A stretch of DNA of 64,000 nt from Enteroscipio rubneri (GTDB lineage Bacteria; Actinomycetota; Coriobacteriia; Coriobacteriales; Eggerthellaceae). The stretch covers positions 1 through 64,000 of the forward strand of contig NZ_PPEK01000015.1 of the NCBI RefSeq assembly GCF_002899715.1, read 5' to 3'. The notes below the pieces were generated by a model. That model was not told the DNA's origin. It made no database searches and saw only the letters and a program-made list of their open reading frames with translations. The position numbers were made by a program, and so were the translations under genes. Positions 1 to 64,000 of the stretch are shown here, in pieces; position 1 is the stretch's first letter, and the number at the start of each line of letters is the position of its first letter.

Positions 1-2
1 AG

Positions 3-65
3 TACGTGGCCGAGAGCGAGTGGGGCTCGAGGCGCTATCTGGACGTGACTCTGCTGGAGGGGTAG
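3..65 (+). CDS. C-terminal fragment of an unidentified protein
   Basis: An open frame enters from the left edge and stops at the TAG at 63-65, giving a 20-residue tail that ends YLDVTLLEG. Base composition is GC-rich, as in the core genes of this window and unlike the AT-richer DNA just downstream. The fragment is too short to assign. It may be the last gene before the surface-glycan locus starts. Frame choice rests only on the absence of stops, so confidence is low. Confidence 0.35.
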   Translation, partial: YVAESEWGSRRYLDVTLLEG

Positions 66-407
66 CCGCACCGGACGGCGGGCTTATGAGGCTGTCGGAA
101 AAGTGCGCAAGATTCTTGACGGTACCAGTATAATCGCTTTTCCAAGGGTATTTTTTGCTGGGTTGGGTTCAAAACGGAGTGGATACCTTTCGAAAACGTA
201 GAACGCGTAGCCGGAACTACAAATTGGAATTTCTTTTCGTTGCTGCTTTATGCTTTTGATGGGATTATTGGCTTTTCAACAATGCCACTATCTATCGCAT
301 CAATGACGGTCATACGTGAACGCAGTGCCTCCAATTTGTCTTAGGGACTGCAAAGAAGAGTAACGGATAGCGAACAATAATCAGAGCATTATTAGAAAGA
401 GCTATTT
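66..407. other. Intergenic stretch, AT-richer, no gene seen
   Basis: About 340 bases without a supportable gene. A TATAAT hexamer lies at 129-134, but I see no matching -35 at normal spacing; a TTGACG at 116-121 is too close. Composition shifts from GC-rich to AT-richer here, marking the left edge of the surface-glycan locus. Confidence 0.4.
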
Positions 408-2121
408 ATGAAACGAGCCATACCAGTTAATTGGGTTTTAATTGCAATCATTGCGATTATTGGCAGTGTACCGCTCTTTACTACGTATCTTCCCGGGCTC
501 CTCGACATGACCTTATTTTTCACCTTTATCGGATAGAGTAAATTGCCCAAGGACTCGAGAATGGACAGTTCCCTGTATACCTCCAAACCTCTCAGATAGG
601 GGGCTTCGGGTATTCTGTTTCAGTAATGTACGGAGACGCTTTCCTCTATTTTCCTGCAATTTTGCATCTCTGCGGACTCTCTGTAACAGCTTCATATAAA
701 GTATTTGTTCTGCTCGTTAATGTTTTTACTGCGTCTACTGCGTATTATGCATTTTCGCGCATTTTTGCAAATAAAAGCATAGGTGTGATAGCTAGCCTAC
801 TTTGGACCCTTTCGCTTTATCGTTTGGAGTGCATTTACCTTAGAGCGGCCGTTGGCGAATACTCAGCCCTCTCTTTTCTTCCCCTTGTGGCACTTGGAAT
901 AGTATATATTTTTTCCAAAGACATAAAGCCTTCCCACTATGGTTGGGTTCTTTGCAGCATGGGTGCTTGTGGAGTTATTTTTCCCATGTATTAAGTACCG
1001 AACTGCTCCTACTCGTATCTTTACCGGTGATAGTTATTGGTTTATCCTATAATCACTCCAGAGAAGCAATAAAAAGGCTACTGCTCGCACTCGTGTTAGC
1101 TCTTTTGCTGTCACTGGCGTTCATCGTTCCTTTTCTCGATTATTACTTTAATGCAAACTTAGCCGCCTCATGGCTCGCAGAAAGTTCTGTACGGGAACGC
1201 GCTGCTAATCATGCTGCACAGATTTCTCAGCTTCTCACCCTTTCCCTAGAATTATCAAACGGCAGCAATCCCTTATCTGGGCATAGGTGGTGAAATGTCC
1301 TATGCACTCGGATGGTTGCTAATATCCGGGGATGTTCTCTGGTCGGTACTCCTTGCCTATGATTCAGAGCATAAACTTATCAATGGCGTTGCAAGAAAAA
1401 TGGGCACCACTATCCTGGTATCTGCTTTTTTAATAGGATTTGCTGCAACAACGGTGTTCCCTTGGAACGCGCAACTAGGCGTCCTGAATAAAGCAATTGG
1501 CTTTTTAGCGTCGATTCAATTCCCATGGAGATTATTAGGTCTTACAAGTTTTCTTTTGGTGGTGGTTTCGTGTCTTGTAGTGCATGCGGTTCTGTCAATG
1601 AAAGAATGGCTTAATTTAATCATTGGGGTCTTTTTGCTTTCTGCTTACTTCCTGCGGGATATGCGATTGACAGCTTTTTGCAAAATAACGAACCATTGTC
1701 TGAATTTACCGTCGACATTGACCCTGTAGCAGATGGCGTTGCTGGCGGAGAGTACCTTCCCCAAGGCACTAATCTGGAAAGCTTGCTAAATTCGGATGCA
1801 GCCCCGTCGGATATAACGGGCGAGGTCGAGGTGCTTACATACGAGCGGAAGGGAACTTCCGTTTCGCTTTCAATACATTCGCACAGTGATGAGCAGCAGA
1901 CTATTCTTCTACCGCTTCTTTACTACAGAAATTATGTTCTGACGAGCGAAGAGTCTTCCGAAAGCTGCGAAATGCAAGTTGGCGATAATAATAGAACTGA
2001 ATTAGTGATTCCCCCGCATTTCGAAGGAACCGTGCAGGTGTATTATTCTGTGCCTATGGTGTGGCGAGTTGCCAGTCTCGTTTCTTTCGCTACTTTTGTC
2101 GCACTAATGCTTTCCTTTTAG
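408..2121 (+). pseudogene. Decayed YfhO/PTPS-related multi-pass membrane protein
   Basis: Pieces of one large membrane protein are spread over shifting frames. It starts at ATG 408 (MKRAIPVNWVLIAI), changes frame before 506, where HDLIFHLYRIE reads on, and then meets an in-frame TAA at 539 where a CAA codon would fit. It continues as IAQGLENGQFPVYLQ, shifts near 980 at a T/C run (reading SHVLSTELL onward), shifts again near 1260-1290 (GGEMSYALGW onward), and again near 1680-1729. The pieces resemble the YfhO / 6-pyruvoyl-tetrahydropterin-synthase-related family of polytopic proteins thought to act as lipid-linked glycosyltransferases. At least four frameshifts and one nonsense codon argue for real decay. 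Family assignment is from memory of conserved segments. Confidence 0.8.
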
Positions 2122-2172
2122 AAAATGGTCTCAATAAGTACTTTGTGCAGCAGCACAGGACAGAATCGAACC

Positions 2173-4188
2173 TTACCTGCGTGTGTTGACGGTTGTGCTT
2201 CTGTCATCTCTTCTCCACAAAAGAGCAGCAAAGAAAGGGACAACGAAGGCAATGGGGAAAGTATAGCGAACGATGAAGTTGCATGGGCCGATCAGCGTTA
2301 TGCAGAGCACGAGAAGCGTGGGCAGCAGGGCGAGTAAGACTCCGCTGCGGTGCTTCTTGCGAGCATGATAGCCGACAAGGAGTAGAAGAGCCCATATGTA
2401 GGTTGATCCCTGAGTGAACAAAGAGAGGAGAGGGGCATTGTCCCATAGGGCTTGGTATAGGGCGAACGATTTGCTCGCGATAGCAGTGAAGATGCTGTCG
2501 GTGTGTTGGAAATCATAAAAGGGAGCAATGGATGAAACGTTCTCTATGGATTCGCGGCTGGTTTCCAAGTTGTAGTTGTAGGGATTGGCTTCAGTGGGAT
2601 AAAAATATCCATAGTAATTCATCATCGTCGCAGCAAGACAGGTTCCCGTATGCTCTGCCAGCAGTTGCCTCCAAACGGAAAAAAAGGTTTTGATGTCGTC
2701 TGGGGTGGCAAATTTATTGAAGGTGTTTTTCACAGGATCAGACAACAAGGGGTTGTACTTATCCTGCATTGTTTCGTAATCAAACACTTTATCGATTGCA
2801 TCTCTTTGCGCCAATGTGATTTCGTCGCCAAAGGTGTTCACGCAACGCGCGACTTGCTGGGCTGGAATCGAGATCATTTCGCGGGAGCTTCCGGAAGTGA
2901 TGCTTAGAGCCGGGAATAGTACGTTGGACAGCAAGATGCTTATAGCAATCGGTCCCATAAATGTGCAGATGACAGCCCTCCTGCTCATCGAAGATGTTTT
3001 TAAAAATGCGAGCACCATGATAATGAGCGCAAAAACGACGTAACCCTTTTTGAGCAAGCAAAATCCCAAAAGACTGATAACTAAAATTGCCCAATTCTTC
3101 TTCGTCATCTCGTATGTTTTCGATCCGATTCTGAAAAGTGAAATTGAAAGCAGTAGCAAAGAGCAGGCGAACAACGTATCTTTGGTTCCTAGGAGGGCGT
3201 ATTCGGGAAACCAGGGAAAGAGAGCCACGAACAGTAACAGCCCAATGCGGATCCTTCGTGGCACATGGCACTGCTTCAGAAAATTGATACCATAGCCGAT
3301 TGTGGCGATAGTGGCCAGGTACTGCCCGACGATATACAGAAAGTAGCCAATGCTACATGAGCCAAATACGTTCTGACCAAGCAAAACGCTTCCTCCCATG
3401 AGGAGGGTATGGACGACAGGATGGTGGGCGTTAAGCGTAACGTTTTGATCAATGAGAACAATGGATGCTGAGGTGGCTTCGGGAAGCCCGAAGAGCTGAG
3501 AGATTTGATTGAGGGTGTCGCCCGGGGCGAACAGCCCTGGGAAAAAGGCGATAAGCAGGGGAAGCCAAGCTACGCCCAGCACGCAGCTCGGTGCGAGAAC
3601 GGGATGCGATTCGAAGAGAAATAGGATTCGGTTGCGCGTCCGTCCCGTATCGATAGCTTCTCGGCTACCGACGTTCGAGGCGGTCTTGTCAGCAAGGGAA
3701 AAGAGAAAGGCGAAACCCATATACCCCAAGCATGCGAAGGAAACGGCAGAGATAACCGTAACTGCCGTGCCGAGAAATCCATCGAAGACAGCCCACGGAT
3801 CTCCGAATGACTCGCATGCTTTTCCGAAAACCATAGCGAAAGCGAAGAAAACCGAAAGGAAGAGGCAGGGTAAGTCTAACGATTGCTTTTTCGACAGAGC
3901 TCCGATGAGACATCGGGCAATTAATAGTATGAAAGCCAGTTCAAGAAAAAGAACAAGGCTTTCCGAGGGCGGAACTGCGATTGCGGCAATAAAACGGTTC
4001 GCGCTTCCCACAGCATCGAGCGGGCCTATATTGAGGTTAGTTCCGAACAACACGGCCAAGGAAATGACCGCAGCAATGCGGTTTTGCCTGCGTGATAGGC
4101 TAGGGAAGAAGAACGCTATCCAAAGATAAGTGCCTTTCGGCCGAGAAACTGCTTCTACCAAGGGAAGCTGCCTTTCCTTTAAGTCCAT
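2173..4188 (-). CDS. DUF6020-type polytopic membrane protein, putative glycosyltransferase
   Basis: A 671-residue protein with about twelve or more hydrophobic segments and a soluble loop at about residues 420-560. It resembles the DUF6020 family found in actinobacterial and Firmicute surface-polysaccharide loci. The pattern of a short extracytoplasmic loop with DTLNQ and NAHHPVVHT after the early membrane helices recalls GT39/GT-C lipid-linked sugar transferases; that link is inference. It is the last gene of a minus-strand run (GT2, flippase, this gene), 22 bases after the flippase. Its 3' end faces the YfhO pseudogene. No clear Shine-Dalgarno precedes ATG 4188. Confidence 0.7.
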   Translation of the reverse strand: MDLKERQLPLVEAVSRPKGTYLWIAFFFPSLSRRQNRIAAVISLAVLFGTNLNIGPLDAVGSANRFIAAIAVPPSESLVLFLELAFILLIARCLIGALSKKQSLDLPCLFLSVFFAFAMVFGKACESFGDPWAVFDGFLGTAVTVISAVSFACLGYMGFAFLFSLADKTASNVGSREAIDTGRTRNRILFLFESHPVLAPSCVLGVAWLPLLIAFFPGLFAPGDTLNQISQLFGLPEATSASIVLIDQNVTLNAHHPVVHTLLMGGSVLLGQNVFGSCSIGYFLYIVGQYLATIATIGYGINFLKQCHVPRRIRIGLLLFVALFPWFPEYALLGTKDTLFACSLLLLSISLFRIGSKTYEMTKKNWAILVISLLGFCLLKKGYVVFALIIMVLAFLKTSSMSRRAVICTFMGPIAISILLSNVLFPALSITSGSSREMISIPAQQVARCVNTFGDEITLAQRDAIDKVFDYETMQDKYNPLLSDPVKNTFNKFATPDDIKTFFSVWRQLLAEHTGTCLAATMMNYYGYFYPTEANPYNYNLETSRESIENVSSIAPFYDFQHTDSIFTAIASKSFALYQALWDNAPLLSLFTQGSTYIWALLLLVGYHARKKHRSGVLLALLPTLLVLCITLIGPCNFIVRYTFPIAFVVPFFAALLWRRDDRSTTVNTRR

Positions 4189-4210
4189 TGCCTGTAATTA
4201 GCATATCTCG

Positions 4211-5770
4211 TTATTTGCTGCGGCTTTTACGCGTAATTCTGCCGATCATTTTTCCAACAAGCTCCCGCTCTTCTTTATTCATGGAGCAACAATAGGCGAC
4301 AAAGCAATATCCTATGGTAAAAATCGCAATTCCCAATGCCAGCAAAACCCAAGAGCCAAGTGATCCTTGAAAATGATACACGATGAAGAAACCAGCTGTG
4401 CTGTAAGCGGCTAGGGGAAGTGCCACGCGGGCGGTGTTCTTCCAGTAATCGCGCACGTCCAAATGCGCGGTTCGATAGTAATACACGTTCATGATGACGC
4501 CGTTCCCGATCAACATCGATAGACCCGTCACTATAGCTGCGCCCATTGCCCCGTAAACGGGCGCTATCAAAATGACAAGAAGGATGTTGGCTATGGCCAT
4601 TCCAAGATATACCTTACCGCGAAAATAATATTTATTCATCACTTGCAAGATAACCAAGGCAAGATTTTGAATGAGATCGATGGTGAACGGAACCATGAGT
4701 ACGGCAGCGAGATAGTATGCATCGGAGAACTCCGAACCAACCCATAGCCGGATAAAGTCTTTGCCGAAGACAATGAAGCCGAAGAGGATCAGCAGCAGGG
4801 GGTACAAGGCGATCCGACCAACTCTGGTAAACAGGTCGGAAATTCCCTTGGTGTCGCGATCTGAGAAATACATCTCAGACACTTTTGGCATAAATACCGA
4901 TGATATAGCCGTTCCTATAGGCATGTAGCACATGCATATCTGCGATGCGATCGAGTAAAGAGCCACCGTGGATGTGCCATAGATATAGCCCAGTATAAGC
5001 TGATTCGAGCTCCAGAATACCTGGTCGGCAATCTGAACCAACAGCATGCCGGATGAAAAGAAGAGCAGGCTTTTTAGCAAATGATCGGTATCTGCGTGCT
5101 TTCTGACTTTTGCTCCAAGATGCCGACGGGCAAATAGGCGCTGCGCAAGAGCGCATAGCACGTTAAGGGCGAGTTGTACGAGGCATGCGGTCAACGCATA
5201 GGGGAAAACGCTCAGCAAAAGCACAACCGCTATCGGCTGAATGAGAACGGAGGCAAGTTGGGTGCTTTTCAGAAAGGCAAACCGTTCGTGCGCGTTGATC
5301 ACGGCGACGTTGATGGTGTTGTTCATGGTTACGATAAGGTTCACGACCAAGACGGCTATCATAACCGAGCCTTCAAGCAGCTGGTTTTCCGACAAAGAGG
5401 CTGCATATGCCGATCCGAACAACAGCACGACTACGCCGCCGATGAGAATGGCGGCTAGGGAAACCACCCTATATATGTTCCTGCTAATCGCAAGGGTGTT
5501 TTCCATGCCATTAATGTCTCTCGAAGAGAAGTATTTGCAGTAAAATCTTGTGACACCTCCAGCGAACGTCGAATTAAGTATGGCCATGTTTGCCATGACG
5601 GAGCCGATAAGCTGGTAGAGGCCGTACTCGTTGGTTCCTAGTCCATTTATAAGCAAGGGAACGTAGATGATCCCCACAATGGCTTGAGCAAGCGTGTAGG
5701 CGTATGAGAGAACCACGCCCGACATGCGTCGGGCGTTTCGCTTCTCAGCGCTTTCGAGGGGAGTGCTCAT
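4211..5770 (-). CDS. Wzx-type oligosaccharide flippase
   Basis: A 519-residue protein with about 12-14 membrane helices that starts with a short basic cytoplasmic tail and reads GVVLSYAYTLAQAIVGIIYV, the usual first helix of polysaccharide flippases in the MATE/MVF superfamily. Known members move undecaprenyl-linked repeat units across the membrane. Its ATG overlaps the stop of the upstream GT2 gene (ATGA), so the two are probably translationally coupled. No Wzy polymerase is obvious in the window, unless one of the unidentified polytopic proteins does that job. The tail past residue 500 is basic (RITRKSRSK). Confidence 0.85.
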   Translation of the reverse strand: MSTPLESAEKRNARRMSGVVLSYAYTLAQAIVGIIYVPLLINGLGTNEYGLYQLIGSVMANMAILNSTFAGGVTRFYCKYFSSRDINGMENTLAISRNIYRVVSLAAILIGGVVVLLFGSAYAASLSENQLLEGSVMIAVLVVNLIVTMNNTINVAVINAHERFAFLKSTQLASVLIQPIAVVLLLSVFPYALTACLVQLALNVLCALAQRLFARRHLGAKVRKHADTDHLLKSLLFFSSGMLLVQIADQVFWSSNQLILGYIYGTSTVALYSIASQICMCYMPIGTAISSVFMPKVSEMYFSDRDTKGISDLFTRVGRIALYPLLLILFGFIVFGKDFIRLWVGSEFSDAYYLAAVLMVPFTIDLIQNLALVILQVMNKYYFRGKVYLGMAIANILLVILIAPVYGAMGAAIVTGLSMLIGNGVIMNVYYYRTAHLDVRDYWKNTARVALPLAAYSTAGFFIVYHFQGSLGSWVLLALGIAIFTIGYCFVAYCCSMNKEERELVGKMIGRITRKSRSK

Positions 5771-6870
5771 GCGTGATTCCGAAAGCTGCGAACCGTTCGG
5801 AATAGTTTGTTGAGGCTCCGCCTGGCACGGTAAGCTGCAATCGGATGGAGTAGAGTAATACGCTTAACCGTTCGTTCGAGCAGGGGCCGGCGTGCATAAT
5901 AGGGATTAGACAAGTAGTCGGGAACCTGTTCGATCACATGCTGCGCTAGCGATCGGATGAAGGCTTTCGATGAGGGCAGTTCGGATCCTGTGAGCATGGC
6001 GACTGTATTGAAATAGCATATATCCATGAAGTAGCAGCTCAGTTCATCCTCGTAGATGTTGTACATTCCGAGAGAGCGCGCGTCATTGAGGATCATGTCA
6101 GAGGACGCGATCCTATCGTGTAGCGCTTGGCTGCTCTTTACCGTTGTGGATACAGTGGAGCTGCCGTATTGGCGGTAGTTATAAAAAGACTCGCCTTCTA
6201 TGACGCTCATAGTGTGAATGCCGTAGAGCCAACGCAGCAAAGTCGGCGTGTCTTCGTAGAGCATGTCTTCTGGAAACAGCATGTCCTGCCGCTTGATCAG
6301 CGAAGCCTTGAAAAGATGGGCCCAAATGGGATCATGGCAGAGGACGAGCGTTTTGCGTTCGTCGATACCAATAGGCCCGTCGCAGCTCAACGGGGTGTTC
6401 CTTTTCTGGGGTTCAATGATTTTATCGTGTAGATCGACAAGCTGATACGGCGCGACGACCGCATCAGCTCCGCTTGTAGTGATTGAGTCATGCAGTGTTG
6501 AAAAGGCAAGGGGCGACACGGAGTCATCTGCGTCGACAAAGCCAATATACCGACCACGGGAAAGCGCTATTCCCCTGTTTCGGGCAGTGCCTTGCTTTCT
6601 GTTCCTATCCATGGAGACAACGGTTATGTTATCTACCTTTTCAGCATAGGAGAGAGCCATGGCAAGAGACTCGTCATCGGAGTGATCATCGACGCAGATA
6701 ATCTCAAGAGCAGCGATGCTCTGGTCTATCAGGGACTCCAAACACCGTGAAAGCAGGTGGTCATGGGCTTTGTTGTAGATGGGGACAATAACACTCACCT
6801 CGGGGGACGTGAGGCGGGATTGGCGCAAGATGGAAAAATCGGAAGGAGTATTGATATCGGTAGAAGCCAA
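5767..6870 (-). CDS. Glycosyltransferase family 2 protein
   Basis: A 367-residue GT-A enzyme. SVIVPIYNKAHDHLLSRCLES near residue 26 and the nucleotide-binding DHSDDES lead to GFVDADDS, the metal-binding DxD region. The rest follows the usual GT2 plan and ends in a basic tail likely to sit against the membrane. It probably adds one sugar to a lipid-linked surface glycan. The start is a TTG at 6870; a GAGG six bases upstream supports it and no better ATG exists. It heads the minus-strand run with the flippase and DUF6020 gene and diverges from the pse operon. Sugar specificity cannot be read from sequence. Confidence 0.85.
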   Translation of the reverse strand: MASTDINTPSDFSILRQSRLTSPEVSVIVPIYNKAHDHLLSRCLESLIDQSIAALEIICVDDHSDDESLAMALSYAEKVDNITVVSMDRNRKQGTARNRGIALSRGRYIGFVDADDSVSPLAFSTLHDSITTSGADAVVAPYQLVDLHDKIIEPQKRNTPLSCDGPIGIDERKTLVLCHDPIWAHLFKASLIKRQDMLFPEDMLYEDTPTLLRWLYGIHTMSVIEGESFYNYRQYGSSTVSTTVKSSQALHDRIASSDMILNDARSLGMYNIYEDELSCYFMDICYFNTVAMLTGSELPSSKAFIRSLAQHVIEQVPDYLSNPYYARRPLLERTVKRITLLHPIAAYRARRSLNKLFRTVRSFRNHA

Positions 6871-7012
6871 AGCGATCCTCGATCATTACATGTGCGACCC
6901 AAAGGGGTTCGCCGAGTCTTTCTTGCGGTGGGTTGCCGCTCATAAGCCCAAACGAATGATCATATTAATGTGTATCAAAGCCATTGTGTAAGGCGTTCGG
7001 AGATATCCGCAT

Positions 7013-7018
7013 TATAAT
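7013..7018 (+). promoter_or_regulatory. Possible -10 element for the pse operon
   Basis: TATAAT, 41 bases upstream of the pseB ATG. No convincing -35 hexamer lies at 16-18 bases, so this may be an activator-dependent or weak promoter. A GGGAG Shine-Dalgarno follows at 7048-7052. Confidence 0.4.
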
Positions 7019-7059
7019 CATTGACGCTGTGCTGAATCTAGAGACGCGGGAGATAAGAG

Positions 7060-8058
7060 ATGCTCGATAACAAGACGATACTGGTCACCGGTGGCACCGG
7101 CTCGTTCGGCAATGCGTTTACGCGCTATGTGTTGGAAAACTACGACCCGAAGAAGATCATCATCTACTCGCGGGACGAGTATAAGCAGTTTATAATGCGC
7201 AACAAGTTCATGGAGTTCGATTCGAAGCTTCGGTACTTCATTGGGGATGTTCGCGACTCGGAACGCCTCCATCGTGCTCTGCGCGATGTCGATTACGTTG
7301 TTCATGCGGCAGCGCTCAAACAAGTTCCCGCTTGCGAGTACAATCCCATGGAAGCCGTCAAAACCAACATCGATGGCGCCATGAACCTCGTGAATGCTTC
7401 TCTTGATTCAGGCGTGGAGAAGGTCGTTGCCCTTTCCACCGATAAAGCGGTCAACCCCGTTAACTTGTATGGCGGCACGAAGCTCGTGTCGGACAAGCTC
7501 TTCATCGCGGCAAATGCTTATAGAGGGCAATCGGGCACCACGTTTTCGGTGGTTCGGTATGGCAATGTTGCGGGCTCACGCGGTTCCGTCATCCCGTTTT
7601 TCGATAATCTGATAAAAAGCGGTGCGGCAGAGTTGCCCATCACCGATTTCCGCATGACGCGCTTTTGGATATCGCTAGACGAAGGTATTCAGTTGGTCAT
7701 TAAGGCGCTCAACGAGGCAGAAGGTGGCGAGACGTTCATATCGAAGATTCCCTCGTTCAAGGTGACTGATCTTGCTACGGCCATGGCCCCTGAAGCCAAA
7801 CAGATCGAAGTCGGTATCCGGGAAGGGGAGAAATTGCATGAATGCATGGTTCCCGCAGCCGACAGTTTGACGACTTACGAGTATGAGAATAATTTCATTA
7901 TCTACCCGCATATGGAGTGGTGCGATCTTTCGAAGATCGACTTGCGCGACGGAAAGAAAGTCGAGTCAGGATTCGTATATGATTCAGGTACGAATACCGA
8001 GTGGCTTTCTGTGGATGAACTGCGCAAGCTTCTTTCAGAAATGACCATTAAGTACTAG
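7060..8058 (+). CDS. pseB: UDP-N-acetylglucosamine 4,6-dehydratase (inverting), PseB
   Basis: A 332-residue short-chain dehydrogenase. TGGTGSFG at residues 10-17 is the NAD(P)-binding loop. STDKAVNPVNLYGGTK holds the Asp128-Lys129 pair and Tyr137 expected of the FlaA1/PseB group. PseB removes water from UDP-GlcNAc and inverts C5, giving UDP-2-acetamido-2,6-dideoxy-L-arabino-hexos-4-ulose, the first step to pseudaminic acid. It is the first gene of a six-gene run with all later Pse enzymes. A GGGAG lies 7 bases before ATG 7060. Identity is firm because both the family motifs and the pseC partner agree. Confidence 0.93.
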   Translation: MLDNKTILVTGGTGSFGNAFTRYVLENYDPKKIIIYSRDEYKQFIMRNKFMEFDSKLRYFIGDVRDSERLHRALRDVDYVVHAAALKQVPACEYNPMEAVKTNIDGAMNLVNASLDSGVEKVVALSTDKAVNPVNLYGGTKLVSDKLFIAANAYRGQSGTTFSVVRYGNVAGSRGSVIPFFDNLIKSGAAELPITDFRMTRFWISLDEGIQLVIKALNEAEGGETFISKIPSFKVTDLATAMAPEAKQIEVGIREGEKLHECMVPAADSLTTYEYENNFIIYPHMEWCDLSKIDLRDGKKVESGFVYDSGTNTEWLSVDELRKLLSEMTIKY

Positions 8059-8066
8059 GGGTTACT

Positions 8067-9269
8067 GTGCAAACACTTGCCATCGAGGGCGGAAAGCCGA
8101 CTAGCGATCACATGATCGGGTATGGGCATCAAAGCATATCGGAAGAGGATGTGAGGGCGATTGTCGACGTGCTGCACGGCGACTTCCTCACGTGCGGACC
8201 AGCTACAGAGGCGTTCGAGGAAGATCTCAAGGAGGTAACCGGCACCTCCTTTGTTACAGCAGTTGCCAATGGAACGGCGGCGTTGCACGTTGCCTGCCTT
8301 GCGGCGGGCATTGGATTTGGCGATGAGGTAGTCGTATCCTCCATAACCTTCGCAGCCTCTGCCAATTGCGTGCTGTACTGCGGGGGAACACCCGTCTTCG
8401 CCGACATCGACCCCGATACTTGGAATATTTCGCCCGATGCCATACGGAGCCGAATCACGTCGAAAACCAAAGCGGTGATCGCTGTTGACTTTGGTGGTGT
8501 GCATGTTGATTCGGATGCCATTCGTGCTATTTGCGAAGAGCATAACCTCGTATTTATTGAGGATGCCGCACATGCGATAGGAACGAGCCATAACGGCGCT
8601 GCGGTCGGTTCTTTGGCGGACATCACCACGTTCAGCTTCCATCCGGTCAAAACTGTGACTACGGGCGAGGGTGGTGCAGTGACAACCAACGATCCCGCCT
8701 TAGCCGAGCGCATTGCTCTATTTGCAAAGCACGGTATCACGCGTGATGTGAATCTTTTGCGCAATCCTGATGAAGGCGGCTGGTATTACGAGCAGTTAGA
8801 ACTCGGCTATAACTATCGCATGAGCGATATCCAAGCAGCCCTCGGTTCGAGTCAGCTAACAAGGTTGGGCGAGTTCTCTGCTCGCAGGCGAGAGCTCGTT
8901 GCGTTTTATAATCGCGAGTTCTCAGATATTCCAGAGGTCTCTTTCCAGAAAGATGTTTCGCCAGGTGAGACGACTCGTCATCTCTATGTGCTGCGTTTCG
9001 ATGTTGAAACATTGAAAACATCTCGCAGATTTATCTACGACGCATTGCGCGCCGAGGGCATTGGGGTAAATGTGCATTATCTCCCCGTCTATCGACTGCC
9101 GTACTATCAGGACAAGGGGTACCCGGCAGATTGCTGCCCGCAAGCCAATTGCTTTTATGAGGAGGCGATAACGCTGCCGCTTCATTTTGGCTTAGCGGAC
9201 GAGGAGGCTCAGCATGTGGTAGACGCGGTGCGAAAAATCATAGATTATTGCCGAGCGGTCAGCCGATGA
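8067..9269 (+). CDS. pseC: UDP-4-keto-6-deoxy-GlcNAc C4 aminotransferase, PseC
   Basis: A 400-residue DegT/DnrJ/EryC1-type PLP aminotransferase. FIEDAAHAIG gives Asp166, which contacts the PLP ring, and SFHPVKTVTTGEGG gives the Schiff-base Lys195. It transfers an amino group from glutamate to the PseB product, forming UDP-4-amino-4,6-dideoxy-N-acetyl-beta-L-altrosamine. The start is a GTG at 8067 with AGGGG just upstream, eight bases after pseB ends. Its stop overlaps the pseF ATG. Length is normal for the family. Confidence 0.93.
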   Translation: MQTLAIEGGKPTSDHMIGYGHQSISEEDVRAIVDVLHGDFLTCGPATEAFEEDLKEVTGTSFVTAVANGTAALHVACLAAGIGFGDEVVVSSITFAASANCVLYCGGTPVFADIDPDTWNISPDAIRSRITSKTKAVIAVDFGGVHVDSDAIRAICEEHNLVFIEDAAHAIGTSHNGAAVGSLADITTFSFHPVKTVTTGEGGAVTTNDPALAERIALFAKHGITRDVNLLRNPDEGGWYYEQLELGYNYRMSDIQAALGSSQLTRLGEFSARRRELVAFYNREFSDIPEVSFQKDVSPGETTRHLYVLRFDVETLKTSRRFIYDALRAEGIGVNVHYLPVYRLPYYQDKGYPADCCPQANCFYEEAITLPLHFGLADEEAQHVVDAVRKIIDYCRAVSR

Positions 9270-9955
9270 GTATCGTAGCTGTCATAACAGCTCGAGGAGG
9301 CTCCAAAAGGATACCTCATAAGAATGTGAAGAGCTTTTGCGGTAAACCTATTATTGCATACTCCATTGATGCTGCTTTGAGGAGTAGTCTATTTGATGAG
9401 GTGATGGTGTCCACCGATGACGTGGAAATTGCGGATATCTCTCGACAATACGGAGCGCGAGTGCCGTTCATGCGAAGTACAGAAACAAGCAACGATTTTG
9501 CAACGACGGCTGATGTGCTGGCGGAGGTTTTAGAGGTATACGCTAGAGGCGGAATGGCTTTCGATGAAGTTTGCTGCATATACCCAACGGCGCCTTTTGT
9601 GACACCGCAGAAGCTTAACGAGGCTAAGCGGCTTTTTGATCGCGGCTGCGATTCGGTTCTCAGTGCCGTTCGGTTCTCGTTTCCGCCGCAGCGAGGGTTT
9701 GTCGTTTGCGAGGGTCGTCTTTCCTGGTGGTTTCCTGAATGTTCCAATATGCGAAGCCAGGATCTTGAGCCTATTTACCACGATGCCGGACAGTTTTACT
9801 TTGTTCGCTCGAAAGTTATCATTGAAGAACGGTCGCTCATAGGCCCGTATTCGCAGCCATACGAAGTGGCTGAAGATGAGGCGCAGGATATCGATACACC
9901 GAGCGATTGGAAGATCGCCGAGATGAAATTCGAGAGGATGCTCGCTCATGAGTAG
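9266..9955 (+). CDS. pseF: Pseudaminic acid cytidylyltransferase, PseF
   Basis: A 229-residue CMP-sugar synthetase. The N terminus reads ITARGGSKRIPHKN, the CTP-binding motif of the NeuA/PseF family. It couples pseudaminic acid to CMP, making the donor for transferases. I place the start at ATG 9266, overlapping the pseC stop in ATGA, rather than at the upstream in-frame ATG 9248, because the family begins right before this motif. Lying third, ahead of the synthase, it suggests the genes are ordered for coupling rather than by pathway step. Confidence 0.92.
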   Translation: MSIVAVITARGGSKRIPHKNVKSFCGKPIIAYSIDAALRSSLFDEVMVSTDDVEIADISRQYGARVPFMRSTETSNDFATTADVLAEVLEVYARGGMAFDEVCCIYPTAPFVTPQKLNEAKRLFDRGCDSVLSAVRFSFPPQRGFVVCEGRLSWWFPECSNMRSQDLEPIYHDAGQFYFVRSKVIIEERSLIGPYSQPYEVAEDEAQDIDTPSDWKIAEMKFERMLAHE

Positions 9956-10976
9956 GCTGAAGGATGCATTAGCTTCGAACCGTCCGTATTATATCGCCGA
10001 GATGAGCGCCAACCATGGAAACGATCTTGCGATTGCGCTGCGCATCGTAGATGCCGCAGCGGAGGCTGGCGCAGACTGCTTGAAAGTGCAAACATATACG
10101 GCGGACACATTAACGCTTGATTGCGATAACGAGTATTTCACCATTAAAGGGGGGCTGTGGGACGGTAGACGTCTGTACGATCTCTACTCCGACGCATCCT
10201 TTCCTTGGGAGTGGCATGAGCCGGTAAAAGCCCGGTGTGAGGAATGGGGTTTGGACTTTCTGTCCACGCCGTTCGATGCTGGAGCTGTCGACTTCTTGTG
10301 TGAATTGGGTGTAGACGCGTTCAAGATCGCCTCCTTCGAGTTGGTGGACATTCCGTTATTGGAATATGCTGCTTCCAAGGGCAAGACGATGATCGTTTCA
10401 ACCGGTATGGCTTCTGTTGAGGACATAGAAGAGGCGGTGGCTGCGATTCGGGGCGCAGGCAATCAGGATATATGCCTCTTACGCTGTTGCAGCGAATACC
10501 CCGCCGATCCCGCCGATATGAATTTGGCCAGCATACCCGATATGGCCAATCGGTTTGGTTGTCATGTGGGATTCTCCGACCACTCAATGGGGCACCTTGC
10601 TGATGTCGCTGCGGCGGTTTTGGGTGCTCGCATCATTGAAAAGCACTTCTGTTTAGGGCGGGATATAGAGACGGCGGATTCCGAGTTCTCGATGACGCCT
10701 TCCGAGTATCGTGCCATGGTGGATGCGGTGAATGCTGCGGTCGATGCTGTCGGGGGGCCTTGCTACACCCCCTCCGAAAAAGAAGCGACGAGTCTTGTTT
10801 TTAGGCGTTCGATTTTCGCGGCCGCCGATATTGCCAAGGGGGAACCATTTTCCGAGAGAAATATCCGTGTGGTTCGTCCCAGCTATGGCGCAAAACCCAA
10901 ATACTACCATCAGATGATCGGAAGGCCTTCAGATCGTACCTATGCCTTCGGTGATCCGATTGTGTGGGGTGAATGA
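9948..10976 (+). CDS. pseI: Pseudaminic acid synthase, PseI
   Basis: A 342-residue NeuB-family enzyme. It has an N-terminal TIM barrel (YIAEMSANHGND near the start, then VGFSDHSMGH) and a C-terminal SAF/antifreeze-like domain from about residue 280 (RRSIFAAADIAKGE). It condenses 2,4-diacetamido-2,4,6-trideoxy-L-altrose with phosphoenolpyruvate. The start overlaps the end of pseF by eight bases. NeuB, LegI and PseI are hard to tell apart by motif alone; the surrounding pseB, pseC, pseH and pseG make Pse the best reading. Confidence 0.92.
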   Translation: MSRLKDALASNRPYYIAEMSANHGNDLAIALRIVDAAAEAGADCLKVQTYTADTLTLDCDNEYFTIKGGLWDGRRLYDLYSDASFPWEWHEPVKARCEEWGLDFLSTPFDAGAVDFLCELGVDAFKIASFELVDIPLLEYAASKGKTMIVSTGMASVEDIEEAVAAIRGAGNQDICLLRCCSEYPADPADMNLASIPDMANRFGCHVGFSDHSMGHLADVAAAVLGARIIEKHFCLGRDIETADSEFSMTPSEYRAMVDAVNAAVDAVGGPCYTPSEKEATSLVFRRSIFAAADIAKGEPFSERNIRVVRPSYGAKPKYYHQMIGRPSDRTYAFGDPIVWGE

Positions 10977-10980
10977 AGCT

Positions 10981-11481
10981 ATGGTGGACAAAAACTTCGC
11001 GTTCCGATCAGAGCGGCTTTCCTATCGGGGTATAACAAAAGAAGATGCCGAGATCATCGTCGGCTGGCGTAGTGATCCTGATAATTACAAAACCTTTTTT
11101 AATCGGCGCCCGATTACGCTGGAAGAGCATTTGGCGTGGTTTACGAACTACCTTGACGATATGACTCGCTACGACTTCATGGTCATAGATGAAACGGGCG
11201 CGCCCATCGGAACCGTCGGTTTGTCCGGGATATCGACTGATGCATGCGAGATCAGCTATATGATCGGAGCAAAGACGGCTCGTGGCAAGGGGTATGCGAA
11301 AGAGGCGGTGCGAGCCGCTACGCAACTTGCGTTTTCGGAGTTCGGTGTGAGGTATGTGGATGCGCGCATTCTTCCAGGAAATCACGCATCAGAAAAAGTG
11401 GTTGAGGGATGCGGTTACGCAGAAGTTGAACATGTGTTTCGCATTGAGCGAGCGGATGACGCGGGTGGTGGATGCTTTTGA
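10981..11481 (+). CDS. pseH: GNAT N-acetyltransferase, PseH
   Basis: A 166-residue GNAT-fold protein that acetylates the C4 amine of the PseC product using acetyl-CoA. ITKEDAEIIVGWRSDP near the start and the acetyl-CoA-binding GAKTARGKGYAKEA near the middle are typical, as is the later LPGNHASEKVVEGCGY. I choose ATG 10981, four bases after the pseI stop; an upstream in-frame ATG at 10942 would add 13 residues inside pseI. The end overlaps the pseG start. It supplies the only acetyltransferase step the pathway needs. Confidence 0.9.
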   Translation: MVDKNFAFRSERLSYRGITKEDAEIIVGWRSDPDNYKTFFNRRPITLEEHLAWFTNYLDDMTRYDFMVIDETGAPIGTVGLSGISTDACEISYMIGAKTARGKGYAKEAVRAATQLAFSEFGVRYVDARILPGNHASEKVVEGCGYAEVEHVFRIERADDAGGGCF

Positions 11482-12533
11482 TGGACGGATCGCTTGTCAT
11501 TCGAACTGACGCTAATCCTTCCATAGGCTCGGGACATGTCGTTCGCTGCGTGTCTATCGCGCGTGAGGCGCGTTTGCGAGGCCTGCAAGTACTCTTTGCG
11601 GTTTCCGATAAAAAGTCTCAGGAGGTTGTGGAGGGTCGAGGAGAAACGGCCGTGATTGTGGGTGGTGACCCACGTTCTTTCAATGAGCGCGATGCTCATA
11701 CCGTTGCTGATTTTGCGCAACGCGTGCAAGCTGTCTCCGTTTTGGTTGATTCCTATGCCGTATCACATTCTTTCATGGATAGACTCCATCGGCGCTGCCA
11801 CGATTCTGGAAGTCAGCTCGTGTATATTGATGATGTATACACGTTTTCCGAGGGCTTCGTACCCGATCCGATCCCTTGGAGCCTCGATGTGGTGATCAAC
11901 TACGGCTTCATCTTTTCTGAAGACCAGTACCGAAACTTGTACGGCCCAAATGTCCGATTGTGCATCGGGCCGCGATACGCACCGGTGCGAAAAGAGTTTC
12001 ATAATGCAGGGTATATCGTCAGAAACGATGTCGGGCGTATTCTGATCACGAGTGGGTCAACCAATCCGAATCGAACGCTTGAACGTATGGTGGAAGGTTG
12101 TCGGCTCGCGTCGGTCGACGCTGCCCTGGATGTGATCGTCGGAGGGCAGGCGGACTTCGACGATCATGTACTAGATGGATTGGACGCCACAATTCATCGC
12201 GGGGTTTCTAACCTCGCTCCGATTATGAAGCGGGCCGATATAGCCATATCTGCTGCGGGATCGACTTTGTATGAACTCGCATGTGTTGGCGTTCCGACCA
12301 TCGCCGTTCCGATCGCCGAGAACCAGATGGGAAATATCCGAGGTTTTGACTCCTTGGGGCTTGGTCTCGGCGTAGCCGAACTCAATTGGGCTTCGGCTGC
12401 TGTCGCCAGCGACCTTGATACGTTGGTTCGAGATTCGCGAATGCTCCGATATTTATCGAAGAGAATGACTTCATGTATTGATGGCGCTGGCGCAAGACGG
12501 ATGCTGAATGAATTCGGTTTCCTTATGCATTGA
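11481..12533 (+). CDS. pseG: UDP-sugar hydrolase, PseG
   Basis: A 350-residue GT-B-like hydrolase that removes UDP from UDP-2,4-diacetamido-2,4,6-trideoxy-beta-L-altrose to give the PseI substrate. The N-terminal RTDANPSIGSGHVVRC is the family signature with the catalytic His in GSGH; the C-terminal half carries ISAAGSTLYELACVGVP, the nucleotide-binding region. ATG 11481 overlaps the pseH stop (TGATG) and gives a family-like N terminus; ATG 11472 three codons upstream is an alternative. It completes the six-enzyme CMP-pseudaminate route. Confidence 0.92.
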   Translation: MDGSLVIRTDANPSIGSGHVVRCVSIAREARLRGLQVLFAVSDKKSQEVVEGRGETAVIVGGDPRSFNERDAHTVADFAQRVQAVSVLVDSYAVSHSFMDRLHRRCHDSGSQLVYIDDVYTFSEGFVPDPIPWSLDVVINYGFIFSEDQYRNLYGPNVRLCIGPRYAPVRKEFHNAGYIVRNDVGRILITSGSTNPNRTLERMVEGCRLASVDAALDVIVGGQADFDDHVLDGLDATIHRGVSNLAPIMKRADIAISAAGSTLYELACVGVPTIAVPIAENQMGNIRGFDSLGLGLGVAELNWASAAVASDLDTLVRDSRMLRYLSKRMTSCIDGAGARRMLNEFGFLMH

Positions 12534-12544
12534 ATGCACGCTTT

Positions 12545-13672
12545 TTATTCGTCCATGAACTTAGAGATGGCCAACACGGCATCATCGATTGACACGGGAA
12601 CCGCGATGCGATTGGCGTCGATGCCGTATCCCTGTGCTGCGATGCTTGCAATCTGATCGTAGGCTTCGTAACTGCGATTCCCTTGTTCAAAAGCAAGTTT
12701 GTACAAAAAGATAAGAAAAGGCTTCTTGCCAGATTCTATAAAAGGCGCAAGCTGAGCCGAAGACCCTAAGCTTATTAGAATGGAGTCATCGAAGCACGGT
12801 GTCTGGCACAGTAACTCCCACGATCCCTCGGAAAAGTCTATGCAGCTTTCACCGAAAGCCGTTGCAAGAGTAGATCTTGGATGCGCTCGCACATAGCAAG
12901 GGCTGTCAAATATTTGAGCTGCTTGAACCATTTGATCAATGAGCTGCGACCCTTCGTTCTCCTGTTTTGTTCGGGGGACATCAAGGATGATGGTCTTTTT
13001 TTCATTGCGGAGCAGCTTTTCGTTTTGGGGTGCGAGGCAAGCCAAGGGTTCGAGAACATGCGGGGCCACTTCTATTGCCTCGCAAGGGATATTCGGACTA
13101 TATTGCAGTAGTTCGGGTTTTTTGGCATATAGCCTGCATGGATTGTAAAGCATTTTTTTTGCATGCAGTTTTGTGAGTGTGGACTGTATGGCTCGTACAT
13201 AGGGGAAGCCGCAGAGGGATGTGTCGGGAGGTTTGTCAAAGTAGAAGGGCTGAAGAAAAACATTACCATTGTAAATACCCGTCCCGTCCTCGAATAGTAC
13301 CGTTTTAACGTCAGGATTTATTTTCCGTAAAGTTTGAAGAACATCAAGGGCTGCTGGGGTAGGGCAGGCAAAGGCAAAATAATCGTAATGGATGTTTTTG
13401 AGGTGCGATAAATTAAGGCGGCTTCCGCCTAAGCATGCGTAAAGTTGCCACAAAAAGCGTTGTTTGAAGTTCGCACAATAGTGTTCTGTGCAGAGGTATA
13501 CAAAACGAAAGCGGTTGGTTTGACGATACACCTCGCCTAATTCTGCGGCACCGCTGAATTGGCTGTAAATTATGACATCAGAAGCGTCGTCCTTGTTCGC
13601 TTTGCTCGAAGCTAAGAGATACGAGTTGTAGAGCTGGAGAGGAGTATCTGCGAAATAAAGCCAGTTTGTCAT
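12545..13672 (-). CDS. GT52-like sialyltransferase-type protein, candidate pseudaminyl transferase
   Basis: A 375-residue soluble protein. It starts LYFADTPLQLYNSYLL, as do GT52/polysialyltransferase-like enzymes. It keeps the three bacterial sialyltransferase motifs in order: the D/E-D-G motif as FEDGTG (128-130), the HP motif as AHPRS (264-265) and the paired Ser motif as SLGSSAQ (304-305). Known members use CMP-activated nonulosonic acids. It lies tail to tail with the CMP-pseudaminate operon, so transfer of pseudaminic acid to the surface glycan is the natural inference. Acceptor and linkage are unknown. It is AT-richer than the core genes and has no membrane segment. Confidence 0.72.
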   Translation of the reverse strand: MTNWLYFADTPLQLYNSYLLASSKANKDDASDVIIYSQFSGAAELGEVYRQTNRFRFVYLCTEHYCANFKQRFLWQLYACLGGSRLNLSHLKNIHYDYFAFACPTPAALDVLQTLRKINPDVKTVLFEDGTGIYNGNVFLQPFYFDKPPDTSLCGFPYVRAIQSTLTKLHAKKMLYNPCRLYAKKPELLQYSPNIPCEAIEVAPHVLEPLACLAPQNEKLLRNEKKTIILDVPRTKQENEGSQLIDQMVQAAQIFDSPCYVRAHPRSTLATAFGESCIDFSEGSWELLCQTPCFDDSILISLGSSAQLAPFIESGKKPFLIFLYKLAFEQGNRSYEAYDQIASIAAQGYGIDANRIAVPVSIDDAVLAISKFMDE

Positions 13673-13837
13673 GTTTGCTCAATTCAAGTACTTCTCGTAT
13701 TGCTGCAACGAGATATGGTAAAACATACTCCGTGATTATAGCAATGAAAGACAAACTATCGCATTTATATTCGAAGTCGGTGCTGACGCTGGTATTCCGA
13801 ATGCGCTGCCGGCGTCAACGTATATATTTTCGAAAGA

Positions 13838-14863
13838 ATGTCTAATATGCGCGCTCCTCTATTATCCATAATCATCCCTGTATATAACGCCGACCGTTTC
13901 ATCGGCAAATGTCTTGATAGTTTGATATGCCAATTCGATGCTGCAGAAGTTGAGATCGTCTGTGTTAATGATGGCTCGGAAGACCGGTCGGGAGTGATCC
14001 TTGCAACCTATGTCGGCCAATATGCTTCTTTGATTGTGGAAACGCAGGAAAATCAAGGTGTGAGCGCGGCTCGAAACGCCGGCATCCGGCGTGCGAGTGG
14101 TCATTATGTTATGTTTGTAGATGGGGATGACTGGCTATGCGCGGATGCGGCTGAGAACCTCCTGCCCATTTTAAGATCCCTGCAGTATGATTGTGTATTC
14201 TTCGGGCTGCGTGAATCCGGGGCTCCAGGCGACGAGCCTTGTGCGGAATCCCGTTCGATTGAAGGCGTTAAGGGCGGTCCTGATGATGTTGCGGCTGCGA
14301 TTCTGGGATTTCAAAGTCCGTTCCAAGGCTATGCGCCCGGAAAGGTGATCCGTAGAAGCATTCTGCTAGCTGGCCCTTCGATTATGTTCGATGAACGGGT
14401 CTCCATTCTGGAAGATGAATGGTTTTGGATAAATGCAAGCTGCCGATGCGAGAGAGCTTTCATTCTGAACGAATCTTTTTATGTTTATCGTCGACGACAG
14501 GGAAGCCTGTCGTCGGGGCTCAACGAAGACCGTAGTCGACAAGAGTTATGTATGCGCAGACGGGTGCACAAGTATGTTCGGATCCATTATCCACGTCAAG
14601 AAAGACTGGCTCGGGGGAGAGCGGCGCAATGCGTTGCCGGTCTCGTCCGCTATTATTATGTTCATGAAGACAATGCGTCGCTCAGAAGCATCAGATCTGC
14701 TTGGAAAGCTTATCCCGGGTCAACCCTTCTTCTTTTGCCCGGAGTGCCGGTAGGGAGGAAGGTGAGTGTCTTACTGTGTGATGCGGCCATGGCATTGCAT
14801 GTTTCGCCGATCCTTTTGAAGCCGCTCAGATCCTTGCTTTCAGAGGGCATGCCTGAACAGTGA
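13838..14863 (+). CDS. Glycosyltransferase family 2 protein
   Basis: A 341-residue GT-A enzyme. LLSIIIPVYNADRFIGKCLDSL leads, CVNDGSEDRS is the nucleotide site, NQGVSAARNAGI the sugar-binding loop and FVDGDDWL the DxD region. The C-terminal third is basic and helical, as in many GT2 enzymes that work at the membrane. It diverges from the GT52-like gene across 165 bases and converges on the next GT2 gene. It probably transfers one residue of the repeat unit; sugar unknown. ATG 13838 is chosen, with ATG 13847 possible. Confidence 0.85.
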   Translation: MSNMRAPLLSIIIPVYNADRFIGKCLDSLICQFDAAEVEIVCVNDGSEDRSGVILATYVGQYASLIVETQENQGVSAARNAGIRRASGHYVMFVDGDDWLCADAAENLLPILRSLQYDCVFFGLRESGAPGDEPCAESRSIEGVKGGPDDVAAAILGFQSPFQGYAPGKVIRRSILLAGPSIMFDERVSILEDEWFWINASCRCERAFILNESFYVYRRRQGSLSSGLNEDRSRQELCMRRRVHKYVRIHYPRQERLARGRAAQCVAGLVRYYYVHEDNASLRSIRSAWKAYPGSTLLLLPGVPVGRKVSVLLCDAAMALHVSPILLKPLRSLLSEGMPEQ

Positions 14864-14903
14864 GCAATAAGGGCGTTCGGGCCTCCGAGGCTTGATTAAA
14901 CGT

Positions 14904-15923
14904 CTAAAGCATGTACTTAACGAAAGGTATCCACTTAAACATTGATATAAGCTTGCAAATTGCTGGAGTATAACCGTTATACGCGCACAGGATTTTGAGC
15001 TTTTGTGCTAAAGGAATATCAAATGAGTGAAAGTTCGGTTTATGCGTGGCGCGCAAATTGGAGATGATCGTCATAAGCTCATGCTCGGTGTCCTTGTCGC
15101 CCCTCTCCGACCAAATGATCTGCTTCTCCATTGAAAAAAGCATTCCGAGCACAAAGTTATCGACTGAGATGCTCGGATCGACCTTTTGAATATAGGAGCA
15201 GATATCGACGACGTCAAGATAGATGTCGTGTGCTTTCTTCAACGAGTATGAACTGGTGAGCGATTCGTTTTCCCTCACGTAATCATATAGGGTTTCACGA
15301 ACAAGGGCGACGGTGTCTGCATAAAGAAAGATGCCGACGCTTGTCGGGGTATCTTCGGCGTAGCGAAATTGTTCAGGGAACCAGACTCCGTGGTCGAAGA
15401 AAAGGGATTTTCGAACAAGCTTGAAGCAAACGCTGTTGAAGAGAATGGGCACAATATAGTTGATTTGAAGCGTAAGCGCTTCTTTACCATTTATGGTTTC
15501 GGCCTTTCCCGGTATTGTGTAAATGCCGAGGGATTTAATTCTTTCTCCATCGGAATACAGGACATTATCAGCTTGGCATATCGCTACATCTGCTTCATGG
15601 GCTTCCACGGCACGCAGCATTTTTTCAAGCATAGTTGAGTCAATGAGGTCATCGCTATCAACACATGCTATGTAAGTACCGCGTGCTGCTCGGATCCCTG
15701 CATTCCTCGCAGCACCCAGCCCTTGGTTTTCCTGAGTGACCACAACGATCTCGGGGTGAGTAGCCGCATAGGAAGCTATGACCGCGTGCGACTCGTCCGT
15801 ACTACCATCGTTGACGATGATAATTTCGAAATCCGTGAACGTTTGTCCAAGGATGCTATCCAGGCAACGGGGCAGTGTGGAGGCTGTGTTATAGACGGGA
15901 ACCACGACGCTTATCTTTACCAT
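14904..15923 (-). CDS. Glycosyltransferase family 2 protein
   Basis: A 339-residue GT-A enzyme with ISVVVPVYNTASTLPRCLDS, IIVNDGSTDES, NQGLGAARNAGI and the metal site CVDSDDLID. It ends with a hydrophobic and basic stretch likely to touch the membrane. It reads from the minus strand as a single gene, converging on its neighbour and diverging from the GT gene at 16160. The start is the ATG just before the first beta strand. The two flanking GT2 enzymes share this layout; I cannot tell their sugars apart. Confidence 0.85.
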   Translation of the reverse strand: MVKISVVVPVYNTASTLPRCLDSILGQTFTDFEIIIVNDGSTDESHAVIASYAATHPEIVVVTQENQGLGAARNAGIRAARGTYIACVDSDDLIDSTMLEKMLRAVEAHEADVAICQADNVLYSDGERIKSLGIYTIPGKAETINGKEALTLQINYIVPILFNSVCFKLVRKSLFFDHGVWFPEQFRYAEDTPTSVGIFLYADTVALVRETLYDYVRENESLTSSYSLKKAHDIYLDVVDICSYIQKVDPSISVDNFVLGMLFSMEKQIIWSERGDKDTEHELMTIISNLRATHKPNFHSFDIPLAQKLKILCAYNGYTPAICKLISMFKWIPFVKYML

Positions 15924-16159
15924 GCGAGCGCTCCATGTAAAACTGTTGTTTGTCTGTCGAGGTTAATTGCAGTTGCTTTCAATTAAATAGGCTTTGCTTT
16001 TTCATTTATCATTATAGTATAGGAGAAGATGCGGATTGTTATGGCGGATCCTGTGGCATGACTGAAACTCCAGGAGTATGCTCGGCTCAAATGCGAAGGC
16101 ATTGACGCATAGATACTTCAAAGCTCGTGCCGCTTTGGCTTTCAACTTAAGGTGTTGGC

Positions 16160-16948
16160 ATGTATACCCCTCAAGACCATACGTTTGTGGTGTGCGCTTA
16201 TCAAGAAAGCGAATATCTAGAAACATGCGTAAACTCACTCACGAGGCAGTCGATTGCAACGAATATACGGTTCGCCACCTCGACACCTAACGCGCTTATC
16301 GAAAAGCAGGCGGCGCGATGCGGCGTTCCTGTTACGGTGAACAAGGGAGAGGCCGGTATCGCCGGTGATTGGAACTTCGCCATTTCGTGTGCGGAGACTC
16401 CTCTGGTTACTATAGCCCACCAAGATGATGTGTACTGCGAATGCTATGCTGAGCGAATGATGGAAAGGGTGAACGAAGCGGTTCGCCCATTAATATATTT
16501 TTCAGATTATGGTGAGTTGCGAGACGGCGTCGAAGTCGATTCTTCTGAGCTTTCGGGGATGAAGCGTCTATTACTGAATCCATGCAAAATTCGGGCGTTG
16601 CAGAGTTCCCCCTTCATCAAACGCCGTGTCTTGTCGTTGGGTAATCCAATATGCTGTCCAGCGGTAACGTACGTGCTCGACAACTTGGAACAGCCTTTGT
16701 TCCGCTCGGGGTTTAAAAGCAATTTGGACTGGGATGCATGGTACCGTTTCTCCCAGCGTGACGGTTCGTTTGTGTTCGACGATTGGGTTGGAATGTATCA
16801 CAGGGTCCACGAGGGATCGGAGACGTCGGCTTGCATAATGGATGATGTAAGGACAAAGGAGGATCTGGCGATGTTGAAGAGATTCTGGCCGGCGCCTTTC
16901 GCCCGCATGATCAACCGTGCGTATTCCGGTGCCCAGCGATATAATTAA
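16160..16948 (+). CDS. Short GT-A (family 2) glycosyltransferase
   Basis: A 262-residue protein resembling compact GT2 enzymes. It opens HTFVVCAYQESEYLETCVNSL. The donor site is altered: instead of the usual DGS motif it reads ATSTPNALIE, and the metal site looks like IAHQDDVYCEC. The C-terminal half (FKSNLDWDAWYRFSQ, YHRVHEGSETS) resembles rhamnosyl- or related transferases. An AAGG-like Shine-Dalgarno precedes ATG 16160. A 236-base divergent gap upstream probably holds promoters for both directions, but I see no clear sigma-70 pair. Confidence 0.75.
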   Translation: MYTPQDHTFVVCAYQESEYLETCVNSLTRQSIATNIRFATSTPNALIEKQAARCGVPVTVNKGEAGIAGDWNFAISCAETPLVTIAHQDDVYCECYAERMMERVNEAVRPLIYFSDYGELRDGVEVDSSELSGMKRLLLNPCKIRALQSSPFIKRRVLSLGNPICCPAVTYVLDNLEQPLFRSGFKSNLDWDAWYRFSQRDGSFVFDDWVGMYHRVHEGSETSACIMDDVRTKEDLAMLKRFWPAPFARMINRAYSGAQRYN

Positions 16949-16979
16949 CGGAAGTGCTTCATGAGCGAAAGAGATAAGT

Positions 16980-17684
16980 TTGCTGAAAACCCTACTGATC
17001 ATACCTGCGTATAATGAAGAAGAGTCGTTGAAAACGACTATCGATTCACTGCGAAAAACAGTCTCGCAAGTTGACCTGCTTATCGTGAACGATGGTTCTC
17101 GCGACGGCACCGTACGTGTGTGCCGCGAGAACAGATACCCTTTCCTTGATCTCTCGACGAATCTTGGACTGGCCGGAGCCTTCCAAGCGGGAATGAAGTA
17201 CGCATACCGCCATGGGTACGACTGCGCTATCCAATTCGATGCCGACGGGCAGCATCTGCCTGAATACATCGAGCCGTTGGCGAAGGCCGTGGAAACCTAC
17301 GACATCGTAATAGGATCGCGGTTCCTAGGTTCGAAGAAACCGATGAGCATGCGCATGGTGGGCAGCACGCTGATTCAACTCGCCATCAGGCTCACTACGG
17401 GCGAGAAGCTCACCGATCCCACGTCAGGAATGCGTGCGTTCAACGCGCGCATGATCGAACAGATGGCCCACGGACTGAATTTCGGGCCTGAACCCGATAC
17501 TGTTTCCTACCTGATTAAACGAGCCGATGCGAAAGTAGTCGAGGTGCCGGTGGAAATGGGAGAACGTGCGGCGGGGGAGAGCTACTTGAATCCGTGGTCA
17601 TCGGCCATGTACATGCTGCGCATGGCGATATCGATTCTATTTATCCAGTTCTTCCGCAAGCGCATCGGGGGTGGTGCGAAATGA
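16980..17684 (+). CDS. DPM1/DPG-synthase-like GT2 glycosyltransferase
   Basis: A 234-residue enzyme of the dolichyl-phosphate-mannose-synthase type. TLLIIPAYNEEESLKTTI, IVNDGSRDGT, then FDADGQHLPEY as metal site and VIGSRFLGSKKP. Family members load a sugar onto a polyprenyl phosphate, giving the donor for GT-C transferases acting outside the membrane. Its stop overlaps the DUF2304 gene (ATGA), and such pairs are common in actinobacterial glycan loci. The start is TTG 16980, right before the first beta strand; no in-frame ATG fits. It could feed the DUF6020 or DUF6541 proteins here. Confidence 0.85.
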   Translation: MLKTLLIIPAYNEEESLKTTIDSLRKTVSQVDLLIVNDGSRDGTVRVCRENRYPFLDLSTNLGLAGAFQAGMKYAYRHGYDCAIQFDADGQHLPEYIEPLAKAVETYDIVIGSRFLGSKKPMSMRMVGSTLIQLAIRLTTGEKLTDPTSGMRAFNARMIEQMAHGLNFGPEPDTVSYLIKRADAKVVEVPVEMGERAAGESYLNPWSSAMYMLRMAISILFIQFFRKRIGGGAK

Positions 17685-18079
17685 CGCTGGAGCTGAGGAT
17701 CACGCTGCTCGTCGTGTCGCTGCTCACTCTCGTGTTCATCACCCGCAAGGTGCGGGATGCGAAGGTGCGCCTCGAAGACTCCATCTTCTGGTTCTGCATT
17801 GCGGGCCTGCTGCTTCTGGTCAGTATCTTTCCCGGCATCTTTTTTTTCCTGTCCGATGTGGCCGGCACGTATTCGACGGTCAACTTCGTGTTCCTCTTTT
17901 TCATCTTCATTTTACTCATCCAGTGTTTCACGTTGAACATGCGTATATCGCAGGTGGATACGAAGCTCAAGGAGCTGACGCAGCAGTTAGCAATAGAGAA
18001 GTTCGAACGCTATCAGAACGATAGGGAACGCGCCGTGTCTGCAACCGGCACCGATGTGGACGATGCTGGAAAACCGTAA
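17681..18079 (+). CDS. DUF2304 small membrane protein
   Basis: A 132-residue protein with three hydrophobic segments (about residues 5-20, 33-58 and 65-85), then a charged C-terminal helix (RISQVDTKLKELTQQLAIEK) that may form a coiled coil. DUF2304 proteins usually sit directly after a DPM1-like GT2, as here, and are thought to anchor or assist it at the membrane; that role is inference. ATG 17681 overlaps the upstream stop and is preferred to the in-frame ATG 17594 inside the GT gene. The tail past residue 115 is polar and probably disordered. Confidence 0.85.
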   Translation: MTLELRITLLVVSLLTLVFITRKVRDAKVRLEDSIFWFCIAGLLLLVSIFPGIFFFLSDVAGTYSTVNFVFLFFIFILLIQCFTLNMRISQVDTKLKELTQQLAIEKFERYQNDRERAVSATGTDVDDAGKP

Positions 18080-18118
18080 GATGTTTCCGGTTCGGTCGGA
18101 CGATTTATCGGAGGTTTC

Positions 18119-19021
18119 ATGAAAGGCATCATACTAGCAGGCGGCTCGGGGACGCGCTTGTACCCGCTCACCACGGTGACCAGCAAGCAACTGCTTCCCG
18201 TGTACGACAAGCCGATGATCTACTACCCGCTATCGGTTCTCATGATGGCGAGCATCAAGGACATCCTCATAATTTCTACCCCGTGCGACCTCCCCAATTT
18301 CAAGCAGTTGCTTAAGGATGGCTCCGATTACGGCATCAGGCTGTCGTACGCCGAACAGCCGTCGCCGGATGGGCTTGCTCAGGCGTTCATTATCGGCGAA
18401 GAGTTTATCGACGGCGATTCCTGTGCGCTCGTGCTGGGTGATAACATCTTCTACGGCAATGGTCTTGAGCGCCACCTGTGTCAGGCGGTGGAGAATGCTG
18501 AGAGCACGGGCGGCGCCACGGTGTTCGGCTACCATGTGGATGATCCTGAGCGCTTCGGTGTGGTGGAGTTCGACGAAGATTTCAATGCTGTCTCGATTGA
18601 GGAGAAGCCTCAGCATCCCAAATCAAATTATGCCGTTACAGGGCTCTACTTCTACGATTCCCGTGTATGCGATTTCGCAAAGCAGGTTAAGCCTTCTGAA
18701 CGAGGTGAGCTTGAGATAACAACGCTCAACCAGATGTATCTGCAAGAAGGGTCGCTCAATGTCGTTACGCTTGGTCGAGGATATGCGTGGCTCGACACGG
18801 GCACCATGGAATCGCTCTTCGAGGCGAGCGAGTTCGTGCGCGCCGTCGAGCGTAGTCAGGGGCTGTCGGTTTCGGTTATTGAGGAAATTGCCTATCAGAA
18901 TGGCTGGATAGGTAAAAGTCGTCTTATTGAGGCGGCGCAAAAGTATGGGAAATCAGTCTATGGCCAGCACCTCTTGAAGGTCGCTGAGGGCAAGATCATT
19001 CCGGCCAAGGAGCGTGGCTAA
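18119..19021 (+). CDS. rmlA: Glucose-1-phosphate thymidylyltransferase
   Basis: A 300-residue nucleotidyltransferase that joins glucose-1-phosphate and dTTP to dTDP-glucose, first step to dTDP-L-rhamnose. [16 protein letters not shown] is the nucleotide-binding signature, [17 protein letters not shown] follows, and LGDNIFYG holds a metal-binding Asp. Full length for the RmlA group and 40 bases after the DUF2304 gene. A GGAGG-like Shine-Dalgarno sits just before ATG 18119. It heads rmlADBC, and the next gene starts the very next base after its stop. Confidence 0.95.
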
Positions 19022-19933
19022 TTGAATATCCTCATTACAGGGGCTCGTGGGCAACTTGGAAACGAGCTCAGGCGACTTCTGGAAACAGGATATGCTGAAA
19101 TTGGCGCCATTCCTGCTGCATACGAAGGTGCACAGGTGGATTATGTTGACTTCGATGTGCTCGATATATCAAACGCTCCTGCAGTCGAGATATGGTTCGA
19201 CGAACACGGTCCGTACGATATTGTGTTCAATTGCGCTGCGGCGACGAACGTCGATGGATGTGAAGCCGATGAGGCCCGCGCGTATCACGTGAACGCGGCA
19301 GGTGCGGAGAACCTTGCATTGGCGGCGGCATCGTGCGGTGCCAAACTCGTCCATGTGTCGACGGATTACGTGTTCCCCGGAGATGTGCCGGAGTCTCGTA
19401 CTGAGGACGATCCCGTCTGTCCCGTGTCGGCATACGGCCGTACAAAGTGGGCAGGAGAAGTACTTGCCCAGGCTGCCTGTGATCGTGTATTTATCGTGCG
19501 CACCGCATGGCTTTACGGCTACGTCGGGAAGAACTTCGTTAAAACGATGCTTCGTCTTGTGCGCGAGAGTGGCAAGATATCGGTAGTGGCCGATCAGATG
19601 GGCAACCCCACTAGCGCCAACGACCTTGCCTACGAGATGCTCAAGATCGCGCTTACGGATGAGTACGGGACATACCACTGTACAAACAACGGAACCTGCA
19701 GCTGGTTCGATTTCGCTTCGGCCATCGTTGACGGGGCCGGCGTGCCATGCGAGAAAGAGCCTTTGAGTTCTCAGGAGTACAAGCGACGTTTCCCGCAATC
19801 GGCAGATCGTCCGCAGTATTCGAGTCTGTGCAACAAGCGCCTCGAAGCGACGCTGGGCGACGAGATGCGCCCCTGGCAAAAGGCCCTTGCCAGCTACCTG
19901 AACAACCTGGCCGAACGGGGAGGCACCGAGTGA
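19022..19933 (+). CDS. rmlD: dTDP-4-dehydrorhamnose reductase
   Basis: A 303-residue SDR enzyme, the last catalytic step to dTDP-L-rhamnose. ILITGARGQLGNEL is the NAD(P)-binding loop, STDYVFPGD contains the Thr/Asp of the active site and SAYGRTKWAGE the YxxxK catalytic pair. The start is a TTG immediately after the rmlA stop, with AAGGAG about nine bases before it inside rmlA; no ATG fits. The end overlaps the rmlB GTG start. Confidence 0.93.
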   Translation: MNILITGARGQLGNELRRLLETGYAEIGAIPAAYEGAQVDYVDFDVLDISNAPAVEIWFDEHGPYDIVFNCAAATNVDGCEADEARAYHVNAAGAENLALAAASCGAKLVHVSTDYVFPGDVPESRTEDDPVCPVSAYGRTKWAGEVLAQAACDRVFIVRTAWLYGYVGKNFVKTMLRLVRESGKISVVADQMGNPTSANDLAYEMLKIALTDEYGTYHCTNNGTCSWFDFASAIVDGAGVPCEKEPLSSQEYKRRFPQSADRPQYSSLCNKRLEATLGDEMRPWQKALASYLNNLAERGGTE

Positions 19934-20997
19934 AGACCTATCTTGTGACCGGAGGAGCCGGGTTCATCGGCTCGAATTTCGTATTGCACCTGCTGAACAA
20001 GCATGACGACATTCGCGTGGTGAACGTCGATGCGCTCACGTACGCAGGTAACCTGGAGAACCTGAAGTCCATCGAGGGCGACGAGCGTCACGTCTTTATC
20101 CAGGCTGACATCCGCGACAAGAGTGCCATGGAAAGGGCGTTTGCGGAATATCAGCCGGACTTTGTGGTGAACTTCGCCGCAGAGTCTCACGTTGATCGGT
20201 CGATCAGGAATCCTGAGGTATTCGCCGACACGAACGTCATGGGCACGGTCACCCTGCTCAACGTGGCGAGGGCGGCCTGGGGGCAGGCGGATGGCCGCTA
20301 TGGCGTCCACAAGTTCGTTCAGGTGGGCACCGATGAGGTGTATGGTTCGCTGCCGCTCGACGATCCTGAAGTGTTCTTCCGTGAGGATACGCCGATCAAC
20401 CCCCACAGTCCGTATTCTGCATCGAAGGCGGCAGCTGATCTCTTCGTCAAGGCATACGGCGACACCTACGGGTTCCCGGTGAACATCACCCGCTGCTCGA
20501 ACAACTACGGCCCCTTCCAGTTCCCTGAGAAACTCATACCCCTCATGATCAATAACGCGCTGCAGCACAAGAGCCTGCCCGTGTACGGCGACGGCCTGAA
20601 CGTGCGTGACTGGCTTTACGTGGAGGACCATTGCAAGGCCATCGACATGGTCGTTTCAAACGGTACGGTCGGGGAGGTGTACAATGTCGGCGGCCATAAC
20701 GAGCGTCCAAACATCTTCATTGTGAAAAAGATTATCGAGGAGTGCTCGAAGGCGGCGGACGATGCGGAGATAACCGATCAGCTGATTGCCTACGTTGAAG
20801 ATCGCAAGGGCCATGATCGCAGGTACGGTATCGCCCCGGATAAAATAAAGGCGGATTTGGGCTGGTATCCCGAAACGGCATTCGAAGTCGGCATCGTCAA
20901 GACTATTCGCTGGTATCTGAACAACCCCGAATGGGTTGAGCATGTGACGAGCGGCACTTATCAGGATTATTACCGTGCTATGTACGAGGGTAAGTAG
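19930..20997 (+). CDS. rmlB: dTDP-glucose 4,6-dehydratase
   Basis: A 355-residue SDR dehydratase converting dTDP-glucose to dTDP-4-keto-6-deoxyglucose. YLVTGGAGFIGSNFVL is the NAD site; TDEVYGSLP holds the Thr-Asp-Glu active-site triad and YSASKAAAD the YxxxK pair. I place the start at GTG 19930, overlapping the rmlD stop (GTGA). The longer in-frame start at 19747 would only add translated rmlD sequence. The later NNYGPFQFPEKLIP is typical of RmlB. It belongs to a tight four-gene rhamnose block. Confidence 0.95.
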   Translation: MKTYLVTGGAGFIGSNFVLHLLNKHDDIRVVNVDALTYAGNLENLKSIEGDERHVFIQADIRDKSAMERAFAEYQPDFVVNFAAESHVDRSIRNPEVFADTNVMGTVTLLNVARAAWGQADGRYGVHKFVQVGTDEVYGSLPLDDPEVFFREDTPINPHSPYSASKAAADLFVKAYGDTYGFPVNITRCSNNYGPFQFPEKLIPLMINNALQHKSLPVYGDGLNVRDWLYVEDHCKAIDMVVSNGTVGEVYNVGGHNERPNIFIVKKIIEECSKAADDAEITDQLIAYVEDRKGHDRRYGIAPDKIKADLGWYPETAFEVGIVKTIRWYLNNPEWVEHVTSGTYQDYYRAMYEGK

Positions 20998-21007
20998 GGA
21001 GATTGGC

Positions 21008-21589
21008 GTGACAACCGTAACATCAGGTAACTTCACGTTTTCGGATACGTCTATCGAAGGCGTGAAGATCATCGACGTTAAAGCCTATGGTGACGAGCGC
21101 GGCTACTTTATGGAAACGTACAAGCGGACCGATTTCGCCGTTGGCGGTATCGACTGCGAGTTCGTGCAGGACAATCAGTCTTCATCGACGAAGGGCGTAT
21201 TACGAGGGCTTCATTTCCAAATCAACCACCCTCAGGCGAAACTCGTTCGCGTCACGAAAGGCGAGGTGTTCGACGTTGCGGTCGACTTGAGGAAGGGGAG
21301 TCCCACCTACGGCGCGTGGGAAGGGGCGATTCTGTCGGACGAAAACCGTCGGCAGTTCTTCATTCCGAGGGGCTTCGCGCATGGCTTTCTTGTGCTTTCC
21401 GAAACGGCCGAGTTTTGCTATAAGTGCGACGATGTCTACCATCCCAACGATGAGGGCGGGATCCGGTGGGATGATCCGGCAATCGGCATTGACTGGCCTG
21501 CTTTGCAGGGGGACGACGTATTCAATCCTTCGAAGATCATCTTGAGCGAGAAGGATAGCCTCCTTGGAAGCATTGCTGCCGTTAGATGA
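21008..21589 (+). CDS. rmlC: dTDP-4-dehydrorhamnose 3,5-epimerase
   Basis: A 193-residue cupin epimerase. Motifs are DERGYFMETYKR, then FVQDNQSSSTKGVLRGLHFQ with the catalytic His, and later FFIPRGFAHGFLVLSE. It epimerises C3 and C5 of dTDP-4-keto-6-deoxyglucose between RmlB and RmlD. The start is GTG 21008, preceded by AGGGAG six bases away; an in-frame ATG at 20975 lies inside rmlB. It is last of rmlADBC. About 180 bases follow with no clear terminator, so later glycan genes may share the transcript. Confidence 0.93.
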   Translation: MTTVTSGNFTFSDTSIEGVKIIDVKAYGDERGYFMETYKRTDFAVGGIDCEFVQDNQSSSTKGVLRGLHFQINHPQAKLVRVTKGEVFDVAVDLRKGSPTYGAWEGAILSDENRRQFFIPRGFAHGFLVLSETAEFCYKCDDVYHPNDEGGIRWDDPAIGIDWPALQGDDVFNPSKIILSEKDSLLGSIAAVR

Positions 21590-21770
21590 TTTAGCTTGCA
21601 CAGATGAAACTTTAGAGTTCCTTTCCCCTTGCGAATGCTAGATGGCGGGTAGAGTTGAGGCTTATGGCTCGCTGATGCATTTTCTGCAGCTTTACCCCAC
21701 TTGAAGTATTATGTATCCCTCAAGTTGAAATCTATATTCTGGAGTGTTCTATACCGTCTGGGAGAGTCGA

Positions 21771-22787
21771 ATGAGTTTGAAAGAATCGCTGTATAGATTC
21801 ATGAACAGTAACGGCTTCGGCAGTGCGTTGCTTGAAGCGAGGCGAATTCGCCGACATAGGCAAAAGGTAGAAACGGTGCTTTCTTCGGAGCACCGTTTCG
21901 TCGATAGGAGCACGGGCAGCGAGAGACTTTGCATCGTGCTTGCGGGGTACAAGGAACCTCTGTGGGACAACGTGTTCTCACGCCTTGCCTATGCCGCTCC
22001 CGAGGATATGGACATCTGCATTATGACGAGCGGTTTGGAAAATGAGCAGCTCGCGCGCATTGCGGAAGAGAACGGCTGGTCGTATTTGTCAACGGAGGTC
22101 AATCACCTCTCGCTCATACAGAACCTCGCCATCGAGCTCCATCCGTCGGCTCAATGGATATTCAAGCTCGACGAGGATATGTTTCTGCCAAAGACGTTCT
22201 TCGAGCCGCTTATTGAAACTTACGGGTTGGTCGAACGCGACAGCTATTATCAGCCCGCATTCGTCTCTCCACTTATCAACGTCAGCTGCTATGGGCATAT
22301 CAGGTTGCTTGAGAAATGCGGACTCATTGATGATTTCCGATCCACTGAGCTAAGCGACGTGAAGATAACGGACGGCATCCACCATAACAAGCGCGTACTT
22401 GAAGACGCAACAGTCGCTCGTTACCTCTGGGGCGAGACGCAGCCTGTACTGCGTGATGTCGACGAGTTGACGAAGCGCTTTATGATGGACGATCTTTCAT
22501 ACACTATCTGCTCGACCAGATACAGCATCGGGGCGATCCTTTTTACTCGCGATGCGTGGGAGGAATTCGGCAAATTCCCGCTCACGTTTGTCGGAAGCGA
22601 CTTTGGTTTGGGCGATGACGAAGAGCATATCTGCCATTACGCGTGCTTCACGGGCCGGGCTATGGTCGTGAGCGAAAACGTGATAGCAGGGCACCTTGGC
22701 TATGGACCCCAGACCAAAGGCATGATGGAGTATTACGCCGAGCATGAAGACCGGTTCGTCCTGCCGTGCGTCAAGGAGGATGAGTAG
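21771..22787 (+). CDS. GT-A-like glycosyltransferase of the surface-glycan locus
   Basis: A 338-residue protein. After a basic helical N terminus of about 50 residues it reads LCIVLAGYKEPLWDNVFSRL, as in GT-A enzymes, with WIFKLDEDMFLPKTFFEP as the DxD metal site (LDEDMF). Later GSDFGLGDDEEHICHYAC looks like the acceptor or catalytic-base loop. I cannot name a family with certainty; GT2-like is the nearest. The start is ATG 21771, with GGGAG just before it, rather than ATG 21744. It ends one base before the next gene's GTG start codon, so the pair is co-translated. Confidence 0.7.
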   Translation: MSLKESLYRFMNSNGFGSALLEARRIRRHRQKVETVLSSEHRFVDRSTGSERLCIVLAGYKEPLWDNVFSRLAYAAPEDMDICIMTSGLENEQLARIAEENGWSYLSTEVNHLSLIQNLAIELHPSAQWIFKLDEDMFLPKTFFEPLIETYGLVERDSYYQPAFVSPLINVSCYGHIRLLEKCGLIDDFRSTELSDVKITDGIHHNKRVLEDATVARYLWGETQPVLRDVDELTKRFMMDDLSYTICSTRYSIGAILFTRDAWEEFGKFPLTFVGSDFGLGDDEEHICHYACFTGRAMVVSENVIAGHLGYGPQTKGMMEYYAEHEDRFVLPCVKEDE

Positions 22788-22788
22788 C

Positions 22789-24675
22789 GTGGCCGGTACG
22801 GAAAACCCGAACATCAAGATACTGATTTCGTGTCACAAAGAGGTTCCCCGTCCGCAATCGGACTTGTTTCTTCCTGTGCAGGTTGGTGCGGCAAATACAT
22901 CGCGGCGCTTCGAGGGTATGCAGCCCGATGACGAAGGGGAGAACATATCAGATCGGAATTTCACATTCTGCGAGCTAACCGCCCAGTACTGGGCTTGGAA
23001 GAACCTCGATGCCGACTACTACGGCCTCTGCCATTACCGGCGATACTTCTGCTTTGATGGCCTCGAGCATTCCGCGAACGATCACCTTCAAATTGAAGAG
23101 GACTCTCTGTCGTCGTTCTCTCTGCGCGATTACCGGCTAGACGATGCAGATCTGATCGAGCGATGTGTTTCGGAGTGCGATATGGTGGCCCCTCCCTATT
23201 GGGACATATCCAAGGCCGAAACCCCGGATGGGGTGAAGCGGACCATACAGGAGCATATGGTCGCTTACGGACTGTTTCTCGAGGACGATATTGCTTTACT
23301 TCGAGAGATCGTTCAAGAACGACAGCCGGAATACGCAAACGATCTTGATGCGTACCTAAGTGGCAGTAAATATCTTGGCTACAGTTGTTACATCATGCGA
23401 AAGGATCTGTTCCAGCGGTTTTGCGAATTCGAGTTCGATGTGTTGCTTGAGTTTGACAAGCGATTCAACTATGAGGGTTTGACGACGACGAGAAAACGTA
23501 TTTGCGGCTATTTGGGTGAGATACTGTATAGCGTGTTCGTGCGTCGTATTGAAGAAGAAGAGCTGCGAATCGATCGATACCCGCTCGTTTTCTTCCTCGA
23601 CACGTCCGTATCATGCGCTCCTTCGAAGGAAGATTCGACCGGAGCCGATCTGGCGAGGATTGTCTGGCGGTATCGTGATCGGCCGACAAGCGCGTTCGTT
23701 GTATGTCTGGAGAGCCTGATTCGTACCCTTGATCCGACTCGAAGTTACGAGGTGGAAGTGCTTCATGAAGTGGATTTCGTTTTCGACACGGTGCTCAATG
23801 CGCTCAAAGCCATCCCCGACAATCTCATAATCAAGCATTCGCAATGGTCGGTTTTCGATTGTCCCCAGGAGGTCGCAACCTTATCGCTTGACGATTTTGA
23901 TATTGCACAGCCCTTGTTGTTGCCCTGGTTGAGCTCGGGATATGAAAATGTTCTCTGGATCGATGGGCTCGCACTCTTTCAGGATGATCCGGCTCAGATG
24001 TTGAATGCCGTAGACGGTGATTCGGCGTTCGTTTGCATGCAAAACATTCTTTTGCAGCGTGAGTTGAATAAGCCGACGACGCGCTATTTCTTAAGCGAGT
24101 ATGGATTGGATACGAGAGTCGATGAGATTCTTGATACAACGGTGATGGCGATCAATTCGAAAATAGCGCGAGAAGCGGTCGATCCCGCATTGATCGTTAA
24201 TGAGTTGCAAAAATTAAGAGGGGAATACCGCTATACCCAGCCCAAGAGGCCTGAGTATAAGCCGGAGGTGCGGAAAAGGACCGAAGTCCCTTCGGCGTAC
24301 CTTTTGGGTAACCAGGCTTTCCGTGCACAACTCCTTTCGGTTATAGGAGCTATGCCGCTGCCATTTGAGAACGTGTCGACGTGCATCGACTTACCAGATA
24401 CTATGACTTGGGCGAACGAAGACACCGCTCGGGCATGGAAGGCTGCGCGGCATCCGACGATAGTGTATCCTGAATACGGAAAACCTCCCTTGCTAAGCGG
24501 CAGTCATCGCTTCGGCGGGGCATTCTGGATTGCGGCGCGGGATACAACGGTATATGAGGTGCTGTTGGCTGAGGAGTTGGAGCCCGATGCGCCGTCCGCA
24601 AAAAGGTTGCTGTTTCCCGAAGGCAGTAAGAGAAGAAGGATTGCCAGCAAAATGATTCGAAAGTTTCGGAAGTAG
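22789..24675 (+). CDS. DUF4422 protein with a second GT8-like domain
   Basis: A 628-residue two-part protein. Residues 7 to about 260 match DUF4422: KILISCHKEVPRP, FCELTAQYWAWKN, DYYGLCHYRRYF and GYSCYIMRKDLF. This family is found in capsule and exopolysaccharide loci and is believed to be glycosyltransferase. From about residue 320 it recalls GT8, where DIAQPLLLPWLSSGYENVLW precedes IDGLALF. The usual DxD is here IDG-L, so metal binding looks lost. I use GTG 22789, nine bases from AAGGAGG; ATG 22780 lies too close to that site. Confidence 0.72.
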   Translation: MAGTENPNIKILISCHKEVPRPQSDLFLPVQVGAANTSRRFEGMQPDDEGENISDRNFTFCELTAQYWAWKNLDADYYGLCHYRRYFCFDGLEHSANDHLQIEEDSLSSFSLRDYRLDDADLIERCVSECDMVAPPYWDISKAETPDGVKRTIQEHMVAYGLFLEDDIALLREIVQERQPEYANDLDAYLSGSKYLGYSCYIMRKDLFQRFCEFEFDVLLEFDKRFNYEGLTTTRKRICGYLGEILYSVFVRRIEEEELRIDRYPLVFFLDTSVSCAPSKEDSTGADLARIVWRYRDRPTSAFVVCLESLIRTLDPTRSYEVEVLHEVDFVFDTVLNALKAIPDNLIIKHSQWSVFDCPQEVATLSLDDFDIAQPLLLPWLSSGYENVLWIDGLALFQDDPAQMLNAVDGDSAFVCMQNILLQRELNKPTTRYFLSEYGLDTRVDEILDTTVMAINSKIAREAVDPALIVNELQKLRGEYRYTQPKRPEYKPEVRKRTEVPSAYLLGNQAFRAQLLSVIGAMPLPFENVSTCIDLPDTMTWANEDTARAWKAARHPTIVYPEYGKPPLLSGSHRFGGAFWIAARDTTVYEVLLAEELEPDAPSAKRLLFPEGSKRRRIASKMIRKFRK

Positions 24676-24680
24676 TAGCA

Positions 24681-26765
24681 ATGTGGGTTGAATTTTTGTT
24701 GGCATGTATAGTATTAGCCGGAATTGTATATGTACCGGGTTGCTTGTTCTTGAAGTCGTTCCGTTCGGATTGGTTGACGAGTATCGTGTGTGCTCCGGTA
24801 TTCACAATACCGGTTTACAGCATGCTGGGTGTGGTGTACGCGCAGATAGGTGTCGCTGCTTCTATGGCGACTCTCGTCGTTCCTCTCGTGGTGCTGGAGG
24901 TTGTCATATTCGGCTGCTCTCTCGCGCGCGGAACAGTAAGGTTTGCCGCATCGCTCCGAGCTGGGCAGCAGAGAAGGCCAATCACTCGCTCAGCATGGTT
25001 TGGTCTGTTCTGCTACGTTCTCGTTGCCGCTATTCTTGCGTTCTTCTATTATGTGCAAACGCTTGATGGAGCCTGGTCATTTGCGCAAGATAGCGACAAT
25101 AGCTGGCATCTTGCCCTTATTCAGTCCTTCAGTCAATCGGGAAACGCTTCGATGCTCGACGCCACGCTGTACCATGATCTGGAAGGTTTAGGGCTGACGA
25201 CGCTCGTTCCGGTTACTGGTTCGTTCTATCCAGCCGCATGGCATATTTTAGCTGCTCTCGATGTGATGGCTTTGCAGGTGCCTGTTTCTCTTGCAGCGAA
25301 TGCGGTGAATTGCCTATTTATAATTCTGGTATTTCCGTCGAGCATGTTCTTGTTTTTGCGGACTTTATTCGAGAAGCACAGCTGGTTGCTTGTATGTCTT
25401 GGTTCCATCATATGCTTGGGATTCGTTGCGTTCCCATGGGGCATGTTGCTCTCTGTTTCTGGTCCTCTATTTCCCAACCTCGCAGGCTTCTCGCTCGTGC
25501 CGCTGTGCTGCACGTTCTTTATACGGTTGTGTAGGGGGGGCTCGCGACGCCGAATGGCAATGCTTGCGATTCTGCTGGTATTCGGTCTAATGGCTTTGGT
25601 CGTGCTGCATGCTAATGCAGCGTTTACCACTGCGCTTATCCTTATCCCTTTCTGCGTCTATCAGATTTTCCTTCGCATCATGAATAGCGGCTTACGATCT
25701 TCGATTAAACCCTGGTATGCCGTTGCTGGATGCCTCGCATTTTTGGTTGGTGTAGCAGTGATATGGTATTTGCTGTATACCACGCCGTATCTTCAGAGTA
25801 CAGTGCACTACAACTGGGCATCGTATGCAAGCATTCGTCAAGAACTGGTCAATATAGTCACACTGGGCTTTCGGGTTCCTGCTGCGCAAATATCGCTCGC
25901 GATACTGGTTTTTATTGGCGTCTTGTATACGCTATACGAAAGACGATATCTGTGGTTAACGGTTTCTTATGCTGTCATATGTGCATTCTGCTTTGTTGGA
26001 GCAACGACTGACGGTGCGCTCAAGAGCTTTCTTACGGGCTTCTGGTATACCGATCCTTATCGGCTCGCGGCGATGGCAGCCTTAATTGGCATTCCGCTTG
26101 CCACCCTGGGCCTCTATATTTTGCTCCAGGCGGTGAAAAAAATTTCGACAAGGATGGTGGCGCCCGAGAAGAGCAAGAGTCTGATAACTATTCTTTCGGT
26201 CGCGCTCGTTATCGGATTTATTGCTGTGAACTACTATCCAAGTTACACGCTTCCTGGGCGCGGAAATGTTGTAACCGCGTTCGGCGATTATGAGACGTGC
26301 AACATTCTTGCAAACTTGCAAGATCGCGACAATCTGTATGATCGGGAAGAAGCTGCGTTTGCGGGAAAGGTGAAGGATGTCGTTGATCCTGCATACTGCA
26401 TTTACAACAATGCCGATGACGGTAGCCCATTCGCCTATGCTTTCGAAGGCCTCAATCTGTGCTATCGCAGATCGGCAGCCCAACTTCTTGATGGAGGCGA
26501 GTCTGTCCAGAGCGAACTCCTGAGAAATCGGATTGATGATCTCGCCTCTGATGACGAAGTGCAAAAGGTGATCAAGGATGCTAATATTAGGTACATTTTG
26601 ATTCTTGACTTAGGTGGCGAGATAACCGACGAGCGTTGTTTCTATGGCTACTATACGCCGAGTAAATGGACGGGCATTAACAATATCGATGATGAAACGC
26701 CTGGACTTAAAACGTTGCTTGCTGAAGGCGACATGCGCTTGTATGAAATTCTTCCGGTGAACTAG
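24681..26765 (+). CDS. DUF6541-type polytopic membrane protein
   Basis: A 694-residue protein with about 14-16 hydrophobic segments and a soluble C-terminal portion from about residue 530. It resembles the DUF6541 family of actinobacterial surface-polysaccharide loci. An extracytoplasmic loop after the fourth helix reads GAWSFAQDSDNSWHLALIQS, similar to the acidic/His first loop of GT-C enzymes, so it may transfer polyprenyl-linked sugars outside the membrane; that is inference. It follows the DUF4422 gene after five bases and converges on the ABC exporter genes. Confidence 0.7.
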   Translation: MWVEFLLACIVLAGIVYVPGCLFLKSFRSDWLTSIVCAPVFTIPVYSMLGVVYAQIGVAASMATLVVPLVVLEVVIFGCSLARGTVRFAASLRAGQQRRPITRSAWFGLFCYVLVAAILAFFYYVQTLDGAWSFAQDSDNSWHLALIQSFSQSGNASMLDATLYHDLEGLGLTTLVPVTGSFYPAAWHILAALDVMALQVPVSLAANAVNCLFIILVFPSSMFLFLRTLFEKHSWLLVCLGSIICLGFVAFPWGMLLSVSGPLFPNLAGFSLVPLCCTFFIRLCRGGSRRRMAMLAILLVFGLMALVVLHANAAFTTALILIPFCVYQIFLRIMNSGLRSSIKPWYAVAGCLAFLVGVAVIWYLLYTTPYLQSTVHYNWASYASIRQELVNIVTLGFRVPAAQISLAILVFIGVLYTLYERRYLWLTVSYAVICAFCFVGATTDGALKSFLTGFWYTDPYRLAAMAALIGIPLATLGLYILLQAVKKISTRMVAPEKSKSLITILSVALVIGFIAVNYYPSYTLPGRGNVVTAFGDYETCNILANLQDRDNLYDREEAAFAGKVKDVVDPAYCIYNNADDGSPFAYAFEGLNLCYRRSAAQLLDGGESVQSELLRNRIDDLASDDEVQKVIKDANIRYILILDLGGEITDERCFYGYYTPSKWTGINNIDDETPGLKTLLAEGDMRLYEILPVN

Positions 26766-26804
26766 TATTTAATCGTGTCGTCTTATGGGGATGCAGAGTG
26801 ATCC

Positions 26805-28634
26805 CTAGCTTCTGAGAGACCTTTGCAGATCCTTCAGCAGCAGCATCTTGTCCAAATCGCTGAACTGCGTGGAGTCGCCGAAAAAGACCACTTTTGAAAG
26901 CGTATCTTTCTTTGCTTCGATGTAGCTGAAGTTGTTGGTGATGCTGTCGAGGTTCTGGGCATCTTCTACCAGCACGGTGGCATTACGCTGTTTCGTCAAA
27001 GGGCCCATGGCAAGGGCGTCGGACGGATTCCAGATAGACACGAAAAAGGCCTCGAAACTCTGGTCGGTCGTATTGTCTCGTGCTTCTACCCATGACGTAA
27101 TGATGTTGTTGGCATCGAAGGGGTCTTTGCCGCAGAAGCGCGTGATCGGGATGCCGGCCTTTTCGAAGGGCGCCAGGCACTCCGCTGGGAACACGTCTTC
27201 TCCTCCGAGGAGGAGCACTTCGTCGAACGAGCCCGAGACGAGAGATTTGAGGACGTCTTCCCCAATCACGCCGCGTGAAACGCTGAAAAACAAGGGCATG
27301 CGATTGCGGTAGCTGTATGGCATGAAGCACAGGATGTCGCCGATGCCCTCCTGATAGGTAAGGATGGCTTTGCGTCCCCACCACTCGCTCTCGCCGTGCT
27401 TGAAAAGGGCGTAAGCCAAGCGCTCTTCCGAATTCTGATCGATGCGTGTGATAGTTGCAGCGGGGGAGATGACTTCAAGCCGTTTCACAACGGCATCCGA
27501 AATCAAGTCGCTTCCTCCCAGCACCGTGATGCTGGATATCTGCATCTGGCGGATTTTCTGATCCACAATATCTGGAAGACGGTCGGGTCGCGTGAGCAAA
27601 ACAGGCATTTCGTTCAAGCTGGAATAGGCATTGGCAAGCATGCAGACGGCATGGTTTTCACCAGGCGCGAGAATGATCGAGCCTGATCGTTCGCCCCCTT
27701 CGAGGCTTTCGAGGAGGTTCACGGGCGTAGCGTAGCGGGTTTCGCCGGCGAACGTTTCTACAAGCTCGTCGCAAGGTATTGAGGGATCGCGCAGCAGTTC
27801 GAATATGCGCTCTTCCGATTCAGCCGATCCGATATGTCCCCCGAGGACGCGATACACCTGGCAGACATCCTGCGCGGTGCCATCGATGCGCACATGGCCC
27901 TTCTCAATCCATACTGCCTTATTGCACAAGCGTTCTACCTGGTTGTTGTCATGAGAGACGATAAGAACCGTCACCTGATGTTCTTTGATAAGCGTCTGTA
28001 TTCGCCGTTCGCATTTCTGCTGGAACATGAAGTCGCCGACGGAGAGCACCTCGTCCACAATGAGGATGTCGGGAACGATGACGGTGGCGATGGCGAACGC
28101 AATGCGCGCTACCATGCCGGACGAATAATTCTTCAGGGGCATATCGAGGAATTTCTCGATTTCCGCGAATTCGACGATTTCGTCGAAATGGTCTTCGATA
28201 AAGCTCTTCGAATAGCCGAGCAGGGCGCCGTTCAGATAGATGTTCTCACGCGCCGTCAACTCCATGTCGAACCCGGCACCCAGCTCGATGAGCGGTGCGA
28301 TGTTGCCGTTGATGGTGCACGTGCCTTCGGAGGGCTCGAGGACGCCGGCGATGATCTTGAGCAAAGTCGATTTGCCGGATCCGTTGGTGCCGAGGATGCC
28401 GAATACGTCTCCTTTGCACACCTCGAGGGAGATGTCGTCGAGCGCGCGGAATTCCTTGAAGCGCAGCTCCCGCCTGGCCAGGGCGATCGCATACTCCTTG
28501 AGGTTGTTCATCGTCTCATTGGCCATGTTGAATACCATCGAGACATGGTCGACCTTTACCATGACTTCTTCGCTTGAACTTTCCACTTCCTCGATGCTCG
28601 AACCGAGAAACGAAGTATTGACGACTTCGGGCAT
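26805..28634 (-). CDS. Wzt/TagH-like ABC exporter ATPase with C-terminal CWB2 repeats
   Basis: A 609-residue protein. Residues 1 to about 285 form a complete ABC ATPase: GTNGSGKST (Walker A), NYSSGMVARIAF (the SSGM signature of Wzt/TagH), ILIVDEVLSVGD (Walker B) and VLIVSHD (H-loop). From about residue 295 it carries two or more CWB2-like repeats (PF04122 type): ETFAGETRYATPVNLL, MPVLLTRPDRL, ITVLGGSDLISDAVVKRL, and again EVLLLGGEDVFP. In Wzt this position holds a glycan-binding domain that selects the polymer for export. CWB2 is otherwise known outside the cell. ATG 28634 follows AGGTGG; GTG 28643 is an alternative. Confidence 0.88.
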   Translation of the reverse strand: MPEVVNTSFLGSSIEEVESSSEEVMVKVDHVSMVFNMANETMNNLKEYAIALARRELRFKEFRALDDISLEVCKGDVFGILGTNGSGKSTLLKIIAGVLEPSEGTCTINGNIAPLIELGAGFDMELTARENIYLNGALLGYSKSFIEDHFDEIVEFAEIEKFLDMPLKNYSSGMVARIAFAIATVIVPDILIVDEVLSVGDFMFQQKCERRIQTLIKEHQVTVLIVSHDNNQVERLCNKAVWIEKGHVRIDGTAQDVCQVYRVLGGHIGSAESEERIFELLRDPSIPCDELVETFAGETRYATPVNLLESLEGGERSGSIILAPGENHAVCMLANAYSSLNEMPVLLTRPDRLPDIVDQKIRQMQISSITVLGGSDLISDAVVKRLEVISPAATITRIDQNSEERLAYALFKHGESEWWGRKAILTYQEGIGDILCFMPYSYRNRMPLFFSVSRGVIGEDVLKSLVSGSFDEVLLLGGEDVFPAECLAPFEKAGIPITRFCGKDPFDANNIITSWVEARDNTTDQSFEAFFVSIWNPSDALAMGPLTKQRNATVLVEDAQNLDSITNNFSYIEAKKDTLSKVVFFGDSTQFSDLDKMLLLKDLQRSLRS

Positions 28635-28643
28635 GCTGACCAC

Positions 28644-29423
28644 CTATACGTAAAGGATGAATTTCTTCTCGAGCTTGCGGAATGTGAAGTAGCCGATGAG
28701 CAGCGCAGCCACGCCCATTCCGAGGCAGATCAGGTTCTCCGTGAGTCCTGGCGTCTGGCCCCACAGGGCGATCTCGCGCAAGTAGGTGACGTAGTGGTAC
28801 ATGGGGTTGAAGTTCATGACCGGCACCATCCAGTCCGGAAGAATGCTCACGGGATAGAACAGCGGCGTTGCGTACGTCCAGGCGGTTATCACTACGCTCC
28901 ACAAATGACCGATGTCACGGAAGAACACGACGAGCGCAGAGAGAAGGAATCCCAGCCCTGCACTGAACAGAAGGACGTACAGCAGCAGCAGGGGGAGGAA
29001 CAGCAGGTTGACGGTGGGCGCCACCTGGAAGTAGATCATAACAACGGCGACCGCGATAAGCGAGAGGCAGTAGTTCACCAGTTGGAACAGCACCTTTTCG
29101 AGAGGAAACAGGATCTTCTCGATGCGGATCTTCTTGATAAGCGACGACGAATCGATGATCGAGTTCATGGCGGTGGTGGTGGAATCGGCCATGAGCGTGA
29201 AAAGCGTGCTGCCCAGAATCAGATACAAGGGGAAGTTCTCGATGTCGAACCGGAAAAATGTGCTGAACACGGCCGAAAGCACGCACATCATGAGGAACGG
29301 ATTGAGCACCGACCACACCACACCCAAAGCGCTGCGGCGATATTTCAGCTTGAAGTCCTTCGACACCAACGAGGTGAGAATGAACCAATTCCGGCGCATT
29401 TCAGGTTTCGATATGCTGCGCAA
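28644..29423 (-). CDS. ABC-2 type polysaccharide export permease (Wzm/TagG-like)
   Basis: A 259-residue membrane protein with six predicted helices. It starts with a soluble NWFILTSLVSKDFKLKYR and then SALGVVWSVLNPFLMM, the standard opening of Wzm/TagG permeases. It forms the channel through which a lipid-linked polymer passes, driven by the ATPase encoded directly downstream; the two genes are nine bases apart. The presence of both this transporter and a Wzx flippase in one locus suggests two export routes. Length and helix pattern are normal. Confidence 0.9.
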   Translation of the reverse strand: MRSISKPEMRRNWFILTSLVSKDFKLKYRRSALGVVWSVLNPFLMMCVLSAVFSTFFRFDIENFPLYLILGSTLFTLMADSTTTAMNSIIDSSSLIKKIRIEKILFPLEKVLFQLVNYCLSLIAVAVVMIYFQVAPTVNLLFLPLLLLYVLLFSAGLGFLLSALVVFFRDIGHLWSVVITAWTYATPLFYPVSILPDWMVPVMNFNPMYHYVTYLREIALWGQTPGLTENLICLGMGVAALLIGYFTFRKLEKKFILYV

Positions 29424-29478
29424 AGCAAATGCCTTCCCGTGTTGATTCGCTGAGCGGAATCCCCGTACATCGTAGAGT

Positions 29479-29497
29479 GCAAGTATAGCCTACTTGC
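29479..29497. repeat. Inverted repeat in divergent promoter region
   Basis: GCAAGTA and TACTTGC flank a five-base centre, in the 235-base gap between the divergent ABC exporter and GlfT2-like genes. This is a plausible operator, or a short hairpin in the leader of the minus-strand transcript. No regulator gene lies beside it. Confidence 0.4.
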
Positions 29498-29658
29498 CGA
29501 TGCCGAAAGCGAAAGCATATAACGATTATATGGAACTGTCTTGCGGTTTGGCCTGGAGGTAGCTGCCGATTTCCACGCTATACGGTAGGGTGGAGGTATT
29601 CTTTTCCGACACCGTGCGCGAGCCGACGGATTATGCGGCCGGCCCAATGGAGGCAGCG

Positions 29659-31521
29659 ATGACGAGCCATAAGCTTTCGAACGTCATGTTGAAGGTGGAC
29701 GACCATATGTCCGCATACCCGCAGGCGTACTATCGGGCGGAAGGCTCGGCAACGTTCGATGCGGGGGCGCTTGCGTTCTCAGGAACGGTTGACTTCCTGG
29801 CCTACTTCAACGCCTGCTCCGTCAAAAAATGGCGTACCTATGCGGAAATCGAGTCGGTTCGGCTGCGTCTCGTTTTGTCGGGCGATCGGTGCATGCTGCG
29901 TTTTCGCGGGATTGCGAGCGGCGATGACGAGCCGACATCGCTTGGGGAAGACTTGATCTTGAAAGGGGATGAAGCGTGCTGCGTTCGTGCGGAAGGCGAT
30001 CGCTTCATCTTCGACGTGTCTTTGCCCGAAAGCGACAAGGATATCGTCGCATTCGAGCTCGAATCGAGTGGAGCGACGAAGCTGCACGAAGCCTACTATC
30101 ATGCTGACGTGGACGACGCGGACATCAATCCCGTTCGGCTTGCCTTGGCCACGACCACGTTCAAAAAAGAGCAGTATATCGTTCCGAACATCGGCCTCGT
30201 CAAGCGCGAGGTTCTGGGTTCCGACGATCCGATAGCTGAAGCATTCCATATGTTCGTCGTCGATAATGGGCGCACGCTCGATGCCGAGGAACTCAGCGAC
30301 GACGGCGTGACGGTTCTGCCAAACCCCAACGTCGGAGGAGCCGGCGGATTCGCGCGCGGCATGATGGAGGCGCTGGCATCCGAGGAGGGCTTCACGCACG
30401 TGCTACTCATGGACGACGACGTCATCGTATCGCCGGAGAGCCTGAAGCGCACGTTCAACCTGCTCGCGCTCGCGAAGGGAAGGTACCGCAGCGCGTTCAT
30501 TAACGGCGCCATGCTGGCTGTCGAGGAGCCGAACCTGCAATTCGAGGACGTGTCGTTCGTCCGCGACACTGGAGCGTACGCTCGCATTAAAGAAGACCTG
30601 CACATCGATCGCGCGCAGGATATCGCAGACAACGAGGCCATCAGCGTCGAGGTGCCGAAGGCATACGGCGCCTGGTGGTACAGCTGCATCCCGTTGTCTG
30701 TCGTGCGCGAGAAGGGTCTGCCGTTGCCGTTATTCGTCCGCTGCGACGACGTCGAGTACGGCATGCGTGCCGAGCCCGTCTACATGACCATGAACGGCAT
30801 CTGCGTGTGGCATGAAGGGTTCGAGGGCCGGTTCCGCCCTTCGGTCGACTGCTACCAGTACGTGCGCAACTTCCTCATCATGATCGCGATGGACGACTGC
30901 GCTTCCGAAAAGCTGTTCGTCACGCGCCTCGGGCGCAACATCCGCCTGCATCTTCGCACGATGTCCTACGACACGGTGGAGCTGTTCCTGGACGGCTTCG
31001 AGGACTACCTCAAGGGGCCGGACTATCTGGCGCATGTGAGCGGCGAGAAGCTGATGAAGACGAACGGGGCGAAGAACGAGAAGCTTGTGCCGGTGGGGGA
31101 GCTCGACCAAGACACGATAGCATCGCTGAAAATCGTTCCAGGCAACTTGGACGGCGGCGTGCGCAAGGACAGCTTGCTAAAATTGTGGCGCACGCTACCC
31201 TACGATCGCCACTACCTCCCCGATGCCTTCCTGCGCGATCGCCCCGAAGCGGTGTTCTACAGCGGCCTCTCGACGCTCGGCGCCTATACGATGGGCGCGA
31301 AGACGCTCGTTGCGCTCGATCTGGGCGGCAAGAACGGTTGCGTGCGCCATATGGACAAGGATCGCTGGAGGGGCCTGAAGCGTCGCTGGTCCGATCTGAA
31401 AAAGGACTATCGCGCGCGTGGCGACAAGGTGCGCGCGTCCTATAAGGCGGCGAAGCCCTATCTCGTCTCGTGGGAGTTCTGGAACGAGTATTTAGGAACG
31501 GACTTGAATCCAAGAGGATAG
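29659..31521 (+). CDS. GlfT2-like galactofuranosyltransferase homologue
   Basis: A 620-residue GT2 enzyme with the three-part plan of GlfT2: an N-terminal beta-rich domain (about 1-160), a GT-A core with TTTFKKEQYIVPNI and THVLLMDDDVIVSPES (the DDD metal site), and a helical C-terminal region. In mycobacteria GlfT2 polymerises galactofuranose from UDP-Galf. Other features are NPNVGGAGGFARGM and VWHEGFEGRF, the latter near the expected catalytic His. ATG 29659 has GGAGG five bases before it; the longer GTG 29590 form lacks such a site. No UDP-galactopyranose mutase is in the window. Confidence 0.8.
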   Translation: MTSHKLSNVMLKVDDHMSAYPQAYYRAEGSATFDAGALAFSGTVDFLAYFNACSVKKWRTYAEIESVRLRLVLSGDRCMLRFRGIASGDDEPTSLGEDLILKGDEACCVRAEGDRFIFDVSLPESDKDIVAFELESSGATKLHEAYYHADVDDADINPVRLALATTTFKKEQYIVPNIGLVKREVLGSDDPIAEAFHMFVVDNGRTLDAEELSDDGVTVLPNPNVGGAGGFARGMMEALASEEGFTHVLLMDDDVIVSPESLKRTFNLLALAKGRYRSAFINGAMLAVEEPNLQFEDVSFVRDTGAYARIKEDLHIDRAQDIADNEAISVEVPKAYGAWWYSCIPLSVVREKGLPLPLFVRCDDVEYGMRAEPVYMTMNGICVWHEGFEGRFRPSVDCYQYVRNFLIMIAMDDCASEKLFVTRLGRNIRLHLRTMSYDTVELFLDGFEDYLKGPDYLAHVSGEKLMKTNGAKNEKLVPVGELDQDTIASLKIVPGNLDGGVRKDSLLKLWRTLPYDRHYLPDAFLRDRPEAVFYSGLSTLGAYTMGAKTLVALDLGGKNGCVRHMDKDRWRGLKRRWSDLKKDYRARGDKVRASYKAAKPYLVSWEFWNEYLGTDLNPRG

Positions 31522-31589
31522 TCGAAGACGGAAGATGCCATTCGCTCTGCGATGGCCTTCGATATCCGACAACGAATTGCCAAGTGCCC

Positions 31590-32534
31590 CTATTGCACGT
31601 CGTGGGACGGCAGGCTCTCCTCCGTACCTGCATCCACGTACTCGATCTCGGGGTGGAACCCGAAGCCTTCCAGGTTGCCCTGCAGAATGGTGCGCCAGCG
31701 CTCGAGCTTCTTCGACTTCGCCTTGGTCAGCACGAGAACGGTATGGTACAAGCCCCTGACGACGATATACGCGTAGCCCTTGAGGCCCTCGCGCCGGTAC
31801 AGTACCACGTCGTTGCGGTACGCCAGCTTGTAGCGCGCGATCTTCTCCTCGGAGTCCAACGCGATGTTTCCCACGCCGTTGCTCTTGGACGCATGGGTCA
31901 CGACGCTCTTGCCGACCACGTAGCAGGGGTGCGCGCGCGAGATTCGCCGCGTGAACTCCCAGTCGTCGCTCCAGATGAAGAAGTCCTTGATGGGCAGGCC
32001 CAGCTCTTTGATGATCGCCGCGGGCACGAACAGCGACACGAACGAAGCGAGCGTCGCGGGCTGCAGCTTGGGTGCGAAGTCGACGATGCTGCGCGTCAGA
32101 GGGTGGCGCTGCACGTTCATCGTGCAGATGCCGCCGTCCGTCCAGCGGACCACGCTCGAGAGGTAGCCGTAGTCTCCTCCGAGCCGGGCGTCTGCGCGCA
32201 GGAGCTCCAGCAGCGTGTCCTCGTGGGGCATGCAGTCGTCGTCCATGATCCAGACGTAGTCGCAGCCCAGCTCGACCGCTTTGCGCATTCCGCAGTTGAA
32301 GCCGCCGGCGCCGCCCAGGTTGGATCCCGTGTTGGAATACCAGATGCCGCCCTCTTGTATGAGCTCGTCGAGCGCCTCGCGGGTGCCGTCGGTGCTCGCG
32401 TTGTCCACCACGATGACCTCGAGTTCGGCTTCGGGGAACTCTGCCCGATGATTCTGCGCCTGAAGGCGCTGGAGGCACTGCAGCAGCAGTTCTTTCCGGT
32501 TGTACGTCACGACCACTGCCGCGATACGGCTCAT
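31590..32534 (-). CDS. GlfT1-like GT2 glycosyltransferase
   Basis: A 314-residue GT-A enzyme. IAAVVVTYNRKELLLQCLQ, then VVDNASTDGT, NLGGAGGFNCGM and the metal site VWIMDDDCMPHED. The GGAGGF loop plus DDD is shared with GlfT1/GlfT2-type galactofuranosyltransferases and rhamnosyl GT2 enzymes. FFIWSDDWEFTRRI is the likely acceptor or base region. It converges on the GlfT2-like gene, so the pair may start and extend one galactofuranose-containing chain. GC content is high here, unlike the pse region. Confidence 0.8.
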   Translation of the reverse strand: MSRIAAVVVTYNRKELLLQCLQRLQAQNHRAEFPEAELEVIVVDNASTDGTREALDELIQEGGIWYSNTGSNLGGAGGFNCGMRKAVELGCDYVWIMDDDCMPHEDTLLELLRADARLGGDYGYLSSVVRWTDGGICTMNVQRHPLTRSIVDFAPKLQPATLASFVSLFVPAAIIKELGLPIKDFFIWSDDWEFTRRISRAHPCYVVGKSVVTHASKSNGVGNIALDSEEKIARYKLAYRNDVVLYRREGLKGYAYIVVRGLYHTVLVLTKAKSKKLERWRTILQGNLEGFGFHPEIEYVDAGTEESLPSHDVQ

Positions 32535-32609
32535 TGCGTCTCCGCCTTTCGTTGCAAAACGGGGTGGGGTGCTCGTTGCATGGTTCCTGTCGGCATGGAG
32601 CGCGCGCCC

Positions 32610-33704
32610 CTACCTATTCGCCTTCAGGCGCGCGAACAGATTCGTGCTGTGGCGGCGCACCCACGAGATGAACGCGCCCTCCCACATGGTCAGGCGCGCG
32701 TCGCCTCGGCGCAGCGGTGCGAGCATGAGCTTCATCATGGTCGAGCGGGGCTGCGCCTTCGCGAGCGCGTCTTTCGCGTGCGGGGTGGAGATCATGCGCT
32801 CGATCTCGGCTCGCTTCTCGGCTTTGGGCAGCGTGCAGCTCTTGTTGGTGACGTTCTCGACGCATCCCACAAGGCGCTCGGCATAGCGCCGCGCCAGAAA
32901 CTCCCGGATCTCGTCCGAGTCGAGCCCCCATTGGCCGTACAGCTCGCAGAGCCACCGATGCTCCTCCTCGCGCTTGCCGTACATGTCGCTGCGGTACTTT
33001 GTGTTCTCGCTTTCGGCCCGCGCGCGGAGGAAGTGGTAGTAGCGCTCGGGAATGCAGCCCACATGCTCGATATCGCGGATGACGTCCAGATTGAAGGGGA
33101 GGTCGTCCCAGAACGTCTCGGGAAACACGATGCCGTGCTCGTACAGATAGGAGCGGCGGTAGAGCTTGTTCCACGGCGCGTACAAAAGCTGCGCGTCGAA
33201 TAGCCGGTGTGCGTGCTCGCGAAATTGCTGCTGCGTCCCGTACACCGCGTCCGGAGCAGTGCGCAGTTCGCGGTAGAACTTGTCGTCGCCGTAGTAGGTG
33301 TCGATGTAGAAGCCTGCCACCACCAAATCGAGCGCATGCTCGGCCGCGAGCCGGTGCATGTCCTCGAGCATGGTCGGCTCGCACCAGTCGTCGCCGTCCA
33401 TGAAGTAGAGGAACTCGCCCGTCGCCTGGGCGATGGCGGTGTTCCGGGCGCGCGCCGCGCCCCCGTTCCGCTGGTGGATCGCCTTGACGCGCCCGTCCTC
33501 GGCAGCCAGCTCGTCGCAGATCGCCCCCGTCGCGTCGGTGCTGCCGTCGTCGACGATCAGCAGCTCGAAATCCTCCAGCGTTTGCCGTTGCAGCGATTGC
33601 ACGGCGCGGTGAAGCCACGCCTCGACGTTGTAGGCGGGAATGATGATGCTGATAACAGGGCGGTGCGCCACGGACGGCCTTTCCAAAAGCGTGCAAGCGA
33701 ACAT
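32610..33704 (-). CDS. Glycosyltransferase family 2 protein
   Basis: A 364-residue GT-A enzyme with ISIIIPAYNVEAWLHRAVQS, IVDDGSTDAT, NGGAARARNTAI and FMDGDDWCEP. The C-terminal half is helical and basic, ending ISWVRRHSTNLFARLKANR. I choose ATG 33704; upstream in-frame codons would run into the promoter region and lack conservation. It is 75 bases upstream of the GlfT1-like gene on the same strand, so the two are probably one transcript. It diverges from the TagO/WecA-like gene, sharing a short promoter region. Confidence 0.85.
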   Translation of the reverse strand: MFACTLLERPSVAHRPVISIIIPAYNVEAWLHRAVQSLQRQTLEDFELLIVDDGSTDATGAICDELAAEDGRVKAIHQRNGGAARARNTAIAQATGEFLYFMDGDDWCEPTMLEDMHRLAAEHALDLVVAGFYIDTYYGDDKFYRELRTAPDAVYGTQQQFREHAHRLFDAQLLYAPWNKLYRRSYLYEHGIVFPETFWDDLPFNLDVIRDIEHVGCIPERYYHFLRARAESENTKYRSDMYGKREEEHRWLCELYGQWGLDSDEIREFLARRYAERLVGCVENVTNKSCTLPKAEKRAEIERMISTPHAKDALAKAQPRSTMMKLMLAPLRRGDARLTMWEGAFISWVRRHSTNLFARLKANR

Positions 33705-33731
33705 GCCTATAGTCAATTCTAAACGAAACGT

Positions 33732-33737
33732 TATAAT
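33732..33737 (+). promoter_or_regulatory. Probable -10 for the TagO/WecA-like gene
   Basis: A TATAAT hexamer 65 bases before ATG 33802, within an AT-rich patch between divergent genes. The -35 region is weak. On the minus strand the same patch gives TATTAT, which could serve the GT2 gene. Confidence 0.45.
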
Positions 33738-33801
33738 ATTCCTTCGGTGCGGCGTCAATTCGAAAAAATGGCAGAGATTGCCGAGACAAGGAGTGTGGTG
33801 C

Positions 33802-35019
33802 ATGAACCTGGTCGAGTGCCTCGCGCTCTTCGTGCTCGCCGCACTCGCGACCATGCTCCTCGTCCCCGCGGCGAAGCGTTTGGCCGTCAGGTTCGATGCC
33901 ATCGACTATCCCAGCGCACGCCGTGTGAACAAAGAGCCCGTTCCCCGCATGGGCGGCGTGGCCATGCTCGGCGGCCTTCTCGTCGCCCTGCTCGCGGTCT
34001 TTGTAGGCATGTGCGTACTCGGCTGGGCCGATCCTTTCGTACCGCACCCGTCTCTCAAGGTGAATTATATCGGCGTCGGAGCGGGTGTGCTATTCATGTT
34101 CGCTGTGGGCGTGGTCGACGACGTGGTCGATTTGAAGCCGAAGACGAAGCTGGCGGGGCAGGTGGCGGCCGCATGCATCGTCGTGGCCTCGGGGCTGTTG
34201 CTCTCGAGCGTGCGCAATCCGTTCGGTGCGGGCTTCTTGGAATTTGGCTGGTTCTCGTATCCGCTCACCGTGTTCTACCTTGTCGCATTCGCGAACGTCA
34301 TCAACCTCATCGATGGGCTCGATGGGCTCGCCGCCGGGATCACGGCCATCTCGGCGTTCACGCTCTTCGCGTTTGCCGTGCTCACGTTCCGTCCCGATGC
34401 AGCTATCATGTCCATTGCGCTCGCCGGCGTCTGCGTCGGATTTCTCAGGTACAATTTCCACCCTGCATCCATCTTCATGGGCGATTCCGGTGCGCTGCTC
34501 CTCGGGTTCTCGCTTGGCATCGTGTCGCTGTTTGCGGTGGCGCGTTCGGCGGCGTTCGTGTCGCTGCTCGTGCCGCTTCTGGCCGCGGGTGTACCCATCA
34601 TTGACACGGCGCTTGCTATTGTGCGCCGCACGCGTGCGCATAAGCCCATCGACCAGGCAGACAGCGGGCACATTCATCATCGGCTTATGGAGACGGGCTT
34701 TTCTCAGCGTGCTACGACGCTCATCATGTGGGGTTGGACGGCGGTGCTCGCGCTGTGCGGCGTGCTCATCACGCGACTGAGCGGCATGGGGCGTATCGTC
34801 GTATTCTGCATCGCTGCGGGCGTCACGGCGTATGGAGTGCTCAAGTTGCATCTGCTCGATCCCGTCTTGCTCCACCACTACCATCCCCGAAAAAAAACGA
34901 AGCGCGGGCGCGCCGATGGGGATGGCCGTACGGACGAGGAGGCCGGGGGATCGGACTCTGAAGGAGGATCTGGGCGCGACGAAAACGAAGGTGCTGGGAG
35001 CGGAACGCCCCGCTCGTAA
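33802..35019 (+). CDS. Undecaprenyl-phosphate sugar-1-phosphate transferase (WecA/TagO-like)
   Basis: A 405-residue member of the MraY/WecA superfamily with about ten or eleven membrane helices. Motifs run in order: VPRMGGVAMLGG, the magnesium-binding VVDDVVDLKPKTKL, NVINLIDGLDGLAAG, FMGDSGALLLG and the late HIHHRL. It moves GlcNAc-1-phosphate (or a related sugar) from UDP-sugar to undecaprenyl phosphate, so it probably starts the glycans built by this locus. ATG 33802 has AAGGAG at good spacing. The last 50 residues are polar, charged and probably disordered (EEAGGSDSEGGS), longer than usual. Confidence 0.9.
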   Translation: MNLVECLALFVLAALATMLLVPAAKRLAVRFDAIDYPSARRVNKEPVPRMGGVAMLGGLLVALLAVFVGMCVLGWADPFVPHPSLKVNYIGVGAGVLFMFAVGVVDDVVDLKPKTKLAGQVAAACIVVASGLLLSSVRNPFGAGFLEFGWFSYPLTVFYLVAFANVINLIDGLDGLAAGITAISAFTLFAFAVLTFRPDAAIMSIALAGVCVGFLRYNFHPASIFMGDSGALLLGFSLGIVSLFAVARSAAFVSLLVPLLAAGVPIIDTALAIVRRTRAHKPIDQADSGHIHHRLMETGFSQRATTLIMWGWTAVLALCGVLITRLSGMGRIVVFCIAAGVTAYGVLKLHLLDPVLLHHYHPRKKTKRGRADGDGRTDEEAGGSDSEGGSGRDENEGAGSGTPRS

Positions 35020-35046
35020 GTCTCGCTCGAAGACGGCTTTGGCTCT

Positions 35047-35406
35047 CTACATGCGCTTCAGTTGCTCCACCCCGATGAGCGCCGAGGCGTGCGTCTCGCG
35101 CACCAGGCCCATCAGGGAATGTGCCGTGGTCATATCGCCGCAGCGCAGTGCTTCGGTCATATCGCTGGCCGCGCGGTAGAGGTTTCCCAGCGAGAGGTTG
35201 CCGGCTACTCCCTTGAGCGCATGCGCATGGTGGTACGCCCCTTCGACGTCGTTGCGGTCGATCGCGTCGTTCAAAGCGGCGAAGTGGGGATCGTCGCCGA
35301 ATTTGACAGCTATCCGCTTGTAGAGCTCCTTGTTGCCGCCGAAGCGCTCAATGGCCTCGTCATAATCCACTCCGTTTGCGGCCAGTAGATCCTCGCTCAT
35401 GGTCAT
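35047..35406 (-). CDS. Stand-alone histidine phosphotransfer (HPt) protein
   Basis: A 119-residue four-helix HPt domain. AHALKGVAGNLSL carries the phospho-accepting His62. GNKELYKRIAVKF and the later helices fit the family. Such proteins pass phosphate between a hybrid histidine kinase and a response regulator; neither is in the window. ATG 35406 and ATG 35400 are both possible; GGAAGG is better spaced for the second. It lies tail to tail with the WecA-like gene. Confidence 0.85.
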   Translation of the reverse strand: MTMSEDLLAANGVDYDEAIERFGGNKELYKRIAVKFGDDPHFAALNDAIDRNDVEGAYHHAHALKGVAGNLSLGNLYRAASDMTEALRCGDMTTAHSLMGLVRETHASALIGVEQLKRM

Positions 35407-35688
35407 CCTTCCGTATTACGGTTGCCCTGCGCGCGATCCGCCTCTGCGCGACAGGGGCGGAGTATAGAGCTCACACGCTGCGAGCGTCGAGGCGGAGTGC
35501 GAATTGTCATAGATTTGTTGAATTTTAATGCCGCGGCCCGTTTGGGCGTGTTTCCGACCGGAACGCCGTTTCGCGTCTTCGGGGTCTCCTGCTCGGTACA
35601 TGGCAATTGTGCGAACAGTCAGCAAGGCTATCTGTATTATAGATATCTGATGTTTGGGGATTCGCATAGCGTTTCCCCGGATCGACCA
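35407..35688. other. Non-coding stretch upstream of the met operon region
   Basis: Between the HPt gene and the leader promoter I see no credible gene. The short frames lack Shine-Dalgarno sites and codon bias. It should hold the minus-strand HPt promoter, but no clear sigma-70 pair stands out. Confidence 0.4.
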
Positions 35689-35716
35689 TTGACTCAGCGT
35701 TCGTTTCCCGTAAGAT
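35689..35716 (+). promoter_or_regulatory. Promoter for the metNIQ leader
   Basis: TTGACT (35689-35694), a 16-base spacer and TAAGAT (35711-35716). Initiation would fall at about 35722-35725, at or just before an ATG, which predicts a leaderless message. Confidence 0.6.
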
Positions 35717-35724
35717 ACCCAACT

Positions 35725-35808
35725 ATGAGTTCGCGTTTCGCGCATACCGTGGCCATGTGCATGCCCAAGCCTGGGCCTCTCGGCGCATTCGCTGAGGCCC
35801 AGGCCTAG
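35725..35808 (+). CDS. Putative leaderless leader peptide with Met-Cys-Met
   Basis: A 27-codon frame starts at ATG 35725, about nine bases after the -10 element, and ends at TAG 35806-35808. It reads HTVAMCMPKPGP in the middle, with Met at codons 11 and 13 and Cys at 12. Those codons lie just before the left arm of a GC-rich hairpin. A ribosome held there for lack of Met-tRNA would cover the left arm. That geometry fits ribosome-mediated attenuation of the methionine importer downstream. No homology supports it, and three such codons in a short frame could be chance. Confidence 0.4.
   Translation: MSSRFAHTVAMCMPKPGPLGAFAEAQA
35769..35804 (+). terminator. GC-rich hairpin, possible attenuator before metN
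   Basis: GCCTGGGCCTC (35769-35779) pairs perfectly with GAGGCCCAGGC (35794-35804) across a 14-base loop. No U-run follows, so it would be a non-classical terminator. It overlaps the last half of the leader-peptide frame. Confidence 0.5.
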
Positions 35809-35814
35809 CTTCCG

Positions 35815-35844
35815 TGCGGCCTTCGTCTATAATAAATGGCCGCA
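35815..35844. repeat. Inverted repeat around a TATAAT
   Basis: TGCGGCC (35815-35821) and GGCCGCA (35838-35844) flank a TATAAT at 35828-35833. It could be an operator over a second metN promoter or a second leader hairpin. No -35 hexamer is evident for that -10. Confidence 0.4.
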
Positions 35845-35885
35845 TTTCCGCAACAAGGACGAAACGACGACCGATCGAGACCACC

Positions 35886-36761
35886 ATGATCCAGTTACAG
35901 CATCTGAGCAAGACCTACGAAGGCAGCGCCGAGACGGCCCATCATGCCCTGCGCGATGTCGACCTCGCAATCGCCGACGGCGACGTGTTCGGCATCATCG
36001 GCGCCTCGGGCGCGGGCAAGTCTACGCTTGTGCGGTGCATCAACCTGCTCGAACGTCCGACCGGAGGCCGTATCCTCATCGACGGCCGAGACGTGACGGA
36101 TCTGTCCGGCAAGCAGCTTTTGGAGCTGCGCTCCTCCATCGGCATGATCTTCCAGAACTTCAGCCTGTTTCAGCAGCGCACCGTGCTGCGCAACGTGACA
36201 TTCCCGCTGGAGCTTCGCCACGAGAAGAAGGAGCCGCGTGAGAAACGAGCGCGCGAACTGCTCGAGCTCGTGGGGCTGGGCGATCTGGCCGACCGCTATC
36301 CCAGTCAGCTCTCCGGCGGCCAGCAGCAGCGCGTCGCCATTGCTCGAGCGCTTGCCAACAATCCCGCCATCATGTTGTGCGACGAGGCTACGAGCGCGCT
36401 CGACACGCGCTCGACGGTCTCTATTCTGAAGCTGCTCGCCGACATCAACCGCGACCTCGGCGTCACGATGGTGGTCATCACACATTCGCTGGCTGTGGCG
36501 CAGAAGGTGTGCAACCGCATCGCGGTTATCGACGGCGGGCGCATCGTGGAGGAAGGGCTTACGGCGGAGGTGTTCGCAAACCCGCAGAGTCCGGTGACCC
36601 GTGAGCTGATCGAGAACGATAGCCTGTCGGGCGATCTAGCGGCGTGGAAGGAGCCTGAGCCGTCCGAAGGGAACCGGCTGGATGATCCTGCTACGGGTTC
36701 TCTGGAGCTTGTCGACGCGCCTGGGAACCCTGCGGTTCGCCTCGATCGGCAGGGGAGGTAG
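35886..36761 (+). CDS. metN: Methionine ABC importer ATPase, MetN-like without NIL domain
   Basis: A 291-residue ABC ATPase. IGASGAGKSTLVRCINLLERPTGG-type sequence spans Walker A, SQLSGGQQQRVAIARAL is the signature, IMLCDEATSALD is Walker B and VVITHSL the H-loop. It powers uptake by MetI/MetQ encoded downstream. Usual MetN proteins run to about 340 residues and end in a NIL domain that binds methionine and shuts the transporter. Here the last 60 residues are a low-complexity polar tail with no such fold visible. Start ATG 35886 begins IQLQHLSKTY; an upstream in-frame ATG at 35814 lacks support. Confidence 0.88.
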   Translation: MIQLQHLSKTYEGSAETAHHALRDVDLAIADGDVFGIIGASGAGKSTLVRCINLLERPTGGRILIDGRDVTDLSGKQLLELRSSIGMIFQNFSLFQQRTVLRNVTFPLELRHEKKEPREKRARELLELVGLGDLADRYPSQLSGGQQQRVAIARALANNPAIMLCDEATSALDTRSTVSILKLLADINRDLGVTMVVITHSLAVAQKVCNRIAVIDGGRIVEEGLTAEVFANPQSPVTRELIENDSLSGDLAAWKEPEPSEGNRLDDPATGSLELVDAPGNPAVRLDRQGR

Positions 36762-36762
36762 C

Positions 36763-37434
36763 ATGGATTTCCTGATGCAGTTCTTCGACGCGTATGGCCT
36801 GCTGCTTGCGCAGGGCACGTGGGACACCATCGTCATGACGGGTGTGTCCACGCTGTTCGCCTACGTTATCGGCGTTCCGCTCGGCGTGGCGCTCATCGTG
36901 ACGGGCCCGAACGGTTTGAAGCCTCATCGCGTGCTCAACGCGGTGCTCGGCTGGATCGTGAACATTGGACGCTCCATCCCCTTCATCATCCTGCTTGTGG
37001 CGCTCATCCCGTTTACACGTTGGATCGTGGGCACGTCGCTCGGCGTACCGGGGGCTATCGTGCCGCTCGTGGTGGCGTCCGCCCCGTTCGTGGGACGCAT
37101 GGTGGAGCAGAGCTTGGCGGAGGTCGATGGCGGGCTGGTGGAGGCAGCGCAGAGTTTCGGCGCGAGTGTCTGGCAGATCGTGACGAAGGTGTTTCTCAAG
37201 GAGAGTTTGCCGTCGCTCATCCGTGGCGTATCCATCACGTTTATTACGCTGTTCGGCTACTCGGCCATGGCGGGCACGGTGGGTGCGGGCGGACTGGGCG
37301 ATATTGCCATCCGTTATGGGTACCAGCGCTACCAGGACGACGTCATGATAGCAGCGGTCATTTTATGCATCGTGCTCGTGCAGGTATTTCAGAGTGCGGG
37401 CGACATCGCCGCCCGAAAAGTGGACAAGCGCTAA
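36763..37434 (+). CDS. metI: Methionine ABC importer permease MetI
   Basis: A 223-residue permease with five membrane helices and the cytoplasmic coupling motif near EAAQSFGASVWQIVTKVFL. GTWDTIVMTGVSTLFAYVIG opens the protein and NIGRSIPFIILLVALIP follows, both typical of MetI. It forms the D-methionine and L-methionine channel with MetN. ATG 36763 sits one base after the metN stop and has AGGGGAGG just before it. The longer in-frame start at 36682 overlaps metN and is rejected. A 158-base gap follows before metQ. Confidence 0.93.
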   Translation: MDFLMQFFDAYGLLLAQGTWDTIVMTGVSTLFAYVIGVPLGVALIVTGPNGLKPHRVLNAVLGWIVNIGRSIPFIILLVALIPFTRWIVGTSLGVPGAIVPLVVASAPFVGRMVEQSLAEVDGGLVEAAQSFGASVWQIVTKVFLKESLPSLIRGVSITFITLFGYSAMAGTVGAGGLGDIAIRYGYQRYQDDVMIAAVILCIVLVQVFQSAGDIAARKVDKR

Positions 37435-37592
37435 CTCGAAAGAGCGCCTTGCGCCCATGCTGCGTTTTGCGTCCAGCGAGAGCATGCGCCGCGCGACGGG
37501 AGCGGGAGGCTGCTGCTCGCTGAAACGAGGGAACGCGACTCATAGCGCTTTGATGCGAGACAAGAGACGAAGAGAAAAAGGAAGGGAACAAT

Positions 37593-38456
37593 ATGAAGGC
37601 ATCGAAACTGATCAGGGCGGTCGCTGCTGCGGCGGTCGCAAGTGCGGTGGCGGTTGCGCTGGCGGGCTGCGGCTCGTCGGGATCGGCTGCCAAGCAGATC
37701 GCCGTCCCGTCGGATCCTACGAATGAAGCACGTGCCCTGCTGCTCCTTCAGGATCAGGGGCTTATCACGCTGAAGGACGGCACGGGACTGTCGGCCACGA
37801 AGAACGACATCGAGGAGAATCCCTACAACATCGACATCGTCGAGACCGAAGCGGCATCTGTGCCGCGCACGCTCTCCGATGTGAACATGGGCGTGGTTAA
37901 CGGCAACTATGCCATCGGCGCAGGCATCGACACTTCGACGGCGCTCGCCAAAGAGGCCACCGACTCCGAAGCGGCCGACAAGTACGCCAACGTGGTGGCC
38001 GTGCGCGACGGCGACGAGGATAGCGCCAAGATCAAGGCTCTCATTGCCGCGCTGCAGAGCACTGAGGTGCGCGACTTCATCGACGCTACCTACGGTGGTT
38101 CGGTTGTGCCAGTGGGAAGCGCGTCGGACGTCGAGATTCCGGACGCGACGGACGGCGACACGGTCATCAAGGTGGGTGCGTCTCCGGCTCCGCACGCTGA
38201 GATTCTCGCCCAGGCGAAGGATATCCTTGCCGAGCATGGCTATACGCTCGAAGTCGTCGAGTACTCTGACTACATCCAACCGAACGTCGCGCTCGACGAC
38301 GGCGAGTTGGACGCGAACTACTTCCAACACATCACGTACCTGGAGGACTACAACGCCGAGAACGGCACCACGCTCGTGTCGGCCGGCGCCATCCACTTCG
38401 AGCCGCTGGGACTGTATCCGGGCAAATCGGCGAGTCTGGACGACCTGAAGAAGTAG
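37593..38456 (+). CDS. metQ: Circularly permuted MetQ/NlpA methionine-binding lipoprotein
   Basis: A 287-residue lipoprotein with signal peptide and lipobox LAGC (Cys26). The mature part has MetQ sequence in swapped order. Residues 36-174 match the canonical C-terminal half (AVPSDPTNEARALLLLQ, VVNGNYAIGAG, YANVVAVRDGDED). Then comes a 17-residue linker, and residues 192-287 match the canonical N-terminal half (IKVGASPAPHAEIL, DYIQPNVALDDGELDANYFQ, then SAGAIHFEPLGLY, ending SLDDLKK). In normal MetQ the SLDEL segment runs directly into AVPNDPTN. Ligand-site segments DPTNEAR, YFQHITYL and NGNYA are all kept, so binding is likely intact. A single open frame and normal length argue against decay. 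Confidence 0.92.
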   Translation: MKASKLIRAVAAAAVASAVAVALAGCGSSGSAAKQIAVPSDPTNEARALLLLQDQGLITLKDGTGLSATKNDIEENPYNIDIVETEAASVPRTLSDVNMGVVNGNYAIGAGIDTSTALAKEATDSEAADKYANVVAVRDGDEDSAKIKALIAALQSTEVRDFIDATYGGSVVPVGSASDVEIPDATDGDTVIKVGASPAPHAEILAQAKDILAEHGYTLEVVEYSDYIQPNVALDDGELDANYFQHITYLEDYNAENGTTLVSAGAIHFEPLGLYPGKSASLDDLKK

Positions 38457-38531
38457 TCCGAAGAGGCTTGCTGCTCATCCCTTCGAACGGGAACCGGCCC
38501 GATACGGTTCTGAGACGAGGAGCCGCTCGGG

Positions 38532-38560
38532 TTGTCATTCGGCTTGCGCGCGCCTATACT
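38532..38560 (+). promoter_or_regulatory. Strong sigma-70-type promoter
   Basis: TTGTCA (38532-38537), a 17-base spacer and TATACT (38555-38560). Transcription should begin near 38567, 32 bases before the ATG of the 28-residue membrane protein. Confidence 0.65.
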
Positions 38561-38598
38561 GTGCGCAGATTCCGCCCCGAACGAGAAAGGCGACGATC

Positions 38599-38685
38599 AT
38601 GGCCGCTGGCAGCACCGCTCTTTTCGCCGATGTCGTGTTCTGCGCGCTGCTGATCGGCGCATGGTGGTGGAACAAGAGGCACTGA
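38599..38685 (+). CDS. 28-residue single-pass membrane micro-protein
   Basis: ATG 38599 to TGA 38683-38685. The product is a short polar start, a hydrophobic helix (ALFADVVFCALLIGAWWW) and a basic end, NKRH, which would place the C terminus in the cytoplasm by the positive-inside rule. A well-formed promoter lies 39 bases upstream and a GAAAGG Shine-Dalgarno ten bases before the ATG. I know no family. It may be a small regulator of a membrane partner; that is speculation. About 230 bases follow without another gene. Confidence 0.5.
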   Translation: MAAGSTALFADVVFCALLIGAWWWNKRH

Positions 38686-38906
38686 GCTCTGATCGGATGC
38701 CTCCGAAAAAATCGGCGCTCGACTTCGATACCGCGAGGAGCTCTCGGGATGCCGGGGGCTCCTCTGCTCGAATGGGTCCAACGTCGTTGAGAGGCGCGGC
38801 TGAACGGGGCAGGCGCCGGTCGAGTGCAGATGAGCGCCCAGGCAGGATGCCTGCATTCTGCAATGGATATTATCTGGACGAAGGCGCCTGCACCAGTGCA
38901 GTCCCG

Positions 38907-38912
38907 TATAAT
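38907..38912 (+). promoter_or_regulatory. -10 element, possible leaderless start
   Basis: TATAAT six bases upstream of ATG 38918, so the message may start at or next to the start codon. No clear -35 hexamer. Confidence 0.45.
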
Positions 38913-38917
38913 CGCTG

Positions 38918-39355
38918 ATGATGCGAAAGGACGATCCCGTGAGTCTTGATCGAACCAGGTTCTCCCGTATAACCGTGACGAGCGACGAAGACGACGATGT
39001 TGTCATCCATGCGGGCGCGCGCGCCGAATCGACGCTGCCGGCAACGGAGGACGATGATGCGCGCTGCGGCGAAGCGATCGGCGGCGATATGGCAGGAGGC
39101 GACATGTCTTCTGACGTTCCGGCTGCCGAGGAGCAGACGAAACGGACGGTTGCCGCGGATGCGCCGAAGGAGCACGACTCGTCTTCGGATCGCCCCGTGC
39201 GCAAAACCGAGTTTGTCGGGTCTGATGCGAGCTCTCATAAGACGATCGCAGACGACCTCGAGCTGGCGCCCATGTCGCTCATGCAGAAGATCATCATTAT
39301 TCTTGCGGGCCTCGCTGTGGTTGCAATCGTCGTGTATATCGCGCTCATGCGCTAG
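38918..39355 (+). CDS. Acidic protein with one C-terminal membrane helix
   Basis: A 145-residue protein. The first 115 residues are acidic, Ser/Asp/Glu-rich and probably disordered (SDEDDDVVI, PATEDDDARCGE). A single helix near the end (QKIIIILAGLAVVAIVVYIALM) makes it tail-anchored. No family recognised. Either ATG 38918, as a leaderless start, or GTG 38939, with GAAAGG upstream, may be used. The next gene has a similar acidic cytoplasmic segment before a membrane helix, so the pair may act together; that is inference. Confidence 0.65.
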   Translation: MMRKDDPVSLDRTRFSRITVTSDEDDDVVIHAGARAESTLPATEDDDARCGEAIGGDMAGGDMSSDVPAAEEQTKRTVAADAPKEHDSSSDRPVRKTEFVGSDASSHKTIADDLELAPMSLMQKIIIILAGLAVVAIVVYIALMR

Positions 39356-39382
39356 CACCGCCCATGTCAGGAAGGTACAACG

Positions 39383-40453
39383 ATGGCCAAGCACATCAAA
39401 CATGCATCTGATGAAACCCCCGCCGATCTTTCCGGCGCGAGCGAAGCCGATGAGCGTATCGGTCTGACCGAGGCATTCGCGCCTGTGTCCGACAGCGACG
39501 CTTCGCATGCGGGCGGGTTCAGCTACCGCGGCGACAGCGACGATGAATACCCCGATGCGCTTGACAGTCTCGAGCCGCAGGATCCTCCCGCCGTGGTGTT
39601 CGATGGCTCCGAGCCAGTGGTGCCGGATGAGCCTGCTGGCAAGCACGGCAGGCAGCGCAAGGACAACGTGCCGCCTTATCAGCGTAAGTCCCGCCGTATG
39701 CGCAGGATACTCATTGCTGTAATCGTATTGTTGGTCCTGCTTTTGGGCGCGCTCGGCTTTTTTGCCTGGCAATGGTTCAATCAGAGCCAACTTGTCGCAG
39801 CGCAGCAGGCGCAGGAGCAGAAGAGCGTTCAGGATGTCGATGCGCTGGCGAAAGACGGCACGTCTGACGCGGACACCGCCACAACGAAAACGACCGACGT
39901 ACCCGATCTGGTCGCACTGCTGGGCAGGACGCAGGAGGAGGCGGTTGCGGCTCTGCAGCGCGGCGCCACGGTCACGAGCACACGCGAGGTCAACGAGGAG
40001 GGCAATCCCATCAAGACGAGTGTGACGGTGGCGCTATCAGGCGAGCCATCCGACACGCGTTCGGGAACGCCGACGGTTTACCTCGGCCTGGGAGAGGATG
40101 GCGCGATCGTGCAAGCAGGTTACTCGGCCGCCACGGCATCGCTCGGCTACGGATCTCTCAGCTTTGTTGACGCGGTAGAAAATGATCGCATCATCGAAAA
40201 GACGTTGCAGGAAGCCGGCATCGCCGTGTCTGAAAACACAGTCGAGCTTCCCGAGGATCGCTCCGGGTACTCCACGTATGCCTCCGATGGCACGACATTG
40301 GTGAAAGAGTCATGCTCGTTCAATGGCACTGCCGACATCGACGGAGCTGCGCACGAATGGTCGTCGGTATTGCTCTACGACTACACCACGGCCAATGCCT
40401 CCGGCAATCTTGCCGACACGATCCGCACAATTTACGTCTACATCAATGCATAG
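39383..40453 (+). CDS. Membrane-anchored secreted protein, unknown function
   Basis: A 356-residue protein. Residues 1-108 are acidic then basic and probably cytoplasmic; IAVIVLLVLLLGALGFFAW at about 110-130 is one membrane helix; the rest is extracellular. VPDLVALLGRTQEEAVAAL after the helix recalls the start of a PASTA repeat, but no full PASTA domain is clear. The remaining 200 residues look beta-rich with no motif I can name. It follows the tail-anchored acidic protein by 27 bases. PASTA-like identity is a guess; the membrane layout is solid. Confidence 0.65.
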   Translation: MAKHIKHASDETPADLSGASEADERIGLTEAFAPVSDSDASHAGGFSYRGDSDDEYPDALDSLEPQDPPAVVFDGSEPVVPDEPAGKHGRQRKDNVPPYQRKSRRMRRILIAVIVLLVLLLGALGFFAWQWFNQSQLVAAQQAQEQKSVQDVDALAKDGTSDADTATTKTTDVPDLVALLGRTQEEAVAALQRGATVTSTREVNEEGNPIKTSVTVALSGEPSDTRSGTPTVYLGLGEDGAIVQAGYSAATASLGYGSLSFVDAVENDRIIEKTLQEAGIAVSENTVELPEDRSGYSTYASDGTTLVKESCSFNGTADIDGAAHEWSSVLLYDYTTANASGNLADTIRTIYVYINA

Positions 40454-40506
40454 GCTTCAGTGCTCGGTCGAGAGCACGTTGCCTCGACCGGTGCTACCAT
40501 GTACGC

Positions 40507-41196
40507 ATGAGCCTGTTCCATGCTGAGCATATCACCTTGTCCTACCGTTGCGGCGGCGAAGCCGTGACGCTTTTGCACGATGAGTCGTTCGCGCTCGAGG
40601 CCGGGTCCGTCTACGATCTGGTGGGGCCTTCAGGAGTGGGGAAGTCGACGCTTCTGCGCGCATGCGCGCTCATGATGGAGCGCGATACGGGTGAGCTGTA
40701 CCTCGATGGGCATCCCTCCTCGGGCTTTCAACCGGCTGCATGGCGTCGCGAGGTGTGCCTCGTGCCGCAGCAGGCGTCGCTTGTGGCGGGCACGGTGCGC
40801 GATAATCTGGTGCTCCCATGGAAGCTCAAGGTGAATGCCGAAATGCGCTCTCCCTCTGATGACGAGCTCGCGTGCCTGCTGGAGGCGGCGGATCTCTCCG
40901 AGGTGGGGCTCGCGCGCGACGTATCGCGGCTTTCGGGCGGCCAGGCCGCGCGTGTCGCCCTCCTGCGCGCCTTCGCTACGCGGCCGCACGTGCTTTTGCT
41001 CGACGAGGTGGATGCTGCGCTTGACGACGACTCCGCGCTCGCGGTGGGCCGCCTCGTGCATAGCTTCATGAATGCGCGCACGACCTGCCTGCGCATCCGC
41101 CACCGCGCCTCGGATGGCTTCGCGTCCGGCACGTTTGCGCTCTCGGACGGCGTGCTCTCCTTTGCGTCCGCGGCTGAGGACGGGGCGATCCTGTGA
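40507..41196 (+). CDS. FetA/YbbL-like ABC ATPase
   Basis: A 229-residue ABC ATPase. VGPSGVGKSTLLRACALM is Walker A, SRLSGGQAARVALLRAF the signature and VLLLDEVDAALDD Walker B. The LSGGQAARVALLRA form and the FetB gene directly downstream place it in the FetAB (YbbL/YbbM) group, which in E. coli is tied to iron export and oxidative-stress resistance. Its stop overlaps the fetB-like GTG, so the two are coupled. The canonical H-loop His appears as RHRASD. Start ATG 40507 is preferred to upstream in-frame ATG 40312. Confidence 0.8.
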   Translation: MSLFHAEHITLSYRCGGEAVTLLHDESFALEAGSVYDLVGPSGVGKSTLLRACALMMERDTGELYLDGHPSSGFQPAAWRREVCLVPQQASLVAGTVRDNLVLPWKLKVNAEMRSPSDDELACLLEAADLSEVGLARDVSRLSGGQAARVALLRAFATRPHVLLLDEVDAALDDDSALAVGRLVHSFMNARTTCLRIRHRASDGFASGTFALSDGVLSFASAAEDGAIL

Positions 41197-41996
41197 CCGA
41201 AAGCGTGGTGGACATCGGCTACATCGAGCTGTTCGCGGCGAGCGCGCTCATGTTGGTAGCAGGTCTTGTATCGTGGAAGCTGGAGCTGGGGCAGACACGG
41301 CGCATCGTCGTGTCGTCGGTGCGTTGCTTCGTGCAGCTTTTGGCTGCGGGCTTCCTGCTTACGTACTTGTTCGAATTCCAGACATGGTGGCTTGTGCTGC
41401 TCGTGCTGGCAGCCATGGTCATCGCCGCCACGCAGATCGCTACCGCGCGCGTGAAGAACCGCGTCCCCGGACTCTCGGGCGCCGTGTTCGTGTCGCTCTT
41501 CGTATCGTCTTTCGCCGTCGGGTTCATCGTGGTGGAGGGCATCGTGCATGCCGAGCCATGGTACAGCGCTCGCCAGCTCGTGCCTATCGTCGGCATGATC
41601 ATGGGAAACGCTATGGCGGCCGTAGCCGTGGCCATCGACCGGCTGTTCGCGGATATGGACGCCCGCGCCTCCGAGATGTTCTCGCTTGTGGCGCTGGGGG
41701 CGACGCCGAGCGAAGCGGCCGCCCCTTCGCTCAAGGCAGCCATCGGGGCGGGCATGACGCCGATTCTGGCGAACATGTCGGCAGCGGGCATCGTGACCTT
41801 TCCCGGCATGATGACCGGACAGCTGCTTGCGGGGGCTGACCCGGTGGCTGCGGCGAAGTACCAGATCGTGGTCATGCTCATGCTTTCGGCCGCCAACACT
41901 ATCGCCATCGTTGCGGCTGTCTACCTCACCTATCGCAGGCGCTTCTCGTCCGATGGGTACTATCTGGACAAGGGCATTCGCGCAGACAACCCGTGA
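41193..41996 (+). CDS. FetB/YbbM (UPF0014) membrane protein
   Basis: A 267-residue protein with seven predicted helices. It has the family segments VSSVRCFVQLLAAGFLL, VGMIMGNAMAAVAVAIDRL, ALGATPSEAAAPSLKAAI and FPGMMTGQLLAGADP. FetB is the membrane partner of FetA. The GTG start overlaps the fetA-like stop (GTGA). Substrate is unproven; iron export is known only for the E. coli pair, so here it is inference. Confidence 0.88.
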   Translation: MTESVVDIGYIELFAASALMLVAGLVSWKLELGQTRRIVVSSVRCFVQLLAAGFLLTYLFEFQTWWLVLLVLAAMVIAATQIATARVKNRVPGLSGAVFVSLFVSSFAVGFIVVEGIVHAEPWYSARQLVPIVGMIMGNAMAAVAVAIDRLFADMDARASEMFSLVALGATPSEAAAPSLKAAIGAGMTPILANMSAAGIVTFPGMMTGQLLAGADPVAAAKYQIVVMLMLSAANTIAIVAAVYLTYRRRFSSDGYYLDKGIRADNP

Positions 41997-42313
41997 AGGC
42001 GCGGATAAGGCGGCAGGAGCATCCGTTACCGCAAGGCACGAACCTTTTTATCTCTATGGCATCCGACAGAATGCCGACATCGCAGCTGTCTGCGATGTCT
42101 GGTTCTCAACAGGACGGAGGGCTTGTGAATCGAGGTGCGCCGTCTTCAATTCCCCCGATAACGGGCACCACAGCCGCTCCTGCAGCCGAGCGACGTCGAT
42201 TCGCATGGCTTTCCCGCGCCTCCCCGAGCGCGGCGGCATCGGTTCTCCCATTGACCTTACCGAACGTTGCGGGTAGAGTTGACCTCGACGATTACCGACA
42301 GGAAGGGGATGCC
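41997..42313 (+). promoter_or_regulatory. Intergenic region with dhaL promoter at 42251-42279
   Basis: The 317 bases between fetB-like and dhaL hold one clear signal: TTGACC (42251-42256), a 17-base spacer and TAGAGT (42274-42279), 34 bases before the dhaL ATG. A reading frame extends upstream of dhaL through this stretch, but its codons lack conservation or a ribosome site. Nothing else stands out. Confidence 0.6.
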
Positions 42314-42946
42314 ATGATCGATCGGGGCACGTGCAAGGCCATGCTGCGCGAAGGCGCGCGGCTCATGCTGGAGCATGCCGAGCGCTTAAGCGACATCGAC
42401 TCGAAGTTCGGCGACGGCGATCACGGCATCACCATCACGAAGATTGCCAAGCTCGTGAACGAGCGCGTCGAGCAGTGGGACGACGCCTCCGTCAAAGACT
42501 TCCTCGACGATCTAGGCATGGACGTGATGGCCGTGCGCGGCGGCTCTGCGGGCCCGCTGTACGGCACGCTCGTCGGCGGCTTGGGCGCCCGGCTCGGCGA
42601 CGACGAGAACGAGCTTTCCGCCGACGCCGCGCGCCGCATGTTCGCCGGCTGCCTGGCCGAGATGCAGGATATCACGAACGCGCAGGTGGGCGACAAGACC
42701 ATGATGGACGCCCTGATCCCCGCCGTGGAAGCCGCGCAGACGTGCCCCGCCGCGGACGACGATGCGGCGGCCGTGTTCGCCGCAGCGGCCGAGGCGGCCG
42801 AGGTGGGAGCGCGGGCCTCCGAGGGCTTCGCGTCGAAGTTCGGCCGCGCGCGCAGCTACGGCGATCAGACCATCGGCACGCCCGACGCGGGCGCCGTGTC
42901 CACCTCGCTGTTCTTGCGGGGGCTGGCGCAGGGCGCCGCGCACTAG
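42314..42946 (+). CDS. dhaL: DhaL-type dihydroxyacetone kinase subunit
   Basis: A 210-residue Dak2-domain protein. DSKFGDGDHGITITK holds the nucleotide-metal Asp cluster, VRGGSAGPLYGTL and the later QVGDKTMMDALIPA are standard, and DPS-type phosphate contact is replaced by the common GDQTIGTPDAGA end. DhaL binds ADP/ATP and hands phosphate to the substrate held on DhaK. ATG 42314 has GGAAGGGG nearby. No DhaM (phosphotransferase subunit) is in the window, so it may use ATP directly. A hairpin with U-run separates it from dhaK. Confidence 0.88.
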   Translation: MIDRGTCKAMLREGARLMLEHAERLSDIDSKFGDGDHGITITKIAKLVNERVEQWDDASVKDFLDDLGMDVMAVRGGSAGPLYGTLVGGLGARLGDDENELSADAARRMFAGCLAEMQDITNAQVGDKTMMDALIPAVEAAQTCPAADDDAAAVFAAAAEAAEVGARASEGFASKFGRARSYGDQTIGTPDAGAVSTSLFLRGLAQGAAH

Positions 42947-42956
42947 AGGGGAACCC

Positions 42957-42988
42957 GGCCTGCCGCAGCGTGCGGCGGGCCTTTCTTT
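42957..42988 (+). terminator. Hairpin plus U-run between dhaL and dhaK
   Basis: GGCCTGCCGCA (42957-42967) pairs with TGCGGCGGGCC (42971-42981) with one wobble, loop GCG, followed by TTTCTTTT. It should lower transcription into dhaK, perhaps setting subunit ratio, unless dhaK has its own promoter. Confidence 0.7.
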
Positions 42989-43019
42989 TCCGGCTGTCAA
43001 ACGACTGAGGAGGAGCACC

Positions 43020-44018
43020 ATGCAGATGAAGAAGTTCATCAACGACCCCGACAACCTCACGACGGAGCTGCTCGAGGGCCTGGCCCTGGCGAACCCCGAC
43101 ATCCTCGAGCTCGGCGAGGACAACATGGTCATCAACAAGAAGCTGGCCGAGGCCGATCGCGTGACCATCGTGACGCAGGGCGGCAGCGGCCACGAGCCGG
43201 CCATCGAGGGTTTCGTGGGCGAGGGCATGGTGGACATCGACGTGGTGGGCGACATCTTCGCCGCGCCGGGACCTGCGGCCTGCGTCGACGCCATCAAGCT
43301 GGCCGACAAGGGCAAGGGCGTGCTCTACATCGTGCTCAACCACGCCGGCGACATGCTGACGGGCAACATGACCATGAAGCAGTGCAAGAAGCAGGGCCTC
43401 AATGTGGTGAAGGTGGTCACGCAGGAGGACGTGTCGAACGCCCCGCGCGAGAACGCCGATGACCGCCGCGGCCTCGTGGGCTGCATCCCCACCTACAAGA
43501 TCGCCGGCGCCGCGGCCGCCGAGGGCAGAAGCCTCGAGGAGGTGGCGGCCGTCGCGCAGCGCTTCGCCGACAACATGGCGACGCTGGCCGTGGCCGTGCG
43601 CGGCGCCACGCACCCGCAGACGGGCACGCTGCTGGCCGAGCTCGGCGACGACGAGATGGAAATCGGCATGGGACAGCACGGCGAGGAGGGCGGCGGCCGC
43701 CAGCCGATGAAGTCCGCCGACGAGACGGCCGCCATCATGGTGAACGCGCTCGTGAAGGACATCGGCATCGAGCCGGGCGAGAAGGTCATGCTCATCGTCA
43801 ACGGCTCGGGCGCCACCACGCTCATGGAGCAGCTCATCGTGTACCGCGCCGCGGTCAAAGAGCTCGCGAAGCAGGACATCGAAGTGGTGGCGAACTTCGT
43901 GGGCGAGATGCTGACCGTGCAGGAGCAGGCCGGATTCCAGATGTTCATGGCGCGCATGGACGACGAGCTGCTGCGCCTGTGGAACGCCCCCTGCACCACG
44001 CCGTACCTGAAGAAGTAG
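43020..44018 (+). CDS. dhaK: DhaK-type dihydroxyacetone/ketose kinase subunit
   Basis: A 332-residue Dak1-domain protein. QGGSGHEPAIEGFVGEGM holds the general acid/base His58, NHAGDML gives Asp111 and IGMGQHGEEGG the substrate-binding His220 that forms a hemiaminal with the carbonyl in E. coli DhaK. The second His of the usual GHEPAH or GHEPMH is Ile here, suggesting a subfamily with a different ketose. AGGAGG lies six bases before ATG 43020. With DhaL upstream and an aldolase downstream it probably phosphorylates a short ketose for cleavage. Confidence 0.88.
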   Translation: MQMKKFINDPDNLTTELLEGLALANPDILELGEDNMVINKKLAEADRVTIVTQGGSGHEPAIEGFVGEGMVDIDVVGDIFAAPGPAACVDAIKLADKGKGVLYIVLNHAGDMLTGNMTMKQCKKQGLNVVKVVTQEDVSNAPRENADDRRGLVGCIPTYKIAGAAAAEGRSLEEVAAVAQRFADNMATLAVAVRGATHPQTGTLLAELGDDEMEIGMGQHGEEGGGRQPMKSADETAAIMVNALVKDIGIEPGEKVMLIVNGSGATTLMEQLIVYRAAVKELAKQDIEVVANFVGEMLTVQEQAGFQMFMARMDDELLRLWNAPCTTPYLKK

Positions 44019-44027
44019 GGGAGGCCC

Positions 44028-44879
44028 ATGCTCGTATCTTTGAGAACCGTCCTCGCCTGGGCGGAGGAGAACGGTTGCGCGGCCGCCGCCTTCGACACGC
44101 CGAACCTCGAGCTGTTGCTCGCCGCCATCGGCGCGGCCGAGGAGCGCGACGAGCCGGTCATCATCCAACATGCGCAGCTGCACGAAGAGGAGACGTCCAT
44201 CGACGTGATCGGCCCCATCATGGTGGCACGCGCCGAGGCTTCGCGCGTGCCCGTGTGCGTGATGCTCGACCACGGCGAGGATGTGGGCTACGTGCGCCGC
44301 GCCCTCGAGCTAGGGTTCTCGGCCGTCATGATCGACGGTTCGCAGCTGCCCTACGAGGAGAACGTGGCGCTGACGCTGGGAGCGGTGGAGCTGGCCCACG
44401 AGTACGGCGCCGACGTGGAGGCCGAAATCGGCTTCACCACGGGCCACGAGGGGCTCGAGAACGCCGACGACGACCGGGAGAACGTGTACACCGATCCCGA
44501 CGAAGCCGCGCGCTTCGTAGCCGACACGGGCATCGACGCGCTCGCGGCCAGCGTGGGCACGGTGCACGGCTTCTACAAGGCGGCGCCGAACCTCGATTTC
44601 AAGCTGATCGAGGAGCTGCGCATCCGTTGCGGCGTGCCGCTCGTCATGCACGGCGGCAGCGGTCTTACGTGCGAGGACACGCGGGCGGCCATCCGCGCCG
44701 GCATCCGCAAGATCAACTACTTCAGCTACATGAGCAACGCGGGCGTGCGTGCCGTCGAGGCGCTCATCGCCCAAGAGCATCCGAAGTACTTCCACGCGCT
44801 GGCCAACGCGGCGACCGCCGCCATGCAGGCCGACGCGGAAGCCGCCATGGACATGTTCAGTATGGTTCCGTCAGCCTGA
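44028..44879 (+). CDS. Class II fructose-bisphosphate-aldolase-family enzyme
   Basis: A 283-residue zinc-dependent aldolase. MLDHGEDVGYVRRALELGF has catalytic Asp81 and zinc His82; SVGTVHGFY gives His180 and VMHGGSGL His208. The phosphate/substrate loop KINYFSYM departs from the usual KINIDTD of Fba/GatY/KbaY, so the substrate is probably not fructose-bisphosphate. It cleaves a ketose phosphate, probably to dihydroxyacetone phosphate plus an aldehyde. It begins nine bases after dhaK. Confidence 0.85.
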   Translation: MLVSLRTVLAWAEENGCAAAAFDTPNLELLLAAIGAAEERDEPVIIQHAQLHEEETSIDVIGPIMVARAEASRVPVCVMLDHGEDVGYVRRALELGFSAVMIDGSQLPYEENVALTLGAVELAHEYGADVEAEIGFTTGHEGLENADDDRENVYTDPDEAARFVADTGIDALAASVGTVHGFYKAAPNLDFKLIEELRIRCGVPLVMHGGSGLTCEDTRAAIRAGIRKINYFSYMSNAGVRAVEALIAQEHPKYFHALANAATAAMQADAEAAMDMFSMVPSA

Positions 44880-44952
44880 CGGCCGACGGAACGGGCACCA
44901 CGGCCAGCCTCGCTGACTTACTACGCCAACCTGGAGACGAGAGGAGATCGGC

Positions 44953-45276
44953 ATGACCGCAACCTATATGCACATTGGCATCCCCATCACGGAGAAGAAG
45001 CCGAACATGACTTACAACGAGGCCATGAAGTTCTGGGTGTCGAACGTCGACGACTACGATTACAAGGTGGAGTACCTCAAATTCGAGGAGGGCACGCCCT
45101 TCCCCGAGGAGCTGCACCGCCGTTGGCACGTGGCCTACGCGGTGGACGACCTCGACCGGTACGCCGACGATGCCGACCGCATCATCTGCGGGCCCATGGA
45201 CGCCGGCCCCGGCGTGCGCCTCGCCTTTGTCGAGAAGGACGGCGCCGTCATCGAACTCTACGAGGATAAGAACTAA
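44953..45276 (+). CDS. Small VOC (glyoxalase-fold) protein
   Basis: A 107-residue protein with a vicinal-oxygen-chelate outline: His7 in YMHIGIPI, His59 in RWHVAYAVDDL and Glu101 in AVIELYE are candidate metal ligands. Such proteins include epimerases, lyases and isomerases of small sugars and aldehydes. Last gene of the dhaL-dhaK-aldolase run, 73 bases after the aldolase, so it may tend an aldehyde or epimer from the same substrate. Reaction unknown. Confidence 0.65.
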   Translation: MTATYMHIGIPITEKKPNMTYNEAMKFWVSNVDDYDYKVEYLKFEEGTPFPEELHRRWHVAYAVDDLDRYADDADRIICGPMDAGPGVRLAFVEKDGAVIELYEDKN

Positions 45277-45297
45277 CGTCGCGGTCCGATGCTGGTG

Positions 45298-45332
45298 GAA
45301 GCGCGCGCTCGGCATTGCCGGGCGCGCGCTTC
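45298..45332 (+). terminator. Strong hairpin at end of the dha operon
   Basis: GAAGCGCGCGC (45298-45308) pairs with GCGCGCGCTTC (45322-45332), with an inner CGGC/GCCG extension and a three-base loop. It follows the VOC stop by 22 bases. The U-run is weak. Confidence 0.75.
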
Positions 45333-45563
45333 ATTGTGTCGAGGGCTCGCATACAGCGTCTCATGCGGATTGCTGCAAGTTCGAGCCGTTTTCGCTATCC
45401 CCGATCAGCTATAAAACAACGTTGAAAAGCGCTGATCCGGCATTTTCTCGAAGCCATGACGAAGCGGCGGCATATTGATGCCGTAAGGCTCACAAAACGG
45501 CGAGAACTTTCCAACATTTCCGCGAGACGTCCATCATGTGAGCGCTCTCTCGTGCGGTGCTCC

Positions 45564-45977
45564 CTAGCCTTCCTCTTTGGCGCGACGGACTAGCTGCACG
45601 CGCTCGGGCGAGATGGTGGGGATGCGCACGAGCATGAGGTAGAGCAGAAACACCGACACAGTTCCCAGCACGAACCACACGATAGGATTCTGCACGAACC
45701 ATGCGGACAATCCCATAACAGTGAACGACACGGCCAGGATGCGCGCCTTCGTGCCGATCGGGATGCCGCCGGCTTCCTTGAACGCGGCGACGTACGTGCG
45801 GTACACCCGCGTCGACACGATCCAAGCATGGCAGCGCGGCGAGGACTTCGCGAACAGAAACGTCGCGAGCAGCAGCAGTGGGGTGGTCGGCAGCACCGGC
45901 ACGAACACGCCGATGCAGCCGAGAATGCAAGCAGCCCAGGCGCTGACGAGCATGAGCAGACGGGCGAAACGGTTCAA
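45564..45977 (-). CDS. DUF454/YbaN-like small membrane protein
   Basis: A 137-residue protein with an N-terminal helix pair and the DUF454 signature GCIGVFVPVLPTTPLLLLATFLFAKSS (only part is needed: VPVLPTTP), then WIVSTRVYRTYV. Two more helices follow before a charged tail. Function of the family is unknown. The start is TTG 45977; GGAAGG seven bases upstream supports it. It stands alone, reading toward the dha terminator. Confidence 0.85.
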   Translation of the reverse strand: MNRFARLLMLVSAWAACILGCIGVFVPVLPTTPLLLLATFLFAKSSPRCHAWIVSTRVYRTYVAAFKEAGGIPIGTKARILAVSFTVMGLSAWFVQNPIVWFVLGTVSVFLLYLMLVRIPTISPERVQLVRRAKEEG

Positions 45978-46241
45978 GTGCGTCCTTCCATTCGGGAGGG
46001 CGAGCGCAACGGCGATAAGCTATCCGGTGCAAAAGTATAGCAAACCCAGTCGTGCTATGCGGCAAGGGAATTTCCTCCACCGTCTTGTGTTGCGGCAAAA
46101 ACGGCAGGCGGCGCGAACTGTAACGAGACCTGCGAATCTCCAAATCTCCCTTCGAAGCAACCTCGATATGCCTCAAGGTCGTCTTCAAATTATTTGTTAT
46201 ACAATCATATGAACTGTTTTCAAAAAAAGGTGGTAGGTGTC

Positions 46242-47378
46242 ATGTCGCAAGACTTACAGCCGACATTGAAGAATACTTCTGCTTTACAGGCCAATTCGCA
46301 CGATACATCGCTCGATCTTTTCAAAGGCGTCTTAGTTGGAGGGATGGTAGCGGCTCACATTGTCCAGTTCTTTCCCTCGGGTGGAACCGTATCTGAGAGT
46401 TTTAGTGCGTACATTAACTTGATCACTTTTTCAGGATTCATGTTCGTATTCGGCTGCACCTGTTCAATAGCTTATTTGTTCAAGCGTATTTCGTATTCCC
46501 TTCTTGCGAAAAAGCTCCTGAAAGGATTCGTGCGAACAATAATCGCGTTTTATGTTTCTGGAATCGCCTTTACTATTCTTGTCGCTGAGAGGTGGTCGGC
46601 AACTAGCATCATTGAAATTCTGACCTTGCAGAATATCCCCGGATATTCGGAGTTTTTATTGAGCTTTGCATTCATCTTTCCGCTGCTTTTTGTGATGAAG
46701 CCTTTTGCTGAAAAGCTGAATGGCGTGATATGCGCCATCGTTGTAGTCTTGAGTTTGCTATCGTGCAATCTGCAATTCGATACGCATTTTTTGCCTGTGC
46801 TCGGTGTATTTTTCGGAGGAAACGCTTTCTTTTGTTTTCCGATCATTTCCTATTTTAGCTACTTTGTTGTCGGCGCATATCTATCAAAAAAGAAAACGTC
46901 CCTGAACCGGATCGTGTTGGTTTTTGCAGCCGTTGGGTCAATGATGCTGCTTGCGTATGTGTGGAGGACTGGAGGTATGCCGACCCGGTTTCCTCCGTCA
47001 GCGCTTTGGGTGATGGGAGGGTATCTGTTCGTCTATGCCTATTGGTTGATGTGCCGAAACGTGAAGCGTTGGAAGTTGATAAAGATGATCGAGGCAGTTG
47101 GATCAAAGAGCCTTCAATACCTTGTCGTAAGCAATGTCGTGATCTTCTCCGTATTCCAAGTATGCTCTCAAGCAGGCGGTTTTGATGTAAGCGGGGCGAT
47201 GACGCTCGTTTTTTGGCTGGCCGTATTCGCTGTATGCATTGTCTGCTCATTTGCCTTTGTCAGATCGTGGGAGAGGTTGAGGATGACAATGAGAAGAGGT
47301 ATTGGTCGGAAGGAAAGAAAAGGCTCTCATGAGCAAAGCGTTGCTGAGGAAGCGCAATCTTCTGGTATGGAGGGCTGA
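46242..47378 (+). CDS. Acyltransferase-3-type membrane protein
   Basis: A 378-residue protein with about ten helices. SLDLFKGVLVGGMVAAHIVQ resembles the first helix of integral-membrane acyltransferases (acyltransferase 3 / DUF1624 type), where His in the helix is catalytic. Such enzymes acetylate surface glycans or lipids. GC content is visibly lower than in flanking genes, which hints at transfer or at kinship with the surface-glycan locus. ATG 46242 has AAGGTGG at good spacing; ATG 46209 is an upstream alternative. The last 50 residues are charged and probably disordered. Confidence 0.7.
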   Translation: MSQDLQPTLKNTSALQANSHDTSLDLFKGVLVGGMVAAHIVQFFPSGGTVSESFSAYINLITFSGFMFVFGCTCSIAYLFKRISYSLLAKKLLKGFVRTIIAFYVSGIAFTILVAERWSATSIIEILTLQNIPGYSEFLLSFAFIFPLLFVMKPFAEKLNGVICAIVVVLSLLSCNLQFDTHFLPVLGVFFGGNAFFCFPIISYFSYFVVGAYLSKKKTSLNRIVLVFAAVGSMMLLAYVWRTGGMPTRFPPSALWVMGGYLFVYAYWLMCRNVKRWKLIKMIEAVGSKSLQYLVVSNVVIFSVFQVCSQAGGFDVSGAMTLVFWLAVFAVCIVCSFAFVRSWERLRMTMRRGIGRKERKGSHEQSVAEEAQSSGMEG

Positions 47379-47474
47379 TGCGCCCTTCAAGCGCTGTTCC
47401 CCGCTAGAGGAACGATGTTTGGGATGGCGAGCATGCAAGCTCACGTCCGAGCAATGATGTCTGAAGCATTCGCG

Positions 47475-47503
47475 TGCGCGCTCGAGCAGCGCGCAAGTTT
47501 TTT
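47475..47503 (+). terminator. Terminator of the acyltransferase gene
   Basis: TGCGCGCT (47475-47482) and AGCGCGCA (47488-47495) with a five-base loop, then a run of six T. It abuts the infC promoter. Confidence 0.75.
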
Positions 47504-47504
47504 C

Positions 47505-47532
47505 TTGCATCTGCGTCACGCCATGCTACAAT
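47505..47532 (+). promoter_or_regulatory. Promoter of the infC-rpmI-rplT operon
   Basis: TTGCAT (47505-47510), a 16-base spacer and TACAAT (47527-47532), about 185 bases upstream of infC. The long leader that follows holds an attenuator. Confidence 0.6.
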
Positions 47533-47644
47533 AAGCAAGTTGTTTACTCAAGCGAGGGGAGACCCTCCACCTGGTTCGGCGCTTCGGCTGCTGATGGGTC
47601 GCTCGAATGCTTGGATCGCCTGCGGTCCGGACATGCGAATGTGA

Positions 47645-47674
47645 GCCCGTCGCTTCTCGGAGTGGCGGGCTTTT
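47645..47674 (+). terminator. Attenuator hairpin in the infC leader
   Basis: GCCCGTCGCTT (47645-47655) pairs with GAGTGGCGGGC (47660-47670), with wobbles, then TTTT. It lies between the promoter at 47505 and the infC start. In other bacteria this operon is autoregulated by L20 or IF3 through such leaders; control here is inferred from position and shape. Confidence 0.65.
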
Positions 47675-47716
47675 CACATGAAGCGCCAAGGCGCGAAGGA
47701 TTGGGAGGTGAGCGCG

Positions 47717-48295
47717 ATAGCTGCTCAGGAGCCACGGCTCAATGAAGAAATTACGGTTCGGGAATGTCGTTTGATCGGCTTCGACGGCGAGCAGATGGGC
47801 ATCTACGTTACGGCGGAAGCCCAGCGGGTGGCGGACAGCCAGGGGCTTGATCTTGTGGAGATCGCGCCCATGGCCGATCCTCCCGTATGCCGCATCATGG
47901 ACTACGGCAAGTTCAAGTACGACCAGGCCATCAAAGCCAAGCAGGCTCGCAAGAACCAGAGCAAGGTCGAGACCAAGGAGATGAAGTTCCGTCCGAAAAT
48001 CGACGTGGGGGACTACACGACCAAGAAGAAGCACGTCATGCGCTTTCTCGACGCGGGCAACAAGGTAAAGATTACCATTATGTTCCGCGGCCGCGAGATG
48101 GCGCATCCCGAGCAGGGTCTCACCATTCTGGAGCGCCTTGCTGACGACCTGAAGGAAACGGCGGTTATCGAAAGCCAGCCGAAGATGGAAGGTCGCAACA
48201 TGCACATGCTCATCGCCCCGCTGCCTGCGGCGGTCTTAGCAAAGAAGAAAAAAGAGAACGAGAAGAAAGAAGAAGGGAACACAGACGATGCCTAA
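47717..48295 (+). CDS. infC: Translation initiation factor IF-3, probable AUA start
   Basis: A protein of about 192 residues. [20 protein letters not shown] opens the N domain, then [14 protein letters not shown], the linker, and the C domain with [14 protein letters not shown] and [14 protein letters not shown]-3 binds the 30S subunit and checks start-codon pairing. GGGAGG at 47703-47708 is nine bases from an in-frame ATA at 47717; the in-frame GTG 47708 overlaps that site. Rare AUU/AUC/AUA starts are typical of infC and let IF-3 limit its own synthesis. The C-terminal tail is Lys/Glu-rich. The stop overlaps the rpmI start by eight bases. Confidence 0.9.
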
Positions 48296-48485
48296 GATGA
48301 AGACCCATCGCGGAACCGCCAAGCGCTTCCGCGTGACCGGCTCCGGCAAGATCATGCGCTCGAAGGCTTTCAAAAGCCACATCATGACCAAGAAGAGCCA
48401 GAAGCGCAAGCGCAATTTCCGCCATGAGACCGAAGTGGCCAAGGCCGACCAGAAGGTCGTCGCCCGCAACCTCGGTCTTCGCTAA
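48288..48485 (+). CDS. rpmI: 50S ribosomal protein L35
   Basis: A 65-residue basic protein. [20 protein letters not shown] is the classic L35 start and the rest is Lys/Arg-rich. Part of the large ribosomal subunit. It sits in the universal infC-rpmI-rplT order, overlapping infC by eight bases, with AGAAGGG as ribosome site inside infC. Normal length. Confidence 0.97.
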
Positions 48486-48504
48486 TCGATAGGAGAGATC
48501 AGAA

Positions 48505-48858
48505 ATGGCCCGTGTCAAGCGCGCAGTCAGCGCCCACAAGAAGCGTCGTACCGTCCTCAAGCGCGCAAAAGGTTACTATGGCGCGAAGTCCCGTTCCTAT
48601 CGTGCCGCGAAGGAGCAGGTGCAGCATTCGCTGCAGTACATGTACCGTGACCGCCGCAACAAGAAGCGCGAGATCCGCCGCCTGTGGATCACTCGCATCA
48701 ATGCGGCCGCTCGCCTCAACGGTCTGAGCTACTCCGTATTCATGAACGGCCTTAAGAAGGCCGGCGTGCAGCTTGATCGCAAGGTGCTCTCCGATATGGC
48801 CATCAACGATCCCGAGGCGTTTGCCGCCGTCGTGGATGTAGCTAAGAAAGCGCTGTAA
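48505..48858 (+). CDS. rplT: 50S ribosomal protein L20
   Basis: A 117-residue basic protein with [20 protein letters not shown] at the start, then [11 protein letters not shown] and [17 protein letters not shown] in the globular half. L20 is an early assembly protein of the large subunit and in some bacteria represses its own operon through the leader RNA. AGGAGAG precedes the ATG. Last gene of the operon. Confidence 0.97.
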
Positions 48859-49031
48859 GGTTTGAGCCTCTATCGCTCACGAAGAGGCCGGTAGCGTTCG
48901 AAGCCTCCCTGCACCGATCCTTGGCCTGCTTTTCGCGCGCTTTTGCTCGCCTGTGGTGCGCTCCGCTGCGAAAAGGACTGGTAGTCGGTGCGAGGAAGTT
49001 TCTTGTAAGCGGCGCGAACAACCGGCAGCCT

Positions 49032-49073
49032 CATATACGAAAGACCCCGCAAAAGCGGGGTCTTTCGTATATG
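49032..49073. terminator. Perfect 19-bp bidirectional terminator
   Basis: CATATACGAAAGACCCCGC, an AAAA loop and its exact complement form a 19-bp stem. AAAG/CTTT tracts inside the stem give U-runs on both strands. It serves rplT from the left and the convergent NifX-like gene from the right. Confidence 0.9.
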
Positions 49074-49097
49074 CAGGAAGCGCAGCCTAATGTAACG

Positions 49098-49463
49098 TCA
49101 TGCTTCGGCAAGGTCGAGATCGTCGTTGGGGGACAGATCGTCGTCAAGCATATCAGCGCCCAGAAAGAGGGTGGCAAGGAACCTCTCCACGGCGCGGTTG
49201 GTCGGTCCGGATGAGCCGGTAACCACTTCGATGCCGGCGGATTCAAATGCCTCGCGAAACGATGGGTCAAGCACATGCACGATAAAGACGCTGACGCCTA
49301 TCTGTTTGAACAACTCGGCGGTGAGTTCAGGGGATAAGCAGGGATTGGGAGTGTTCTGGCATTCTCTGATGATGCCGCGCTCCACTGTGTAGCACATATA
49401 GCTCTCGCATCGGTTGCCATGCAGCGATACATCCAGACCGTCGCTGGCCACCGCAATTCTCAT
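49098..49463 (-). CDS. NifX/NafY-type dinitrogenase cofactor-binding-fold protein
   Basis: A 121-residue protein of the dinitrogenase iron-molybdenum-cofactor family. MRIAVASDGLDVSLHGNRCESYM is the characteristic start, and GVSVFIVHVLD with AGIEVVTGSSGPTNRAVERFL fits the ribonuclease-H-like fold. Many such genes occur in anaerobes without nitrogenase, with unknown roles in metal-cluster handling. It ends in an acidic tail (DDDLSPNDDLD). No nif genes are nearby. Confidence 0.85.
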   Translation of the reverse strand: MRIAVASDGLDVSLHGNRCESYMCYTVERGIIRECQNTPNPCLSPELTAELFKQIGVSVFIVHVLDPSFREAFESAGIEVVTGSSGPTNRAVERFLATLFLGADMLDDDLSPNDDLDLAEA

Positions 49464-49765
49464 AGCACTCCCTTCCTTCGTTCATCGACTCACACCTTAC
49501 CTTGTTCTACGATGTTCATGGACGCTCTTTCGCCCAGCGGGGATAAAAGACGAGCCGAACGACAAAGCACGGATTCGCTGCGTTCCGGCATGCAGCGCTT
49601 CCGTTGCGTGGCTGAGTGGTCGTACGGGTGCGCGAGGTACTTGAGTCGAAATCGCGTTGTCGTGCGGAGGCACGAGGATTGCATGCGTCCGATCGAATTT
49701 CAGCGGGATTCGCGGTTTGCATGACAGGCCTTTCGCTTACCGCTTGCGCATAGTAAGCTGTCTCC
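49464..49765. other. Intergenic region with no gene seen
   Basis: About 300 bases between the divergent NifX-like and flavoprotein genes. GGCTGAGTGGTC near 49610 looks like a tRNA-Ser D arm, but no anticodon or T arm follows. No convincing promoter pair found. Confidence 0.4.
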
Positions 49766-52705
49766 ATGGATATCGAACTTCCTTTGCGAGCAGATGTGGT
49801 CGTGGTCGGTGCGGGCGTTGCCGGTTCGGCGACGGCGCGGGAGCTTGCCCGATGGCGGCTTTCTGTAACAGTGCTCGAAGCGGGCAACGATCTTGCTTGC
49901 GGGGCTACGCGCGCAAACTCGGCGATCGTGCACGCTGGCTACGATCCGCTTCCCGGGTCGCTGAAAGCTCGGTTCAACGCGCAGGGATCCGAATTGTTTC
50001 CCCGGTGGGCTGACGAGCTGGGATTCTCATATCGCAGGAATGGCTCGATGGTCCTCGCTTTCTCTGAAAGCGAGCTTGCCGGTGTGCGGCGACTCGTTGA
50101 TCGGGCTCAGGCGAACGGCATTCGCGGCGTTCGCCTGCTGGACGAAGCCGGTGTTCGCTGTCTCGAGCCTGCGACGGGACCGGGGGTGAGCGGTGCATTG
50201 GCGGCCGAAACGGGAGCGATATGCGATCCGTACGAGGTTGCGCTGCGTGCGGCCGAGCAGGCGTCTCTGCATGGGGCGACGTTCCGTTTCAACGAGCGGG
50301 TCGTACGAATCCAGCATCTGGATGCGGCCGCCGCTGCCGCCCTCGACGAGGACGGGGATCCGCAGGGCCCGCTGGGTGGCCGGCGCAGACCGTTGCGCTA
50401 TCTTCTGGAAACATCGGCGGGCGTGCGCTACGCGGCGCGGGCCGTGGTAAATGCGGCGGGCGTCTTCGCCGACGAGCTCAACAACGCCGTGAGCGAGCAG
50501 AAGCTGCATGTTGTCCCGCGGCGCGGAGAGTACTGCCTCTACGACGTCGACTTCGGCGGCATGTTCGAGCATACGATGTTCCAGGCGCCATCTGTGGCTG
50601 GCAAGGGGGTGCTCGTGACGCCGACCGTGCACGGGAATCTCCTTGTGGGGCCCAATGCCGTGGAGCAGGTAAGCAAAGACGATCTGTCCACCAGCATCGA
50701 CGGCCTTCATGATGTCCTCGAGCGGGCGCGCGCAACTTGGCCCGGAGCGGGCGGTTCCGGCATAATCGCGAACTTCGCGGGGTTGCGAGCGGCCAATGCC
50801 GACGGAAGCGACTTCGTCATTGGCGAACCCGGCGATGCCCCCGGCTTCTTCAACATCGCCTGCTTCGATTCACCGGGGCTCTCGTCGACGCCGGCGGTAG
50901 CGCGTTTCGTCGCGTCCGCTATCGCGGAGAGGCTCAATGCGCAGGAGAACCGAGCGTTCGACCCCTGCATGATGCGGATTGTTCCGTTCTCGGAGATCGG
51001 CGAGTCTGAGCGCGCATCGCGTATCGCACACGATGCGCGATGGGGGCGGATTGTGTGCCGCTGCTGCGAGGTGACGGAGGCTGAGATCGTCGAAGCGCTT
51101 CACGGTCCGCTGCCGGTACATTCGCTCGATGCGCTCAAGTGGCGCACCCGCGCCATGATGGGCCGCTGCCATGCAGGTTTCTGTTCGCCGGAGATAGTGA
51201 AAATCGTCGCGCGCGAGCTGGACACGACTCCCGAGCGTATCGACAAGCGTCTGCCTGGTTCGCCAATGGTCGCGTCATCTCGTTTCGATTATCCCCGGCT
51301 CGCGCGCGTCGAGGCGCGAGCGTACCTCGACCGTTCCGCCCGCAATGCTCCATGCAACGCGCCCTTCGACGTTGCGGTCGTAGGCGGTGGGGCCGCGGGG
51401 ATCGCCGCAGCGCGTGCTGCAGCGGAGCACGGCGCGCGCACGGTGCTCATCGACCGCGAGACACGTCTCGGCGGCATCCTCAAACAATGCGTGCACGACG
51501 GTTTCGGCCTCCATCGCTTCGGTGTCGAACTCACTGGTCCCGAGTACGCGAGTCGTGAAGCGGATGCGCTTGCGGCCTCCGACGTCGAGGTGCTACGGGA
51601 CGCAACGGTCACAGCGCTCGATGTCTCGCGATGCGATCTCTCCGATCCGCTGCTCGTCCATGTGGTCGATGGCTGCGGTGCGCGTGCAATCGCGGCGCGT
51701 GCGGCGGTATTGGCGACAGGATCGCGCGAGCGAGGCCTCGGCGCTTTGAACGTGGCCGGTTCCCGTCCCTCCGGCGTATTTTCAGCAGGCAGTGCGCAGA
51801 ATTTCATGAACCTGCAGGGCTGCCTGCCCGGGCGGCGGGCTGTCGTGCTTGGATCGGGGGATATCGGCCTCATCATGGCACGCCGGATGGTGTCGCAGGG
51901 CGCCGAAGTCGTAGGCGTTTACGAGCTTATGTCCCGTCCGTCAGGCTTGCGCCGCAATGTCGTGCAGTGCCTCGAAGACTTCGACATCCCGCTGCATCTC
52001 AACCGCACGGTCGTGCGCTTGGAAGGCGAAGGCCGGCTCTCGGCCGTATGCATCGCGCAGGTGGATCCCGAAACGCTGCAGCCTGTGCCCGGCACGGAAG
52101 AGCGCGTCGCGTGCGATACGCTGCTCGTGTCCATAGGGCTTCTGCCTGAGAACGAGGTAGCGAAGACGGCGGGCGTGACGCTCGACGGCGTGACGGGCGG
52201 TGCGCGTGTGGACAGCCGGCTCTCCACCGATGTGCCCGGGGTGTTCGCTTGCGGCAACGCATTGCACGTGCACGATTTGGTGGACCACGCTTCGGCCGAG
52301 GGAGAGCGTGCCGGCAGCTTCGCTGCCGCGTTCGCGCTTGGCGAAAAGGATGCGCAGCGGAGCGCGACCGTGCCCGTCGAAGCTGGCGCCGGCGTGCGCT
52401 ACGTCGTGCCGCAGGAGATCGATGTCGCTTCCGGCCGGGGCGAGTCTCTTGCGCTGTCGCTGCGCGTTGCCCAAGCGGTGCGCGAGCCCCGATTTGTCGT
52501 GGAAGCCATCGACCAGGTGGGCCGGTGCCGAACGATCAAGCGTGCGAAGACGATGGTTGCCGTGCCGGCCGAAATGGTGCAGATCGGCCTGAGTGCGTCC
52601 GACGCGGCCGGAAGCGTCTCCGTTCGCGTGCGGGTGGAGAGCGGCGAAATGGAATCGAATGCACGCGTTCCGCGGGCTGCGCCTCCGCGGGAAGGAGGCG
52701 CATAA
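49766..52705 (+). CDS. Fused GlpA-like and pyridine-nucleotide flavin oxidoreductase
   Basis: A 979-residue protein that joins two enzymes usually encoded separately. Residues 1 to about 400 are a DAO/GlpA-type FAD domain ([20 protein letters not shown]). At about 430-500 is a BFD-like [2Fe-2S] domain, with [11 protein letters not shown] and RCHAGFC as Cys ligands. From about 532 comes a second FAD/NAD domain ([27 protein letters not shown], then [16 protein letters not shown]). In relatives the separate proteins, with DUF1667, form a glycerol-3-phosphate- or hydroxyacid-dehydrogenase-like complex. The stop shares a base with the DUF1667 ATG. Substrate is unknown. Confidence 0.85.
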
Positions 52706-53076
52706 TGCAGATCGCAACCGACATTGCATCGTTTACCTGCATCTGCTGCCCGCTTGGGTGCGAAGTCGAGGTATCGTTCGACGAGCAAGGCGGGGTGGCC
52801 GACATCGCCGGTCATTCCTGCAAACGGGGCGCGAAATATGCAGCGAACGAGGCTGTCCGCCCAGAGCGGACGATCACGGCGGTCTTGCCCGTGGCGGGCT
52901 GTCTTGAACCTGTCAGCGTGAAGACGGCCGGCGCTGTTCCCAAGGTTCTCGTCCGCGATGTGCTGCGCGCGATCGCAGGGCTTCGGCTGGAAGCGCCCGT
53001 GCATGCCGGACAGCGGCTGCTCGGCGACGTATGCGGGACTGGTGTGGACGTCGTTGCTACGAAAAGCGTATTCTGA
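52705..53076 (+). CDS. DUF1667 cysteine-rich protein
   Basis: A 123-residue protein with FTCICCPLGCEVEV and GHSCKRGAKYA, four Cys that probably bind an iron-sulfur cluster. The second part, PERTITAVLPVAGC onward, is typical of DUF1667. Members always accompany GlpA-like/pyridine-nucleotide flavoproteins and are thought to be an electron-transfer subunit. ATG 52705 shares its A with the upstream TAA, with GGAGG before it. Confidence 0.9.
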   Translation: MQIATDIASFTCICCPLGCEVEVSFDEQGGVADIAGHSCKRGAKYAANEAVRPERTITAVLPVAGCLEPVSVKTAGAVPKVLVRDVLRAIAGLRLEAPVHAGQRLLGDVCGTGVDVVATKSVF

Positions 53077-53172
53077 AGTCTTGGAACACGTTTTATGTTG
53101 TATGCGTCGGGACGGCGGAGTAACCACACACCGCGGTCGCGGGCGTCCGTGCAAGAGAAGGGTAGAACCGTC

Positions 53173-53424
53173 ATGGTCGAGTACGTCGAGGATACGCAAG
53201 AGGAGGGCCGCGGCACTCGCCTCGCCGTGACGGCAGGGGTGGCCATTGCCGCCGTGGCGTTGTTGTTCGCCGCGTCGGCCGCTCTATTCTTCCTGATCGC
53301 CGAGTTGCTGCAGGGCGAGTGGATGCTGGCCGGCAGCGCGTTCGTGGTGCTGGCGGGTTTGTATGTGCTTGCCAAGCGCTTCATGCGGGTTGCTGCGAAC
53401 CAGAACAAGAACCCTTTGGGGTAG
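53173..53424 (+). CDS. Small two-helix membrane protein
   Basis: An 83-residue protein: a charged start (VEYVEDTQEEGRG), two hydrophobic helices (about 17-45 and 50-68) and a basic end (AKRFMRVAANQNKNPLG). No family recognised. ATG 53173 is favoured, with GAAGGG about ten bases before it; a longer frame from 53095 has no ribosome site. It is 96 bases after DUF1667 and may be in the same transcript. Confidence 0.6.
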   Translation: MVEYVEDTQEEGRGTRLAVTAGVAIAAVALLFAASAALFFLIAELLQGEWMLAGSAFVVLAGLYVLAKRFMRVAANQNKNPLG

Positions 53425-53525
53425 GCGGCTCGGCATTCGAGCTTGGGGGATCCGCGGCTTGGTTCGGACGCGAGTGCATGGGATTGACGTGCGCGTGCTG
53501 GTTCTTGCGACTAACATAAGATTTC

Positions 53526-53540
53526 GCCTGCAAAGCAGGC
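53526..53540. repeat. Short inverted repeat
   Basis: GCCTGC-AAA-GCAGGC followed by ATTT. A weak hairpin 100 bases after the small membrane protein, perhaps part of its terminator. Confidence 0.35.
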
Positions 53541-53622
53541 ATTTCGCCTGTTCGTGAGAGTCCTTCGTTCTGCGGGTCCGCGTAAGCCGCTTCTAACGGC
53601 GTGCGCGGACATCGATCTCATG

Positions 53623-53659
53623 CACGCCGCCGGGCTCTTTGGACGAGCCCGGCGGCGTG
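53623..53659. terminator. Hairpin between convergent genes
   Basis: CACGCCGCCGGGCTC (53623-53637) and its exact complement (53645-53659), seven-base loop, then TCGTTT on the plus strand. It lies 17 bases past the DEAD-box helicase stop and probably ends both transcripts. Confidence 0.75.
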
Positions 53660-53676
53660 TCGTTTCACCGGGCTTC

Positions 53677-55170
53677 CTAGCGTCGCTTGCCCTTGGAGCG
53701 CTGCTGAGCGAGGGCGGCGCGGTGCGCTCGTCCGGGGCGCAGATCGGAGCCGCCGTGCGGCTTGGAGGTGGCGCGCGGGGCGGCTCCGCTCGACCCTTGT
53801 TTGCGCGCCTGCTGGGCGGGACGCGGCCGGTTTGGCTGCGCGCCCTTCGCTCCGGCGGGCTTCTTCGGCGCCTTCCGCTTCGGCGCGGCTCCGCCCTTGG
53901 CTGCAGGCTGTTCCGTCGCAGCTTCGCGCGCTTTCGCCTTTTTACGCTCGCGAGCAGCCAGTTCCTTCGCCGCCTGCTTTATTTCGGGGTCGCGTCGCGC
54001 CTCGGAGCGCGCTTGGCGCGCCGCCTGCTCGGATGCGGCCTGTTCGAGGTCGAAGGAGGCGACGTCCATTTCGGGGATGGGCCGCTTGATAAGCTTTTCG
54101 ATATCCCGCAGCGCATCCTCGGTCTCCGGGCTCACGAACGAGACGGCGAACCCTGCTGCGCCGGCGCGTCCCGTACGGCCGATACGGTGGATGTAGTCCT
54201 CCGGCTGGGTGGGCAGATCGTAGTTCACGACATAGTCCACCTCTTCGACGTCAATACCTCGTGCGAGCACGTCGGTAGCCACCAGGATGCCGGTTTGGCC
54301 GCTTGCGAAGTTATCGAGTGCGCGGCGACGCTGGTTCTGGCTGCGATCAGAATGGATGGCCTCTGCAGAGTACCCCGCACGTTTGAGGCGACGGCAGGTG
54401 GAGTCGGCGCGGCTTCGCGTGCGTGCGAACACGATAACGCGTTCGGCGCCCTTCTCGGCGAGCAGCGCCTTGAGAAGGTCGGGCTTGAGCGTCTGCGGGA
54501 CGCGAACGATATGCTGCTCTACGGTGTCTGCCGTTTCGCCTTTGTGTGCGATCTCCACGAAGGCCGGATCGTGTAGGAGCCGCCCGACGCTGTTCTTGAT
54601 GGATGAGTCGATGGTGGCCGAGAACAAGAGCGTCTGGCGCGAGTCGGGGGTGGCGCCGATAATCTTTCTCATAGCCGGCCAGAACCCCATATCGAGCATG
54701 CGGTCGGCCTCGTCGAGGACGAGCACCTCCACGTCCCCCAATCTCACCGCTTTTTGTTCCATGAGGTCAACGAGGCGTCCCGGCGTGGCGATGAGGATGT
54801 CCACGCCGTGCTTGAGCTTCTTGATTTGCGGTTCGTAGGACAGCCCGCCGACTACGGTGAGGATGCGGTGGTGTGTGGATGCGGCGATGGTCGTGCATAC
54901 CTCGCCGATCTGCTGGGCGAGTTCGCGCGTGGGTGTTACCACGAGCATAAGGGGTCCCTGGCCGCCTTTGGCATGGTCGAGCCGATCGAGCGAAGGCAGC
55001 GAGAAGGCGGCGGTCTTGCCGGTGCCCGTCTTTGCGGCGGCGATGAGATCGCGCCCTTCGAGCGCAAGGGGGATGGCCTGTTCCTGGACGGGTGTGGGCG
55101 CTTCGTAGCCCAAACGTGCGACGGCTTGCAGGGCCTCGTCGGACAGGCCGAGTTCGCTGAATTGTTTCAT
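53677..55170 (-). CDS. DEAD-box RNA helicase (RhlE/CshA-like)
   Basis: A 497-residue SF2 helicase with every motif in order: Q motif PTPVQEQAIP, motif I AAKTGTGKT, Ia PTRELAQQ, Ib TPGRLVD, II DEADRMLD, III SAT, then VIVFARTR, ATDVLARGID and HRIGRTGRAG. The last 120 residues are a Lys/Arg/Ala/Pro-rich disordered tail that should bind RNA. It unwinds RNA in decay or ribosome assembly. It converges with the preceding gene and starts upstream of the glycolipid synthase on the same strand orientation. Confidence 0.92.
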   Translation of the reverse strand: MKQFSELGLSDEALQAVARLGYEAPTPVQEQAIPLALEGRDLIAAAKTGTGKTAAFSLPSLDRLDHAKGGQGPLMLVVTPTRELAQQIGEVCTTIAASTHHRILTVVGGLSYEPQIKKLKHGVDILIATPGRLVDLMEQKAVRLGDVEVLVLDEADRMLDMGFWPAMRKIIGATPDSRQTLLFSATIDSSIKNSVGRLLHDPAFVEIAHKGETADTVEQHIVRVPQTLKPDLLKALLAEKGAERVIVFARTRSRADSTCRRLKRAGYSAEAIHSDRSQNQRRRALDNFASGQTGILVATDVLARGIDVEEVDYVVNYDLPTQPEDYIHRIGRTGRAGAAGFAVSFVSPETEDALRDIEKLIKRPIPEMDVASFDLEQAASEQAARQARSEARRDPEIKQAAKELAARERKKAKAREAATEQPAAKGGAAPKRKAPKKPAGAKGAQPNRPRPAQQARKQGSSGAAPRATSKPHGGSDLRPGRAHRAALAQQRSKGKRR

Positions 55171-55379
55171 GTTAGTATTCTCTGGTTTCTGTTCGGGTGC
55201 GGCGTTTGGCCGCAGATTGCAGGGCGGGTTCGATCCGCCGCCGTGTATCGGAAGATCGAAGGCGCTCCGAACCGACTTCGGAGGAGCGCCGGACGTTCAT
55301 TATAGGCTTCGTGGTCGGGGTTCTCCGGACTTCTCGCAGAATGAGCAGAACTGGCAGCTCGGTCCGCCCTGTGCTCGCG

Positions 55380-56927
55380 TCAGCGTATATGGGCGGGCTT
55401 GCGGCCCCAATAGAACTGCAGGAAGTGCTTCCTGTAGTGAGCATCGTCGGCCATGGGCGTGCGGGCTAGGCATAGCGTGGCGCGCGCGATATCGAGGGCT
55501 GCGTCGGGGCGGCGCAGAAAGCTTCCGTTGACGAGCATGGCATGGACGCTCTCGGGATTTGCGGCGATATGGCGCAGAGCATCCACCAGCTCGCGCGCCG
55601 TGGTCACGTGCATCGCGGCGCCCACCGATGTGAGCATGCGCACATTGACCTTCTCTTGGCCATAGGCTTTCCCCAAAAGGATCATCGGCACTTGCGCGCA
55701 GAGGCACTCCGTCACGGTGAGGCCTCCCGATTTGCATATGACCAGGTCGCTTGCTGCCATAAGCGCAGCCATCTCGTCCACATAGTCGAGCACGGTAGCG
55801 TTTCCAACACCCAGCTCTGCGCATGCTTGGCGCAGGTGACGTGCATATTCGGCATCGCTGCCGGCCACGATGACCACGTGCGTGGAATCATCGAGGCTGT
55901 GGAGGTAGGGAAGGGTTCTGTCGATCGCCTCGCGGAAATGCACGTAGGGCCTTGGCAGGTAGGCCCCCGCCAGTGCGAGCACGACGCGCTTGTTCTGCGG
56001 CAGGTTCATTTTCTCGCGCGTGGCTCGCTTGTTGTAGCTGCGCCTGAAATCGTCTCGGGTGGGGATGCCGGTGATGAGGATGCGCTCCTCGGGAACACGC
56101 CGCGGGCGCAGCGTTTCCGCCATGGATTCGTTTGCGACGCAGAACAGATCTGCCGAACGATGGGGCCAGAGCCCCTCCGTTTCGTAGTCGGTGGGCACGC
56201 AGACGATGGGGAAGCGCTGCCCGGTGAGCATGCGCGCCGCCGTGGCCACGTTGGCGGCCGTGATGTGGGTGCATACGATCGCTGCAGGTCGCTTTTCGCG
56301 CACATAGTCGGTGAAGGCGGGGTACATGATGCGGTTCCACGCGGTCCCGCCGCCCCATAAAAGGCGGCCGGTGAGAGAGAAGCGCCAGGTGAGGTCGTAG
56401 ATGGGACGGGTTGCACCGGTGAACAGGGAAGCTGCCTTGTTCCCATCGAACACAATGCGACCGAAGTCGAGCACATCGATGACCTCAACGTCGAAGTCGT
56501 GCGGCGTGCATGCGCTTCCCATCGTTTCGCGCGCCTCGTTTTCGGGCGCATGCGACGACAGGGCTGATGCGCACGCTGGGTCGGATGCGGCTGCTCTGTC
56601 GATTCCCGTCGCTGCTAGAGAGCTGTCGAGCGTCTCGTCGCTTCCGTCGCGCAACAGCTCGAACGCCTGCGCGACGGCGTTTGCCGCGCTGCGATGCCCT
56701 GATCCCACCGAGGCATGCATGACGATGATGAGAGGGCTGGGAGCGTCCGCGCCAAGCAGCACACCGGGCTCGACGGACTCGGGGTGCCTGTCTGGGGACG
56801 TCGGAGAATCTTCGCTGCTGCGTGGCGAGCCGGCCTCGGGGGCGGATGAAATGCCGTCGGAGTCGGCACGTGCGCTGTGTGGGTGCTGCGGCAAGGCAGA
56901 TGCGTCAATATCCATAAGCGGTATCAT
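55380..56927 (-). CDS. UgtP/MGDG-synthase-like glycosyltransferase
   Basis: A 515-residue GT28-type protein. IIVMHASVGSGHRSAANAVA near residue 67 is the MGDG-synthase/UgtP signature. RFPIVCVPTDYETEGLWPH and the C-terminal SDLVICKSGGLTVTECLCAQVP match the nucleotide-sugar site. Relatives move glucose or galactose onto diacylglycerol to make membrane glycolipids and anchors. The first 65 residues and a 60-residue insert after the first motif are Ser/Asp/Glu-rich and atypical. ATG 56927 is used, ATG 56915 possible; a palindrome covers this start. Confidence 0.82.
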   Translation of the reverse strand: MIPLMDIDASALPQHPHSARADSDGISSAPEAGSPRSSEDSPTSPDRHPESVEPGVLLGADAPSPLIIVMHASVGSGHRSAANAVAQAFELLRDGSDETLDSSLAATGIDRAAASDPACASALSSHAPENEARETMGSACTPHDFDVEVIDVLDFGRIVFDGNKAASLFTGATRPIYDLTWRFSLTGRLLWGGGTAWNRIMYPAFTDYVREKRPAAIVCTHITAANVATAARMLTGQRFPIVCVPTDYETEGLWPHRSADLFCVANESMAETLRPRRVPEERILITGIPTRDDFRRSYNKRATREKMNLPQNKRVVLALAGAYLPRPYVHFREAIDRTLPYLHSLDDSTHVVIVAGSDAEYARHLRQACAELGVGNATVLDYVDEMAALMAASDLVICKSGGLTVTECLCAQVPMILLGKAYGQEKVNVRMLTSVGAAMHVTTARELVDALRHIAANPESVHAMLVNGSFLRRPDAALDIARATLCLARTPMADDAHYRKHFLQFYWGRKPAHIR

Positions 56928-56931
56928 ACCG
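56919..56931. promoter_or_regulatory. Palindrome over the UgtP-like start codon
   Basis: CGGTAT-C-ATACCG, a perfect 13-base palindrome overlapping the start codon of the UgtP-like gene. It could be an operator or mask the start in RNA. No regulator is adjacent. Confidence 0.35.
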
Positions 56932-57030
56932 TAAAGGGAGCCCGTTCAGAAAGAGCCGTGCGTATTCCATGCATCCGGGATTTCTCGGGGTTCGCATGCG
57001 CTGGGCTTCGATGCGGGCAAACGGGGTTCG

Positions 57031-57064
57031 AAAAGAAAAGCCAGGAACTCTTCCAGCTCCTGGC
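57031..57064 (-). terminator. Terminator of tRNA-Glu
   Basis: On the minus strand GCCAGGAGCT and the near-complementary AGTTCCTGGC form a hairpin (57040-57064) followed by TTTTCTTTT. It lies ten bases past the tRNA 3' end. Confidence 0.85.
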
Positions 57065-57074
57065 CTTAGCATGT

Positions 57075-57149
57075 TGGTGCCCCCAACGAGAATCGAACTC
57101 GTGTCTCAGCCTTGAAAGGGCCGCGTCCTAACCTCTAGACTATGGGGAC
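57075..57149 (-). tRNA. tRNA-Glu (anticodon UUC)
   Basis: Seventy-five bases on the minus strand fold into a full cloverleaf. GTCCCCA pairs with TGGGGGC in the acceptor stem. The anticodon loop CTTTCAA carries UUC, the T arm has GTTCGATTC, and the CCA end is encoded. A terminator follows at once. Confidence 0.95.
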
Positions 57150-57264
57150 GGGTGCGCTTCTCCGTGAAAAGCAGCCCGTCTATTATTGCAAAGCGTCTGC
57201 GCCTTTGCAAGTGGTTTTTCCGTTCTGCCGTTCGCCTTGGCCGGCCGGGCATGCCGAGGCCGGG

Positions 57265-57270
57265 TACAAT
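57265..57270 (+). promoter_or_regulatory. -10 element, possible leaderless addB start
   Basis: TACAAT six bases before ATG 57277 suggests the message begins at the start codon. No good -35 and no Shine-Dalgarno are visible. Confidence 0.4.
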
Positions 57271-57276
57271 GGCGCC

Positions 57277-60174
57277 ATGCCCATAGGACAGCGCATATTC
57301 GACAACGCGGATGCGGCGCTTGATGCCGCACAGGAGGTGCTCGCCGAGAGTCTTGCTGCGGGCGGATCGCCAGTGCTTCTGGTCCCCTCGTCTGCTGCTG
57401 TCTTGCGCGTTCGCGAAGCGCTCGCTGGCGGGCCCTGCGGGCTCGGGGTGCGTGTGGAAACGCCCGATACGTGGATTGCCGACCGTTGGGAGCTTCTTGG
57501 CGACGGGCGTCGCCTGGTGACGTCCGCCGAGCGAAATCTGCTCGTACAGCGCGCGCTGTACGAGGAGGCCTCGGGCGGCGGCGCGATCGTTCCTTCTCCT
57601 GGTATCGTTGAGCTTGCATCGACGCTCGCCCGCGATGCGCTGCCGCAGCTGCTCGCCACCGTCCGCGCAGACGATACTCCTTCCGGATTGAGCGAAGCCG
57701 AGAGCGCCATGCTCAACGCCCTCGGCCGCTACGCTACGTTGCTTGCTGAACGAGGGATGGCCGAGGCCGCGCAAGCAGCCGCATCGCTGCCGGAGCTCAT
57801 GGAGGACGTGCCGTTCTTGCTCATGCTCGGGTTCGATGGGGTGCCGTGTGCGATTGAGCAGCTGGTCGAGACGCTGTCTGACCGCACGCCCGCGGAGCGC
57901 TTCGATGACGCCTGCCGCTTCCCCCCGCGATCGGCGCCTCGCGCTTCCGAACTCCGGTCTCTGCTCGAAAGGCTGTATGCGCCCGGAGCGCCCGTCGAAC
58001 CGACCGGCGCCGTTCGCTTCTTGCTGCCTGCGGGCCGCTATGCGGCACCTGCGCTCGTGCTGGGCGCGCTCGAGGTCGCCGTCGCGCGCGAGCGTGAGGA
58101 GGCACTCGAGGAAGGCCGATCCCCGCTGTCCGTGGTTGTTGCGGCGCGCGACCCGCGCGCGCTCTTCGACGAGATTGCGCCTGCTCTGCTCGCGCGCGGG
58201 ATGACATCGGCCGTAGCCGCCCGCCGAGCGTTTGCCGACACCGCGTTCGGCCGCGCTTTCCTCGCATTGCTTGCGGTCGGTTCTGACAATGCGCATGCTG
58301 CATCGCGGGCGGCGGACTTTGCCCTCAGCCCGTTTTCTGGCTTGTCGCTGCGTTCGGCGAGCGATCTCGATGCAACGTGGCGGGGCGATCGGTTGGCGGA
58401 CGCCGCGACCATCCGACGAGACCTAACGGCGGCGAGCGAGGCAGCTGCGGACGCATTTGCGGCATTGGACATCGACGACTTTGAGGCCGCTGTGGCCGCT
58501 TTCGAGCGGTCGGCCGCCCGCCTCGATGGCCGCGATCCGGCGTTCCGCTCCGAGCAGCTGGCGGCCATGGGAGCTGCGCGCAGGTTCGCGGCGGCAAGCG
58601 CCGGCGCGGGCGTGGCTCCGCTCGAAGCGCTTTCGCACCTGGAGCGCGCATCGGTTCCTGCGCATGCGTGCACCAGCGCAGAGGGGGGATGCGAGGAGGC
58701 TCCTGCAGTGCGCTTCATGACGCTCGACGATGCTGCCGAGCTTCCGGCGTGTTCGTGCTCGACCCTGGTCGTGTGCGACCTCGAGGCTAGCTCGTATCCG
58801 GTGCGTGCAGCCGAAGACGGCGCTACGCTACTCATGGAAAAGCTCGGCCTCCGCTGTCCTGTCGATGCGCTCGCTGAGAGCCGTCGGCGGTTTTTCCGCG
58901 CGCTGTCGGCGCCGCGCGCATGCGTGGTGTGCGAGCGTGCGCTGAACACTTCCGATGCCGACGAGGCCTACCCGGCGGTCATGCTCGAAGAGCTGCTCGA
59001 CTGCTACCGTTCGGCCGGCGGCGAGATGGATGCGGATGCGCGCGTCGACCGTGCGACGGGGCTGCCCGAACCGCTCGCCTCGTTCGCTCAAACCGCCGGC
59101 GAGGAGACGCTCCATGCGAATCTCGTTCTTGCCCCTGTGCACGGCGAATCGCTCACCTGGGACGTACCCGTATCGGGTGCAGTGGATGCGGCAAGCAGAG
59201 CGCGCATCGTGCTGCCGCCGCCGAATGCGGCTGCCGATGCAGCACCTACGCTGTCGCCCTCGGCGGTCGAATCGTATCTTGAATGCCCTTACAAATGGTT
59301 TGCGCTCAGGCGCCTGCGTACGTCCGAGCCCGACGCTGCATTCGGCCCGAAGGAGAAAGGCAGCTTCTCGCATGCGGTGCTCAAACGCGTCTTTGAGCGC
59401 TTCGGCGAAGAGGGCTTCGCGAAGGTGGGCCCGGACAACCTCGAGCGGGCGCGCGCGGTGTTCGGCGAGGTTTTTGACGAGCGCCTGGCAGCTCAGCGTT
59501 CACTCAGGCCCAAGGACAATCCGCTCATCGCCCGCACCAAGCTCGAAGAGGCCGAGCTGGACGATTTGCGCCGTAAACTCGCCGCGTTCATCGAACGCGA
59601 GCCGCTCTTGCTGCCAGGCTTTGAGCCGGCGCATTTCGAGTTCGACTTCGGCGCATACGAACCCTTCGAGTATGCCGACTGTCTTCTGCGCGGCAGCATC
59701 GATCGCATCGATGTGAACGGTTGCGGTCAAGCTGTCGTCATCGACTACAAGGGCTCGCTCTCGTCCGACTACGCCCTCTCCTCGTCTTCGCCGGCTGTGC
59801 AGGCAGCGGGCGCCGTTTTACCGCACAAGGTGCAGGCGCTCATGTACGCTCAGGTGGCGCGGCGACTGTTGGGGCTCGATGTCGTTGGCGCGCTGTACGT
59901 GTCCTACGCAAAGCCCAAGGCCGCCGGAGCTGTTGACCGAACGGCGCTCGGGGAGCATGCCGTGCCTGGAATTTCCATCGAGGCTTGCGGCGTGCCGGGG
60001 CCTGCGGCCGACGCCTTGGGTGCCGAGAGCTTTGGCGGTCTCATCGATCTTGTGGAGGAGCGCGTGGCCTTGGCGGCGCGCAGTCTTCTGGAGGGGCATA
60101 TCGCTCCTGAACCGCGCGGCGGCAATCCGTGCGGTTACTGCCCGGTGCTCGCCTGCGAGAAAAGGAGCGAGTAG
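57277..60174 (+). CDS. addB: AddB/RexB-like PD-(D/E)XK nuclease subunit
   Basis: A 965-residue protein. The N-terminal half resembles the AddB helicase-like domain, but its Walker A is gone (LLVPSSAAVLRVREA). The C-terminal nuclease reads SPSAVESYLECPYKWF, KGSFSHAVLKRVFERF, GSIDRIDVNG and VVIDYKGSLS. The Cys in YLECPYKWF plus CGYCPVLAC at the end fit the AddB iron-sulfur site. With AddA it resects double-strand breaks for recombination. ATG 57277 is used; the longer frame from 57142 crosses the tRNA. The addA ATG follows two bases after the stop. Confidence 0.85.
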   Translation: MPIGQRIFDNADAALDAAQEVLAESLAAGGSPVLLVPSSAAVLRVREALAGGPCGLGVRVETPDTWIADRWELLGDGRRLVTSAERNLLVQRALYEEASGGGAIVPSPGIVELASTLARDALPQLLATVRADDTPSGLSEAESAMLNALGRYATLLAERGMAEAAQAAASLPELMEDVPFLLMLGFDGVPCAIEQLVETLSDRTPAERFDDACRFPPRSAPRASELRSLLERLYAPGAPVEPTGAVRFLLPAGRYAAPALVLGALEVAVAREREEALEEGRSPLSVVVAARDPRALFDEIAPALLARGMTSAVAARRAFADTAFGRAFLALLAVGSDNAHAASRAADFALSPFSGLSLRSASDLDATWRGDRLADAATIRRDLTAASEAAADAFAALDIDDFEAAVAAFERSAARLDGRDPAFRSEQLAAMGAARRFAAASAGAGVAPLEALSHLERASVPAHACTSAEGGCEEAPAVRFMTLDDAAELPACSCSTLVVCDLEASSYPVRAAEDGATLLMEKLGLRCPVDALAESRRRFFRALSAPRACVVCERALNTSDADEAYPAVMLEELLDCYRSAGGEMDADARVDRATGLPEPLASFAQTAGEETLHANLVLAPVHGESLTWDVPVSGAVDAASRARIVLPPPNAAADAAPTLSPSAVESYLECPYKWFALRRLRTSEPDAAFGPKEKGSFSHAVLKRVFERFGEEGFAKVGPDNLERARAVFGEVFDERLAAQRSLRPKDNPLIARTKLEEAELDDLRRKLAAFIEREPLLLPGFEPAHFEFDFGAYEPFEYADCLLRGSIDRIDVNGCGQAVVIDYKGSLSSDYALSSSSPAVQAAGAVLPHKVQALMYAQVARRLLGLDVVGALYVSYAKPKAAGAVDRTALGEHAVPGISIEACGVPGPAADALGAESFGGLIDLVEERVALAARSLLEGHIAPEPRGGNPCGYCPVLACEKRSE

Positions 60175-60176
60175 CG

Positions 60177-63100
60177 ATGAATCTGAACGCCTGTACGCCC
60201 GAACAGCGCGACATCGTTTCATGCGTGGATCGCCCGTTGCTTGTGTCGGCTGGCGCCGGGTCGGGGAAAACCTTCACGCTCACCCAGCGCATCGCCTACG
60301 CGCTTACGGCCGAGAGCGGCCCCGCAGTCTCGAGCATTGACGAGGTCTTGGCCATCACGTTCACGGAGAAAGCAGCTGCCGAGATCAAGGCCCGTGTGAA
60401 GCGCGCGTTGCGCGCCGAAGGCGGACGGCTCGCCGAGGAGGCTCTTAAGGTTGATGGCGCGTGGATATCCACAATCCACGGCATGTGCGCGCGCATCTTG
60501 CGCGCGCATGCGCTCGACCTTGGAATCGATCCGGCGTTCGGCATCCTTGGCGAGGCGGAGCGGGCCGATCTTGTGGCGGCTGCTATCGATGAGGCGCTTG
60601 GCCAGGACGACGACCTTGCCCCGCGCGGGTTCGGCGAGGCGCTTTTCGCCGAGTTCGCGGCACGTTCGACAGGCCCTCGCGCTTCGTCGGTGGCCGGCAT
60701 GCTCAACGAGCTTTTGTCCAAGGCCGCAAACTTGCGCGGCGGTCTTGATGCGGTCGACTTCGGCCCTGCGCCCGAGCGCCCGTCCGCGCTCGCGCGCAAA
60801 CTCCTGCTTGCTTACGAGGACGCGACTGCGGCCATCGCCCAGGCGAAGCCGAGCGCCGCATCTCAGAAAGCGGCGCTTGCTGCAGGTGAAGCCGTCTGCG
60901 CGCTCGCAGCGTTCATTGACGAGCATGGCGGCGCGGAGGGGCGGGAAGCGAGTCCGGCCGATTGGAGAGCCTTCGCCCGGACGCTTGACCGCTGCGCGTT
61001 CTTGCCTGCGACGTTCGGCGGAGCCGAGGTCAAGGCCGGCGTGAGGGCCTGCCAGGGGATGCATGGGCATGCGGCCCAGCAGACGGCTCTCGCGCTCGCC
61101 TTGCCGGCGGCCGAGGAGCTCATGGAGCTTGCGCGGCGCGTTGCGCGGAGCTACGAAGACGCCAAACGCGCGCTATGCAAGCTGGACAACGACGATTTGC
61201 TGATCAAGACGTTCGAGGCGTTCGAAGCGCGCCCGGACATCGCGCGCCGTTACGAACGCCGTTTCAAATTGGTGATGGTGGACGAGTTCCAGGATACGAG
61301 TCAGCTGCAGATCGATATGATTGCCCGCTTGGCGGGGGAGGGCTGTGCGCATCTGTGTACCGTGGGCGACGCGCAACAATCCATCTACCGCTTTCGCGGC
61401 GCGGACGTGAACGTGTACGACGAGCACAAGCGCGCCATGCGCGAGCCCGAAGCGGGCGCTCGCTACGTGGAGCTCTCGAAGAACTTCCGCAGCCATCGCG
61501 ACGTGCTGTCGTTCGTGGACCGCGTGTTCGAACAGCCCCATGTGTTCGGCAAGGCGTTCATGTCGCTTGACCCGCATGAGGAGCGGCCGAGCAGCTGGCA
61601 GGGGAGCGTTCCGCGCATCGACGTCGTGCTGGCCTCGCTGCCCTCCGGCAAGAACACGGGCGTACATACCGGCGACGCCAAGCGCGCATCAGCACGCGAG
61701 CTGGCTCGACGCTTCGCTGCGCTGAGGGCGGACGGTCACGCACCGGGCGACATGGTGGTGCTTCTGGGTGCTATGACGCGGGCGGACCTGTACGCCGATG
61801 CGCTGCGCTCCGAAGGGTTCGAGTGCGTGATCGCGGGCGGTTCGCTGTTCTCGTCGGTGCCGGAGGTGCGCGTGGTTGGGCGCCTTCTGCAGGCTGTGGC
61901 TAATCCGGCGAACACTGCCGCGCTCTTCGAGGTGCTCACGAGCGACATGGTGCGCCTGTCAGCCGACGATTTTCTGGAGCTCTCGACGGAGGAGGATCCG
62001 GAATCGGGTCGCGCCCGCCGTCGCGATCTCGACCGTGGGTTTGCGCGCCTTGCCGAGAAAACGAACGAGTTGCCGCCGCGCCTTGCGCATGCCGTACGCC
62101 TTATAACCGACGCCCGCCGAGAGGCGCGCACGCTCCCTGCGTCGAAGGTGGCGATGAACGCGATTGTGCGGTCGGGATGGATGGCGCGGCTTGAGGGCGA
62201 GGGGGCCTGCGGGCTTGCTACTGCGGCGAACGTGCTCAAGGCCGTGCGCATGGTGGAGTCGATGGAGCGTGAGCGTCACCTCGGCTTCGCCTCTGCGGCG
62301 CAGGCGTTCGCACGCGAACTGGAAGCCGCCAAAGAAGCGCCGGGAGCGCTTTCCGGCGCGGACGGCAGCGTGGTGAAGATCATGACCGTTCATGCTTCGA
62401 AGGGTCTTGAGTTCCCTATCGTCGGTTTGGCGGAATTCGCGGGGACGGGGCGAGAGAGCAGGCTTGTGGTGGAGACGTGCGGATCGCTCGCCCGTGCTTC
62501 GCTCGGGCCCGGCCGCTCGCTTGAGGCGTTGCCGGGTCTGGCCAAGGCGGCGAAGAAGTACGAAGAAGCCTGCAAGGCGCGGAAGGAAATGGACGCGCAT
62601 GATGCGGCTGCGGCCGCGCGCTTCGTCGAAGGCGATGCCGCCGCTTCTTGCTCGACGGCCGCCTACCGTGAGGCGCTCAAAGAACGGGCGGCGCGCGAGG
62701 AGCTGGCCGAGGCGCGCCGTAAGCTCTACGTGGGGCTCACGCGTGCGAGCGAAGCGCTCGTGGTGGTCATGGATGCGAAGGAGCCGGCGCAAGGCGGTGC
62801 CTATCCCGAGCTTGTCGATGACGTTCGCGGCGCGCTTTTTGGCGACGGGGACTTCCCCGAGGATGTCTGCGACGTCGACTTCGGCGGCACTGAGCCGGCT
62901 CGTTTCGAGCGCGTTCGAGTGGAGCCAGAGGGAGAGGAAGGCGTCGATGACGGCTCTGCTGCGCAGACTGCACCCGCGGAGTCAACGCGCTTCACCGTTC
63001 CGGCGCTTCCTATGCCCGCGCCCGCTTGCGAGCCGGGGCGTGCCGGGCGGGAGCATGTGTTTTCGTACTCGTCCATCGCGCCCGATCCCGCGTCTGGCCC

Positions 63101-63737
63101 TCTCGTTTCCGATGGTGCTCACCGCGCGACCCCCTCTCCTGACGACGCGTGCGGCATGCAGGATCGAAAGCCGGAGGGCGATCGCGCTGTTGCGCTGGGC
63201 AATGCCTTCCACCGCGCCGCCCAGTTCGCGGTCGAGACGGGGCGCCTGCCCGGTGCTGCGCGCATCGTTGCGCTTAGCCGCGCTTTCGGGCTATCCTCCG
63301 ACCAATGCAGCCGCCTTGAACGAGCCTGTGCTCGCTGGTTTGCCAGTCGCACGTTCGCCGAGGTTCTTTCGTGGCCGCATCGCCGCGCCGAAGCGCCGTT
63401 CTTCGTGCGCGTGGACGAGGCTCTCATGGAAGGCGAGATCGATCTGCTCTGCACCCGTCCCGACGATTCATCGGCGCTCGTTGTAGATTACAAGACGGGG
63501 GGCGGTGAAGACGAAACCCCTGCGCAGATAAAAGGAAAGCACCTCCTCCAGGCGCAGTGCTACGCCTACGCGCTGCTCTCGCAGGGATTCTCCTCAGTTG
63601 ATCTGCGCTTTGAGCGTGTGGAGCACGATAACGGCGAGGGCGGCCTGCAGGAAGCGCGCTATCGGTTCCATGCGGATGACGTGGGCAAGCTTGAGGATTG
63701 CATCCGCGCAGCACGCGCGTTACGATGTAACCTATAG
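60177..63737 (+). CDS. addA: AddA-like UvrD-type helicase-nuclease
   Basis: A 1186-residue SF1A helicase with a C-terminal nuclease. SAGAGSGKTFTLTQR near residue 20 is Walker A, MVDEFQDTSQLQ Walker B, then AQQSIYRFRGADV, TVHASKGLEFPIV and YVGLTRASEALVV. The end has EGEIDLLC and VVDYKTGGG of the RecB-type nuclease. It unwinds and cuts broken DNA ends with AddB. AAAGGAG lies before ATG 60177. A Ser/Glu-rich insert at about 900-1000 is longer than in Bacillus AddA. Confidence 0.93.
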   Translation: MNLNACTPEQRDIVSCVDRPLLVSAGAGSGKTFTLTQRIAYALTAESGPAVSSIDEVLAITFTEKAAAEIKARVKRALRAEGGRLAEEALKVDGAWISTIHGMCARILRAHALDLGIDPAFGILGEAERADLVAAAIDEALGQDDDLAPRGFGEALFAEFAARSTGPRASSVAGMLNELLSKAANLRGGLDAVDFGPAPERPSALARKLLLAYEDATAAIAQAKPSAASQKAALAAGEAVCALAAFIDEHGGAEGREASPADWRAFARTLDRCAFLPATFGGAEVKAGVRACQGMHGHAAQQTALALALPAAEELMELARRVARSYEDAKRALCKLDNDDLLIKTFEAFEARPDIARRYERRFKLVMVDEFQDTSQLQIDMIARLAGEGCAHLCTVGDAQQSIYRFRGADVNVYDEHKRAMREPEAGARYVELSKNFRSHRDVLSFVDRVFEQPHVFGKAFMSLDPHEERPSSWQGSVPRIDVVLASLPSGKNTGVHTGDAKRASARELARRFAALRADGHAPGDMVVLLGAMTRADLYADALRSEGFECVIAGGSLFSSVPEVRVVGRLLQAVANPANTAALFEVLTSDMVRLSADDFLELSTEEDPESGRARRRDLDRGFARLAEKTNELPPRLAHAVRLITDARREARTLPASKVAMNAIVRSGWMARLEGEGACGLATAANVLKAVRMVESMERERHLGFASAAQAFARELEAAKEAPGALSGADGSVVKIMTVHASKGLEFPIVGLAEFAGTGRESRLVVETCGSLARASLGPGRSLEALPGLAKAAKKYEEACKARKEMDAHDAAAAARFVEGDAAASCSTAAYREALKERAAREELAEARRKLYVGLTRASEALVVVMDAKEPAQGGAYPELVDDVRGALFGDGDFPEDVCDVDFGGTEPARFERVRVEPEGEEGVDDGSAAQTAPAESTRFTVPALPMPAPACEPGRAGREHVFSYSSIAPDPASGPLVSDGAHRATPSPDDACGMQDRKPEGDRAVALGNAFHRAAQFAVETGRLPGAARIVALSRAFGLSSDQCSRLERACARWFASRTFAEVLSWPHRRAEAPFFVRVDEALMEGEIDLLCTRPDDSSALVVDYKTGGGEDETPAQIKGKHLLQAQCYAYALLSQGFSSVDLRFERVEHDNGEGGLQEARYRFHADDVGKLEDCIRAARALRCNL

Positions 63738-63845
63738 ATTACGTTCGCTCACGAAGCCGTTATTCGAACCGCATTCACAGAGGTAAAAACTTATATTTTT
63801 ACAAACAATTCGCGCAAAGACACGACTGATAATTTGATGATCGTT

Positions 63846-63860
63846 TTGGTAATATACCAA
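63846..63860. promoter_or_regulatory. Palindrome, possible operator
   Basis: TTGGTA-ATA-TACCAA in an AT-rich patch 108 bases past addA. It resembles a dimeric repressor site, but no gene start is adjacent in this window. Confidence 0.35.
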
Positions 63861-63952
63861 TAAGGCGGGGCGCAAACCGACATGGAGGATGCAACGATCC
63901 CACTGCAACGCGCCCCGTCTGCATAGATGCGTCGTTCGGGTTCGGCGAATGC

Positions 63953-64000
63953 TCAGATCGTGCGCCCGTAGCGCTCGTAGGCTCTCGTCACGTCCAGTTC
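63953..64000 (-). CDS. C-terminal fragment of a minus-strand protein
   Basis: A frame enters from the right edge and ends with TGA at 63953-63955, giving 15 residues (ELDVTRAYERYGRTI). Another minus-strand frame is also open here, so this is tentative. No function can be read. Confidence 0.3.
   Translation of the reverse strand, partial: ELDVTRAYERYGRTI

Follow-up and report, generated by a model that had tools for sequence, protein, structure and literature searches.

Pseudaminic acid (Pse) is a sialic-acid-like sugar. Few enzymes that transfer Pse are known, and the literature names the Maf proteins, for flagellin, and the retaining GT118 enzyme KpsS1, for capsule. Maf1 of Aeromonas caviae is a flagellin Pse transferase and a putative user of CMP-Pse (PMC13317340). 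KpsS1, a Pse5Ac7Ac transferase of Acinetobacter baumannii, is related to KpsC/KpsS and is reported to be retaining, with donor and product both in the alpha configuration (PMC12887879). For the GT38 enzyme MhPST, E153 of a D/E-D/E-G motif is the general base, with Q41/Q44 near it, H291 of an HP motif stabilises CMP, E323 binds the ribose and S339/T340 help to hold the phosphate; in GT80 an Asp in an analogous loop is the general base (PMC5517516). In the case of B. subtilis SpsB, D/E-D/E-G and HP motifs together with a nearby CMP-Leg pathway proved misleading (PMC7439481).

The gene studied here was found at positions 12545..13672, on the minus strand, of the window, that is, the whole 64,000-nucleotide stretch of Enteroscipio rubneri DNA that was analysed. 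Its reading frame starts with ATG and encodes 375 amino acids, and the predicted structure, the PDB matches and a GT38 profile match mark the product as a candidate CMP-pseudaminate transferase with a GT-B fold. A complete pse set, in the order pseB-C-F-I-H-G, lies beside it on the plus strand, and five of the six products exceed the NCBIfam equivalog cut-offs: PseB (7060..8058; TIGR03589, 534 bits, cut-off 408), PseC (8067..9269; TIGR03588, 464 bits, cut-off 424), PseF, which makes CMP-Pse (9248..9955; TIGR03584, 283 bits, cut-off 206), PseI (9948..10976; TIGR03586, 427 bits, cut-off 340) and PseG (11472..12533; TIGR03590, 159 bits, cut-off 154). The remaining member, a PseH-like GNAT acetyltransferase (10942..11481; Acetyltransf_3, 2e-28), scored 49 bits with TIGR03585, below the cut-off of 93. 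The candidate gene converges on this operon tail-to-tail, with 11 bp between its stop codon and that of pseG; it is a neighbour of the operon and not part of it. The genome of the window contains one match to the NeuB/PseI family (PseI) and one to PseF-type cytidylyltransferases (PseF). The initial annotation, made from the DNA letters, was therefore right to place the gene next to the only CMP-nonulosonate operon, which is a genuine CMP-Pse operon by NCBIfam and lies on the opposite strand.

The same locus encodes a polysaccharide flippase of the Wzx type (4211..5770, minus strand; Polysacc_synt, 2e-13), a possible exporter of the acceptor glycan, together with an ABC-2 exporter, several GT2 enzymes and, assigned by eye, dTDP-rhamnose synthesis. 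Elsewhere in the window (26805-28643, minus strand) an ABC exporter ATPase is fused to a CWB2 domain, which is unusual for a cytoplasmic exporter subunit, the usual location of CWB2 domains being extracellular. The candidate gene has a G+C content of 46.7%, whereas the pse genes are at about 50-53% and the window as a whole at 57.3%; this low value is consistent with recent acquisition.

The fold was explored with an AF2 model built from six sequences, which had a mean pLDDT of 73.7 and a pTM of 0.76 and was unreliable at residues 65-84 and 139-173; a single-sequence model (pLDDT 37) was discarded. When the model was compared with the PDB by Foldseek, the top nine matches were all GT38, GT52 or GT80 sialyltransferases, with GT38 first (5wc6, E 5.4e-9; 5wcn, 2.4e-8), the GT52 Neisseria LOS sialyltransferase 2yk7 third (7.4e-7) and the GT80 structure 2iiq at 2.4e-6. 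Alignment with 5wc6 (MhPST/SiaD) by VIA-align 2 gave a Z of 16.9 over 317 residues with an rmsd of 5.8. For the GT80 enzyme PmST1, also a GT-B sialyltransferase, Foldseek E was 2e-6 and Z 14.7, at about 11% identity. Structure prediction and comparison with GT52 and GT38 structures, which had been suggested as a check, thus point to a two-Rossmann GT-B fold, the nearest structures being sialyltransferases. Note, however, that the best GT-B enzyme outside the sialyltransferases reached a Z of 14.7, so that the lead of the sialyltransferases in the model comparison (16.9 vs 14.7) is real but modest, and the sequence evidence therefore matters.

By sequence, the sole Pfam hint for the candidate was PF07388 (polysialyltransferase), at 15.8 bits and under the cut-off of 23.3; this model matched three of seven family members, all weakly (best E 0.0037). 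The seven members gave no match to the Pfam GT80 model and none to the GT52 model (PF07922, Glyco_transf_52) with E up to 10, and a PF07922 search of 149 genomes of the class was also empty, the positive controls being likewise silent. No NCBIfam match was obtained for the candidate, and neither phmmer nor HMM searches of PDB sequences gave a meaningful match. A more sensitive comparison by hhalign, in which a three-sequence GT38 profile (E. coli NeuS, MhPST and a Sinorhizobium member) was aligned with nine homologs, returned P 3.3e-6 and a probability of 88% over residues 98-273, with FEDGTGIY placed on IEEGTGTY and YVRAHPR on FIKPHPK. Control profiles gave P 0.56 (PseG, also GT-B) and 0.23 (GT2), while NeuS on its own against the homolog family gave P 0.008, which became 3e-6 once the two other GT38 members were added. 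These data argue for remote sequence homology to GT38, and yet, as judged by the curated models, the candidate formally belongs to neither GT38 nor GT52.

The GT52 label of the initial annotation was accordingly dropped, since PF07922 found none of the seven members and 5wc6 (GT38, E 5e-9) was a better fold match than 2yk7 (GT52, 7e-7), even though the GT-B fold and the types of CMP-site motif are common to the candidate and GT52. With GT38 (MhPST/SiaD 5wc6 and E. coli K1 NeuS; PF07388) the candidate has in common the best match to a solved fold, the profile match and, in the same order, an N-terminal Gln, E-[D/E]-G-T-G-x-Y, K/R-x-H-P, a ribose Glu and Ser-Ser/Thr. It differs in having only about 12-14% identity and a PF07388 score below the cut-off. 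The neighbours of the candidate's family make Pse or Leg and not polysialic acid, and the product of the window's own locus is Pse, not Neu5Ac; alpha-2,8/2,9 polysialic acid polymerase activity is a GT38 trait. The candidate is best described as a divergent branch of the GT38/52/80 kind of sialyltransferase, nearest to GT38 and with Pse as predicted donor.

The catalytic-type motifs, all read on the minus strand, were then placed on the MhPST active site (PMC5517516). The N-terminal motif T10-P11-L12-Q13 (13634..13645) would correspond to the Q41/Q44 region near the catalytic base, and Q13 is present in 8/9 homologs. E128-D129-G130 (13283..13291) is a D/E-D/E-G motif, found in 9/9 homologs, of which D129 would act as the general base, as E153 does in MhPST. 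R262-A-H264-P265 (12878..12889) is a K/R-x-H-P motif, again in 9/9, with H264 as the proposed residue stabilising the CMP phosphate (MhPST H291; PMC5517516, PMC12887879). S304-S305 (12758..12763) is the putative phosphate-coordinating Ser/Thr pair (MhPST S339/T340), with S304 in 9/9 and Ser or Thr at position 305 in 8/9. E-D-G at 128, HP at 264 and Ser-Ser at 304 stand exactly where the initial annotation had put them, the first two once each; its motif list lacked E286 (12815..12817), the proposed ribose-binding Glu (MhPST E323), which is invariant in the alignment. From the protein's composition, 0.18 [DE][DE]G and 0.35 HP would be expected, against one of each observed, and [ST][ST] alone is weak (5 against 4.7 expected); what lifts the motifs above chance is that they coincide with the positions conserved in the homolog family. 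Across the nine aligned sequences, which are 18-24% identical, no columns were invariant except M1, Y96, G130, H264, P265, E286, S304 and A306. The spacing from base to His is 135 residues (138 in MhPST), from His to Glu 22 (32) and from Glu to Ser 18 (16). Motif order and spacing agree with MhPST, from which we infer the residue-by-residue equivalence.

The SpsB precedent (PMC7439481) bears directly on this argument. A GT-B enzyme for an ordinary sugar, such as a UDP- or dTDP-sugar, might merely lie beside pse genes as SpsB lies near Leg genes; many GT1-type enzymes reached Z 12-14.7 with the model, and dTDP-rhamnose is also made by the locus (by eye). We regard this as very unlikely, as what is invariant in the homolog family is the residue set of CMP-sugar enzymes, sialyltransferases supply both the best sequence profile and the best folds, and a cytidylyltransferase gene lies near the homolog in nine genomes out of nine (see below). 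Compared with SpsB, the argument from motifs and neighbourhood appears strengthened here by family-wide invariance, the predicted fold and the repeated linkage, and the product of 12545-13672 is very likely a CMP-nonulosonate transferase.

A sequence search recovered homologs in 2/138 genomes of the family and 8/396 genomes of the class, and a profile search raised the latter to 9/396, the window's own genome included; one further homolog was found in a Clostridia MAG (L067) with a narrower profile, A2. The protein family is rare in Coriobacteriia, and identity to the eight other Coriobacteriia homologs was 18-24%. A homolog in G384 is no more than a fragment. No homolog was detected in plasmids and phages by tblastn, nor in viral contigs. 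The gene was absent from other Pse-making genomes of the class, among them G062 of the same genus, and is therefore not a general solution for Pse transfer. In a tree of the ten homologs the placement of the window's protein was unsupported, and donor type therefore cannot be read from phylogeny.

The neighbourhoods of the homologs were examined in the nine homolog-bearing genomes. A PseF/NeuA-type cytidylyltransferase gene was present on the same contig, 1.2-11 kb from the homolog, in all nine (only homolog-bearing genomes being counted), and a nonulosonate synthase lay within 10 kb in five. Nonulosonate (NulO) synthase genes, counted at E < 1e-30, occurred in 6/9 homolog genomes and 43/396 class genomes (hypergeometric P 8e-5; P 5e-4 with the window's own genome left out). 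The homologs of G421, G308 and G273 lie within full CMP-Leg type clusters (names by eye, NeuB-type synthases confirmed), and that of G042, which like the window's genome belongs to Eggerthellaceae, is surrounded by a Pse-like gene set. In G347, G355 and G309 the cytidylyltransferase was present with no clear synthase in the genome, and in G059 it stands beside an unusual gene set. The homolog family is clearly not Pse-specific, and, with relatives in Leg and cytidylyltransferase-only loci, homology gives no guide to the choice of donor.

It could be, therefore, that the enzyme is a CMP-nonulosonate transferase whose physiological donor is another CMP-nonulosonate, made from Leg, from sialic acid taken up by scavenging or from Pse after further modification, since relatives occur within CMP-Leg operons and in loci with a cytidylyltransferase where the genome lacks a clear synthase. 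This we consider unlikely for the window's genome, in which the single NulO synthase scores above the PseI cut-off, a single PseF-type cytidylyltransferase is encoded and no route to CMP-Neu5Ac or CMP-Leg is visible, a point that does not bear on modified Pse. From this pathway content we infer that the donor is CMP-Pse.

The window's genome was also searched for ALTERNATIVES: models for Maf/MptE-like, Capsule_synth (KpsC/KpsS type), Glyphos_transf (TagB type) and flagellin genes, each of them positive in control genomes, detected nothing there. CMP-Pse needs a transferase, and these searches turned up no known kind besides the candidate; as no flagellin gene was found, a surface glycan is the more probable acceptor. 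The candidate itself gave no Pfam match to Capsule_synth (PF05159) or MptE-like/Maf (PF01973), the family of Maf1. The GT2 neighbours at 13838, 14904, 16160, 16980 and 5767 were dropped as Pse transferases, GT2 being, to our knowledge, not among the CMP-nonulosonate transferase families.

With KpsS1 the candidate would share its predicted donor and a role in surface polysaccharide assembly, the (K/R)xHP motif being common also to retaining Kdo transferases (PMC12887879). KpsS1 is the one characterised capsule Pse transferase, and a retaining CMP-sugar transferase of the Kdo/KpsS1-like kind (GT99/107/118), instead of an inverting GT38-like one, was weighed on these grounds. It seems highly improbable: Pfam gave a weak polysialyltransferase match and no other, the window's genome contains no detected Capsule_synth homolog, in contrast to the KpsC/KpsS-related KpsS1, and the best PDB matches listed include none of GT99/107/118, an absence that falls short of proof.

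Taken as a whole, the data are probably best explained by a GT38/52/80-type GT-B enzyme that moves Pse from CMP-Pse onto a surface-glycan intermediate. The pseudaminyl transferase of bacterial sialyltransferase type first proposed thus stands on fold, motifs, genomic association and the lack of detected alternatives, with CMP-Pse as the likely donor, and loses its GT52 assignment. One point that speaks against it is that the gene runs on the strand opposite to the pse operon. The enzyme would be a cytoplasmic, metal-independent glycosyltransferase of the bacterial sialyltransferase superfamily, supplied with CMP-Pse by the neighbouring pseBCFIHG products. By analogy with MhPST, R262/H264 would bind CMP and E286 hold the ribose, S304/S305 and H264 would stabilise the leaving phosphate, and D129 would activate the acceptor hydroxyl, with inversion at the anomeric centre. 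Pse would be passed to a lipid-linked surface-glycan intermediate, for later export by the locus's own flippase or ABC exporter. KpsS1 being retaining with an alpha donor and product, an inverting enzyme would yield the opposite anomer. If true, a GT38-like Pse transferase would offer a structurally different, probably inverting route to Pse glycosides that complements the retaining GT118, and would imply that some gut Actinomycetota display sialic-acid-like sugars. We lean towards regarding the homologs as a family of their own at CAZy level, so far unclassified, of nonulosonate transferases that are inverting and related to GT38. It would be uncommon in Coriobacteriia, with one Clostridia relative, and its members would have diverged in the CMP-nonulosonate they use: that of Pse in the window's protein, that of Leg in others and perhaps that of sialic acid from the host in Olsenella-type genomes. 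The ten relatives, in different nonulosonate loci, form a natural panel for how the choice between Pse, Leg and sialic acid donors is encoded.

Several of the loci compared showed features of their own. In L012:9592-15260 (G347) and L014:7607-10377 (G355, Olsenella sp.) a cytidylyltransferase accompanies the sialyltransferase-like homolog with no clear nonulosonate synthase genome-wide, and host sialic acid is possibly scavenged there for surface display. The homolog-adjacent cytidylyltransferase of Tractidigestivibacter montrealensis (G309, L013:7454-8162) is split over two frames, either because the gene is broken or through an error in the sequence. In G059 (L058:6277-10700) a distant cytidylyltransferase adjoins an HMGL-like aldolase, a TPP enzyme and a HAD-YhcH fusion, a set that looks like an unknown CMP-sugar pathway. 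The G042 locus (L010:2234-7249) is a variant of a Pse-like operon that includes an RmlD-like reductase, a formyltransferase-like protein and a PIG-L-like deacetylase; as assembled, its PseF-like gene carries a frameshift. In G298 (L061:11349-13886; by eye) a hexapeptide acyltransferase, an SDR reductase and a thiolase break up the Pse genes and might supply a Pse variant with an acyl group of hydroxybutyryl type. In the same-genus locus L059 (G062) the order of the Pse genes is shuffled, the window-type transferase is absent and very large secreted repeat proteins are interleaved. ATP-grasp enzymes, one with an L-amino acid ligase C-terminal domain, lie within the Pse clusters of L059:6631-7836 (G062) and L060:9130-10332 (G095), where amino acid amidation of Pse is possible.
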